Assembly (NCBI RefSeq): GCF_033568475.1
Contig: NC_133123.1
Span: forward strand, 155,573,753 to 155,637,752
DNA from: Henckelia pumila
Taxonomy: Eukaryota; Streptophyta; Magnoliopsida; Lamiales; Gesneriaceae
DNA length: 64,000 nucleotides
Direction of reading: 5' to 3'
Both the position numbers and the translations under genes were made by a program. Position 1 is the first letter of the stretch. Every line of letters starts with the position of its first letter. Of this stretch, positions 1-64,000 are shown piece by piece. The notes under the pieces are model-generated. The model saw only the letters and a program-made list of their open reading frames with translations, searched no databases and was not told where the DNA came from.

Positions 1-103
1 TCTCACAGAAAAAAACCCAATAGTTTTATGGAAAGAGCTGAAAGAAAGATTTGAGCATATAAGAGAAGTTATACTCCCGACCGCCCGTGATGAATGGAAT
101 ACG

Positions 104-817
104 TTGAGATTCCAAGATTTTAAAAAAGTTAGTGATTACAATTCTGCGATGTATCGAATAGTCTCGCAATTGAAATTTTGTGGGCATGTTGTTACTGAGA
201 TGAAAATGCTTGAAAAAATATTTTCCACATTCCACGCATCAAATATAACTCTACAACAACAGTATAGAGTGCGTGGATTTTCGAGATATTCTGAACTCAT
301 CGCATGTCTTCTTGTGGCGGAAAAGAACAACAAATTATTAGTAAGAAATCATCAATCTCGACCCACTGGTTCAACGGCATTTCCAGAAGCAAATGTCGTA
401 ATTAAAAATGAAAACCAAAATCAAAGGCATAGACAATATTTTGGTCGTGGACGAGGTCGAGGAAGTGGGCGTGGACATGGACGTAAAAATTATCGCGGTC
501 GTAGTCGTGGCCGTGGATATGAAAATAATCGAGATAGTTATTTCAATAACTCATCTCAAAAGAACGTCACGAACCACCCACCAAAAAGGCAGCATGAAAA
601 TACGAGTGAAAATGAAAATCACTCAAAAAGATCTGAGAGTGTTTGTTATAGATATGACACTCCAGGACATTGGTCACATATTTGTCGAACCCCTGAGCAC
701 CTATGTAAGCTCTATAAAGAATCGACAAAGGGGAAAGGGAAAAAGACCAATTTTATTGAAAATAGTGACCATTTAATTGGTTCAGCTAGTTTCAGTGCTG
801 CATATTTTTTTGAATGA
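104..817 (+). mobile_element. copia gag region with RG-rich stretch and zinc knuckle
   Basis: This frame has a UBN2-like capsid part, then an Arg-Gly-rich basic stretch (about residues 115-140 of the frame) and a CCHC-like knuckle (CYRYDTPGHWSHIC). That is the usual order in plant copia gag: the RG part and the knuckle bind the element's RNA. It is part of the fossil element above; the N-terminal part lies before the first in-frame Met or outside the window. Confidence 0.85.
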
Positions 818-999
818 TTTTGAAAACATTGATTAAAATATTGGTGGGACTAGATTGTAACAAATTTGTATTTTTCATGCATTCTTGTATTATAAAGCAT
901 GTTATATTTTGCATTTGTATTGTACTTAATTTTTCTTTATTGCATTTTTTTGAAGTTTGATATGGAAAATGCTATGAGCAAACATGGAAATAATATCAT

Positions 1000-2079
1000 G
1001 AAAATTTGCATACCGGATAGTGGTACAACGCACACTATTCTGCGAGATGAAAAATATTTAATGGAAATAAAACCAACAAAAACAATGGTGAATACTATAT
1101 CAGGTCCTGTAGACTTGATTGAAGGTTGTGGTAAAACATAATTTTTGTTACCAAATGGTACAAAATTTCGGATAAATGATGTTTTATATTCACCACAATC
1201 GAAAAGAAATTTGTTGAGTTTTAATGACATATATTCTCATGGATATGATACTGAGACGATAACTGATGGAAATCGGAAATATATGTGTCTTACCACATAT
1301 AAATCAGGAAAGAAATATGTGGTTGAAAAATTATCAATGCTCCCTACTGGATTGCATTATACACATATAAGGTCAATCGAATCAAATATGGTGGTTAATA
1401 ATTCTTCAATATTAACCAATTGTCATGATCGATTGGGACATCCTGGTTCAATAATGATGCGAAGAATTATTGAAAATACACATGGTCACCCATTGAAAGA
1501 CCAGAAGATCTTTCAGAATAATAAATTTCAATGTAAAGCATGTTCTCTTGAAAACTTATTATAAGACCATCACCAGCTAAAATCCAAACAGAATCACTCA
1601 TATTTCTTGAATGTATTCAGGGTGATATTTGTGGGCCAATTCATTCACCATGTGGACCATTTCGATATTTTATGGTATTGATTGATGCCTCCAGCAGATG
1701 GTCACATGTATGCTTATTGTCAACTCGGAATGTGGCATTTGCAAGATTAATGGCTCAAATAATAAAATTGCGGAATCAATTTCCCGATTATACAATCAAG
1801 AAAATAAGACTTGATAATGCTGGAGAATTTACTTCCCAAACTTTTAATGACTATTGTATGTCAATGAGAATTACTGTTGAACATCATGTTGCTCATGTTC
1901 ACACACAGAATTGATTAGCTGAATCATTGATTAAACGTCTACAAATGATTGCTAGACCAATGATTATGAGAACAAAACTCCCTATTTCTATATGGGGACA
2001 TGCAATTTTACATGCTGCGGCATTAATTCGCATCAGACCAAGTGCATATCATAAATTCTCCCCATTGAAACTTGCATTT
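1000..2079 (+). mobile_element. copia protease and integrase region, first part
   Basis: A protease-like DSGTTHTIL motif lies near 1015-1040. A pre-integrase histidine/cysteine zinc region follows (CHDRLGHPG near 1420-1445, CKAC near 1530), then integrase-core sequence including DASSRWSHV near 1684 and LDNAGEFTS near 1810. The region stops where the solo LTR entered at 2080 and its sequence resumes at 4034. It is a broken fossil and I give no repaired product. Confidence 0.85.
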
Positions 2080-4028
2080 TGTAACGCCCCAATTTTATCT
2101 TAATCGACTTTATTTGAGATAATCGGAGATTCCAGAGTTCAAGAGCCGACTTGATTTTGATCAGGGTCCTTTTTGCAAATTTTGGATTTTTCAGGGACTA
2201 AAGTGCAAATATTGAGATTGTTAGATATTTAAGCTTGAGTTGACTTACCTTTTCACTTCATCCCCTTCCCCAACACGCCTCCTCCCTCTCTAGACGCCAT
2301 GGACGTCTCCTTGAGCTCCCAGATTTCACCCCGAGCACGATCCGTCCGTTAGAATTTATTTTTGAAGGCAGATTAGCGATTACGGCTGCGAGAGCTTCGT
2401 TCTATCATAAGTTTTTCTATGATCAGATACATTCTAGTTTTGGGATGTTAGAATCGATTGAGTTTGGAGTATGTTGATCTTGGCAGAGTTCTGATCGTTT
2501 ATTCTTTGTCGGGTTTAAAATAGAGCGTCGTTTGGATTTGTTATGAATTTTTAGGCTTTAATTCGAAAATGGGACTTTTGGATTTGTTGGATTGGATTGG
2601 ATGAATTATTTGTTGTATTGAGTTGATATCGTTTTTATGATGCTGTCTGCGTTTCCGGTTTATCAGATTATAGCCGTTATGTCGCCGGTTTGAATTTTTG
2701 GGCTATAGTTTGGTTTGAATTGAATCGAACCGTTTTCAGTCGAGTTGGATTGTCGATATTGATCTCGAGCCTTTATTACTTCTTTTACAGATTCGTTTGC
2801 AGGCCGTTGAGTTTCGAGATTTCAAGAGTTGTATCGCTTTGAAGATTGTAGCCGGTATCGTATCGACTTGCTTATTATCGTTAGAATGTTAGAATGAATC
2901 TTGAATTGAGGAATCGTTGTTGTTTCCAGGTTTGGAGCATCTACGTTGTTGAAAGAGGTATAAGATGACTTAGACTGGAATGGAACGTGTGACTCGAATC
3001 CGACTTGATTCAAATGTTCCGAAGAATCACATACTTGCATGTTATTTGCTTTTACTTGAATTTAGCTGATTGAATTATGTTTGCATTGCATTCATCTTGA
3101 TCCAGAATCCTTGATTTGAGCAGCGGGCAGGACGACCCTTTTGATGATAGAAGTTTTGGGGATTATATTGTGAGTGGCCTGGGTGTAGCCGTTTCACCTA
3201 GTGCTAGCATACTCCTTATAGTCGCACCAAAGTCTAGAGGATGGAGATACGTAGCACCACCTCGATCGGGAGAGTCGGTGAGTCGTTTACGTGATCTCGT
3301 CCTCGGGATCCCAAAAGCAAAGCAGCAACTCTTTCGAGTATCCGACTTGATAATCCCAGATTTTAAAGACATGCATTGCATTTGGGAGTGTCTTGGGAAT
3401 TGCATGATTTATATTTGAATATCTAGAAGTTGATGTATTTCGTTTGAAATGCTTATCTGATAATGCATGTTTGTCTCTTTTACTGGGAATTGTATTCTCA
3501 CCGGATTATTCGACAGTTGTCTTGTCTTTGTATGTGTGCTTGGCAACAGGTGGGGCAGGACCGAGTCAGAGATCGCATGGCTAAGTGGATGAGTTGATAG
3601 AGTGAGGCCTTGTTATTGTAGAAGTCGAATTTGTAATCAAACTTAGATTGTATTCGAACTCGATTTGTATTTGGATTTTGGAACTTAGAATTGATGAATG
3701 TTCTACTCTTTCTTGTAATTGAATACTTCTTCGTTGGAAAAGTGTTAGTTGAATTATGTCGGAGCCTTTCCGGGTGTTGGATTGCACTTTTGGAGCCTTT
3801 TTTGAGCTGAATCAGCAGGCCATGCGCGCCCGCGCCTGGTGTGGCACGCCCGCGCGTCCTGCTCTATTTTTCGGAGGCCCGGACAGGGCGTCAGGCGCGC
3901 CCGCGCCTCGGGTGGCGCGCCCGCGCGTCACCTGTTAAAAAAAAAAAATCCTTTGTTTTTAATCTTAGATCTTGTATGCTTAATTATTGTTTATTCCGAG
4001 ATTAGATGATTAGAATCGAGGTCTCACA
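2080..4028 (+). mobile_element. Solo LTR, Ty3-type TGTAACGCC family, inside the copia integrase region
   Basis: The 1949 bp sequence begins TGTAACGCCCC and ends CTCACA. It is flanked on both sides by CATTT (2075-2079 and 4029-4033), a perfect 5 bp target duplication, and the copia sequence continues on either side. No internal region is present, so this is a solo LTR left by LTR-LTR recombination. It shares blocks with the LTRs at 53729-59980 and 62413-64000, for example the stretch around 3475-3575. A GC-rich repeated module sits 100-205 bp from its 3' end. Confidence 0.93.
3824..3927. repeat. GC-rich paired-word module (GCGCGCCCGCGC type) in the solo LTR
   Basis: Four near-identical 13-base words start at 3824, 3844, 3895 and 3915. 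They form two pairs 20 bp apart, repeated with a period of 71 bp. The region is far richer in G+C than the rest of the LTR and is followed by an A-tract. The arms of a pair are only partly complementary. The spacing matches the hairpin modules at 4550, 11534 and 59695 and the module at 62117. Confidence 0.85.
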
Positions 4029-4033
4029 CATTT

Positions 4034-4440
4034 GATAAAGAACCAAATATTTCTCAATTGAGAATTTTTGGATGTATGGTGTATGTGCCTATTGCACCAC
4101 CTCAGCTATCAAAAATGGGTCCTCAAAGAAAAATCGGTATTTATATCGGTTATGATAGCCCATCAATCATTCGATATCTTGAGCCTCAGACAGGCGATGT
4201 GTTTACAGCACGTTTTGCTGATTGTCATTTTAATGAAGAAATCTTCCCAATGTTAGGGGGAGAAAAGAAACACATCGAAAAGGAAATCATATGGTATGTA
4301 CCATCATTGTTACATTTGGATCCAAGGACCAAACAATGTGAGAAAGATGTACAACAAATTGTGCACTTGCAAATAATTACAAATCAAATGCCATATGCAT
4401 TTGCAGACATAAAAGGGGTAACAAAATCATATATACATGT
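4034..4440 (+). mobile_element. copia integrase C-terminal and linker region between the two insertions
   Basis: The copia sequence resumes after the solo LTR with LRIFGCMVYVPIAPP, the typical motif downstream of the integrase core, followed by an acidic/basic linker. It ends at the CATGT target duplication (4436-4440) of the next insertion. Part of the broken element. Confidence 0.85.
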
Positions 4441-7197
4441 TGTGACGACCCGAGTTCTAATCTCTCGTTAATCAAATTCTTGTAATTCATTGTCAAAGAA
4501 TCAAAGACTAAATAACTAAATTTTTTTTTTTTTTTTAAACATGGAGCACCTCGCTCGATCGGTATAAAGATACCGATCGAGCGAGCCCTGCAGCTCAGCT
4601 CCTCGGTTGCAAACTTATCATGGCCTCGCTCGATCTGTGATATTTCACCGATCGAGCGAGCCAAGTACGCTCCAAACTCTGTTCTCAAAATCACAGCCTC
4701 GCTCGATCCGTGGCATTGTACCGATCGAGCGAGCACGTTTTTCAGAAACTAAAACAGAAATGCTGCTGCTGTCAAATAAGTCCTATCATGCATTTATCAT
4801 CTAATATAAGTTCATGCAAAGCCTATTTCAATATCATAAGCTACCATGCATTCTAACATGATCACGTTAATAGAAATGAATCATAACAAAGCCTTAAAAG
4901 CATAATCATAAGGGCTCATAATCATGCAAGAAGCAATGTTATTCATTCAAGATCAAGCTACACCATGTTGTTTCAAAGGATTTAAACATCTATCAAATCC
5001 TAAATACAACAACAAGATAACAACTAGATCATCTACAAGTTGTGAAACAAGTAGCTATAACAAGATCATGTTTAAAGCTCAACTTTACATCATGACAGCT
5101 CACTCAACCATCTAACTCGGATCATCACGCTATATCTCTTCAACCCTTGTTCTTCAAGATTGCCTTTGCCCTGTTCCATTCCCGCCTATTTCCATGACAC
5201 ATACAACATAACCATAGCCGGATAACTCCGGTGAGAAATATATTTCCCAGTAAAAGCAACTAAACATGCATATAAACATATATCAAGATCATGATATAAA
5301 AGTAATACAATGCATGTTTTAAAAATAAGGTTCATCTCTTCATTCGTAGGTTGGGATCCCGAGAAGTAGATATCATAACTAATCCACCGACTCTCCCGAT
5401 CGAGGTGGGGCTACTTATCTCACTTCTCTAGACTTTGAAGCCATTATATATGTAAATCAGACGCTAGACTAAAACAACCACCCAGGCCATACATATACAA
5501 TTCCTCAAATCGTCTATTCGAACGTTTCCGTTCATTTCAAAATCAAGGAATAAGTCTTGCAAGATGAATGCAACATATATCATCATCAAGGCATTCATAA
5601 CATCAAAAACTTATTCAACAACTCAAATGAAAGCACATAAGAGCAATTAAGCAAACAAGTATGTGATTTAGGGGAACTCGATACAAACCATCTCGAGTTG
5701 TATTCCCAATCAAATAGTAGTCCACTTTTACCTTCGTATTTCGTCTGTTCTGAATTCTTCAACCTCAAAACATGTACATCAATCTTCGTTCAATTCATTC
5801 TTTTTAGAATCGAGTCAAAATCATCAACACATCTTCAATCAAATGCATTTCAAATCTCAAGCGAACTTCCTCGGTTCACAATTCGACCTCTGGAGTTGAT
5901 TGAGCTCGTAACACGTCTGACATGTAAAGATTACCATGTAACAAAATCAGTATACAATCTCAATATCATTAGCTCAATCGTAGACTATCAGTATGGTTTC
6001 AAAACATAACCAATCATCGTAGCGATTGACAATCAGAAATCGTTACGGTATCGAATTCATTTCTACTTTCAACTCCATTCTTACGGTTTTTCATATCCGT
6101 TCATTGTCATTCAACTCTTCAAACCAACAGCTATTATCATAAACATATCAAAGAACATCTTATCTCGAAAATCATCTATCAAACTTGTCTCAAAATACGA
6201 ATCGACGGCGTAGCGATTAAAAATTGATAACCGACAAAATATCGACTTCGAATATAACTTCATATCATTATATATCATCAACACCAGCTAATTACCAGCA
6301 TAATCAGATGCTACACAAGTCGAAATCTATGCTGGTTATCATATGAATGTCATTCCAAGACTCAAGATTCAATTCGGTTTCGAATATACAACGCTAGAAT
6401 ATCGATAACATGATAAAACAAATCTACTTCTGATTTTTGCCCATATTCGAATTTCAAAACCTATTCAAGACATCATAGAACTTACATCAAATCGAAGGCC
6501 TCGTTGTAAGAATTCCAGAACATCTTTCGGAATTGAAATCGGATGAGCGGATCAAAAGTTACGGCGTTTTGAAACAATCGAATTCAAAGAAGTGGAAATG
6601 GTTTCGATACCTGTTCTTCCTAATTCTGAATTGCCACTCAATTACAAGTATACAATCTGATTCATAGCTTAGAAATCAGATATGTATTGACATATTTGCA
6701 ATATAGTCCCTCAAGTCTTCAGTAATTGCAATTCAGTCATCGGCCTTCGTTTTAATTCAATTTCAATCCTAAATAATTTAAGAATATTAGAATTTAAATC
6801 AAAACTCTAAATATTCCCACATTAAATATACTCGGATTAAAATAAATTAAATTCGGATTAATTAAATAATCCCGACCGTTTGCACCTCAGCCCTTCAAAT
6901 GTCAGTATGTGCAAATCAGTCCCTGATCGAGTTGTATCTTCAAAATTCATCTTCTTTAATTTCCGAAACATGGAATTAAATCTTAAATTTCATAAATATT
7001 CAAATCGAATATTTATTCTTTTAATTTAAGAATTCTCGGAATTTAATTCTCAAAATCCGTATATTTTCAAATTAAATATTTTCAGCTCGGAAATTAAATC
7101 TATCATTTTCATAACTTCTCAAATCAATATTAGCCCATAATATGGAATTTAATTCTCAAATTACATAATTAATAATTTAATATTTTCGGGCCTTACA
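4441..7197 (-). repeat. 3' LTR of the 4441-14173 element
   Basis: Read on plus it starts TGTGACGACCCG and ends GGCCTTACA; read on minus it starts TGTAAGGCCCG and ends CGGGTCGTCACA. It aligns along its whole length with 11422-14173. The three hairpins at 4550-4733 lie close to the 3' end of the LTR in element orientation. Confidence 0.95.
4550..4733. repeat. Three-hairpin module in the left LTR
   Basis: Three inverted repeats have arms at 4550-4563/4572-4585, 4625-4638/4647-4660 and 4698-4711/4720-4733. Each arm is a 14-base version of CTCGCTCGATCGGT paired with ACCGATCGAGCGAG, with exactly 8 bases in the loop. The first is perfect and the others have one mismatch each. The units are 75 and 73 bp apart. 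Linkers between units do not resemble each other strongly. Confidence 0.95.
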
Positions 7198-7212
7198 ATT
7201 CCTCCCCTCTAA
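7198..7212 (-). other. Polypurine tract of the minus-strand LTR element
   Basis: On the minus strand a purine run (AGAGGGGAGGAAT) lies directly before the start of the 3' LTR. This is where plus-strand DNA synthesis starts in LTR retrotransposons, and it supports the minus orientation. Confidence 0.85.
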
Positions 7213-10200
7213 GAAATGATTTCGTCCTCGAAATCGTAATCAAGTCAAATATCAAGTCTGATAGACTGAATGATTATCTGAAGTTATTCTCACTTCAATC
7301 ATCAGTTGTACTCAAGTACTGCAAAGAATTCTCTCTGAGTTGTTTATATTCTAAATCAAGAATCTGTCGAATATTCGACTTACCTCAGAATCTTTTCATT
7401 AGTCCTCTTGTCTGATTCAAGTACACAGAAGGAATCTATCAATACTTCCTTACTCTAGATACATGAAACAATTCAGAATCATTATATCAAGCTGAAAAGA
7501 ATAAATCTTTCCCATCGTCAATTCCATCTGATATCTTATTCCATGACGTTCAGTATTGGTGTCGACTTGTTTCTTTCTGAATATCTTTCAATGTTCTGTA
7601 TAGACCATATCAAATCTACATTATCATTCATTTCGTCGCTTCAAGATCAGTAGGCAACTTCTAATTTTCTGAATCTGTAAATTATATTCTGCTTTTTCTC
7701 TATTCTGAATTGAATGATATTTCAAGAATAACATTTCTGCTTAACTAATCAGTTTCAGCTTCACAAGTTATATCTATCATTCAATTACTAATTCTGGTTC
7801 TTCTTTTCCGTTTTCATTCCATACAGATACATTGTCAAATTCGTTGTGTATCTCGAATCAAATCCGATCTGATATCGACAAATCATGTCTGATCTGATGT
7901 CATATACCTCGGTAATATCCTTTCAACACAAGAAGTCGGATTTCTTTTCATCATAACATCATAGCATTATTTCAAAATCGGCTCAATAGCTGTTACAGGA
8001 ATTATAATCCTCAAGTGGCAATATATCAGATCAAGTAATACCGAATCAGGTATTAAAGTTCTGAGAATATCCTCAATATTTGGAAAATCGACTCAGATAA
8101 TCCATCAATCGAAATCAATTCTCAGAACATCAGTCAATCAGTCGATGCCACATTCTATCAAATCAATCTAAAGTCTTCATTCTGACAATAGATTTTAATC
8201 ATTCCTGTACTTTCATCATATCTCTATCTTCTTCACAGATCTGAATAGATAGCTGTTCATCACATCTCATACAGAGTATTCTGCCAAATTCCGATTAGTC
8301 TATTCAGACTATCTATTAATCAGAGTATAATATGTTGTAGTCACAGATTTCAAAGTATTCAGAACTGTTGATAATCGGTATCATATCAGATAAAAAGTTC
8401 ATTCTCACAAATTCGATTCATCTTCTCTGATTATTCTTCTAATTCAAGGATAATATACTGTACATTTACCTAAAAAAGTACTCAAAGTCATCGGATCATC
8501 TGTATTACAAATTAATAGTAAACCCAATGTTTCAATCTGAAACATTATTTTTTGGCTTACTGTTCATCGTGCAACGATTCTAATTACAATTCAGTGACTT
8601 GATCATACAGACAGATCATCGTATACAGTCATGTTCATCAATCTGTTCATAACTACCACCTGTTTACCTCATCAATACTGTTTCATCACGGTAGTTTTCG
8701 CAAACTATTCTTTCAAATTATAATCTTGTTTCAATGTTTGGAGTTTCCAAACTAACATTGAACTCATCTGATCAACGATTTTCAACTTCATCAAAAATTC
8801 TTTGTACGTTTAACTTCAAAAACGTACTAATTCTGTTACTACTATTTGCTTTATCTTCTGATAAAACAATTATCGAATGAATATTGAATTCATTGTTGTG
8901 CAATTTTTTTCAAATTCTGATATCTTTTTTGGAAATATCAAGCACAATCAAATAATCAATCCTAATAGAATTCATTCATTCGGATCTAAGGCTTCAATTC
9001 ATATCTCAATCTGACATTCTTTACTGATTTCTAATCACTTCAGTTTACTTCCTGTATTTCTTTCATTTTCTGAACAATTCTGCCTCATTTTCAATCGAAA
9101 AATCATTCTGATTGGTAATATATTCATCTGAATATTCAAACCAGAATACACAAAAATCTGAAATCAATTCATCGGATGCCTATTTCATTCCTTATTCCTA
9201 TCTCCAAATACCGACAATTCATATCATCTAACCCAAAAATCATGGATCATATTCAAATTCTTCTATCAGTTACGAGCCACTATCTTAAAATACGCTGAAA
9301 TATCATCAAATGATCAATAATTCTCAAAATCAAAAGAATTAAATCAAGATTGAGAAAATCCCTCAATCAAGGTCATCCAAAATCAAATCTTCTGGATAAC
9401 AAACTCTGCAAAGTGAAAACAACTCACTTGCATCACATAACTCAGAATGAGTAAATCAACACAAGCTCTAAACAAAAGCAATGTGCCATGAGAGCCAATC
9501 AATATTCAATCATTCAAAAATTATATCTCCAGTTTATGTAATCGATTCAGCATAATCAAAGAAAAGACTCATCTGTAACTGATTTTCATATCATCGTATA
9601 TCTTCTAAACTTCAAAATCTCTATTCAGTTCACAATATCAGTAAGTCAGTAATTCATAAATTCATCAATTCCTTATTGAATTCCAGCTCACAACTTAAAC
9701 TAAAGCCAAAATCTTACTGGAACATATCTGTAATCTCTATTCAGTAACATACTTATCAATGCTAATTTAGATCTTGAACATATCTCGTGCATCGAATATA
9801 CTGATTTCGGAATATTTCTGTAATCACACATCAAATATCAAACCGAAATCACAGAATCTTAATTCGAGATTCTATATCATATCATCATATTTATATGCAT
9901 ATCATGTTCTTGTTGATCTAATTTTATCGCTTCTTATCATCATACTGATTGGTTAAATCACAAAATCCAGTGATTCAATAATCTGCAACTATTACTAATC
10001 AGTACTTGGGTATAGTCTTATAATCTATCATGCATCGCAACCGCATATTTCCCATATGAACAATATCATGTTCGGTTTCAGTTCATCGAAGCAATAGTTC
10101 TATTCTTCAGTTCATATCACAAATTCTCTTTTCTGATACAGAGGTAATCATATAATAAGCTTTCAGCTATTATGTATCTATTGCACCAATAATAACCAGG

Positions 10201-11404
10201 TCAAAACAAAATAAATCTGTTACCTGAAATTTCATTCTCAGGTGAAATTTCATTCTGATCCTCTGTATACTTCTGCTAATTGTTCTTCATTCGAATCTTC
10301 TTAGAATCTATGTTTCTTCTAACAGATTCTAACACACATATCTAAATTTTCTTTACACTGTTTGTTCGGATATCTTCCTCCACAATGTGTGTAATAATTT
10401 CTAATATACTCTGCATTCAGAATCAGACTAATCCATCTCGATTCGCTAGAGTTAGAGATTTATTTTCATATCATTCACTTCATATCTATTCTGGAATAAA
10501 AATTGTAGATAAAATTGTGAGTATCTCACATACTCTTGCATGACTACAATTCCATTCTCTTAACTCATCATTCAGCTTCAATTCTCTTAGACAGAGCTAT
10601 GTCTTTAAACAAAATGTTTCAATCGTCAACATTTATTCAGACATAATCTGCAGATTCAAGCCATTAAATAATTCACTCAATCTTGAGCTTTTCATCATTT
10701 ATAATTCAAAGAATTGTAATAGACTTGAAAATTCTAATAAGGCATTCCTCAAATTCAAAATATTCAACTTCTACAGGGTATATTTTCTTTCTCATCATTT
10801 CTTTCTGTTGTGGCAAAGAACTATAAACAAAATGCTGTTCTAAGCACTTACCAACAAACAACATACCTCTGCCTTCTTATCATTTCTTCATCAAAATCCA
10901 CCAGCTGGTTGCTAGGTTTCGAAGTTGGTATTCAATCAATCTGATCCGATATTCATCTGAATCTTTCCGATATTTGAACAACTGGTCAAATTATTCAAAC
11001 CAACTATTACCTACAACATCATCTATTTGCTAATCTTCTATTCTGTTCAATCAGAGATACTTCATTCAGCTGAGCAATACCGTTCTGTTATGTTCAATCT
11101 GACCATACCATTCTGTTCAGTCTGGCCATACTATCTGTCAGTCTGGGGTGCTTACGTCACCCAAAGAACACTGTTCTATTCAATTATGGGTGCTTACATC
11201 ACCCGGAAAAAAATCTTATAACAAAACGGTAAAAATTTCAAAAATTTACAATTCAGTACATCAGGCAATTGAATTTCAAAGATAGATCATGCTCACATGC
11301 AATTTATCGAATCATCAAATCAAGTAATGCATAATCATGCAATACAATACATGCATGTGACTCAATCTACCCCGCTCAGCTTCTATCTCAATCCAAGAAC
11401 TTAC
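7213..11404 (-). mobile_element. Non-coding interior of the LARD-like element
   Basis: These 4.2 kb hold no long reading frame and no gag, protease, RT or integrase motif that I can recognise. Plus-strand G is very scarce, so the element's own RNA strand is poor in C. The composition is uniform across the interior and unlike the flanking copia sequence. Near 11144-11206 are two GGGTGCTTAC-type short stem-loops, the only compact structure I noticed. Confidence 0.75.
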
Positions 11405-11416
11405 GCTCTGATACCA
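11405..11416 (-). other. Primer-binding site, initiator Met-tRNA type
   Basis: The minus strand reads TGGTATCAGAGC, the standard plant retrotransposon site complementary to the 3' end of initiator methionine tRNA. It lies five bases inside the 5' LTR boundary at 11422. It is not itself a tRNA gene. Confidence 0.93.
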
Positions 11417-11421
11417 CCTGT

Positions 11422-14173
11422 TGTGACGACCCGAGTTCTAATCTCTCGTTAATCAAATTCTTGTAATTCATTGTCAAAGAATGAAAGACTAAATAACTAA
11501 AAAAAAAAAAAAAAAATTTTAAACATGGAGCACCTCGCTCGATCGGTATAAAGATACCGATCGAGCAAGCCCTGCAGCTCAGCTCCTCGGTTGCAAACTT
11601 ATCATGGCCTTGCTCGATCCGTGATATTTCACCGGTCGAGCGAGCCAAGTACGCTCCAAACTCTGTTCTCAAAATCACAGCCTCGCTCAATCCGTGGCAT
11701 TGTACCGATCGAGCGAGCACGTTTTTCAGAAACTAAAACAGAAATGCTGCTGCTGTCAAATAAGTTCTATCATGCATTTATCATCTAATATAAGTTCATG
11801 CAAAGCCTGTTTCAATATCATAAGCTACCATGCATTCTAACATGATCACGTTAATAGAAATGAATCATAACAAAGCCTTAAAAGCATAATCATAAGGGCT
11901 CATAATCATGCAAGAAGCAATGTTATTCATTCAAGATCAAGCTACACCATGTTGTTTCAAAGGATTTAAACATCTATCAAATCCTAAATACAACAACAAG
12001 ATAACAACTAGATCATCTACAAGTTGTGAAACAAGTAGCTATAACAAGATCATGTTTAAAGCTCAACTCTACATCATGACAGCTCACTCAACCATCTAAC
12101 TCGGATCATCACGCTATATCTCTTCAACCCTTGTTCTTCAAGATTGCCTTTGCCCTGTTCCATTCCCGCCTATTGCCATGACACATACAACATAACAATA
12201 GCCGGATAACTCCGGTGAGAAATATATTTCCCAGTAAAAGCAACTAAACATGCATATAAACATATATCAAGATCATGATATAAAATTAATACAATGCATG
12301 TTTTAAAAATAAGGTTCATCTCTTCATTCGTCGGTTGGGATCCCAAGAAGTAGATATCATAACTAATCCACCGACTCTCCCGATCGAGGTAGGGCTACTT
12401 ATCTCACTTCTCTAGACTTTGAAGCCATTATATATGTAAATCAGACGCTAGACTAAAACAACCACCCAGGCCATACATATACAATTCCTCAAATCGTCTA
12501 TTCGAACGTTTCCGTTCATTTCAAAATCAATGAATAAGTCTTGCAAGATGAATGCAACATATATCATCATCAAGGCATTCATAACATCAAAAACTTATTC
12601 AACAACTCAAATGAAAGCACATAAGAGCAATTAAGCAAACAAGTATGTGATTTAGGGGAACTCGATACAAACCATCTCGAGTTGTATTCCCAATCAAATA
12701 GTAGTCCACTTTTACCTTCGTATTTCGTCTGTTCTGAATTCTTCAACCTCAAAACATGTACATCAATCTTCGTTCAATTCATTCCTTTTAGAATCGAGTC
12801 AAAATCATCAACACATCTTCAATCAAATGCATTTCAAATCTCAAGCGAACTTCCTCGGTTCACAATTCGACCTCTGGAGTTGATTGAGCTCGTAACACGT
12901 CTGACATGTAAAGATTATCATGTAACAAAATCAGTATACAATCTCAATATCATTAGCTCAATCGTAGACTATCAGTATGTTTTCAAAACATAACCAATCA
13001 TCGTAGCGATTGACAATCGGGAATCGTTACGGTATCGAATTCATTTCTACTTTCAACTCCATTCTTACGGTTTTTCATATCCGTTCATTGTCATTCAACT
13101 CTTAAAACCAACAGCTATTATCATAAACATATCAAAGAACATTTTATCTCGAAAATCATCTATCAAACTTGTCTGAAAATACGAATCGACGGCGTAGCGA
13201 TTAAAAATCGATAACCGACGAAATATCGACTTCGAATATAACTTCATATCATTATATATCATCAACACCAGCTAATTACCAGCATAATCAGATGCTACAC
13301 AAGTCGAAATCTATGCTGGTTATCATATGAATGTCATTCCAAGACTCAAGATTCAATTCGGTTTTGAATATACAACGCTAGAATATCGATAACATGATAA
13401 AACAAATCTACTTCTGATTTCTGCCCATATTCGAATTTCAAAACCTATTCAAGACATCATAAACCTTACATCAAATCGAAGGCCTCGTTGTAAGGATTCC
13501 AGAACATCTTTGGAATTGAAATCGGATGAGCGGATCAAAAGTTACGGCGTTTTGAAACAATCGAATTCAAAGAAGTGGAAATGGTTTCGATACCTGTTCT
13601 TCCTAATTTCCACTCAATTACACGTATACAATCTGATTCATAGCTTAGAAATCAGATATGTATTGACATATTTGCAATATAGTCCCTCAAGTTTTCAGTA
13701 ATTGCAATTCAGTCATCGGCCTTCGTTTTAATTCAATTTCAATCCTAAATAATTTAAGAATATTAGAATTTAAATCAAAACTCTAAATATTCCCACATTA
13801 AATATACTCGAATTAAAATAAATTAAATTCGGATTAATTAAATAATCCCGACCGTTTGCACCTTAGTCCTTCAAATGTCAGTATGTGCAAATCAGTCCCT
13901 GATCGAGTTGTATCTTCAAAATTCATCTTCTTTAATTTCTGAAACATGAAATTAAATCTTAAATTCCATAAATATTCAAATCGAATATTTATTCTTTTAA
14001 TTTAAGAATTCTCGGAATTTAATTCTCAAAATCCGCATATTCTCAAATTAAATATTTTCAGCTCGGAAATTAAATCTATCATTTTCATAACTTCTCAAAT
14101 CAATATTAGCCCATAATATGGAATTTAATTCTCAAATTCTATAATTAATAATTTAATATTTTCAGGCCTTACA
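11422..14173 (-). repeat. 5' LTR of the 4441-14173 element
   Basis: It is a near-identical partner of 4441-7197, with the same termini. It carries the same three hairpins at 11534-11717. Short frames recur in both LTRs (for example 5698-6009 and 12682-12993), but they have no family resemblance and are chance frames. Confidence 0.95.
11534..11717. repeat. Three-hairpin module in the right LTR
   Basis: This is the same three-unit structure as 4550-4733, with 14-base arms and 8-base loops. A few arm positions have changed compared with the left copy, slightly weakening pairing in all three units. Confidence 0.93.
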
Positions 14174-14178
14174 CATGT

Positions 14179-16133
14179 TGTAAATGCCCCTGCTCGAATT
14201 AAAATTCCAAAGAAACAATTTGAAGACACTCATGATGTCATAAAACGCTTGAAGCGTGGAAGGCCAGTCGGTTGCAAGGATAAAAATCCTCGGAAAAAAA
14301 GGCATAGAGAAACACGATGATCATAAAATAGAAAATGGTGTTCCAGAAGAAACACCTGATGATGAAAATATTCTGTCAGAACCACAAACTAACGAGAATT
14401 GTGAAATCTCTATCAATTATATTAATACTGATAAAATATGTAACCGAAAAGATATAGAAGATATTGATGAGATATTTTCTTATAATGTGACATGTGACAT
14501 CATAAATGAAAATGAAGATCATGAACCAAAATCTTTTGGTGAATGTAAAACTCGTCATGATTGGGCCAAATGGAAAGATGTCATCCAGGTTGAATTGGAT
14601 TCGCTAAATAAACGTAATGTTTTTGGACCTATAGTCCTCACACCTAAAGGTGTAAAACATGTTGGATACAGATGAGTTTTTATTCGAAAGCGAAATGAGA
14701 AAAATAAAATAGCAAGATATAAAGCTAGACTTGTTGCACAAGGTTTTTTTCAAAGGTCTGGAATTGATTATGAAGAAACTTATTCTCTTGTTATGGATGC
14801 AATTACGTGTCGATATTTGATTAGTTTGGCCGTGTCTGAAAATTTGGAAATGTGTCTTACGGATGTTGTTACAGCTTACTTATACGGATCACTTGATAGT
14901 GATATATACATGAAAATCCCTGAAGGATTTAAGATGTCTGAAGCACAAAGTTCAAAACCCAGAGAATTTTATTATGTAAAATTGCAAAGATCATTATATG
15001 GGTTGAAGCAATCCGGTCGAATGTGGTATAATCGGCTAATTGAGCACTTGATGAAAAAGGGATATGTAAATGATCCAATATGCCCTTGTGTTTTCATCAA
15101 GAAAACAACATCCGAATGTGTAATTATTGCTGTATATGTTGATGATTTAAATATCATTGGAACGAATAAAGAAATTCAATAAGTTATGATGTACTTGAAA
15201 GAAGAATTCGAAATGAAGGATCTTGGAAAAACCAAGTATTGCTTGGGTTTGCAAATTGAACAAAAAGAATGTGGAATTTTTGTTCACCAGGCAAATTTTA
15301 CAGAAAAGATCCTTAAACGTTTTAATATAGATAAATCAAATCCATTAATTACTCCAATGGTTGTAAGATCATTAAACATAGAAAATGATCCATTTCGTCC
15401 ATGTGAAAATGATGAAGTTATTCTTGGTCCAGAAGTACCATATCTAAGTGTCATTGGTGCCCTTATGTATCTTGCAAATTGCACTAGACCTGATATATCT
15501 TTTGCTGTAAATTTATTAGCAAGATTCAGTTCATATCCAACAAAGAGGCACTGGAATGGAATTAAACATATATTCCGTTATCTACGAGGAACGGCAGATT
15601 TGAGACTTTTGTACTCAAATTACACCAATCAAAGTATCATTGGTTATGCTGATGCTGGATATTTATCTGATCCACATAAGGCACGTTTCCAAACCGGATA
15701 TGTATTTACTCGTGGAGGCACAACAATTTCTTGGCGTTCACAGAAACAAACACTAGTAACAACTTCATCAAATCACGCCGAGATTATTGCGCTACATGAA
15801 GCAAGTCGTGAATGTGTTTGGCTAAAATCAATTACACAACATATCCAAACTTCTTGTAGATTATCAGTAAACAAGAATCCTGTGACGCTGTATGAAGATA
15901 ATGCTGCATGTATTGCTCAAATGAAAGAAGGATACATCAAAAGTGACAGAACCAAACATATCCCCCCAAAGTTCTTTGCCTACACTCAAGAGCTTGAGAA
16001 GAATAAAGATATTGATATCTGTTACATTCAATTAAGTGAGAACTCATCAGAACTCTTCACAAAGGCGCTTCCTACGACAATATTCAGAAAACATATATAT
16101 AATATTGGGATGCGAAATCTACAGCGTATTTGA
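14179..16133 (+). mobile_element. copia reverse transcriptase and RNase H region
   Basis: The copia sequence resumes after the LARD-like insertion. The RT domain begins near 14545 (HDWAKWKDVIQVELDSL), has a YGLKQS motif near 15000 and the catalytic YVDDLNIIG near 15135-15165. The RNase H part runs to 16133, with YADAGYLSD near 15645 and KSDRTKHI near 15940. It belongs to the broken copia element. Confidence 0.9.
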
Positions 16134-16273
16134 AGAATCGATCGTATTAACACGAGCGGGAGTTTACGTGGATGCACTCTTTTTTTCTTGCTATGATTTT
16201 TATCCCACTGGGTTTTTCCTAGTAAGGTTTTAACGAGGCAGTATACAAACACGTAATATCACGATCATCATCA

Positions 16274-16537
16274 CAAGGGGGAGTATTGGAAATTATATAT
16301 TAACATTAGATTGAAAATTATTGTGATGATGATGTGATGATATTTTAATTTTTGATTATGTAATGGATGACATATTTATTTTTGAACATTTCTCAATTGA
16401 GGATCTATAAATAGACCTCAACATTTGTGAAGAAATAACACAAGTTTAGAGAGAAGATTTTATAAGTGTTTGGTTTGATATATATTTTGAGTTTTAGAGT
16501 TTTTAGTTTTTACCATAAATTTTTACTTTTCACAACA
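16274..16537 (+). repeat. Polypurine tract and 3' LTR of the copia element
   Basis: The tract AAGGGGGAG (about 16275-16283) precedes a 254 bp LTR. The LTR starts with TATTGGAAATT (a variant of the usual TGTTGG) and ends CACAACA, matching the TG...CA inverted end pattern. A TATA-like TATAAATA at 16406-16413 is probably the element's own promoter. Its sister 5' LTR is outside the window, so age cannot be read from the LTR pair. Confidence 0.8.
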
Positions 16538-16603
16538 TTTAATACTATTATATTTGTATTTTTTTTCAACTATGGTTATATATTCCTCATATCTCAATAT
16601 ATA

Positions 16604-17916
16604 CTAGTCACCGTAGCACATGCATTGCGTGCGTAACATAACATATATATATATATATATATAGTATCTTATAAAAGTTGAGAGCTTTTTAGAAACCACT
16701 TCTCTTAGTCTAATATCTAGACATTATGTTTTCTTAACCATTTTATCATTTAACTTCACACATTCGTATTTGTTTTCATCTAATATTTTATTCCTCATTC
16801 TCCCAATCTTACTTCATCTTTCCACTTATTACCCCACTATCCACCCATGTTTCCTTCCACATTTTTTTAAACAAAAAAACTACATCAATTAACTAACTTA
16901 CTAGACACTAACTCCAATTATCCTCACGGATTTTCAATTTCATCATATTTTTTATTTGACTTCTAATTTTTCAAATGATTTTTCACAATAACATGTTGAT
17001 CAAAAGTAATAATTAGAAAGTGATCGTAGCAAAAAATATTTCGATTGCATGTGCCAAATTTACTAGTATACATAAAACTTGTGGATCGAAAATCCAATTG
17101 TTCAGTGTTTGAAGTAAACAACGGATGTGATGACATATTGACATTAATAAGAGTAGCTGTTATAAAATAATTATGTTTTTTTACGGTTGTTGAGTTTTTT
17201 TAAGTGGATAAATTTTGTATAAATTTATTTAAGAGACGAGCAAAATGAGAAAGAATTTTTGGTGTGTCCATGACACACCAAAAACAGTTTTTCTAATACC
17301 CTCAACTATTATAAAATAATAAAACTTGTGGATCGAAAATCCAATTGTTCAGTGTTTGAAGTAAATAACGGATGTGATGACATATTGACATTAATAAGAG
17401 TAGCTGTTATAAAATAATTATGTTTTTTTACGGTTGTTGAGTTTTTTTTAGTGGATAAGTTTTGTATAAATTTACTTAAGAGACGAGTAAAATGAAAAAG
17501 AATTTTTGGTGTGTCCATGGCACACCAAAAACAGTTTTTCTAATACCCTCAACTATTATAAAATAATAAAACTTGTGGATCGAAAATCCAATTGTTCAGT
17601 GTTTGAAGTAAATAACGGATGTGATGACATATTGACATTAATAAGAGTAGCTGTTATAAAATAATTATGTTTTTTTACATTGTTGAGTTTTTTTTAGTGG
17701 ATAAGTTTTGTATAAATTTACTTAAGAGACGAGCAAAATGAGAAAGAATTTTTGGTATGTCCATGGTACACCAAAAACAGTTTTTCTAATACCCTCAACT
17801 ATTATAAAATAAGAGACGAGCAAAATGAGAAAGAATTTTTGGTGTGTTCATGGCACACCAAAAACAGTTTTTCTAATACCCTCAACTATTATAAAATAAT
17901 AATAATAAATAGTAGA
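16604..17916 (-). mobile_element. Non-autonomous Helitron with internal tandem repeats
   Basis: On the minus strand the element starts TCTACTATTTATT at 17916 and ends with a GC-rich hairpin near 16611-16640 and CTAG at 16604. The flanking bases are A and T, the usual Helitron target, with no duplication. The 5' part (GTTGAGGGTATTAGAAAAAC, then a GGTGTG..CACACC palindrome) closely matches the small Helitron at 51618-51819. It encodes no Rep/helicase. A second Helitron-like start (near 16662) and CTAG end (17066) on the plus strand suggest another Helitron nested inside. Confidence 0.75.
17074..17900. repeat. 247 bp tandem repeat, about 3.3 copies
   Basis: The phrase AAAACTTGTGGATCGAAAA recurs at 17074, 17321 and 17568, giving a period of 247 bp. 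A partial extra copy of about 70 bp ends the array near 17900. Each unit includes a palindrome TTGGTGTGTC-CAT-GACACACCAA or a close variant. The units are nearly identical, so amplification was recent. The array lies inside the Helitron and multiplies its 5' terminal region. Confidence 0.93.
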
Positions 17917-20864
17917 TATCTTTTACTATTAATTAAGTTTGAGCACCACGTAAAAACTAAATATGGTGTTTTGGTCTGATTTTTAATAACCTAAAAATGC
18001 CCCCAACACCCACCCACGTACTTTTTCCTCTTTTCAGTTTCTTCGATTTTCTCCTCTATCCATTCAAACCATTAGTTCAGATTCTCTGCAACCAAGCGAT
18101 CTCAAATCAACCATGGTGGTTGTTTCTTCGTCCGCTTTGAAAATTTTTCAACCTCTGCCAATAAAAGGGCCCTCCAACACGATTGATGCAGTGGGTTTCA
18201 AAATCAACTCCACCGGATCGACGTATAAGAACATCTTCAACAACTCCAATTTTTCTTATTAACTAGCTTTTAATCAACCCTCCGTTTGTTTATTTTTTTC
18301 TCGATTTGCCGATAAACTTAATCAACCTCCCATCTGTTTCTTTTTATCAGATTGATTTTTCGATTTTCCGATATGCTACCTCAGTTTACTGTTAGGTTTC
18401 AGGATCTTTCGGATCTCGATTTTACTGAATAGTTCCATTAACTTATCCTCCTGTTTGTCCTTTGGATTGAGTCTTTTTCTGGATCATCGGCTGTAAAGGT
18501 AAGCACCTATTTTAACAATGCTCTGGCTTTTTCTAGATCATTCGGAAACTGTCGCAATGAAATTTTCTATTCGATTTTGAGGTAAATTTGGAATTCTTTT
18601 TTTTCACGTTTGTTCTGTGCTAATTTTTGGATTCTTTGTTTTAGTTTCAAAAATTATTTCGAAATCATTACAATTCAAAATTTTCAATTAGTTTTAAGGT
18701 AAATTGGGATTCCTTGCATTTTCAAGTTTTTTTTGTGTTGGTGCCGTATTAATCATCGTAATTTTTATTAACTGTGTTGTGTTTTAAAGGAGACTATAAT
18801 TGGAGGTCAAGTTTTCGCATCCTTGCTTCATATTCAACCAAATGGATTGGCTAAAAATCAACCCCTCAAGAACGGTGTGACAAAATTTTACACTGATAAA
18901 TCTTTATGAATTTTTCCCCACATTTCACTTTATTTTCTATACCAGTGCCGATATCGAGTTCGAATTAGTTATTTTCCGAGAAGGCTCTTGACTTTAGATT
19001 TCATCAAAGATTTGTCCAGTGTTTATTTTATTTTTCAATTATCGTATATGTTGAATTTAAAATTTAAGAATTGTTTTTGCTTTGTGCCTTTGATTTTTCT
19101 TTTGTAATGTTTTGATGGATTTTTTTTGTTGAATTTCGTGGTTGGATGGATTTTTTTTTTCTTTTTTTGAATTTATTGGTGTTGGATAAGTTATTGCTGT
19201 TTGATGAGGATTTTTAATGGGGTTTTTTGAACTTTGGCCGTGTGAAAAATATTCTTTTTAATACTTTGATTTGTTGTGAATATATTGATTTCGTCGGACT
19301 TTGTTGATTTCGAATAAGTTAATTTTTGGCATGTTTGATCGAGAATTTATTTTTTTTTATTTTTTGTTCTCAAATTTTGGAAGTGTATGTAGAATGCGTG
19401 AATGTGTGTAAGTTTCAGAAAGGAGATGTGAGTGGAAAGTATGATTGCAGTATGCTTTCATGTGCTTCAAAAGCTCCGAGAGCGCTCACTGAATTTTTTG
19501 AGAGGGTCATGTATTATTTTCTCAGTATATGTTTGTTGTTTGATCTTAGGATTTGTGTTCAGTTTCTATTTTTCTTACCTTTGTGCTTTCTGAGTTCAGT
19601 TGGTTTGTAAAAAGGTTTCTGCACATGAAGCAAATATTTCTTTGGACAAAGAACGCCACCAGAAAAAGGCAGAATTTGGTAGATGGAGCAAAAATCGAAG
19701 AGCGTACTTTAGGAGAAAAAAACTTGAGGTTCAGTTTATCTTTCCTTAATTTCATCGATATTGATTCATGATTTATTAGTCGCCCAATTGTAAAATTTAA
19801 TTTAATTTGTATATTCATTGTGTGTTACGATTGAAACACATGTATGATCATTTTGTTGATACTTTAAAATTTCGTAATGAAGACCACACTCCTCGACTTC
19901 TTTCGTCACTTTTCATCTCTACAACAATCATGTGTCCTTGCTTTCTTCAATTGAAATAGTCATTTTTCGTAGTTTCATCATGTTTTTTTCACAGATTGTT
20001 CAGTGGAATTCAATTTCAAGTGCTATAATTTGTGATGGATTACAAAGATGAAATGAAAATGTTTTCAGAAGTTTATAGGCATCCATCTTTGTTTATTTTT
20101 TTAAATTTTTTAAATCATAACTTAGTTTATGCATCTCAATGATATAGTGCTTCGATATAATTTAATTTAGTCTATAATATATTTTAGTGCAATATCGACT
20201 GATTTCATATACTTAAAATTTAAAATTACATTGTTTAGATTATTCTTTTTGCTCTTCATATGCAAAGCAGTACCTTCCAATTATGTTTTTTTTCCTTCTC
20301 ATTGATATCAATTGCTTTGATCCATTAAGTTCATCGATTAGTGTTGTCGTCCAATGATGTTTTATCTCAAAGCATGGCCTTTGTTAAATCTTTATTATAT
20401 TTGCAAATGAAATTATCTCATTTTGACGCTTTTATGAGTTGGAGGTGTTTCTAGCTTCTATGCATTTATATTGTGATTTGGTTTCCGCCGCACATCTTAT
20501 TTTTGTATACTTTGGCGGATTTGAGGTAAGTTGGTTGTGGGTAAGGTCCATGGCTATGCAGGTTTGCACAGTTTATGTTCGATACTCATTTATGTCTTCT
20601 TACTCTTGACCTTGAAGAATCTATATATCTTCTTATAATAATCTCTTTCTATTTCTTTCTTCACTTTGTATTTTATTAAGAGTTAGGATAGTATGCAAAT
20701 TGTACGGTATGTCCCATCAATTGTTGAAGTTTTTTGTTTTATTGTAATTTTATTGATTTTGTTGTTTATTATTTGCCAATTTTTCTTAACTCGCTGTCCA
20801 AGTACGGCTTTGACGTGGTATGGATACCGAACAAAAATTGAGGACAAAATGTACCATTTTATTT
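17917..20864 (+). other. Gene-like region of unknown identity, possibly a remnant or captured gene
   Basis: I do not recognise a gene here, but the stretch looks transcript-like. A pyrimidine-rich leader (18000-18110) precedes an ATG at 18114 that opens about 49 codons (MVVVSSSALKIFQPLPIKGP...). Further blocks with protein-like composition lie at 18790-18890, 19380-19510 (includes GKYDCSMLSCASKAPRAL) and 19612-19730 (includes DKERHQKKAEFGRWSKNRR). They are separated by T-rich stretches resembling plant introns, some with plausible GT and AG borders. No single frame links them and no known domain is visible. It could be a decayed host gene, a short-exon gene, or fragments carried by a transposon. 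The closing part near 21063-21095 has a hairpin like a Helitron 3' end. Confidence 0.35.
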
Positions 20865-21026
20865 GGGGTGATGCTATATGTACACGTTGGGTTACACATA
20901 ACACTTGAAATTACATAAATGTATTTTGGAAAGAGTTTTTTCAAATAAAGTGGAGGGATATTTTTGTAATTTCATGTGTAGTGTACAACCCAACGTGTAA
21001 CCCTCCATGTACACATAGCATTTCCC
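20865..21026. mobile_element. Small MITE, 162 bp, hAT-like
   Basis: The ends form an imperfect terminal inverted repeat (GGGGTGATGCTATATGTACA against GGGAAATGCTATGTGTACAT). They are flanked by TTTTATTT on both sides (20857-20864 and 21027-21034), an 8 bp target duplication as made by hAT transposases. It has no coding capacity. Confidence 0.8.
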
Positions 21027-21455
21027 TTTTATTTGACCCAAGGATTATATATTTCGTTATACACATGCAAGGCATGTGCCTCGGTTGCTTGTATATATAT
21101 ATATGTGTGTGTGACTTGGATGAAGTTCACATATGATTTGAAAAATTATATTTTTTTTGAGTTTTTTTTAGGATGGAGTTAGACGAATAATATATATGAT
21201 TTGGGACAAATTTCTCCTTGAACTAACTTTTATGATATATAGATTAAAGTTTATTTTTTAACAAGGAGTAAAATGTATTTTGGTACACGAATTATTGGTA
21301 AAATGTCATATTGGTACACGAACTATTGAAAATGGCTTAATTGGTACATGATCCAAATAAAAGGTCAATTTTACCCTTAATATGAATAAATATTATATTG
21401 ATTAATTTTAAAATATCATATTTATTAAAAATTAATATATATATATATATAGTTT

Positions 21456-21651
21456 CTTTTAAGTGCCCATCTACCATGCCCACCAATGATGTGACACTAT
21501 TTTATTGGACCTACAATTTATCACATCATTATCACATCCAATGAAATAGTGCCACATCATTGGTGGGCATGGTAGGCACTTGAAAGCACATCATTATCAC
21601 ATCCAATGAAATAGTGCCACATCATTGGTGGGCATGGTAGGCACTTGAAAG
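21456..21651. mobile_element. Nested foldback MITE with internal partial duplication
   Basis: The left arm (CTTTTAAGTGCCCATCTACC) pairs with the right end (GGTAGGCACTTGAAAG). The right arm has been duplicated: a segment of about 66 bp containing GTGGGCATGGTAGGCACTTG occurs twice in tandem. It is flanked by TATATA, consistent with insertion into a TA run. Confidence 0.75.
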
Positions 21652-21670
21652 TATATATATATATATATAT

Positions 21671-22077
21671 CAATGTTCTAAAAATCCCCGCCTAGGCGCT
21701 GGGCGGCGACCCTTCGCCTCGACTAATGCCTGGGCGGTGCTCTGGGCGTCGCCCGATTAATTGGCCGTCTAGGCGGCGCCTCAGCCGCCTGGGGGCCTCC
21801 TAGGCCACCTACTGCCTAGTCGGTTTACCCATTAAGAAAAAATAAAAAAAAATTAATTTTTTTAATTAATAAAAAAAACTTAAAAGTAGATATTTTAATT
21901 TTTTGAAAGAATTTTACACAAAACTGAAAAAACATAAGATATAAAAATTATTTTCCATAGTGGAACTCGTAAATATTTCAAAATTTTAATTTTTTTAGGC
22001 TAAAAAAAAACCGCCTAGACCCCGCCTAAGCAGCCGCCTAGTCGACGAGCCACCGCCTAGCGCTTTTTAGAATATTG
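21671..22077. mobile_element. Nested MITE rich in CCGCCTAGGCG words
   Basis: The ends CAATGTTCTAAAAA and TTTTAGAATATTG are inverted repeats. Both terminal zones are full of GCCTAGGCGG-like words that can fold on each other, around an A/T-rich centre. Elements of this look are common in plant genomes. Flanking ATATATAT on both sides may be an 8 bp target duplication but cannot be told from the local TA repeat. Confidence 0.75.
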
Positions 22078-22878
22078 ATATATATATATATATATACACA
22101 CATAAAACCACAAACTCAATAAATAAATTATATGCATGTATGACTAAAAATACTCATTAATAAATTATTTATATTTTTAAAATATAAATAATATATAATG
22201 AAATGATATTTTTTCTATCAATGTAAATAATTATCCATTTAAAAAAATTGATATAAATTATATACTAATAAAACAACAAAGTCAATAAATAAATCATATG
22301 CATGTAGGACTAAAATATATTTAATAACGATAAAATATAATTAAATAAATATTTATTTATTAATATTTAATTCAAGTGCGAGTAAAAGTATAAATTTATA
22401 AATTATTAATCAAGTGAAAAAATTTTGGGTTATTAGAACTACGTAAATCGAGACAATGAGTGAAATTTTTTCTTTGAGATTTGTTTTTTCATGATCTAAT
22501 CTTTAATGTCGAAAATTTTTGTATCAAATATTGAAAAACTAAAATGATGAATATGTTTGTTTCAATCATTTAAACACAAGGTTAACAGACTTCGTGATCT
22601 ATATTTTTATCATAACAATATATTACAATATTTGTTGTATAATTTGACTTGATAATTGTTTATCATTATATATATATATATATGTATGTATGTATATATT
22701 AATTTTTAATAAATATGATATTTTAAAATTAATCAATATAATATTAATTCATATTAAGGGTAAAATTAACCTTTTAGTTAGATCATGTATCAATTAAGCC
22801 ATTTTCAATAGTTTATGTACCAATATGACATTTTACCAATAGTTCATGTACCAAAATACATTTTACTCTTTTAACAAG

Positions 22879-23567
22879 AATAAACTCAAGTACGTAATTA
22901 GCGATATGCAAATCACATGTGCAAAATAAGCCTGCAAAAGATTAGACAGGCTCAAACAACAAAGACTTTCGTCAGATTTGTGTTTGAGATTTTGATCCCG
23001 AGCTTCACACATTCAATCGACTCAGTTATGTTTTGACAATATACTATTGTCTTGATAATAATAAGATAGAGAACAACTTGCATTTTTGGTGTTTATAAGT
23101 ATGTATTGGAAAATTCAAAAAAAAATGTATTGGAGATTATGTAATTTGACTTTTATTTTCAAACTATAAATTGAATAAGGTCTATTTTAAACTTTTTTAT
23201 AATCATAATTGCAATAAATATTTCATACGAATTGAACAGTATCTCCCATCATGTAAACATATATTTGAAAAACGTAAAACAATTTTGTTAATGACTTAAT
23301 ATAGATAAAAATAATAAGTTTGTATGTAAATTTACTAACATATCCTTATAGTCTATGTGGAAAAAAAATCTATATATATATTGAATATCTCGACATTGAA
23401 AAGATATATATTCATGAAATTATTTTATTTGATTTATATTTATAGTAAAAAAAATAATATTTCAACATAAATGTAAATTTTGTATTATAAAATATGTTAA
23501 ATTACATATTCGTTTCTTAAAATTAACTCATCCTAGTTTTTGTTATATATATTCAGGACGAGGGGTG
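22879..23567. other. AT-rich intergenic stretch before TOM5
   Basis: I see no gene, repeat unit or RNA here. The final part is presumably the TOM5 promoter. Confidence 0.5.
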
Positions 23568-23574
23568 TATAAAG
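23568..23574 (+). promoter_or_regulatory. Candidate TATA box of TOM5
   Basis: TATAAAG lies about 150 bp before the TOM5 start codon and is followed by a C/T-rich leader. The position fits a core promoter with a transcript start near 23600. The call rests only on the word and its position. Confidence 0.4.
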
Positions 23575-23721
23575 TAATATTTGTGTTCTCAGGCCCCTTT
23601 ATTTCTGATTCTCTCCCTTAAACCCCGATCCAAAACCCTAACATCGACACGCAGTGAAAACACACACCCCCGAGATTTCTCCGCCGTGGGTAGCAGAAAA
23701 AGCGAGGAAGAAGGTGTTCTG

Positions 23722-25107
23722 ATGGCGGACCGTCTGTTATCGGTGGAGGATATCAAAGCTTTTTGGCACTCTCAAGTCCATGACCCTGAAAAATGGGAGC
23801 TCAACATGGTATTTTCGAATCACCTTATTATATCGCTTCTCTAATGTCTTGTAGTGCTTGAGTTATTTATTGATTTTTGGGGATAGAATTAGTGTTAACG
23901 TGAATTTATTTGCCGATCGGTTGAAGTTTGATCGTAATTACTGGGATGCGGAACTTTTTGCTTTTATGTTCTGCAGATGAGTTTTTTTCAATCCGATCGT
24001 TTGTTTTGTGGAATAAGAGTAATTGTTGTTTAGCATTTTATGTGATTCAATGAGCTGTCTGGCTGTTTGAATTGACAGGGGAACTATTTTTCAGTTTTTT
24101 GAAATCTGTGGAGTGTCGAATTTTGATTGCTTGTTTTTAGTTTTAGGCTAGTTTTTACTCCTAGAAAATCGTGAAATCGATGGATGATGGAGGTAGATAT
24201 GAAATGGATTAATGCATTCGGCTGTCGCCTAGACATTTCAGCCCCTTCTAGTGCTGGGTTTGCTGTTGCTCTTTCGAGTAGGCTATGTTTGGATATTGGA
24301 TCCTTTGCCTGCGAAATGATGCAGGGATAACTTTTTAGCTTGTTTAATTTTGAAGGAAATGTGAAGATATCATATTGTAAGAACTACTTTTTGCTAGAAG
24401 AACAGGGTGTGTAGTGTACCAAATACAGAAAAAGAACAAATAAAAACAAACCATAAAAATATCTAAACCATGGAAACTTGTGGATAGGCTATTTCCATGA
24501 GATCACATTCTCTACATTAGAAGGAGATGCATAGAAAAAAAAGAATAGGTTGACAACTACAAAAAGGAGAATTTGTGAGGCAATCTGCAGCTTTATTTTC
24601 CTCGTGATCAATCTGGACAATCCCCCAACAATAATTCCATGAAAATCGGTTTTCACTTGCCTCAAGAAATTTGTGATCGGAACATAATGAGATAATCCAT
24701 TGGAAAGGTGGGGAATAATGTTGAATGTCAACTTTACCATCTGTTCAGTTTCCTTCTTGTGTAAAAGGTTTGAAGTTTTGTGGATGACCTTATTTTTGTT
24801 GTTCCATTGGTTCGGTAGAAGATTTGTTGTTTTAAGAAATTCGCAAAAATAATATCTTTTTATGTGATCAACCCCTTTCATAGATCCAAAATTTTCAGTA
24901 CCCCTCTTATTTTGCAAGTATTGTTTTGATGGTTGAATTTATGATTTGAAAACACTTTGCTATATGCTTTCTGATGCCTTGTGGTTTTTTTAATATAACT
25001 CGTTATCCCATTCTTTTCTCTCATTTCAGAAATTATTCCGTGCATTTGGGCTCTTTGCTGGCTCCATTATCTTGATGCGCCAGTATGGTGATATGATGGC
25101 CGTATGA
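23722..25107 (+). CDS. TOM5: Mitochondrial import receptor subunit TOM5 homologue, two exons
   Basis: Exons 23722-23808 and 25030-25107 encode a 54-residue protein, starting MADRLLSVEDIKAFWHSQVH and ending MRQYGDMMAV. TOM5 is a small tail-anchored subunit of the TOM complex in the mitochondrial outer membrane; it helps pass precursors to the TOM40 pore. The sequence shows a charged cytosolic half with KAFWHSQVHDPEKWELNM, then one hydrophobic segment (FGLFAGSIILM), as in plant TOM5 of about 54 residues. The donor ATG|GTATTT and acceptor TTTCAG|AAA keep the frame. The intron is 1221 bp. Because the exons are 29 and 25 codons, simple ORF searches miss the gene. The next gene downstream, a GDPD, is also its neighbour in Arabidopsis as I remember it. 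Confidence 0.9.
24489..24700 (-). pseudogene. Possible LINE-type RNase H remnant in the TOM5 intron
   Basis: A minus-strand frame reads DHKFLEASENRFSWNYCW followed by GIVQIDHEENKAADCLTN. The ending resembles the H..RE.N..AD.LA signature of RNase H domains carried by plant LINEs (RVT_3 type). The matching frame is short and degenerate and I see no flanking RT domain. It may be the last piece of an old LINE, or a chance resemblance. Confidence 0.35.
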
Positions 25108-27181
25108 AAATGAAACCCACTACCAAGTGCCTAGCTATATCAGTGTGGTGGCTCGTGTTTTTTCCTCTCTGCTTTCACTTTCCATGAATCATTTTCTAAA
25201 TCAATGTTTTTTTGTTGACCAGCTGTTCATGAATCGAGTTTTACATTTATGAAGTTTTAATTGCAATGAATAACTTTGGAATTTTATTTTTTTCGACTTT
25301 TTCAACGAACATAGAATATTTGCTGTGCATGTGTAAGTTTTGTGAAGGGTGATGAGCCAATATAAGCTTTCAACTTTTTGTCGACATCCCATTCCTCTTT
25401 GGTTTTCCTATTTTCTATCCTCGTCACGAGGGTGATGAGCCAATTTGAAGGTTTGTGGATGTCAAATACTGTTCTTTTGTAGTGTTTCATTTGTTCACCA
25501 TTGTCCTGGAGAAAAGAATCATCCTCACAGACAGGACTCCGCCTCCTATATTACCCGAGCCATTCCTTAGTTACTGAATTCGAAGCTTTAAATGTCAAAG
25601 AGAACACACACACACAAACAAAAACACACACATGTATGCATCTATATTTTGCGTGTGTGTGAACTTTATCTGCCATGTTGAGAGTCACAAATGATAAATA
25701 TAAGATTTTTTGGTTCCATAACTTTGATTGCCGCCACCATTATTGGTCCAAAGTCATTGGTCCCGTGCAATCAAAACGATCCCCATAATGCAAACAATTT
25801 ATCTCCGATTATCCAAATTTCAATTTGTAAATGTAGGAAGCCGGGTTTTAATGAATTTTGAGGGGTTTTTCTCTTATTATGAGTCGATATATCGTTAGAG
25901 CACTTGCTATTTCCGGGGAATGTTAAATTTGAATTTTATTCAAAAGAGTAAATGAAAATATTCATATGTAGATTGGAGAGTTGACCCAAAGTTTGTAAGA
26001 ATACAATAATGAAGTCATCCCTCCACAAGTGGGATAACTTGGGGCTTGGTGACGTAAATGTTTGGAAACAAAAATGAAGCTCGTTCGATTGATTAAATGA
26101 TCAGTTACTTGGTATAAAATAATATTTAAATAGTATTTGGAACTTTAAATCTTTCTATATTATTATTGTATAGAAATTTTAATTAATTAATTAAATTTGA
26201 GATAAAACTACGATTATATCTTAATTTAATTCTCAACAAAATCAAAATATTAGAGAAATTAATCATTTTTTATGGTCTTGTCTTTTTTAAGTCATTAAAT
26301 TTTTTCTTATCTTTTTTTTTACGAGAATTTTTTTTATCTATCAAAATGATATTTCGTTATTTTTGTTTGTATTTTTAAAATTTTAGATTAGATAGTTATC
26401 ATTTTTAAACTTTTGAATATCTAATTTATCGTGTATCGTGTGACTTCTAAAATATAATAAAAATCAATTAACAAAAAAAAATTATGTATACATCCATCGC
26501 GTGAAAAAAAAAACTAGTATTATATTAAAGTAACATTTATGTCAACATGAACAGAGACCTTCCTAATGATATTGTATTGAATGAAGCCGGTGATAATAAG
26601 TAATAACATTTTTTTGTTTGAATCTATGATAATATCTATAAACTACATAAATTTCACGTGTCTGAATAATTTTGAATTTTTATATTTTACCAAAAATACC
26701 TCACTATACTGTTGAACTCTTATCAATTTCAAATGTTATTATAATAATAATAATTTATTTTATTTTTTTAAAAAAGTGCGATGATTTTCAATTTATCCAT
26801 GCACCAAAAAGTGGGTGGGCTCCTATCTATCACCTATGGGGCATAGGTGGTCAAACCAAAGCAAAAAAGTCAAGGACTAAAAAATTAAAATTCCTAAAAA
26901 TTAAAGGCTTAAATTCCTGAAATAATCAGAGCCCTCCAATTCATGCACGCCCCCCTATATCGACGGTTTATATTCATCTGTCATCTCATTGATACGGCCT
27001 TCTCTCTCGCATGCTTTCTCCTTGGATCGTTGGAATATTCGCATAGTTTATGTAGATCCAAGCCAAAGAATCCGCCTTCGCAACCGTAATCATATTTAAT
27101 AATGAAGAAACAAATAACCATTTGAATCCAAATTTGTATTTAAGAGGAGGGAGGAGGAAAACGGGATCAGCACCAAAGCCA
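25108..27181. other. TOM5 3' region and AT-rich intergenic DNA
   Basis: After the TOM5 stop there is probably a short 3' UTR. A phrase AGGGTGATGAGCCAAT occurs twice (near 25346 and 25430). A CA/CT-type microsatellite lies near 25605-25665. From 26000 the sequence is AT-rich. No gene was recognised. A frame at 26672-26920 is low-complexity and has no support. Confidence 0.5.
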
Positions 27182-30100
27182 ATGGGTTCTTTCTGTGAGT
27201 ATTCGTTTTCCAGCATTTCTTGAAATTGCCTGATGTTTCTTGTGTTCTTACAGAGATTTATGACGACGATTTCCTGATTTAGTTCGTTTAAAGATATGGC
27301 TTTTGCTTCTGTTTACATGTCACGTCTGCTTTGCCCCGTGTTGCTGTTTTCTGGAATGTGTCGAACTTTAGAAGTTTTGGTGAGCTGGGTTTTTGTGGGA
27401 TTTTTTTGAATTTTGATTTGTGTGTCAACAATGTGTGAAGTTATGTTTTTCTGATAATAACTCAGTACGAGGTGCCGATAGACTCTGAACTGAGTTATGT
27501 TTGGACATTTTTGTCTTTCAAAATTTCGTTGGAAAATCTGATAGCATTGGATGATTCATGCAATTGGAGCAACTTGAGCTAGAGTGGCGTCAAGCATTTG
27601 ATCAAATCAATCCGAGTTTCGATATTTTGTATTCAGATTTCGTTGATGGCAGTCGGTTTGGATGTTAAAAGTTTTGAGCTTTGTAGTCTGACATGAATTT
27701 TTGCTCATGCTTGTTAAGTTTGAGACTGGAAGTGCATTTTTCATGATAAGCAAGATTATGGGTTTTCTCCTACACAATGTAACATAGTAGGAATCTGCAA
27801 ATCTCTTTATTTTAATATAACTAAAAAATTCTGTGTTTTGTAGTTTAATTCTGTAAAATGCTTGTCTCGTTGGTAATCTTGTTTCATGTACTAAGAACTA
27901 ATGTATTGTAATTGTGTGCTTCAAGCTGATACTTATGTAAAAGTTTCATTTCAGTACTACAACAAAATTAGAAAATAAATTGGCACCTCGTACTTATGTT
28001 CCCAGTGCTAATTTTAATGTGTCCTGCATTGCTCTGCAGGTCATGCCCCTTTCTTTTTTCTTCTGTTGATTGTTGGGTGCTCGGCAAGAGCACTTTACCC
28101 TCTTCCCAGCAGAAGAAATGACAGAAACAGACAGCCGCTTCAAACATTTCGTCCATATAACATTGCACATCGTGGTTCGAATGGAGAAATTCCCGAAGAA
28201 ACAGCTGCTGCTTACATGGTATATTCCCTTTTACCTTCCATAAATATATCCCAAATGCATCGTGCTCGATGTCATGGCTCAGTAGTAGTTAATACCTTTT
28301 GAAATAGTACTGAGATTTGAATATGGCCAGTTCAAAGCTAATGTTGTTCGTTTACCTCAGGCCAATCCTAAGGCGAGATTTTGATCGATGTTGGATAACT
28401 ATATTTTCTGCATGCCATCTTCATATTTGATATATCTGTGATAAACTAACTTGCAGCGAGCTATTGACGAAGGTGCTGATTTCATAGAGTCTGATATTCT
28501 GTCTTCGAAAGATGGTGTTCTTATATGCTTCCATGATGTAAACCTTGATGATACAACTGATATTGCTATGCACAAGGAATTCTCTGATCGGAAGAGGACT
28601 TATGAGGTACAAGGGGACAATATTACCGGCTATTTCACAGGTTAGACCACTATCAGAACTGGAGATATTTTTCTGGCATTCCTCTCTTCACATTTAACGC
28701 ATCTGATCAAGGTGAAGCTTAAGGGTGATCTATGCTCTTTTGCCATAATTCATCCTTGTCACACATCATTGATTTTTACTTATTTTTTATGGTTTGAAAG
28801 TTTTATATCTGCTGTTATGATGTTCAGTTGATTTCACCATAGAAGAGTTAAAATCGTTGCGAGTGAAACAGAGATACCATTTTCGGGATCAGCAGTATAA
28901 TGGTTAGTCCCAATGTTGTAGTACAATTATATGAAAAGAAATATAAAACACACCATGTCCGGAACAAAAAATTTAACACCTGCAATTTGTTTCATATCAC
29001 TTTGCAGGTAAATTTCCTATAATCACTTTTGAAGAGTTTATTTCAATCGCTCTTGATGCACCACGAGTTGTTGGAATATATCCAGAGATAAAAAATCCAG
29101 TATTTATCAATCAACATGTGAGTTCCTTCTTTTCGTCTTACGACAACCTTATCTTACTTAGAGAAACAGATGTGAATGGTAAACTGATGATGACTTCTTT
29201 GTCTTGAAGAATGTCAACTCATCCCGTGGTTACATATCTTGTTTGGACAGGTGAAATGGTCAGGTGGAAAGAAATTCGAGGACAAATTTGTCGAGACACT
29301 CAAGAAGTACGGATATAAGGGATCCTATTTGTCAAAGCAATGGTTGAAACAACCTGTTTTTGTTCAGTCGTTTGCACCTACATCTCTTACCTATATATCT
29401 AACCTGACCGATGTGCCCAAGATTTTTCTAATTGATGATACAATGATACCTACTCAGGATACAAATCAGGTCTATACTTTTCACTTCATCCTTTTTATAC
29501 ATCTGACCATATACTAACAAGTTAATATCATTTTTGGGGTAAAGTTTGGCTATTATTAAAGTTGTGCACAAATTCTTTCCAAAAGCCAAAGCATTTAATA
29601 CCAATTGTTTTAATTTTAATGATCATCTGATTTTCCTGAGTTAATTTTCTATCTGATAGGCCATAGGCCATCTTGACTATATAGCGTATCAACTAGTTTT
29701 TCATGTTCACAAAGAATTGCATGATGTTTACTATGTTTGTCGGATTAGTTTGTGTATTCATTACTTTATGAAATTGTCCACTCACAACCCAATGTCCTTG
29801 GTTGTATCAACTCGAGATTCTTGTTATCTGTACATATTCTCAATCTAATGCCGTGACACAAAAACTTATGTTGTGACAGTCATTTTTGGAGATCACTTCA
29901 GATAAATATTTCGACTTTATCAAAGAATATGTTGTGGGGATCGGACCTTGGAAGGATAACCTTGTTACAGCATCAGATAATTATCTGCAAACACCCACCG
30001 ATCTGGTAGCGAGGGCACACGCTCATAATCTTCAGGTACAAACTCTTTTTTTGTCAGTAATAATTCTTTACCGACATCTCTAAACTCAAAAGATTGTGTC

Positions 30101-30437
30101 ATATGTGCCAAACGTTTCATTTTACTTCATGTTACTTTACTTGCAATCTCTACGAACATGCCATGAATCAGAAGCGTCTTAAAATGATGTTTTGATTCAG
30201 GTGCACCCCTACACGTTCCGGAATGAGAACCAGTTTCTGCACTTCAACTTCAGTGAAGACCCTTATAATGAATACAAGTATTGGATGATCACGATTGGTG
30301 TTGATGGACTCTTTACAGATTTCACAGGCAGTCTCCATCAGTATCAGGAGTGGACTTCCCCATTCCCGTCTAACGAGGAAGACGCCTATAAATTACTAGA
30401 TAAGATTGTATCCATGATCACAAAGTTCAAACATTAG
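27182..30437 (+). CDS. GDPD6: Glycerophosphodiester phosphodiesterase, GDPD5/GDPD6 type, eight exons
   Basis: Predicted coding exons are 27182-27194, 28040-28218, 28457-28640, 28828-28902, 29008-29117, 29251-29469, 29880-30035 and 30201-30437; all junctions are GT-AG and in frame. The product is 390 residues. It hydrolyses glycerophosphodiesters to glycerol-3-phosphate and an alcohol, a step in phospholipid turnover and phosphate recycling. The N-terminus (MGSFCHAPFFFLLLIVGCSA) is a signal peptide, so it probably acts in the secretory path or wall. The GDPD barrel shows HRG (H48), E75-x-D77 as metal ligands and H90. Length and order match plant GDPD5/6. The first coding exon is only 13 bases and is the least certain part; it was chosen because it gives an in-frame ATG and completes the signal peptide. 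Confidence 0.92.
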
Positions 30438-30618
30438 TAGTTACATGTAATGTAAAATTTTGTTCGATTGTTTTTGGCTGACATTCACAGCTACAGCTTG
30501 TGTAGTTCAACTAGCTTGTTTGCATTTTCCCTCCCTTGTAAATATTTCTATGGTGGAGAAAATAAAGTTTGCAAAAACACAACATAACGTAAATAAATAC
30601 ATTATGATTAGAAATTTC

Positions 30619-30750
30619 CAGCTGCCCAACTAATGATGCTCAACTTGTCCTCGAACACTAAAACCCGATGCCGTGTTTTAGTTATGCGAAAAAAAACAAC
30701 AACTAAAACCCGAGTCGAAGACGAGTTGGGAAAATATTATTGGGCAGCTG
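30619..30750. repeat. Small foldback sequence, 132 bp
   Basis: CAGCTGCCCA at 30619 pairs with TGGGCAGCTG ending at 30750, and inner parts (CAACTTGTCCTCGA against GTCGAAGACGAGTTG) also pair. A second small hairpin and a direct repeat ACTAAAACCCG lie between. It looks like a decayed MITE, though no convincing target duplication is seen. Confidence 0.5.
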
Positions 30751-31600
30751 AAAAATACTCACATTATGATATCTACAATCGATGTGCTTATTATTAAGCC
30801 TAATTTCTATAAGGATGTTAATTTACTCTATTTCTTAGACAATATTTCTTAAATAAAATTTTAATTCGTTTAATCTACCGATGAAACTAACCCTAACCCT
30901 GTGTTTTTTTTTATAAAAAAAAATGGCCCTCTCCAATCTAATTTATTACAATGAAACGTTACTTTTAAAAAAAAATGAGTAGGGTTATTTTCTCCAAAGT
31001 TTCTCGTAATTTATTACTCCATTCATCTCACATATTTAAGCTTGTGTTTGTTTAACACAAATTTTAAAAACCATTTTTTTTAAAACAAATTATCATTTAA
31101 CTCTCATTTCATTAATGCTTTAATGGGATAAAAAATTATTATAATTCGTTAATGAAATTAATAACGAAGGTAGATATCTAAAATAATAAATAAAATAATA
31201 CCGAATATGAAAATTGAAATATGTATTAGAAATAAATGGGAAAAAAAATTTTTGGTCTAGTACTGTATGAATTGCAGGGGTTATTCTTCGTGTATAATCA
31301 TAAGACTATAGTGGTCATAAAATAATCCCTGCAATTTTTAGAATAATTTTGTTATTAAATTAATAAAAACATTAAAACAAAAATTTTTGATCTTGAAATC
31401 AATTTTATGAGACGAATTTAACACAAATTGATAAAAAAATATTATTTTTGTGTTTTGGATTTTGGTCTCTTAATTTTATTTTATTTTTTTTAAAAAATAA
31501 TGTTGTGGCCTGTGGGTGGATTCGGATTCCCATGTAAATCATCGACTGTGGAATTCGTCCAAAGTTTTTGAGCTGTGGAGCACAAAATCAAACACTGCCA
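30751..31600. other. AT-rich intergenic DNA before presenilin
   Basis: No coding sequence or repeat unit was recognised. The last 100 bases hold the presenilin leader. A promoter cannot be placed from sequence alone. Confidence 0.5.
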
Positions 31601-32875
31601 ATGGATCGGAATCCGAGACCCAGAAGCATTCTCGAAACTCTGGGCGAGGAAATCGTTAGAATCGTGACGCCGGTCTCAATTTGCATGATTTTGGTGGTGA
31701 TTCTTGTTTCTTTACTCAATACGGATTCCTCTTCAAATGGCTTATCAATCTCATCGATGGCCACTGTAGCCTACGCAGAAACCAGCTCAGATTCCACATG
31801 GGACAAATTCAAAGGCGCCCTTTTGAATTCCCTTGTCTTTGTTGCCTTGGTGACGGTGGTCACTTTCCTGTTAGTGCTGCTTTTCTATTTCAGATGCACT
31901 AAGTTCTTGAAATACTACATGGGTTTCTCTGCATTTCTTGTTCTGGGGTTCTTGGGCGGCGAGATTGCTCTTCTTTTGATCCAAGATTTCAGCTTTCCGA
32001 TTGATTGTGTTACATTTTGTGTTGTTTTGTTCAATTTCACTGTTGTTGGTGTACTGGCTGTGTTTGTGTCGAAAATGGCTATATTTGTTACACAAACTTA
32101 TTTGGTTGTTATTGGGATGTTGGTTGCTTATTGGTTTACCCTTTTACCCGAATGGACTACTTGGGTACTTTTAGTTGCCATGGCATTGTATGATCTTGCC
32201 GCAGTTTTGCTGCCTGGTGGACCTTTGAGGCTCTTGGTAGAGCTAGCTATGTCAAGAGATGAAGAAATTCCAGCTTTAGTGTATGAGGCACGACCGATTA
32301 TTAGCGATTCTGGCACGATTGATGGTGTGGCACAGAGAAGGTTATGGAGAGAGGGAAGGGGTGGTTTGGATGAAAATCAAGGGCTTAGCTCCAATCAAAT
32401 ATCTCCTACCCTGGGGGCGTATTTGTCTGTTGGAAGTAGTGAAAACGAGAGGAATACTATTGATGCTGAAGAAGGTCGGTTTCCCAGCATGGATTCTGCA
32501 CTTGTTGCTCCTCTTATTCAGCATCGAATAAGTGTCCGATTGAATTCACCAGAAGACGGAGCTCCAAGTGAGAACCTCGCGCTTGAAGGAATCGGCCTGG
32601 CATCCTCAGGTGCGATTAAGCTTGGATTAGGTGACTTCATATTTTACAGTGTTTTAGTAGGCAGAGCTGCTATGTATGACTTCATGACGGTGTATGCATG
32701 TTACCTTGCTATAATTGCTGGTCTTGGCATAACCTTGTTGCTCCTTGCACTGTATCGGAAGGTTCTGCCGGCACTTCCTGTGTCTGTCTTGCTAGGTGTG
32801 TTGTTCTACTTGCTTACTCGGCTATTACTTGAAAATTTTGTTGTGCAATGTTCAATGAACCTGTTGATGTTCTAG
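31601..32875 (+). CDS. PS2: Presenilin, intronless
   Basis: The single exon encodes 424 residues from MDRNPRPRSILETLGEE to CSMNLLMF. Presenilin is the aspartyl protease core of gamma-secretase, a multi-pass membrane enzyme of endomembranes that cleaves proteins within the bilayer. The two catalytic aspartates are D198 in ALYDLAAVLLP and D345 in LGLGDFIFYS, and the conserved PALP motif is at about 390-393. A hydrophilic loop of about 120 residues lies between the catalytic segments and holds the usual autocleavage region. I chose the ATG at 31601 because the protein then starts like Arabidopsis presenilin At2g29900; a longer frame from a TTG has no support. Arabidopsis presenilins are also intronless. 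The 3' end faces EXO70 (convergent pair). Confidence 0.96.
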   Translation: MDRNPRPRSILETLGEEIVRIVTPVSICMILVVILVSLLNTDSSSNGLSISSMATVAYAETSSDSTWDKFKGALLNSLVFVALVTVVTFLLVLLFYFRCTKFLKYYMGFSAFLVLGFLGGEIALLLIQDFSFPIDCVTFCVVLFNFTVVGVLAVFVSKMAIFVTQTYLVVIGMLVAYWFTLLPEWTTWVLLVAMALYDLAAVLLPGGPLRLLVELAMSRDEEIPALVYEARPIISDSGTIDGVAQRRLWREGRGGLDENQGLSSNQISPTLGAYLSVGSSENERNTIDAEEGRFPSMDSALVAPLIQHRISVRLNSPEDGAPSENLALEGIGLASSGAIKLGLGDFIFYSVLVGRAAMYDFMTVYACYLAIIAGLGITLLLLALYRKVLPALPVSVLLGVLFYLLTRLLLENFVVQCSMNLLMF

Positions 32876-33433
32876 AAATAAAGCATATCATTTGGGCAGA
32901 TAGATTTGGAATCTCATGTGTCTGCTTTCATGTTTTTTTCATTGGTTACCTTTCTTGATATGTAAAAGTAATAGTTGCCATTTTTTACCCATCAACTGAA
33001 ATTCCGAATACATAACACAGTAGCGATTTACAGTAGTTGTAGTCAATGAATTCAATGGTTCAAGGTTCAATCGATACTGGATTATTAGAGTTCGAATCTA
33101 TACTCATTTTTTCCTGTATTTAGGTCATATGATCGAATTGAGTAATTATTGTAATGCCACAGAGAGGAGCATTGCCTAATGTTACATCATAATCCGCTGA
33201 TTACTATAACTTAGTAACTTCTCATAAACGCCTGAAACAAAAGTTTACAACTGGTTGAAACTCATTTCATCATTGACAATATGGAATAGAGTGAATAAAA
33301 ATGTTAAATGCAAGATGCAAATCCTTGAAGGAATATTGTACAAAAACAAACGCTGACACCACACACAGTCACACACAAAATTCCCCTAACTGAGACTAGT
33401 AAAGGAGGAAGGGTGATTTAGGAACATCCAAAC
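32876..33433. other. Spacer between convergent presenilin and EXO70 genes
   Basis: It contains the two 3' UTRs. A possible polyadenylation word AATAAA is at about 32876-32882 just after the presenilin stop. Nothing else was recognised. Confidence 0.5.
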
Positions 33434-35293
33434 TCACCTCCTTCGCAAATGGTTCAATGACTTTGGTGCACTATCGAGAAGATCAAGAATGTAGGTTTCC
33501 AAATCTTGTTCTGTGTACTTGACGTACTTGTCACCGATAGTATCGGAAATGATACGTAGGAAGGTACGATATGGATGGATAACTGTCTTTGAGGCTGAGA
33601 TCCTTAGCTCTTCGCGAAGCTTCGGATCTGGAACACACCATCCCGTTTGGTTTCTGTATAAATCCTCAAAAGCAGTGTAAAAAGCATGGCTTCTAGTCTT
33701 TAGAGTCGCCTTTCCCCTTTTCCCATCATCACGTAGCAATGGAAGCATTGAACTCCAAGTGGTTCTTTCATAGCACATTGCATATTTCCGATACTTACAA
33801 ATGTGTTCTCGGATCCAATCATCCCCCAAGTAAGTTCCGACACCGGAGCTCCTAAATTTTTGAACCATGTAATGCATATTATTCATTAAAAATATTTGCT
33901 TCAAAGCATGATCTTGATATAAGTTAGATTGCTTGTCTAAGTTGCCTTCTAGTATTGATGTAAATAACCGCAAGTGATCAGCCACAGCATCGTTTTCTTC
34001 AAGAAGTGAATCGAGGGTATCACCGTAATCTGCAAACCAGATCATGTAGTTTACAGTGTACTTAATCAGAGGGTGAATGCCACCATTTGCAGAAAGCGTG
34101 GTGGAAGAAGAAGATTCAATGTAATTTCCAAAACCCATAAAGGTTGCTTTCGCAGAATCCCCTAGTCGATCCAAAAGCTCATGGAATTCATTCTTGATCA
34201 TCAAGCCAGTTTCTTGAGGATACAAAGCTTCTGCATTCGGGATAAGGGCGACTAAAACATCGTGCATGCCAAGGAAGCAATAGAGCCATTCTGGTCTATG
34301 GGGTCCAAGTGCCACAGCTTGGCCAAAATCCAGGAGGCCTAGGACAGAAGCCTTTGAAGCCTCGACAAAGCAAATGGAGCTAGTGCAACCATATTGTCCA
34401 AGAACTTGGTCGAAGAGGCGTTTTGCGCTAGCAAGATAAACACCGATGATTGCACTCATAGCACGGCGCCATTTCCGGATTCTGGAGTTCAAGCATTTCC
34501 ACTCCATCGCAAGCACATCTGCAATCCTGAGCCGCTCGATGTTTAAAACTGCCAAATATTCGGCCATCGTCTCTCTCCAGAATTTCACAAAAGCCAGGCA
34601 GAATTCTTGATCATAACCTGAATCAAACATTGTTTTGGCTATCGACTTTATTTGAGGAATCATGTCAGGATGGACCAGATCCATCAAATACTCTTCAGCC
34701 TCTGTGCCGCTGCTAGCCCTTTGAGATGCATTCTCCACAGAATTTTCGTCGTTTGAAATGATCGATTCCTCGTACACAGAACCCTCCTCACAAACAGGAA
34801 GCAACACATTCTCATGCCCAAAACACTGCTTGTTCTGATCAAGGATATGGACCAACTCTTCTTGGAGCCTAACCATCGCAATTTGCTGAATACTTTGAGC
34901 TTGATTGAGAATTCCCATCTTTTTCCTACTTCTCTTCACAACCACCACACTTTCCAAGCTCTGAGCCAAGCTCCGAACATCATCAATAGCTTTCAAATAT
35001 TGTCCAACTATGGAAGGGCCGGAATCCCATATCCTCGAGTGGTTCGACTGCAAATTCACGATCATGTCATGTGCCGAAGCCAGCCTATCCTCGATCTCTT
35101 TGTTATCATCTTCTTCATCACCCTCATTGAGTCCAATCATTTTAGACAATTCAACGCATAATGTAGCAACATTTTTCTTCATATCCTGATTCAATATCCC
35201 GGTAGACTCGAGGGCCTTGACAGAATGATATGCTACAAGAATCAAATGCTGTTGCCCATCAAAGACTCCATCCACCAGTTCAGAATCCTCCAT
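33434..35293 (-). CDS. EXO70E2: Exocyst subunit EXO70, E-type, single coding exon
   Basis: The protein is 619 residues, from MEDSELVDGVFDGQQ to SLNHLRRR. EXO70 binds plasma-membrane phosphoinositides and helps the exocyst tether secretory vesicles; in plants some members serve autophagy-like export or defence. The N-terminal third is helical, with WDSGPSIVGQYLKAIDDV and a variable acidic region. The conserved C-terminal domain includes CFVEASKASVLGLLDFGQAV, HPLIKYTVNYM, IFLMNNMHYMVQKF and PYRTFLRI. The C-terminal basic run fits membrane binding. I chose the ATG at 35293, since the two codons before it start from a TTG. A 5' UTR intron is likely (about 36125 to 35366: CAG|GTGTAA and TTTCCCTAG|AACC). 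The E-clade label rests on resemblance and on its RRM neighbour, as with Arabidopsis EXO70E2/GR-RBP3. Confidence 0.93.
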   Translation of the reverse strand: MEDSELVDGVFDGQQHLILVAYHSVKALESTGILNQDMKKNVATLCVELSKMIGLNEGDEEDDNKEIEDRLASAHDMIVNLQSNHSRIWDSGPSIVGQYLKAIDDVRSLAQSLESVVVVKRSRKKMGILNQAQSIQQIAMVRLQEELVHILDQNKQCFGHENVLLPVCEEGSVYEESIISNDENSVENASQRASSGTEAEEYLMDLVHPDMIPQIKSIAKTMFDSGYDQEFCLAFVKFWRETMAEYLAVLNIERLRIADVLAMEWKCLNSRIRKWRRAMSAIIGVYLASAKRLFDQVLGQYGCTSSICFVEASKASVLGLLDFGQAVALGPHRPEWLYCFLGMHDVLVALIPNAEALYPQETGLMIKNEFHELLDRLGDSAKATFMGFGNYIESSSSTTLSANGGIHPLIKYTVNYMIWFADYGDTLDSLLEENDAVADHLRLFTSILEGNLDKQSNLYQDHALKQIFLMNNMHYMVQKFRSSGVGTYLGDDWIREHICKYRKYAMCYERTTWSSMLPLLRDDGKRGKATLKTRSHAFYTAFEDLYRNQTGWCVPDPKLREELRISASKTVIHPYRTFLRIISDTIGDKYVKYTEQDLETYILDLLDSAPKSLNHLRRR

Positions 35294-35428
35294 CACCAAG
35301 AATCAAAGACCGCCCAAATAATCAAGACAGCAAATTGGAGCACAAGTATGCTTCTTTGGATGGTTCTAGGGAAACAAAAATCAAAATCTCCTCCACCAAA
35401 GATATAGTAAATTAAGCTAACGCAAGGT

Positions 35429-35610
35429 TTCAAGGCATGTTAGTATTTGCCTTTAAACTCTGCTAGCCTGACCTGAGAACTTTGAACGGGAATATCATTG
35501 ACTGACACAGAAGAAAATATTCAAGGCATGTTAGTATTTGCCTTTAAACTCTGCTAGCCTGACCTGAGAACTTTGAACGGGAATATCATTGACTGACACA
35601 GAAGAAAATA
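35429..35610. repeat. 91 bp perfect tandem duplication upstream of EXO70
   Basis: The block TTCAAGGCATGTTAGTATTT... at 35429-35519 is repeated without visible change at 35520-35610. On the minus strand it lies in the predicted 5' UTR intron of EXO70. The identity implies a recent event, or an assembly error. Confidence 0.95.
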
Positions 35611-36125
35611 TTTCCAATATCTTTCTTGCACCCACTTCCCACTCAAAATCTTAAGGCAAAAGAACCAACGAATAAAATAGGTATTGACCGAAAGAGGAGA
35701 CTGATCCACGGCCACCCAATTTGGACTTCAACAATGAACAATAACAGTAAATCCAAAATGAAATTTCCCACAAATTCCACAGAAAAGATAAGTCAGCACA
35801 GAGGATTCAAGAATCAGCACAGAATTTCCTGGGTTTTTCCTTCTTGAATCACTTTCAAGGGTCAAAACAGTTCACACTTATCAGAAGACCGCAGCTTAAG
35901 TTGCAAAAAACCATGAACAAAATTTAACCCAAAACGAAGAAAAGAAGATATATTATCAACAATCAAAAGCCAAATATACTGTTTTTTCATTCACAAGATT
36001 TGGAAATTCGAGATTGAGATGAATATGTTGCCTACCATCAATAGCCAAGAACAAAGGGAAAACGAAAACAAAACAGAAATGGGTAGTGAAATAATAAAGA
36101 AGATCAAAAGAGATTAGCTTTACAC

Positions 36126-37900
36126 CTGAAGATTTTTGCTTGATTCTTGGACCAGCGAAGCACTAAAAAAGTAAAAATGAAAACTTTTTTTTCATGCAAT
36201 GTGGGAATTTGAGAAAGACCAAGAACTGATAATTGATGAAATAGGAAGGAAGCTCACGCGGTTTTTCAAGGAAGCGATTCGTACTTTGAACATAAAATAA
36301 TATGTATTATATATTTTTTAAAAAAGATTTTTAATAATTTTTTGACATGTTAAAAATTAATGATATCAAACTACTACATTTTATTTTTATTAATAAAAAG
36401 TATCACGAAGATATATGAGCATAGATTATTTATTGATTTATCTAAAACTATATTATACAATTAATTTATAAATTAATCTTTAATTTCTCTCTCATTAATT
36501 ATTTATTACCCATGATTTATTAATAAAATGTGCACAGGTGATATTTTTTCAAACAACATTTTGATAAAAAAAAATTTAAGAAAATTTATATAATTGTCAT
36601 TTTTATGAAAATATATTTTATTTACTATTTAAGAAATTAATTTCTATTATTTATATTAAAACTACTTTTGATTAGATTAATTTTATAACATTAATCCTAT
36701 TATACAATTTGTCGCGCACAATATAACGACACTAGCATAAAACAAGAGCCATAGCATCACAAAGACTTTCTGTGCAACTAAAAAATAATAAATATTTCCA
36801 AGTTACTTTCAAAAAAATAAATATATATTTCCAAGTAGTTAACACATGTTTTTTTAATAATAAATTAATAAATATTGAACTTTTTTATGTGGTTTTAATT
36901 TTCATAAACGTTTTTCGATCATCCGAAAATAAATATATATTTACTATATTTTCAAATTTATATATATGGTTTACTATTTTCAATTCAATCCGATTTTATA
37001 CATTATATTATAATAAAAGATAAATAAATACATATGTTATGGCAAAAATAATATGATATAACTTACACAATTTCCCCGATAAATTTCCAGTAACAATAAT
37101 AATCTTGGTCTTAAATATATAAGCTTGTTGTTTTACAGCCTAAAAAATCATTGAAAAACAAAAGTTCGCAAACAAATTTCATGTTTTATCTTTAGTTAGT
37201 ACATTTAAAAAATAGTTACACGAGTTAATAGCGGTATATTTGTAAAATAAAAAAAAAAATACTCGTAGATGTAGAAATTGAATTATATATTTAAAAACTA
37301 AAAAAAACGAATTTTTATAATTGAACAGGTGGGAATATGTAATTAATGGTAATTTAGAGTCTCCATCTTCAATCTCTTGACTTGGGGACGAATAAAGTTT
37401 GGGACGAATAAGATTTCTTTGTAATAATTTATTGAGCATTTATTATCTTCATAAAAGTTTTTTTTTTGGGAAAAAATAGAATAAAATCTCTTTATAAAAT
37501 CCCCTCAAAATAAATATCTCTTTAATTATAATAGGTCCTTATGAAATCATATGATTCTATAAAATTAATTTTAAATATGGATTTTTTTTTGAAAATAAAT
37601 ATGGATTTTTTTAGTCAAATAAAATTTTGCGATTCAAATTACTTAATTCAATTAAATATATATTTTAGGGTGGGGGTGGGGAGAAGAGTTTTAAATTCAT
37701 GTTAATTGAAATTATACAAAAATGGGAATTTCGTATTATTACACACACATAACCCTGATTGATTTTCATTTAAAAACATAATAAAATGAAAAATAGAAAT
37801 AAAACTCAAACACAAAATAAATAAAGAGGAAAAAGAATTATCAGTATCTATTAAACAAGAAACTTTATATTAAAATTTTGAAACAAGATCCACCGTTGGA
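36126..37900. other. AT-rich intergenic DNA between divergent EXO70 and RRM genes
   Basis: It is very AT-rich with many poly-A/T runs. I recognised no gene or defined repeat. Both promoters should lie in it: that of EXO70 near 36250 (minus) and that of the RRM gene near 37900 (plus). Confidence 0.5.
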
Positions 37901-38448
37901 TCTCTTGGCTCAAACCGACGGTGTGGATGCCTCTTCTTACCGTTTCAGCTTGCATAAACCCTTGGACTCGGCCATTTCCTCTCTCTAGGGTTTTTCACTC
38001 ACAGCTGAACCAGAAGCAGCACGAAGAAGAAAAAAGGTACAATTTTTTTTATCTTTTATTTCCCTCTAATCCAGCCTTTCAGAAGCTGTATCAGTGATCT
38101 TGCGTGGATGAATTCTTGTTATTTTTCCGATTAGTACTGTTCTGGGCTTTGGGTTTTGTCGATTTTCATTTTTCTTGTTTTTTTTATTTTTTTGTGATTT
38201 TTATTTGATTTTTATACTATCTTGTGTGTTTTATTTATGTTTTGATTGAGTTTTGTTTTGATTAGTTCTTGTATCTGGTGAAAATGTTTCATTTCTTAAA
38301 CTGTCATAGATGAACTGAAAACATCCTGTTTATGCTCTTCATAAACACAATTTTTTTTGTGTTTATTTTTTTTCTGGCGATCTGTGTTTGATAATATTTT
38401 CTTGTTAGAATCCTTGTCGTCTAAGGAGTATAGTTTTAGGTTGGAGCA

Positions 38449-39890
38449 ATGGCTTTCTTGAGAAAAGCTGGGAATGTGTTCGGGAGAACTCTGAGTTCGC
38501 ATATCAATCAGGAAATCACATCTTCCAGACCGTCCATCTTTCAAGCTATAAGATGCATGACAACTTCGAAGCTCTTTATTGGAGGTGCGAAAACATTTTC
38601 TTTTGGGGTCCACCTCCATCAGCTAGGCTAGGTTCGTCTTTTCAAATTTGTATCACGCCCTTGTGTTTTTATTCTGCAGGCCTCTCTTACGGCACTGATG
38701 ACATGAGTCTGTCAGAGGCTTTCAGCAAGTATGGAGAAGTTGTTGAAGGTACTCTCTTCCTAATTGTATTGTGCCTTCACTTTTGTGAATTTAAATCGTT
38801 GAACGTCGAGTGTTTGATGAAGGAACCAAGCTTGTGTCCAAATTGTATCCTTGTAACTTTCTAGTTTTGAATACAGCTTTGTTGATTCAATTTTATGGAT
38901 GAACAGATGGTAAATAGTCACTCAGCTAGTATCATGTTGAAGATTTAAATCTTATAGTAATAGCATGAATCTTTATAATATTAAAAAGAGACATCCTAGA
39001 AACCAAATGTGTCGGTGCTGGCCTAGATCATGGCCTTGACCATAATCCCGTTTCAAGCTCAAAATATGTGGAGAGGACTGTATTTTTGGATAAGATGCTT
39101 GTTTCTTGGGCCGCATCCTTGACTTATTGTTTGACCAACTTGTATGGCACCAACGTGTTTTTGTAAACTCAACCATTTATACTGGGTTTGGAACTTTGGA
39201 GGCGATGCACTGATGATAACTGTATATCTGGCAGCTAGAGTAATTGTGGATCGTGATACTGGTAAATCAAGAGGATTTGGCTTTGTTACTTATGATTCCG
39301 TTGATGGTGCATCTGCTGCTATCCAAGCCCTGGACCAACAGGTGCTATTATCGTGCTCTTCTGTTTCTTTGTATTAATTATTTTCCTCAAGTTGACCTGG
39401 AAAATTATTGTGTTTTTCTCAACCATATTTAATTTACATGTTACTGCTATCCATTTTGGCATTACTTTAGGAACTTCAAGGTCGTAGGATAAGAGTGGAT
39501 TATGCAAATGACAGGGTACGTGGTGGGGGTGGGGGTGGCTACCAAGGTGGTGGTTACGGTGGTGGGGGTTATGGTGGTGGTTATAACAACAATGATGGTT
39601 ATGGGGGGAATTATGGTGGTGGTGGTGGAAATTATGGGCGTGCGGGCGGCGGTTATGGTGGTGGTCAGAACTTTGGTGTTGCTGGAGGAGGTGCTGGGGG
39701 CAGCAGTAATGCTGGTGGTAGCCATTTTGCGAGCTCTGGACAGGAAGGTTTTGGTGACACCATTGTTGGTGCCGAACACAGCAATCAGTTTGGGCATGGC
39801 GATGAAGGTTTCGGCCATGATGAGCCATCGGAAGGAAACTATGGAGACGATGATGACGCTCCTGGAAACTACGGCAATCGAAGGGCCTGA
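38449..39890 (+). CDS. RBG3: Glycine-rich RNA-binding protein with organelle-targeting leader (GR-RBP3/RBG3 type), four exons
   Basis: Exons 38449-38584, 38680-38748, 39235-39341 and 39471-39890 join in frame to 243 residues. Residues 1-38 ([20 protein letters not shown]...) are basic and hydroxylated, like a mitochondrial presequence. One RRM follows at about 40-118, with RNP2 KLFIGGL and RNP1 [10 protein letters not shown]. The tail is rich in GGYGGG repeats and ends acidic ([14 protein letters not shown]). In the family these proteins bind RNA in mitochondria, and some act in C-to-U editing or cold response. A 5' UTR intron is likely (donor AAAAAG|GTAC at 38037, acceptor at 38408 or 38439). 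The His/Thr-rich frames on the opposite strand of the glycine tail are shadows. Confidence 0.94.
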
Positions 39891-40607
39891 GGAAAGCTTG
39901 AGGTCATTGAATCCCGGTTATTTTCTTCGGTGGAGAAGTCTTGGAAGATGCAATGAAAGTCATTTTATGGCCTAAATTAACTTCTTTTTTTATTTTAATT
40001 TGTCTTTCTAAACTCTACTCTTTGTTCCAGTGTTTGAATCAAACTTTGAATGACGTGCTTTTAAAGTTTGTATGATATTTTTGTCATTTGTGTAGAACCA
40101 ACAAATGGGTCAGAATAATTATTTGTTTAATTCGGTCGAATTTTTGGGATTTAAACGCTTACACAACCTGAGCTAAAAAGTAATGACAATAGAATTTATT
40201 AACAAAAGAAAATTGTTAAAATAATTATATGGAAAAATGAAGATATGGCATCATTTGGTTCCATTTCTTGGATATATTTTCCATCCTCTATTTTTTTTTT
40301 CGAAATAAAGCAAATGTATACTCAGAACAGAAACCATAAATTTAAGCAACAAAATGAAAATAAAAGGTTAGTATCTGATTTTATTAAACGAAGATTAAGA
40401 ACATTTTTCGACCATGCGATTTGCAAAAGGTTGTGTATACCTATATCAATATCGAGACCAATTTGTTAACCAATCAACCACTCATGAACAAACTCAAAAC
40501 TAAAAGAAATACAAAACTGCAAATGCAAAGATAACAAGAATGACATTTAATTGAAAAAAACAAAAACAAAAACAAAAAACATGTGCCAAGAATATGGGTG
40601 CAAGAAA
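39891..40607. other. Spacer between convergent RRM and phosphoserine phosphatase genes
   Basis: It holds both 3' UTRs. Short frames here have no family resemblance and no other feature was seen. Confidence 0.5.
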
Positions 40608-43600
40608 CTAGTCCAAAGAGTTGATCAAGTCTTTGAAATTGAACACTAGCCAATCGGCCTTGGCTGCGACGGCCTCGCGAAGCTGAACTCCCCCGTAGCA
40701 TATGAACAAGTCCGCACCTCCTGGTTTACGAGCCTGTGACAAGAGATACAAAAAAGTCTTATACCATGATATCAATAAGAACCTCAATGTGAGTAAGAGG
40801 TTGATATGCAAGAGTGTAACAACTAACACTCCACATCTCGAGTCTCGAACACTGTACTACACAGGTCATAGTAAAAATTTCGACAGCATCTCCTCTGTTT
40901 ATATGACATCTGTACAACAATCCATGTCCCCAAGAAACAAAATCGACATAACCGCGATTAACATGTAGAAGATGAAACTTAAATAGCTAATTTCTCTCCC
41001 CAACTTTGTTGGTTTAAACCTAAAACGAGGAAAAATTTTGGCAAAACATATTCATGGGTCCATATACGAGTAAGCATTTAATTGTTTTAAACTAAAACAT
41101 GGTATCTGATTATATGATTCCAGGGCATCAAATGAGAGATCAAAATTTTGAGATGATGTAGTGTATTTTACGAGAAGTACTCGAGTTGCAGAGCATGATC
41201 GAGGTTATTGTTGGCACCAACTCTCCAAACAAATAGGACATACATAATATTTCACTATAAAACTAGGCAATAATTTCCATATTTGAAATAAAAATATTTG
41301 GAAGGAGCTCATGAGTACTAAACTAACAAGAAAAAGGAAATTTTCTCACCTCTAAATCGGTTGCACCATCTCCAATAATGACTACTGAGGAGTATCGGTG
41401 AGCCTGAAAACCAAATTTTGTTTTTTTTTGTTTTAGAGAAAAAAGAAAGAAAGATAAAAGGGGAGAGATAATATCATTAGGCTTATAGGAGAGATCTTTT
41501 AACATAACAATACACCAACGATGAAACCAACCAACCTTTTTAATCTGTTCAACAGCAATGGCTTTTCCTCCGCTCCTTGAAGTTGGCTCATTAGCATCAA
41601 ATCCTAAAAACTCACCAGAGCTTCCGAACAAAAGTCTATTGGCATATATGCTTTCAAGGGGTATACCGAGGATAGATGCAACAGGCTTAAAAGAAATATT
41701 CAAGATCAGAGAGTCGAAAATAGTGCAAAATGTTTCCATAGCTTCATTTTTGTGCATAATCCCTACATCTCTTGGTGAGTTTGCAGTTAATGAAAAGAAA
41801 GATAAAGCATAGTGAATTACAATGTGATTTCTAAGCACCATCGTGCACTCTCTTACCACCACTAGTTAACTTGATGGCACCAACGGGTACTGCACTTTAG
41901 CATTCAGCCAAACAACATACCTTGGACTTTTTTTATTTAGAAGTGAAAATGTATGATTTGTCCTCATTTACCCTTTGAAGATATTTATTTTACAGAGGTC
42001 GATGAAATATGTCTTATAATAATCGAGCCCTACTTAACCATGCAGTGCACAACCACATAAAGACTTATCATGTGTTAAAAGTTCAAGCAAATATCAAAGC
42101 TATTACTTCTCTACTGGCTCCCAAGGGAAGGATATTCAAGTTACTGACAAGAAGATTCCACCTTATAGCAATGTATATCAAGGGTTAAAATAATAAGTGG
42201 ATGGGCCAGCAGAAGACACGAAGATCCAAATGGCTAACATTATTCTCCATCTTCTAATGCTTTACTAGTCTAAACATTTTTCAGCTAAACAAGTATAGCC
42301 CTGCTCAGCTGCAAAATACACCATAGTTATCAGCATACATTCAATTATAATGTCTAGTCCTCGAACTGAATCCAACTTTCATTCACTATCACAAACTGCT
42401 ATGGAAATTCCAAATTCAATTACTCACTTCACTGTCAACTACAAAAATTCACATCATATATTCTCTTAACACAAAACAAACAAGTAACAACTGAGTGCAG
42501 ACTCAAATTACACAGCTTACATTTATCATTTGACGAAAACCACCAGAGACCAGATAAACATCTTTATTTTTGTCCTTCAGCTTCCTCACCAAAGCATCAA
42601 TTCCAGGAGAAAGTCTAAACAACAGCATGTGTCAATACTTTGGTTGAGCAATATATCATTCATTCTTCTTGTCATGAACTAGATTATTACATTGTTACTT
42701 TGAGGTATACAGAGCACATATTATTTCTATTTGCCTCTAATGTATTGACAAATGAGAAGCGCATGCATAACAAGCCAACGTTTCTTGCTCAAAATCCATT
42801 AAAATAAGCAATTATTTTAAATATATTGCATTATTTCAAGAAGTTTCAAAAATAACTAAAAGAGAACAGAGAATAGCATGCCAGGTTTCATACTTTGGAG
42901 GTCTCTTCTCAAGGAAATCTTGCACCTGAGAGAGTGATGGATTGAAAAGAGATAATCTAGCAGTCAATGCCTGCTCAAAAGGAATGGAGCCACTCATTGC
43001 CCTGGCCGAAACAACAAACTCAAATAAACTCAAATTCCATCGATGTGGTGGTAACAAGAAGGATAAGAAAAAGAACTACGAGCAAAAAATTCAAAGGGAA
43101 CTGCAATATAAAGAATGTTATTGAACCTGGCAGTCCAATCAGCAACAGCCTTTCCAGCTCCACAGAACTCTGCCAGCTCATCAATACCCTCATCCAAGCA
43201 CACTGTGCTATCCACATCAAAGCATACAGCATTCGCATTTCTCCAGACCTCAAGGATCTCTTGCAAATGAAAGGAAACGTTAACAAGAAACAAAATGTGA
43301 CAGAGACTCGTCCACATGAAACTTATATAGGCGTGATCATTCATGCCACACAGAGCAGTAAAGGTTAATTTTATTTCGACAAATTAGTCCCAGAACACAA
43401 TAAATTGCATTTCATACAAATGCAGATTACAATGTTGGAATTAGGCAGAACACTGCAGTATGAACTTAAGTGAAGCTGTACTGTTGGAGGGTAATGTGTT
43501 GTCAAAATGCTCCACTCTTGAGGCCTCTTGTGGTTGAACAGAAGCAGCAACTGAGCTAGAGCAGTTGGGACTTCTCATTACCCCAGTTGGACGAACGAAA

Positions 43601-43713
43601 ACTCCCCTTGTGAACCTTGGATTTAATGAGGAAAAAAGTGTAGATTTTTGTTTCCCGTTGCTAAAAGGGTAAACTGGGTACAACTTTATCCGGCCACAGA
43701 TCAAGTTCTCCAT
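40608..43713 (-). CDS. PSP: Phosphoserine phosphatase, plastid type, seven coding exons
   Basis: Minus-strand exons are 43482-43713, 43127-43259, 42894-43001, 42521-42614, 41536-41685, 41350-41403 and 40608-40733, giving 298 residues with all junctions in frame. The enzyme removes phosphate from 3-phosphoserine, the last step of the phosphorylated serine pathway in plastids. Residues 1 to about 75 look like a transit peptide. HAD motifs are FDVDSTVC (nucleophile D92, D94), LVSGGFRQM, and GDGATDLEARKPGGADLFIC near the end; CLDEGIDELAEFCGAGKAV is typical of the family. The start ATG at 43713 matches known plant starts; an upstream Met in the same frame is out of register with the family. A 5' UTR intron is likely, with a leader exon near 44330-44400. 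I moved the exon 1 donor to AACA|GTACAG, because it alone keeps the frame. Confidence 0.95.
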
Positions 43714-44399
43714 CAAAAGGTATCTGCTTTCATCACAACAGATATTCGTCATCAGGCACGAGGGAAGAAAATTACATGAAATGCATCAAACTTGTGATTC
43801 AAGTATGGAATGCAGTTGATACACATTCTATCCAAGTCCTGCCAGAGACGAAAGACGCACAACACACCAAGTTAACACAAAATAAAGAAATAGACATTAA
43901 AATTCTCATCTCATCGTGTGTCCCATATTTCCTACTACATTTTCTATGACCATCTAGGAAATGCTGCCAGCTTCCTCCAAATGGGAATTTGAACTACACA
44001 CCCAAGAGTCTATTATAACCAACATCCATCCAAGAAATAAATAATACAAAGAAAGGCAGAAAAAGATCACCAGAAAAGAATTTGTAACTGATGCAACGTC
44101 AATACGTTTAAATCTAAACTCAAATAGCACATGTATCGTTCGTTTCAATTCATTAATCTCGTTAAACATGCAAGCCACCGCAAAATAAAACAGCAATCCA
44201 ATAAGCCCACGTGATATCATACAACCAAGCTACACTTGAGTGATCTTATACAAACAACACCCACGTTTGGAGAGGAAATGGAGGCAGAAAAAATCACAAA
44301 GAAAAAGGAAAGAAAATAGAGAAAGTACCTGTATGAATTCCAAATCTCTCGATTATGGAGACGGGAAGTTGGAAACTGGATGTTGGATCTACCTACCTC

Positions 44400-45600
44400 A
44401 TTTGAAAGCGATACCCACTCGCTGCAAGATTTTATTTTTTTTTTTAGAAAATTTTTTTAACTTAATTTTTATTTCCAGAATCGATATATATATATATATT
44501 TTTTTTAATTACAAACTTAAGACGAGTGAAATCAATTGAGCTACAAGTTCACTCTCTTCTTCAAGAATCGATTTGTTGCTAAAGTAAAATTCGGTAATGT
44601 TTTCTATTATTTCAGTCATGAGACATTCGTAAAAATTAGATATTTAAATAAATTTATAATCAGATATAATTGATTGTAACTTTGGATAAATTATTTTTAA
44701 AAAGTTTATGTCATGAAACCAGAAACAACTACATGTTGACATTTGAGACAAATGTTTCAAGTATAAATGTTTGTATTCGATTGTGTGATTAATTTTAACA
44801 GGTCAGAAACCATTTATGAGCTTTATGATTTTGATTAATATATCTTCTATTTGATTAAAATCGAGTCTTTTATATTCACTAACTTATAATTGATTTGATA
44901 AACTCTTATTTAAAATTACAATTATATCATTATTATATAAATGAATTGATGAAACTTTTTTTTATTTTGCTAAATATACAATTATACTTTTAAAATCAAT
45001 CATATTTTTATCTATATCCATAAAATTGAGATATTTTATCAGTCGGATAGTTCCTTGTACGATATTTTGAACTGACAAAAAATATTTTGAGCTCAAATTC
45101 ACACGCAAAAAAACTAGCTACACCATTGTCACATTGTCATGTACTATGATGATATATTTTTATGAGTCGATAAAATATTTTTTTTTTTTTTTTTTTTGCT
45201 GCCACATTGTCATGTACATTACATATTTTTAAAAAAATAATAACCGTAGTGGATTATATCAAAAATACTAGCTTGAGCTTGGGTTTTTGAAAAGGATTTA
45301 AATCCTTTGGCTTAGTGTTTCACTCAGATTAGTGTAATACATTTTATTTTGACTCAACTGAAAATTTAGTTCGTAACGTAAACATTCTCTCGCACGGATA
45401 TATAAAATGTGAAGGTGACTACTAGATATTATTGAGTACATCGATACAGAGATTTTTCTGAGCTAATGAAAGCAAGAACTAAGAGTAGCTGAATTCAAAG
45501 TAAGGTGAGTGAGCTAGAAAAACCCTCCAAGGAGGCTCGTTTTTCGACTAATTTGCGAGACTCGATTACAGAGAACAATCACTGAAACTGTACTCATAGA
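44400..45600. other. AT-rich intergenic DNA
   Basis: It contains a T run at about 45179-45197 and no recognisable gene or repeat family. Confidence 0.5.
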
Positions 45601-45616
45601 AAAACCAGAAATACTA

Positions 45617-46934
45617 CCAGAGTATAGCTCAGAGGATTTTTCTGCGACTCCGTTTTATTGATGGCTCGATCTTTCTTTCAATCGCGCAAGTTGGACATTA
45701 GCCTTCTCTCCCGAAATAACATATTTACTTTCTTTTTCAGAACCTGCGGTCCAAAAACAAGATGCCAATGATTCATACGGCCACGAATGACAAGGAGGAA
45801 AGAAACATGAAAACAGAGCTTGAGCTCCGAGCTTAAGCAAAATAACATTCTTCTTGACAACATTACCTAATGATTGAAACACATGGACAGATAAGTACTA
45901 AAACAGTAATTGTCTTGGCAGAATAAAGAACAGTAGTAAAAAAAAACCTGATTATGTAAACGAAAATGGATAATGCAATGGCCAACACTCTGTTGTGGAA
46001 CAAGAACAAACCTGTAACATAGATACAGAAGGGATTAAGCATTTCTTTGATTTGTTTCAATGTAGAGTCGGAAGGAAACTGAAATTCATTGGAAATATCA
46101 GCATCCCCACCCTACGAAACAGAAGTACAAACACATCACGATACAGAAAACATATGAACCACTCCCAATTACCCCTCCATCCGCCAAAAATAATAACATA
46201 GAATGCAAGACATGGAGATTAATCAATTTGATATTTCTGGGTCAAATTTCCATTTACACATTAAAATAACAAATTTGATGATTAAAATTTAAAGGACTGG
46301 AAAATGGTGATAAGCTATGATGCCCACGGTCAAAAGCTCCCTTTTAATTCTATATAAGAGATGATCAAATATCAATAACAAAAAGCCCTGCATATGAATC
46401 GGAAGCTACAGTATAAATTTTATAATTTACAATGGAAGGAAAAACCTTGTCTGCACTGTGGACTCTGAACTTGCTTTCATGACAGGGAACAGACACAACT
46501 CCAAAGTTAAATAATCATGGCGCACCAGTAAATGTTGCCACGAATAAAGAAACAATTTAACAGAAAATCAACAGAAACCACAGCCAAAACACTTGATAAC
46601 ATATGAGATATAAAATTATTTTGTATTTACTTGGAGCGTTACCAAGCAAAGCATTGAATGGCTACCATATGCCACCCGACTTTTTCAGCTCTCGTTCGAA
46701 CAGCTTGGAGCTTTGAAGCTGCAACCATCTTCATTGCCTTGGTATTTTTTTGAATATTTTTAACACTCTTCATTCGGTTGTGAACTGAAATATTTACAGG
46801 ATCACCAGAACATTTCATCTAAAATTTTTAGAAGATTAACAGACAGAATGGCTCAAATTTTGAGGTAAAAAAATCAACAAAATAAGCATACCAACTTGAG
46901 TTGAAATCAAACGAACCCCAAAACAGCCTGCACC
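45617..46934 (-). pseudogene. Pseudogene of mitochondrial ATP synthase gamma subunit
   Basis: Three minus-strand pieces match the gamma subunit in the right order. Piece 1 (46934-46892) gives GAGCFGVRLISTQV. Piece 2 (46784 to about 46630) gives HNRMKSVKNIQKNTKAMKMV and AASKLQAVRTRAE, then PFNALLGNAPS in another frame. Piece 3 (about 45863-45617) gives VVKKNVI, SEKESKYVISGEKANVQLAR and TESQKNPLSYT in shifting frames. The intact protein is the rotating central stalk of the F1 motor. Splice-like borders remain (CAAGTTG|GTATGC; TTTCAG|TTC; CATTAG|GTAATG), so it arose by DNA duplication, not reverse copying. It has at least two frameshifts and a stop where a Gln codon is expected (WQPF region), and much of the middle is lost. 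The presequence exon and C-terminal half were not found. Confidence 0.85.
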
Positions 46935-47735
46935 CTGTCAACATACACCGATTGGTTTAGATGCAAAGAAATTTAAGCATATAAACAAATGACGTCAAAA
47001 TCATACTTCACATGTTTCTTTGAGTCGTTTTTTTCCCCCTCTTTTGCAGTGTAGTGTTCATTTGCAAGGAGACAGCCTAAAAGCACCGTTTCTCTAACTA
47101 CCTTCTCAAATTATATTTTTATTGCTCTTCAGCTTGATTATTACAAGTAACTAAATACACACTTTGAGTGTGCCAAAAGAATAGCATGCAAAAATTCTTA
47201 TCACAAAAACTAATCTAAATAACTCCCAACTATCATTTTTATTTATTGCTTGTTATTTGAAGTGGGTGGGGGTCATTTTGGTGTCATAGATTTGGCATAC
47301 CATGCTAATTTCTATATAGCAATAAATTTCTGGTCAGCTGCAAACTTTCATAAACAATGAACTTTGTGCCTGCACACACTTATCGAAATGTGTGCACTTC
47401 CCCAGAGATAATAAGCAAGAATTATCAACTTATCTCACAAACAATAGCAGTTCACTTCACCTGCACATATCAAAGACATAGAGACGACCATAAATAAGAT
47501 AACCAACACCAAGCTGGTAAATTACAAAGATCTTTATGTAATAGAAATCAACTTAACAGAAAATGATGACTGTGCTTAAGCTTATTTTTTAAGAACAAAA
47601 AAAATTAGAGGGTGGAATGAGACCTGGATCATCCATACTTCCGAGAGGAGGGTCTGATATCGTCAAAACACAATCTGTCACTTCGACTCAATACTTCTTG
47701 GCTTTAGTAGCAAGTGAATCTTACTGTCAATAAAA
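46935..47735. other. Spacer upstream of the gamma-subunit pseudogene and downstream of the PPR gene
   Basis: No coding match was found. It may hold the lost first exon region of the pseudogene and the PPR 3' UTR. Confidence 0.45.
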
Positions 47736-50708
47736 CTACCAATAATCTTTACATGAACAAAAACCATTGTGGAAGTAGTGGAAGCGTCTGGTGTCACGAA
47801 CAACGATCTCTTGATTTATGATCCTTGAGGCAAACTTCATAAATTCATGACAGTCTCCACATATGCGAAGATTCTTGAATATTCTAATTTTTTCGCTTTT
47901 GACCTCTCTTGTAAGAGCAAAACCCAATGCCAACCTTTCACTATGATGAAAAAGGTTCTCTCTTTTTTCATTGTCTGGCACATTATGAAGCACATAATCC
48001 GTGTTTGGCACATAGCCTGCCACAGCGAGCCTCCGTCCCAACTCTTCCAACTTCCAATGGATATCCACTAGACATGGATGTGTTGCATCTTGAGATAAGA
48101 AAACATGAACTTGAGCATCAATCTCTACCCAGCTGCACCCAGGTTCTTTTTTTATGCCCTTACTGGACATGGATGCCCGAATCCGCGACACGTCATCCCA
48201 CATTCTTCTACTAGCATACAGATTAGATAGCAAGATGTAGTTTGAACCTGTTTCTGGATCAATTTGAAAAAGTTTCTCAGCAGCTCTTTCACCTAATTCG
48301 ACATTTCCATGGGCTCTACATGCCCCAAGAACATTCTCCCAGATCAAAGCATCTGGTGTTAGTTCCATACCATTAATGAGGCTTTCAACTTCATCGAATT
48401 TTCCTGCCCGACCAAACATATCCACCATACAAGCATAATGTTCAATACAGGGAGATGTTCCAAACAATTCTCTCATGGAGTAAAAATGTTTTTTTCCTTC
48501 TTCAACCAAACCCATGTGGCTGCATGCTGCAAGAATCCCAACAAAAGTGACCACATCAGGCAACACTTTTTCCTTCATCATTGTCCTGAATGCTTCAAGA
48601 GCCTTGTTGTCCTGTCCATGTTGAGAATATGCACATATAATTGTATTCCATATAACGGTGTCATCTGACTCAGTGTCATTAAACAAGGACTCGGCGGCGT
48701 CAATATGCCCACATTTCCCATACATATCAATCAATGCACTTGCTACAAACATGTCATCTGATTGACCAGCCTTAATGGCGAGAGAGTGTAACTGTCGGCC
48801 AATCTCAAGGCTTGCAATCTTAGAGGAACCATTCAAACAACTAGCAAGTGTGAATTCGTTCGGAGTAAAACCATCTCTCCGCATCTGATTGAAGCAGTGA
48901 ACACTTTTTTCACCTTGATTGGTCTGTGAATAACCAGAAATTAACACGGTCCAAGTGAAGACGTCTTTCTCATTTAATCTATTAAAAATAACCTCAACAT
49001 CTTCCATGCACCCACATTTGGCATACATGTCAATTAAAGCAGTTCCCACATATGCATCATCATCAAATCTATCTTTAATTACATGTGAATGCACTTGTTT
49101 CCCAAATTCAATATTCAAGAGGCTAGAACAAGACCTCAGAGTGCTAATGAATGAGTACAGGTTGGGCCTGTAACCTTCTGTAAGCATTTCCTTGAAAATT
49201 CTGTTTCCTTGATCAGAAGTTTTCTCATCATGGAATCCAGATAAAAGGGCATTCCAAGAAACTACATCCCATTTTGTCATTCTGTTAAAGATATGATACC
49301 CGTCATGAACTGATTGAAATTTCATATACATAGCAATCAATGCATTACTGACCAAATCATCATAATCAAAACCAAATTTGTGAGCACAAGCATGAATGCT
49401 TTTACCATATTTTAGGTCACCCAAATCAGAGGCCGTGTTGATAATACTGGCAAAGGTGAATTGATTGGGCCTCACACCAGAATGCCTCATCAAGATGAAC
49501 AATTTGGCTGCTTCTTCCTTTTGACCTTGTTGATCCAGGACACTGATCATAGAACTCCACGCGACTATATCAGGATCTTTGATCCTCTTGAACACTTTAA
49601 GGGCATCATTCACCAATCCACTTTTTGAGTACATATTAACCAGACTACAACTAACGAAATCATCAAGCTCACCCCCAACCCTGATAACCATTGAATGGAT
49701 GGCCCGTCCAACTCTAAAATTACTGGAGCAGGCAACTCCCTTCAAAATTATTGACAACGTGTGATTACTAAACCTCATTTCCAGTTCTGACATTTCGCAA
49801 AACAATTGTAAGACTGCCTCTCCATGCCCTGCCTGGGCATAACCGTTAAGCAAAGCATTCCACGACACAGCATTTTTCTCTGGCATCAAACTAAAAACAT
49901 CATCTGCATATTCAATCTCCCCACACTTGGAGTAAAGATCGATTAAAATTGAACCAACATAAACATCTGAAAGCCTACCAATTTTAACCACTTCTGCATG
50001 CAACTGTTTCCCAAGCTCCAAATCAGAAATCATTGAACAACCCTTCAAAACTGTCGCCAGAGTAAACTCATTTGGTCTCACATCCTCCCTCCTCATCTCA
50101 CAGAACAGTTCAACACTTTCCACACCATAACCTTGAGCTACAAAACCTGACATCAAAGCCGTCCAAGATACAACTTCTTTGGTTGGCATTTGCTCAAAGA
50201 CATTCCTTGAAAACTCCAAAGCCCCGCATTTTGCATAGAAATTAATCAGAGAAATCCATAAATGCATATCAGGCTCGGTGTCGCACCTAATGATGCGGCC
50301 ATGAATCGCTTTACCACCAGTCAAACACAACTCGTTCGAGCAATTTTTCAGCATTTCAGAATACCATACAATTGTAGCTTTAACACCTCTTCCAGAAAAG
50401 CAGCTCAAACTCGTAGCCCGATCAAATGAACGCTCCATACAAGAAGTCTGCTGTTCTTTAAACCCATTGACAAGTTCGAATCTTTTCCGGTTGTTATCAC
50501 CACTAAACCGACCATTAAGTGTTTCCGTAGTTCTTACAGCGGAAGCGCCAAGGAAAGAGCGAATGCGAAACGAACAAAATCGATTCTTTTCAGTCGGGCA
50601 TAGCGCCAAACACTTTCGGGGCAATGGATGCGCGGTTAAAAGAAAATCCTTGATAATAATATTTAAGGGAGGTTTGTGCATCGGTGAAGACGCGAAATCG
50701 TGTCCCAT
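47736..50708 (-). CDS. PPR protein, PLS-E-DYW subclass, 990 residues, intronless
   Basis: The frame runs from MGHDFASSPMHKPPL to the diagnostic C-terminus FCSCKDYW. It holds a long run of P, L and S pentatricopeptide repeats (for example LWISLINFYAKCGALEFSRN, VSWTALMSGFVAQGYGVESV), then E motifs with the PG box (EPGCSWVEIDAQVHVF) and a DYW deaminase-like domain with HSERLA and CGDCHEFMK, the expected zinc and active-site residues. Such proteins recognise one or a few RNA sites in mitochondria or chloroplasts and edit C to U. The basic N-terminal 60 residues could target an organelle. The exact orthologue is not clear to me, so I give no symbol and no site. The lack of introns is usual for the family. 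No breaks are seen. The Met at residue 11 is an alternative start. Confidence 0.95.
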   Translation of the reverse strand: MGHDFASSPMHKPPLNIIIKDFLLTAHPLPRKCLALCPTEKNRFCSFRIRSFLGASAVRTTETLNGRFSGDNNRKRFELVNGFKEQQTSCMERSFDRATSLSCFSGRGVKATIVWYSEMLKNCSNELCLTGGKAIHGRIIRCDTEPDMHLWISLINFYAKCGALEFSRNVFEQMPTKEVVSWTALMSGFVAQGYGVESVELFCEMRREDVRPNEFTLATVLKGCSMISDLELGKQLHAEVVKIGRLSDVYVGSILIDLYSKCGEIEYADDVFSLMPEKNAVSWNALLNGYAQAGHGEAVLQLFCEMSELEMRFSNHTLSIILKGVACSSNFRVGRAIHSMVIRVGGELDDFVSCSLVNMYSKSGLVNDALKVFKRIKDPDIVAWSSMISVLDQQGQKEEAAKLFILMRHSGVRPNQFTFASIINTASDLGDLKYGKSIHACAHKFGFDYDDLVSNALIAMYMKFQSVHDGYHIFNRMTKWDVVSWNALLSGFHDEKTSDQGNRIFKEMLTEGYRPNLYSFISTLRSCSSLLNIEFGKQVHSHVIKDRFDDDAYVGTALIDMYAKCGCMEDVEVIFNRLNEKDVFTWTVLISGYSQTNQGEKSVHCFNQMRRDGFTPNEFTLASCLNGSSKIASLEIGRQLHSLAIKAGQSDDMFVASALIDMYGKCGHIDAAESLFNDTESDDTVIWNTIICAYSQHGQDNKALEAFRTMMKEKVLPDVVTFVGILAACSHMGLVEEGKKHFYSMRELFGTSPCIEHYACMVDMFGRAGKFDEVESLINGMELTPDALIWENVLGACRAHGNVELGERAAEKLFQIDPETGSNYILLSNLYASRRMWDDVSRIRASMSSKGIKKEPGCSWVEIDAQVHVFLSQDATHPCLVDIHWKLEELGRRLAVAGYVPNTDYVLHNVPDNEKRENLFHHSERLALGFALTREVKSEKIRIFKNLRICGDCHEFMKFASRIINQEIVVRDTRRFHYFHNGFCSCKDYW

Positions 50709-51032
50709 TAAACTATAAAACCACCCTCTCGTGGTCGCAGAACTCTATACGGAGAATTGACAAGCCATCAAATACAGAAGTAATCGAAGATGGAAGCAAT
50801 TCAATTTTTAACACACTTCATTGCGAACTGCAATTTTTACATAATCAATATCTATGTAATCTTGTCTGTATAAATATGTTAAAATGTTGGGGAATTGGTC
50901 AATCTCTTTATTTTTCAATTTTGGTATATATTTATGGAGTAATACTCCGTAAGACGGTCACACGAATCTGTATGACGGACTCATTCGTAAGACGTTCTCA
51001 TTCGTGAGACCGATGGACCCTATACATATTTA
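50709..51032. other. Spacer between PPR gene and foldback element
   Basis: It probably contains the PPR promoter. A short phrase related to TCATTCGTAAGACG/TTCGTGAGACC is repeated near 50981-51010. No gene was recognised. Confidence 0.45.
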
Positions 51033-51042
51033 TAATAATTAG

Positions 51043-52599
51043 GAGTTAGTTGCACCAACTACCCCTGTGAAATATTGAAAACGCACATTTCTCCCCTGTG
51101 AAATTTTAATAAGCATCTTCAACTCTGACCTTTTAAAAAATTATCACACTCGCCCCTTCAGATAAGTGATTGTTGCGCGCGCCCCCCTCATGCGACTGTG
51201 CAAAGATTTTGATATTTTTTTTTGCACCAAATACCTCTGTGAAATATTAAAAATGCATATTTGACCCCCGTGAAAATAATTTTTAAATCTATTCAACCCA
51301 TAATACACAATTTTTAATAAAATCCAATTATAAATATTTAGCAAACATTTTTTGTTTTATTAATTTTTATTTTTTTATTTTAAATATTTTATCATTAATT
51401 AATTATTTTCTAAAAAATATTATTACATTATCCTGTTATCATTATTTTATTAAACTCAATTCGTATTTTCAACTTTTTCATTAAACATGCATTCATAAAC
51501 AAGTATTTAAATAATTTCAAAAACCAAAATATTGAACTAAACTGATAAGTTCAAACATATTGTTTTTTTTAATTTAGGATTATATATTATTGAACCAAAA
51601 TTTAAATTTTTCGAGAATCTATACTATTATATAAAAGTTGAGAGCATTAGAAAAACTACTTTTGGTGTGACATTAACACACCAAAATTTCTTTCCTATTT
51701 TGCCCTTCTATGGTGTAAATTTATACAAAACTTTTACACTAAAAAAAACTCAACCACCTTTAAAAAAATATGTATATATATATTATGTTGCACATGCAAC
51801 GCGTGTGCTGCGTCACTAGTATTCATTGCATAATTTGTAATAAATAATAAATAATAACATGCTTATATAATTCTAAATTGAAAAAGTAACATTCATGAAC
51901 TTATCATTTGGTTCAATATTTTGGTATTTTTAGATATTTAAATCCTTATTTATGAATCATGTTTAATAGAGAAGTTGAAAACACGAAGTGATTTGATAAA
52001 ATAATGATAACGAGATAAAGTAATAATTTATTAGAAATAAATTAATTAAAAATTTAAAATTTAAAATAAAAACAAATAAAATTAAAAATATTTGGTACTT
52101 ATCATTTTGATTTAATATTTTGGTACTTTTAGGTATTTAAATCTCGTTTATGAATGCATTTTTAATGGAGAAGTTGGAAACAAAAAAAAAGTTTAATAAA
52201 ATAATTATAACAAGATAAAATAATAATATTTTTTAGAAAACATTATATAATCATAATAAATTTAAAATTAAAAATAAAATTAATAAAACGAAAAATGTTT
52301 GCTAAATATTTTATAATTAGATTTTAATAAAAATTGTGTATTATAAGTTGAATAAATTTAAAAATTATTTTCACAAGGGTCAAATATGCATTTTTAATAT
52401 TTCACACGGGTATTTGGTGAAAAAAAATATCAAAATCTTTGCACCGTCGCATGAGGGGCGCGTGCGCAACAATCACTTATTTGAAATGGCGAGTGTGCTA
52501 ATTTTTTAAAAGGTCAGGGTTTAAGATGCCTATTAAAATTTCACAGGGGAGAAGTGTGCATTTTCAATATTTCACAGGGGTGTTTGGTGCAAATAACTC
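51043..52599. mobile_element. Foldback element with long inverted repeats (MULE-like), no transposase
   Basis: The left end GAGTTAGTTGCACCAACTAC and the right end pair as an inverted repeat for about 290 bp. Pairing continues more loosely further inward. The flanks carry TAATAATTAG on both sides (51033-51042 and 52600-52609), a 10 bp target duplication. Inside the right half a segment of about 200 bp (near 51896 and 52096) is tandemly duplicated. A 202 bp Helitron is nested at 51618-51819. No protein is encoded. Confidence 0.85.
51618..51819 (+). mobile_element. Tiny non-autonomous Helitron, 202 bp
   Basis: It starts TCTATACTATTATATAAAAG and ends with a hairpin (GCACATGC..GCGTGTGC) followed by CTAG. 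It lies between A (51617) and T (51820), the standard Helitron target. A GGTGTG...CACACC palindrome near 51666-51690 is shared with the larger Helitron at 16604-17916. Confidence 0.85.
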
Positions 52600-52609
52600 T
52601 AATAATTAG

Positions 52610-53414
52610 TAATACTTTTGGCATAAAATGTAATATTTTTTAATGAATAACTCATATAAGAGACTCGTCTAAAAAAATGACCTTTGAGACTGTCTCATAG
52701 GAGTTTTTATCATATTTAGGTACGGTTTCATACACAATATTATTAATCAATGTATAACTTATGTCATCTAATCTCGCGTTCTTCTCGTCGCATTATTTAT
52801 CCACCTATTAATTATTAATTTTACATCAAACAAATCATTAATAATTTATCTTATATCAATCAAATAATTGAATTTAAATTACTATATTACCCCTTATAAA
52901 TAATATTATTTATATTTTATTTAAATTTATAAGGACAAAATGGTCATTTAATATTTTTATATAAATTTAATCAATTAAATCAAATAAACTATAATCTATC
53001 TATCAAATCTAATATTATATTAACTATCATTATTTATTTATTCTTTATTACATTATATTACTTGTTTTTATATTATTTATCATATCTCTCAACCAAACGA
53101 TACCTTAATTATCAAAATTGCACTTTTTTCGTTTTTAGTTTAAAAAAAGCAGACTATAAACATGCAATGTGTATAACATATCTATAATAATATTAATATA
53201 TTAAAATTGAGGGGTTGATACGTTGATATAGCCAGTCAACTCTTATTTTTTATTTTAGTACATTTTTTTTTAGAGTCTTTTAGTACATATATAATTACCA
53301 AAAAAATGCAACTTTTTTTTGGTTTTCCGTTACAAAAAACGAACTATATAAACACACAACACATGCATCTAGTCTATTCTGTTATATTAAGTGTGAGGCC
53401 ACACAAAATTGGTA
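52610..53414. other. AT-rich DNA without recognisable genes
   Basis: Nothing is supported here except two weak Helitron-like 3' ends, discussed among the rejected items. Confidence 0.45.
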
Positions 53415-54454
53415 TGTTGAGAAATTTAGTTTTTGTATTTATAAAAGAAAGCCAAACTATAAACTGATATTCAAGAAATGATGACGTCAGCACTAAACTG
53501 AAATGCAAAGATAGATTCAGTCTACCTCGACTAAAACTCAGTTTACCTTGCTAAACTAAATTCATCAGTACATCTTTACTCAACTGATCATCTCAGAGAA
53601 TAAAGCAGTTTACCCTACTAAACTGAATCTATCAGCAGTCATGTTCAGTGTACCATTGCTCAACTGATTGCGCAAATGTATTTACAGATAAAGATAGTCC
53701 GTACTCTGAAACATCTGCAGAATATAGTTGTAACGCCCCGTTTTTATCTTAATTGAACTTATTTGAAATAACCGGAGATTTTATTATTCGAAGGCCGTTT
53801 TGATATTTGTCAGGGACCATTTTGCAATTTTGGAATTTCAAGGACTAAAATGCAAAAGTAGGAAATTGTTATAATATCTTCAACTTGAAGGGATTGACTA
53901 AGAGTGCGTTTGCTTTCTGTAGATTTTTTTTTTAAAAAAGTGCTTTTTTAAGTTAGCTTTTAAAAATGCTTTTTTAAGTAAAAGTTGTGTTGATTTCATG
54001 TTTGGATAAATTGATAAAAAACACTTTTTTAATTAAAAAAGGTGTTTGGATGCATATCATTAAAGTGCTTTTTATCTCATTAATTAATATATATATTATT
54101 TATATTATATTTCTAAACCAATCACAATCCAGCTACTTCTGCTATAGTTATTGACAACATAAAATAGAAAAGACGTGGTCGAACGTTTATCACTAGATAA
54201 CCAGAAAATGTTTTCTTCTTCTTGATGTTTTTGAACCACTCAAGATCTGCATACTGTTCGAATGTTTATCCCATTCTTCGTCTGTATACTATACGAGCTT
54301 TTTGTATAGAAAATATGGTGTAATCTATAAATCATTAAATTGATATCATAACAATAAAATATTGAAAATCTGATTAAAAAACATAAAAACAATGGTTAAT
54401 GTTTAGTTGTTTACATTCCAATGCATATAAATTATTTAAAGACTAACTTATATT

Positions 54455-55801
54455 TCAATGTCGGCCGATTGGAAGTGAATTTCTTATGTCATCTCTCACT
54501 TCTTTCATTTCATTAATATTTTCCTGGGTTGGCTCCTGCCATCTTGTACCTCTATCAGGGACATAATCATTTTCATCATCTTGCTCGATCTCTTGTAAAT
54601 CATCAATATTTTCGAGTTGCTCAAGAATATCTCCAGTCGCATCATATCGCCTTATGAAATTATGCAAAGCAAAACACGCCACTATAATTTTAAACTGAGT
54701 ATCCATAGAAAATGTGGGCATGTTTTGCAATACCTTCCATCCTGCCTTGCACACTCCAAATGTTCTTTCAATAACTGTCCTTAAACTAGAATGATGATAA
54801 TTAAATACTTCATTTCTTGATCTGAACTTTGGAGCCAATCGAAATTGAGGTAAATGATATCTAGTATCTTTATACGGTCCCATAAAACCTTTGAAAGTAG
54901 GATAACCAGCATCAACTAAATAATATTTACCTGCAAAAAATTGGATTCAGGGTCAAAATATTAATATAACAATAATTAACAAAAACCATTTGATATATAT
55001 TAGTATCAAACCTTCAGGTGGGATTGGAAAATGTAATTTTTCTCTTCGCAGGGCCTCTTTGAAGATTTTAGAATCATGAGCAGAACCTTCCCAACCAGCC
55101 CATATAAATGTAAAGCACATGTCAAAGTCACATACAGCCATAACATTTGTTGAAGTAAACCCTTTTCTTCCAATAAATTCTACTTGCTTGCTAGGCGGAA
55201 CACGAATGCATATGTGTGTGCCATCAATAGCTCCTATATAATCTTTAAAATAAGGCCAGTATCTTTTATCATTCTTAATATATTCAGAAACATTTATAAA
55301 TTTAGGATCAACGGGTTTGATGATATCTCTCGACAACTTCCATATGGAATGTAAAACACTATGAAAGTGTCTTGAAACAGTTTCACCTGAATGTTGAAAA
55401 CGCTCTTGAACATTCCTAACAGAAGCAGGTTGACCAATCATATACAAAAATAATCCCACTTTCTCATATATATCAACTCCTTTTGTTACCTTTAAGCTAT
55501 ATTTTTGGAGTAGATCATCACACAGTTTATAAAACACATGTTTTCTCATTCTAAACATTTCAAAACATCGTGTCTCATTGCCATTCAGTATCTCCGCCAC
55601 CCATTGAGAACCTGATAGCCACGATGTCCTACATTATTCTTTCACAATATATTTCAGAACATAATTCGTAACACCACACACTGATAATAAAACTATTCTT
55701 TTATTAGAGACAAGTGTATCTCTAATGGAATCAACGGAAAGTTCAGAATCACTTGATTCATCAGAGTCATCTGATACACCTGAACTTGAATTCTCAGACA
55801 T
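54455..55801 (-). pseudogene. Harbinger transposase (DDE_Tnp_4 / HARBI1-like), two exons, one in-frame stop
   Basis: The likely start is the ATG at 55801 (MSENSSSGVSDDSDESS). Exon 1 runs to 55012 and exon 2 is 54930-54455, with an 81 bp intron (CTGAAG|GTTTGA, TTGCAG|GTAAAT) that keeps the frame across [14 protein letters not shown]. The three catalytic residues are in GAIDGTH, GSAHDSKIF and [13 protein letters not shown]. Helical N-terminal sequence (CFEMFRMRKHVFYKLC) and VRNVQERFQHSGETVSRHF match the family's DNA-binding part. A single TAA near 55634 separates residues 1-55 from the rest; a Met downstream of it (near 55600) opens a still long protein that has all three catalytic residues. 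Confidence 0.9.
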
Positions 55802-56234
55802 CCTGTGAAAATGTATGAATAAAGATAAAATATAGAACACAAAACAAATTAAAATAAATGTTTAACATTCTTGCATGAAAAATTAAAACACACTGTGGAA
55901 TAAAGTTAACTCATCAACAAGAAAAACAAGTGCAAAATTCAAGTAGTTTTCCTAAAACCATAAATCATATCAATAACGCTTCAAATCATCTTTAGTGAAA
56001 GTTGATGCCCAACCAAGCTGCAGTTTTGGGTCCTTCAATCCGATAAATGTCTGTTTATTTTGCTTTTTCCCCAAAACTCTAGTAACTACGAAGAATTGCT
56101 CACTACCAACCACAATACCAGGCAATTACGAAGAACCTCCAGACAATTTTCAATGCTATATGGATCATCTTTTGGTGTTTCATATATAGACTTTTGAGTC
56201 TCAAATTCTTGGAGCACACGATCAAGTTGATTAG

Positions 56235-57071
56235 CTAACCTAGTGCCAATAGGACCTTTTTTTCCCCACTCTCGTTTCTCTTTCTCTTCCTTTGCTGTTT
56301 AGAGTTATCAACTCCCATTCTAGATTTTTCCATAATTTCCTGGTTTTCAACATTAACATAAGCATCACTTTGAAACTCTCCGTCTAACTCAAAATCCCAA
56401 TCATTTGTATCATCATTCAAATTATTATGAGCTGGTTCATCCTCTGATGGTGCTATTGCAGCATATCCAGATGCAATAGAACCTTTAAATATCTTTTCCA
56501 ATAAATCTAAATTCTTGGGTCCCCTCAACCGAAACTTTGCATACTCGGGATTCTCTTGTAAAGTGCGATGTAACACAAAATAAATCATAATAATTTGATA
56601 TGTAATTTTAAATGCATTATATAAATTACTTACCTTGAGCTTCTCCTCCCATCAACTATTATCAGCTTGAACGGTCATCTTGTTATGATCCCAACCAAGG
56701 CCTGTCTCATTATTTCCGATAAGTTGTGCCCACAATGCAAAATATTTTCTCATAGCATCCCATTTATTTTTGAATTGTTTCTGATTCAAAGAAATTCCTG
56801 TTCTCTCAAGAAATTTTGAAACTAAATTCGCATACCCCGTTTTGTTTAAATGCTTGGTAGGCTTATTGCCTGATTCAATTTCTTCCTCACAAATTTTTAA
56901 AAATATTTCGGTATTCTGATCACTCCAATCTGCCTTAGTACAATCTGCCTTAGTATTTCCATCAACAACTAATTTAGGGTCAACAACCTCAATCGTATAT
57001 CTAGGTAATTGGCTTGGATCCGATAATCTTCTTTTAGGAGCTAACTTCGAATTCATTCTATATTCAAACAT
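56235..57071 (-). pseudogene. Harbinger ORF1, Myb/SANT-like DNA-binding protein, two exons
   Basis: The N-terminal exon (57071 to about 56636) contains ADWSDQNTEIFLKICEEEIE, then KTGYANLVSKFLERTG and KNKWDAMRKYFALW, the trihelix/Myb_DNA-bind_3 fold of PIF/Harbinger partners and related plant proteins. A stop codon follows ADNS, just before the WEEKLK exon end (donor AAG|GTAAGT). The second exon (about 56555-56235) includes NPEYAKFRLRGPKNLDLLE and an acidic then basic tail. In the family this protein imports the transposase and binds the ends. Confidence 0.85.
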
Positions 57072-57189
57072 TTTGAATCATCATCAATGGACAATAAAAA
57101 CATAAAATCAACATAACCTGTGCACATGTTCAACCTATACACATCATCACTCCAATATGCCTTATCATTCCCATCATTAATTCATTACT

Positions 57190-57193
57190 CATT

Positions 57194-57243
<50 letters not shown>

Positions 57244-57408
57244 GCATATACATGACATTTACTGTACATATATAACACATTCAAAAAATATATATATAGT
57301 ACTGCATATACAAAACACAATATATATATAGTACTGCATATACATGACATTTACTGTACATATATAACACATTCAAAAAATATATATATAGTACTGCATA
57401 TACAAAAC

Positions 57409-57445
<37 letters not shown>

Positions 57446-57760
57446 GCATATACATGACATTTACTGTACATATATAACACATTCAAAAAATATATATATA
57501 GTACTGCATATACAAAACACAATATATATATATATATATATTTCACACATGTAACACAATATATATAGATAACACATTAATATAGTACTACACGATAGAT
57601 TCCTTTCAAAAAAAAGTACTCCACGATAGATATATAAATATATATATATATATCTATATAACACAAACGAAAAAATATATATACATCACCAAAATATTGT
57701 ACGTAACACCAAAATACTGTACGTACATATATATATATATAGATATATATAACACAAAAA
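57190..57760. repeat. TA microsatellite with a duplicated GTACTGCATATAC unit
   Basis: Long TA runs alternate with copies of a unit starting GTACTGCATATACATGACAT at 57239, 57331 and 57441 (spacing 92 and 110 bp, the difference lying in TA length). It sits between ORF1 and the 5' end of the Harbinger element. Frames across it are low-complexity Tyr/Ile strings and are not genes. Confidence 0.9.
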
Positions 57761-59694
57761 ATATATATATAACAAACGTTCACTTATCAATAAAATCATT
57801 CAACGGATTATTGCTAAAAAAATTGTACCAACAGTTTGATTACCTTGAAAAGAATGGAGGAGAAACAAGGGAGCAGAAAGTTGAGAGACGTTGACGGCTT
57901 GATGTTTTAGGTTAATGAAAAGCTAAAAAAAGCTCTAAATTTGGGCTTCTCAAAAAGCTCTATTTCTAGCTTAAAAAAGTGCTTTTTTAAGCACTAAAAG
58001 CCCACTCAAACACTTTGGTAATTAGAAAAGCACTTTTTTTTTTTTTTTTTATAAAAAAAGTGCTTTTTTAAGCTTGGTTTTTGAAATCAAACGGGCCCTA
58101 AGTCTTCATTCTTGCTTCCTCCTTCCTTCTCCACGCTATCTCCTCCATGGAAGAAACCCAACACGCCCCTTCAAGCTTTTGGGTCCCGACTTCTACTCGA
58201 TCCGTCTGACAGATTTTTAGTTTGAAGGTAGATTAACGATCCCGGCGACGAGGGCTTCGTTTTATCGTAAGTATTTCTTCGATCAGTTATACTTCAATTT
58301 TTGGATGTTTTTAGAATCGAATGAAATTCGGATATGTTGTTCTTGAGCTAAGAGAGATCGTATATTTGAAGTCGACTCGGAAAAAGAAAGTCGTTCGGAT
58401 TTGTTATGAATTTTTAGGCATTATTCGAAAATTGGGTTTTTGGGATTTGTTGGAATTGAATTGTTTTGTTGGATTATTGTTATTAAGAGTTGTATTGGAT
58501 CGATAGATTGCTGTCGGTGTTTTCGGTTGATCAGATTATAGCCGTTATGCCGCTGATTTGAGATTTCAGAATTTTAGAAGTTCGTTTGAGTTTGGAATTT
58601 GGGTTGAATGGGATTGTTTGTTATTGAATGTTTTGTTTCTCCGTACAGATTGGGTTGAAGAAGATTGAGTTCAGAGTTCGTGGAATCCAAATTGTCGGAA
58701 AATTGTTAGAGAGGTTTGGTATCAAGTTAATTCCTTTCGTTGAGTTTCGATTGAATGAATTCTTATTTGAATTCTTGTTATTTGTAGCTTGTCTGGATTT
58801 CAGCTACTTCGAATCAAAGAGAAGAGGTATAAGACGACTTTGGAATGGAATAGGACAATTAACTTGAATCCGGATTGATTCGAGTGTCCTAGAGGAAAAT
58901 CACATACTTGCATGTTTGAATGCTTACTTGAATTTATAATTGAAAATTATATTCGAATGCATGAGATTACATATGCATTCATATTGAACCATTGATTCGT
59001 TCTCAGATGGAAATAAACGATTTGGGGATTATAGTTGAGGGGCATTGGTAGTAGAGACGAACTCCAATGACCTGGATAACTCTCTATAATGTTCCAAAGT
59101 CTAGAGGACGCAAGGTATACCGCATTCACCTCGATTGGAAGAGTCGGTGAGTCATGGGAATATCTTGGCCTCGGGATCCCAATTTACAAGAAGAAATTCC
59201 TTTGATTATCTTGACAGAAAATTCTTGAACCTCAAGGACATGCATTGTATTTTATTGCATTACGAATGACATTGTTGTATATATATATCATGATTGGATA
59301 TATTACGTGGAAATATATGTTATGTCTCTTTTACTGGGAATTGTATTCTCACCGGATTATTCGGCTGTTATCTTTTCTTTGTATGTGTGTTTGGAAACAG
59401 GTGGGGCAGGATCAAGTCAGAAGATGCATGACTAGATCGAGTTGGAAGTGATAGGAGTGAGGCGCGGTTTAGAAGTTGAACATCGCATTCGAATTTGTTG
59501 TACTAGTTGTACTTTAATTTGGAAGAACTTAGATTAACTGCATGTTCTACTAGATTGATTATTGTACGACTCTAGAACTACCTTGTATAGTCTTGTATGT
59601 TGTTGGATTGATGATTTTTTAATGCATGTCGATTGAGTTGAGTTGGCATGTTTTGAGAGCAGCTTCTACTGCTTTCTTTGTTGCAGGGTGTGGC

Positions 59695-59875
59695 CGCTCG
59701 ATCGGTTGAAGTTTACCGATCGAGCGAGCACCCCTGTATGGAGGCAGAACCAGGGAATTTTCATGGCCGCTCGATCGGTCAAGTTATACCGATCGAGCGG
59801 TGGCCTTAAAAAATTTTTGGACAGAAACTTTGATCTTTCTGCCCGCTCGATCGGTAGAGTTTTACCGATCGAGCG
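59695..59875. repeat. Three perfect hairpins in the solo LTR
   Basis: Arms CGCTCGATCGGT and ACCGATCGAGCG occur at 59695-59706/59715-59726, 59768-59779/59788-59799 and 59844-59855/59864-59875. All three stems are perfect over 12 bp and all loops are 8 bases, though loop sequences differ. Units are 73 and 76 bp apart. An A-tract follows at about 59890. Confidence 0.96.
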
Positions 59876-60721
59876 GAGCACTATTCACCCAAAAAAAAAT
59901 TTATTGCTTTTTGCTTTGACTCTTGTATGCTTTTAGAAGGGATTATTTTTAATTAGATGATTAGAACCGAGTTCCTCACAGTAGTGCCGCGATACCAAGA
60001 GAATGTCAGCATCAAAGATCGTTGATGATAGTGACAAATCCAACGGGAATAATTTGAATTCTATCTGAAGAACATTTTGAAATTATGATCGTTGCAAACC
60101 AAAGCTTATAAATAGGGATCTTGATCAAAGTTCAAGGGTTGACACACTGCCACTGCAAGAATTTCAAAAACATCTTACGCTCAAGACTTAATCAAGAAAC
60201 TCGAAAGCTCACACATTGATAAGCATCATTCTGACCATTGAAGGGTCGATCTTTGTGCTAAAAGATTTCAAGTTGTATTTACTCTACTGTAAAATCAGTC
60301 TAGTACTGAAACCAAGGTGATATACTAGGAGTTCTTATTTAGGCAGTGTTAAGTCCTAAATCGGATTGGGTTTGTGCAAATTGCTTGTATAAATCAAAGT
60401 CTTCTATGAATCCTTCCGAAGTGGAAGTAGGGGTGACGTAGGAGTATTTGAAATCTCCGAACATCCATAAACAATTTCTTGTGTCATTTCAGTTTACCAT
60501 TCATCCTCATACTTCATACTCCTAAACTGATTTACACCAAGTGTTTTAAATCTGTAGCTTGACATCTTTCCGCACACATTCTGTTTGTCAAACTACATTT
60601 GACACTAAGATAAACCTTGAACTCATTCTTAAAAGGATCGAGTTCCATTGTACTTAGCTAAAAACTGCTTGAAAGTATATTCACCCCCCCCCCCTCTAGA
60701 CTTTCAACCGAACCTATCAAG

Positions 60722-60732
60722 TGGTATCAGAG
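60722..60732 (+). other. Primer-binding site, initiator Met-tRNA type, copia element
   Basis: TGGTATCAGAG directly follows the LTR end, before the gag start at 60771 (within the frame 60761-61630). It supports reading the preceding sequence as a 5' LTR. Confidence 0.85.
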
Positions 60733-60760
60733 AGGGGTTATTATCTTATTCTTAAAACAC

Positions 60761-61630
60761 TTGAACAAAATGACTTCATTCAGCAAAATTCCTATGTTCT
60801 CAAAGGAAGATTTTGATGACTGGAAAATTCGCATGCAAGCACATCTATCAGCACTAGACGATGACATGTGGTTTGTTATCACTGATGGACCTCTTGAGAT
60901 CACAAAGGTCAATACTGCTGTAGCCCTCTCTGGAGGTGCTCCACAATACATTGAGAAACCTAGAATCGAATGGACTGCGAAAGACAAAAAGAAGGCAAAT
61001 CTGGACAATGTGGCTAAGGATATCTTGTATAAGACTCTTGACAAGAATACCTTTAGCAAAATCAAGACATGCAAGACTGGAAAAGAGATTTGGGAAAAAT
61101 TGATCCAACTTTGTGAAGGAAATGAACAAACAAAGGAAAACAAGCTATCTGTAGCTACTCAAAAATTTGACAACATCAAAATGAAACCAGGAGAATCAAT
61201 GGCAGAGTTTGATGAAAGAGTAAGTAGCATTGTTATTGAGCTCAACGGATTGGGCAAAACATATCCCAACAGGGAAGTCATTCTCAAAGTAATTCGAGGA
61301 CTTCCTAAAGAATGGGATGTGAAGACAATGGCCATGAGAGAATCGAAGGACCTGAACAAATTAGAACTGCATGACCTGTTTGCAGATCTAAAAGCATATG
61401 AATTCAAGTTACAAACTCGAGAGGAAGATCAGTCTACCTCACAATTGACCAAGGCCTTGACTGCAGTAAAAATTGAGTCACCGGCCAAAACAAAAAAGTC
61501 AGCAGAACAACTGAGCAGTGATGCCATGTCCTTGTTTGTAAAGAAATTTGGCAAATTTATCAGAAGAAACCAAGAAGGATCACACAGAAGAAGTTTCCAA
61601 AAGAAGGATTCAGTTAGTTTATCTCAATAA
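60761..61630 (+). mobile_element. copia gag remnant
   Basis: The frame shows UBN2-type gag: FSKEDFDDWKIRMQAHLSAL near the start, then IWEKLIQLCEGNEQTKENK and FDERVSSIVIELNGLG. No zinc knuckle or pol is seen after it, because unrelated Ty3-type sequence begins soon after 61630. The element is a truncated fossil. Confidence 0.88.
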
Positions 61631-61894
61631 ATATCTGTAGATGAATGTCTGATTAGAACCGAGCTTAATAAAGAGCAATAAACGACAATCTGATAAAACC
61701 GAGCTCAAATAAAGAGCTGTAGATAATAATTGTTGTTACCGAACATATCGGGCTTTTGAGATAACCACGAGTTGCGTGGGATTACATGATGCCGATCTTG
61801 GTCGGGCTTTTGAGCTTGACCACAAATTGCATGGGATATGTCGAGCTTAGTCGGGCTTTTGAGAACACCACTGACGTGGATTTATTATTACACT
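61631..61894. repeat. Repeat-rich junction, three degenerate TCGGGCTTTTGAG units
   Basis: TCGGGCTTTTGAG occurs three times (near 61768, 61802 to 61815, and 61851), each followed by an ACCAC...TG.GTGG-like phrase, with unit length around 40-50 bp. Before these, two phrases like ACCGAGCT(T/C)AATAAAGAGC lie near 61662 and 61699. It probably belongs to the 3' non-coding part of a Ty3-type element whose LTR starts at 61895. Confidence 0.55.
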
Positions 61895-62412
61895 TGATAA
61901 GTGCATTTTGTGCACTTAATTTGTATTGATATTATTGGATAATTTTTTGGTTTCGAGCGGAATTATGTGTGGTTTGTTGTTGTTTGTGTTGGATGTTAGG
62001 AAACAAAGCAAATAATGAATTAATGATGGTTGGAGTCAAAGGAGTCAAGAAAGAGGCTAAAGGAGCAAAAATGGTTCAAGATTTTGAAGAAAAAATGAAG
62101 GAAGGCCGAGCCTTATGCGCGCCCGCGCCACCTGAAGAGTTTTAGAGTGAAAAAGCCGAGGCTTATGCGCGTTTGCGCCAGGAATTATGCGCGCCCGCGC
62201 GTGTTCGAGATTTTGAAATGTGGAGTCAGAGTCATGTGCGCTCCCGCGCGACTTCTGAGGCGCGCCCGCGCGTCGTTGTTTTCTAGCCGAGGTGTTTTGG
62301 AATTTATGGAAACTTTGGGAAATCTTTGGGTTTATTTTGGACGATTTTTAGGGAGTATAAAAGGGAGTTTTTCAGACCTAATAGGGATCTTATCAGCCGC
62401 CATAAGCACAAC
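61895..62412 (+). mobile_element. Ty3-type LTR fragment, TGATAAGTGCA family
   Basis: It begins TGATAAGTGCATTTTGTGCA, where AAGTGCA and TGCACTT form a small hairpin, a start I associate with plant Ty3 (Athila-like) LTRs. It is cut at 62413 by another LTR. A GC-rich paired-word module sits at 62117-62272. The frame 62147-62440 crosses this module and is not a gene. Confidence 0.6.
62117..62272. repeat. GC-rich paired-word module in a second LTR family
   Basis: Thirteen-base words like GCGCGCCCGCGCG start at 62117, 62167, 62189, 62238 and 62260. Pairs are 22 bp apart and repeat every 71-72 bp, nearly the same spacing as in the unrelated LTR at 3824-3927. Confidence 0.85.
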
Positions 62413-64000
62413 TGTAATGCCCCGATTTTATTATAATTAAGTTTAATCGAGTTAATCAGGGTTTTCAGTAATTGATGATTGTTTTGATATTTCGCAGAGG
62501 GTCACTTTTCAACTTTTGAGAAATAAAGGACTGAAATGCAAAAGTTGGATATATATATTATTATTAGAGGCAATTTGACCATCACCCATCACCTCACCAT
62601 CACTCTCTCCTTCTTCCTTCCTCCCCATCCGTGCGTACCGTTCAGCAGCCATGGGAGATGCCTTTTTGAGCTTCCTTTCCGCTCGATTCGCACGATCCAA
62701 CCGTTAGATTTTCATTCCGAGTTGAGATTCACGATCACCGCAACGAGGGCTTCATTTAGACGTAAGTTTTGCTACGATCTCTTGAACTTCGATTTTGTTG
62801 AGTTGTCAGAATTTGATAATATTGGAGTATGTCGTTCTTGAGCTAGTATAGATCGTGTATTCGAAGTCGGTTTGGAAAAAGAACGAAGTTTGTATTTTAT
62901 ATGATTTTAGAGGTGAAATTCGAAAATGATGATTTTGATTGAGGTTGGATTTGAGTTGTTTTGATGGATTGTGATGATGATTGAGTTATTGTGATTGTTG
63001 TTTGATGGTTTGTATTTCCGGATAGTCAGTTTATAGCCGTTATGCCGTCAAAATCGAGTTTGAGTTATCGGTTTTTGTTCGGTTTGAGTTGTATATCGAA
63101 TTTGATTGAGTTGAATTCCGAGTTGATATTGAGTCCGTATTCGATGTTTTGACAGTTGATTGAGGATTCGGGAGTTGATCGAACTTGGAGACTTGTTTAT
63201 CGATTGAAGAATTGAAGACGGTATATTATTGATTGTTGTATCGACTTTGAGTTTGTTATCCGAATAGACTATGATATCGAGTTATCTATAGTTGACAGGA
63301 ATCACTTGAAGTTTCGAGAAAAGGTAAAAGTCGACAATGAACGAATGGGAACGAATACTCGAGATCGACTTATTCTCGAGTTCCCGAAAATCACATACTA
63401 CATGTTTATTTGCTTGAATGAATTTGATTGTTATTCTATTTTCACTTTCATTCCATATTGAGCCGATTATTCAATTCATTTTGAAGATAGACGTTTTAGG
63501 GAGCTATATTGAAGTGGCTTTGGATTTCGAGTTTTTCCAAGTGCCAGAATACTTCTTATAGTTGCTCTAGAGTCTAGGGGTTGAGTTGAACGACATCCAC
63601 CCCGAATGGGTGTGTCGGTGAGTTGTTGTGAAGACTTGGCCCCGGGATCCCAACCGAATAACGATTGATATTTTGATTATCTGATTTGATAGTCCCGAGT
63701 TTTGAAGTCATGCATTCATTCATTCTTATTTTGATTTGTTACTGATTATTACATTTCAATCTGAGGTGTTTACTTGATATTGCATGCCTGTCTCTTTTAC
63801 TTAGAAATTATATTTCTAACCGGTTTATCCGGCTGTTGTTTTTGTTTGTATGTGTACTTGGCAACAGGAGGATCAGGAGCTGTACCAAGTCGTTTGGGCT
63901 AGCTCGGGATGTGATGATAGAAGTGAGACACCGTGTATCTTAAGGTCGTACCTTTTGGATTTGTACTGTTTTGTTTAGTCAAACGAATCCCTACCGTAAA
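62413..64000 (+). mobile_element. LTR of the TGTAACGCC family, truncated by window end
   Basis: It starts TGTAATGCCCCGATTTT and follows the same plan as 2080-4028 and 53729-59980: a GTTAGATTTTCATTC leader-like block, the GTTTATAGCCGTTATGCCG phrase near 63028, the CTCTTTTACTTAGAAATTA block near 63791 and CTTGGCAACAGGAGGATCAGG near 63857. The hairpin or GC module expected near its 3' end would lie beyond 64000. Whether it is solo cannot be seen. Confidence 0.85.

Follow-up and report, generated by a model that had tools for sequence, protein, structure and literature searches.

Near the 3' end of an LTR in the window, by which the whole analysed stretch of 64,000 nucleotides is meant, three hairpins follow one another at nearly even distances. 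The question raised by this locus is whether they constitute a structure of the R/U5 RNA or an array of protein-binding sites in the DNA, both of which had been proposed in an earlier note made from the letters of the window (the sequence-only reading).

The array of the window and its copies

All three units carry the arms CGCTCGATCGGT/ACCGATCGAGCG without a mismatch (3/3) around loops of 8 nt, namely TGAAGTTT in unit 1 (59695), CAAGTTAT in unit 2 (59768) and AGAGTTTT in unit 3 (59844), which bears out the three perfect hairpins with constant 8-base loops described by the sequence-only reading. The unit starts likewise agree with its spacing of 73 and 76 bp, and its placement of the array near the LTR 3' end stands as well, as the last arm stops 105 bp before the LTR end at 59980. 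Its remark that the loops differ holds in part: the sequences are different, but they are not free, since in sense the loop tends towards (A/T)RRR-T-Y-T-Y, and 124 of 135 units have T as its fifth base. The features of this array and of the further arrays in the window are as follows.

58100..59980, forward strand: chromovirus-type LTR with the array; 3' end ...GATTAGAACCGAGTTCCTCACA at 59980, 5' limit nominal
59695..59726, forward strand: palindromic unit 1, CGCTCGATCGGT-N8-ACCGATCGAGCG, as read from the sequence
59727..59767, forward strand: linker 1, 41 bp; between diverged elements of the family its length is conserved, its sequence not
59768..59799, forward strand: palindromic unit 2
59800..59843, forward strand: linker 2, 44 bp
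59844..59875, forward strand: palindromic unit 3
59891..59899, forward strand: A-tract 3' of the array, a plain A-tract in the window copy
4552..4731, reverse strand: second array of three units, two of them with one stem mismatch, in the LTR at 4435-7197
11536..11715, reverse strand: copy of the 4552-4731 array in the partner LTR at 11416-14173, with more stem mismatches
3826..3926, forward strand: two pairs of GCGCCCGCGC-like direct repeats, a different word at the equivalent place of a related LTR

Judged from its sequence, the LTR at 58100-59980 is a solo or 3' LTR, because no primer-binding-site-like sequence follows its end. The copia-type gag 3' of it (PF14223, 1e-20; 60761-61630) belongs to a separate element, and its use as a sign of a Sirevirus was dropped in view of full array-bearing elements with Ty3 domains and a chromodomain. 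Just 5' of the first palindrome (59680-59690), as in many LTRs, lies a pyrimidine-rich stretch ending in CAG, a candidate splice acceptor. Elsewhere in the window, 57164-57770 contains extended runs of AT dinucleotides together with a repeat of 121 bp spaced at 92 and 110 bp, and tandem repeats of about 247 bp occur at 17068-17812 and 51622-51768, an inverted relative lying 34 kb away.

With up to two mismatches allowed, the window holds 19 half-site matches against 0.73 expected, a number reached in 0 of 100 shuffles, which excludes a chance origin; 12 of the 19 make up the arrays at 4552-4731 and 11536-11715. The LTRs bearing these two arrays form one pair, 97.5% identical, with 5 differences at 72 arm positions and 0 at 84 linker positions. 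In the 3826-3926 array the repeats are 20 bp apart within a pair and the pairs 71 bp apart, and an A-tract follows.

Throughout the source genome (885 Mb) the exact 12-8-12 palindrome pattern occurs in 5,922 copies and a backward control in 0, and the 32-bp pattern yields 21,703 matches at up to two mismatches. Perfect arms enclose loops of 4-7 in 25 copies and of 9-14 in 9; since the other loops of 4-14 total only 34, the 8-base loop accounts for 5,922 of the 5,956 copies with perfect arms. The exact hairpin pattern gave 0 matches in the viral contigs and bacterial genome contigs searched, and the 12-base arm was not found in the literature searched. As called, the 55 sampled arrays of this word (CGATCG) comprise 41 with three units, 10 with two, 3 with four and 1 with one, counts that may miss degenerate units; the three-unit arrays become 43 of 55 once two false overlapping loop-11 calls are removed from two four-unit arrays. 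Two LTRs at three units each give about six units per element.

Host elements and constraint on the arms

By their sequence, the arrays are assigned to the 3' end region of Ty3/gypsy chromovirus-type LTRs, and further gypsy contexts with such arrays are the stretch before a post-integrase ORF and probable LTRs in which the array lies upstream of a putative TATA box. Chromovirus-type context accounts for 48 of the 55 sampled CGATCG arrays, as assigned by context, the other 7 lying elsewhere. In most of the 48, an A-rich tract comes next and the LTR ends about 96-130 bp further on (43 ends, by string search), TTTAAAA stands within 45 bp after the array in 33 of 48, and in many copies the primer-binding-site-like sequence TGGTATCAGAGCG is found just after the LTR. 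Two elements examined for domains, L024 and L025, both contain Ty3-type RT, RNase H and an integrase zinc finger between their LTRs, L025 also a Ty3-type gag; the chromodomain PF00385 scores 26.5 bits in L025, above the cut-off of 25.1, and 23.3 in L024, below it. We take this chromovirus lineage to be Tekay/Del.

In L008 and L020 the array is flanked by an integrase core on one side and a Transposase_32 ORF on the other, each domain scoring above cut-off; the same holds for L009 with an integrase match below cut-off, and in L040 the Transposase_32 ORF after the array is the sole part identified. L084 shows the same order as L008 and L020, with integrase (by eye), a CTCGAG-type array and the Transposase_32 ORF. 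A pyrimidine-rich leader comes next after the arrays between integrase and this ORF. L017 and L021 were put outside the chromoviruses by context alone and L034 by eye, without a Pfam match, while two Pfam-matching ORFs outside the LTR pair of L029 were left out. From match spacing and context, L064, L066-L071 and L073-L078 appear to be LTRs of one lineage. Head-to-tail LTR-like units, each with an array, were observed in L031 (1-9001; about four of 2,126 bp) and L026 (1-7108; two of about 4,322 bp), and in L034 a further palindrome, GTATCGCGATTAACATCGCGATAC, lies directly 3' of the CGATCG array, in sense.

A comparison of stems and linkers across the family, which the sequence-only reading had advised, came out clearly on the side of the stems. 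It covered the 666 pairs formed by 37 three-unit arrays, preselected with both intervals at 65-80 bp and without copies 2-4 of L031; in the most diverged pairs (236 of the 666) the arms are 93.2% identical, the linkers 51.8% (shuffled 50.7%) and the loops 47.9%. Among units within one array, linkers are 56.9% alike (shuffled 50.2%) and arms 92.9%. The latter figures bear on the explanation that the arrays have no function and go back to tandem duplication and recent expansion, with template switching or gene conversion making the stems uniform. The units are indeed direct repeats and whole-LTR tandem copies exist (L031, L026); homogenisation, however, would carry the linkers along with the arms, and a similar pitch common to four words, described below, also speaks against this explanation, which we hold to be very improbable.

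Inserted copies behave differently from the family. In five LTR pairs, which leave out L026 as a tandem copy (the same sequence follows both copies), 10 of 336 arm positions differ versus 58 of 3,012 other LTR positions (p = 0.22). Outside CpG the figures are 3/168 for arms versus 51/2,922 for other positions, and at CpG 7/168 versus 7/90 (p = 0.25), and no post-insertion protection of the arms is detectable in these five pairs, a small sample. Since, once inserted, the arms diverge at roughly the rate of the remaining LTR sequence, the constraint acts on replicating lineages. Hence, the argument that old neutral DNA would not keep perfect stems applies to the family, whose arms are constrained, but not to inserted copies, which change freely.

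Pitch, exchange of words and pairing

In the 48 chromovirus-type arrays, 87 of 87 intervals between units fall at 70-78 bp, with a mean of 73.5 bp and an SD of 1.4, which corresponds to 7.0 turns at 10.5 bp per turn; 12 intervals in the 7 arrays of other context have a mean of 73.0 bp. These intervals include LTR-pair and tandem copies and are not independent, because the elements are related. Linker length has an SD of 1.26 bp (n=81, without copies 2-4 of L031), the stretch of about 111 bp from array to LTR end one of 8.5 bp (n=43, ends by simple string search), and the roughly 313 bp between an upstream motif and the array one of 54 bp (n=22).

Other words were surveyed in 20 LTR stretches beside matches to the upstream flank of the array, 40 of 5,655 candidates being listed, and at the same LTR place these stretches hold CGATCG units, CACGGACC units or GC-rich direct pairs 20 bp apart. 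CGATCG units are 32 bp long with linkers of 41.5 bp and a pitch of 73.5, while CACGGACC units measure about 40 bp, with arms 30 bp apart, a spacer of about 20, linkers of 34.6 bp and a pitch of 75.0 for those 21 of 23 intervals that fall between 60 and 90, including two of 81.5-82. The GC type (GCGCCCGCGC-like), whose half-sites are direct and not inverted, has a pitch of 71.5 in 4 of 5 intervals and of 51 in the remaining one. CTCGAG palindromes form pairs about 22 bp apart, and their 17 intervals include 5 at 62-65.5 and 10 at 71-74, with a mean of 69.2. The words exchanged at similar pitch are thus CGATCG, CTCGAG, CACGGACC and GCGCCCGCGC, and it is the pitch, more than the linker length, that is alike across unit types. 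All three inverted words are present both in chromovirus-type LTRs and elsewhere, and L076 has a single array mixing a CACGGACC unit with a CTCGAG-like unit.

A further regularity concerns the sequence downstream. For the two other inverted words 15 arrays were fetched, of which two are chromovirus-type; in 9 of the remaining 13, all outside chromovirus LTRs, a TATA-like string stands 70-95 bp after the last clear word, where 0.67 are expected and 9 were reached in 0 of 2,000 resamplings. These 9 strings stand at 75-88 bp; two further arrays have theirs at 115-117, and the last two at 154 and 185.

On balance, we consider it rather probable that the array is a DNA-level cis-regulatory array of dyad sites on one face of the helix, linked to promoters. 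Each unit would represent a dyad site whose half-sites are separated by about two turns of the helix, or about three in the CACGGACC type, and to which a DNA-binding protein, most likely one of the host, would bind as a dimer or in pairs. Arrays mostly consist of three such units at distances of about seven helical turns, a pitch that would place the bound proteins on one side of the DNA, where they could act together on a nearby promoter. The observations behind this reading are the palindromes, the arms constrained from one element to another, a pitch that stays fixed, words exchanged at a similar pitch and the TATA-like distance outside chromovirus LTRs; the constant loop length of 8, the arrays located between integrase and the Transposase_32 ORF and the lack of a wobble preference also count in its favour. 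From the former we infer protein binding, a host-encoded protein and a drive on transcription. Because the words vary between families while the spacing stays near seven turns, an array of DNA-binding sites is indicated rather than an RNA structure. The second proposal of the sequence-only reading, a protein-binding array, is therefore the one favoured, both by a pitch of 73.5 +/- 1.4 bp that persists despite random-like linkers and recurs with other words and unit lengths, and by the TATA-like strings in 9 of 13 arrays. A tyrosine-recombinase-like core site, for which 12-8-12 had been likened to the 13-8-13 core of loxP, was set aside, the CACGGACC spacer being about 20.

Several observations stand against the promoter array. 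A strict TATA (TATA[AT]A or TATATA) occurs within 100 bp downstream in 1 of 48 chromovirus-type arrays, the TTTAAAA found after 33 of these arrays may be a weak TATA or devoid of meaning, a GTAAGT motif that suggests an upstream start lies 5' of the array, and the arms covary (11 both-side changes versus 2.5 expected, see below), as those of an RNA stem would too. Helical phasing is opposed by the pitches of 81.5-82 (CACGGACC) and 51 (GC) and by the CTCGAG mean of 69.2, and the dyad model by the direct half-sites of the GC type.

A broader and more tentative proposal, doubtful as it stands, is a helical-phase promoter code, in which a seven-turn dyad-site module common to several gypsy contexts has its word swapped array-wide with the geometry kept. 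If true, it would point to one multimeric host complex with an exchangeable DNA-reading subunit or, alternatively, to an arms race that lets elements replace their words but obliges them to retain the geometry. The same pitch can be read as nucleosome or chromatin positioning, since three sites 73.5 bp apart span a core of 147 bp and would mark its edges and dyad; the pitch is half of 147 bp and three units are found in 41 of 55 arrays (43 without false calls), but two-unit and longer arrays exist, and we attach hardly any probability to this idea.

Action of the hairpins in the genomic RNA, in packaging, dimerisation, strand transfer or polyadenylation control, is an alternative that deserves closer weighing, even though we judge it unlikely. 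The folding of the R-U5 RNA that the sequence-only reading had called for did give a strong stem fold (59684-59985; z = -9.1, equal stability in 0 of 100 shuffles), and the array lies about 105 bp 5' of the LTR end, in many copies just before the primer-binding-site-like sequence. In addition, chromovirus-type LTRs show a recurrent motif of the form CGAGGGCTTCG...GTAAGT, 1.1-1.8 kb 5' of the array (at 1.3-1.8 kb for window 58240-58340 and 62725-62800 and for the LTRs of L003, L024, L026, L027, L029 and L038). Of the 31 LTRs read over 1.2 kb or more, 12 have GTAAGTT at a distance above 1.1 kb and 8 the fuller motif; these are raw counts, uncorrected for chance, and several loci offer too little upstream sequence. 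As a candidate donor site for an intron of the 5' leader, the motif suggests a start upstream; if so, the array of chromovirus LTRs would lie in a transcribed leader, and a role in RNA would be possible.

The arms themselves were compared pair by pair, second LTRs of pairs and tandem copies being left out of the both-side test and of the distinct-unit counts but retained among the 135 units, in the comparison of stems and linkers and in the length and interval figures. Changes on both sides of the arms number 11 versus 2.5 expected (maximum 8 in 1,000 shuffles), which implies that the arms stay symmetrical, a property that a dyad site needs as well. There is no preference for wobble pairs: the 135 chromovirus-type units in sense contain 30 G-U and 32 A-C pairs, the 93 distinct units 24 and 29, and the intermediates at pair 12 are C.A in 10 (9 distinct) versus U.G in 1. 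At pair 10 the G.G mismatch occurs 10 times versus 4 for the compensated C-G (5 versus 4 among distinct units). Genome-wide, 450 single-arm variants of this pair outnumber 93 double variants; the doubles nevertheless exceed what independence predicts, and they probably represent few lineages, because few loop types occur among the matches listed. Moreover, a similar pitch with differing linker lengths is unexpected for a flexible RNA, the loop length is fixed at 8, and the arrays of other contexts lie upstream of TATA-like strings. The R/U5 RNA structure proposed by the sequence-only reading is accordingly disfavoured by the absence of a G-U preference, the tolerated pair-10 mismatches and the TATA-like strings. 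Kissing-loop dimerisation was rejected, as few loops are self-complementary and loop pairs lack covariation (p = 0.58, 67 distinct loops).

Transcribed palindromes may also feed small-RNA pathways, a role reportedly suggested for the palindromes of maize Sireviruses. The hairpins here are CpG-rich, perfect and of very high copy number, and the turnover of words could reflect escape from cross-matching small RNAs. Such a silencing-related function would predict neither the fixed DNA pitch nor the fixed 8-bp spacer, however, and the constraint in replicating lineages suggests a benefit to the element; we regard it as improbable.

Relation to known LTR motifs

The tandem cis-acting boxes of plant LTR promoters are short and are not phased 12-8-12 palindromes. 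Promoters with such boxes form part of the background of a study on Sireviruses (Bousios et al. 2010, PMC2829016), the accessible part of which describes the closest counterpart of the present arrays. The repeated motifs (RMs) of these Ty1/copia elements are compact palindromes of dyad symmetry with a short spacer and a sequence that differs between elements, they number at least 8 copies per RM-bearing element and up to 32, and they are located 5' of the TATA box within the LTR and, where an ENV gene is present, upstream of that gene as well; they are reported as Sirevirus-specific and have a CGG-CCG core, e.g. TCGGTCYCACCGA in Barbara (PMC2829016).

As far as that part of the paper extends, the arrays resemble RMs in being a palindromic repeated motif of plant LTRs whose word varies between elements. 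The CGG-CCG core is common to part of the words: it stands in CGGT-N8-ACCG and CGGACC..GGTCCG, and by inspection it is in the CGATCG and CACGGACC words and not in the CTCGAG and GC words. The arrays differ from RMs in their Ty3/gypsy rather than Ty1/copia contexts (domains of L024 and L025), in usually having 3 units and about six per element instead of at least 8, and in the 8-bp (or about 20-bp) spacer, the pitch of about 73.5 bp and the several words in one genome. For the position upstream of ENV, the Transposase_32 ORF that some of the arrays precede is a candidate counterpart.

Published repeats of plant gypsy elements between pol and the 3' LTR are likewise family-specific in sequence, but they are described as tandem, and neither a palindrome nor a helical pitch is mentioned in the accessible text. 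Judged by titles and abstract starts, none of the papers among the matches listed deals with phased palindromes of gypsy LTRs, a search with most subscription journals outside its scope, and the accessible parts of PMC11963269, PMC6911290 and PMC7264820 do not describe them. Taken together, palindromic LTR motifs, reported as a speciality of Sireviruses, now extend to thousands of copies in Ty3/gypsy elements. Their rigid seven-turn pitch, which outlasts the turnover of the linkers and recurs with several different palindromes, provides a concrete rule, open to testing, by which host factors may be brought to LTR promoters, and four words in one geometry constitute a natural series of variants for seeking the protein.
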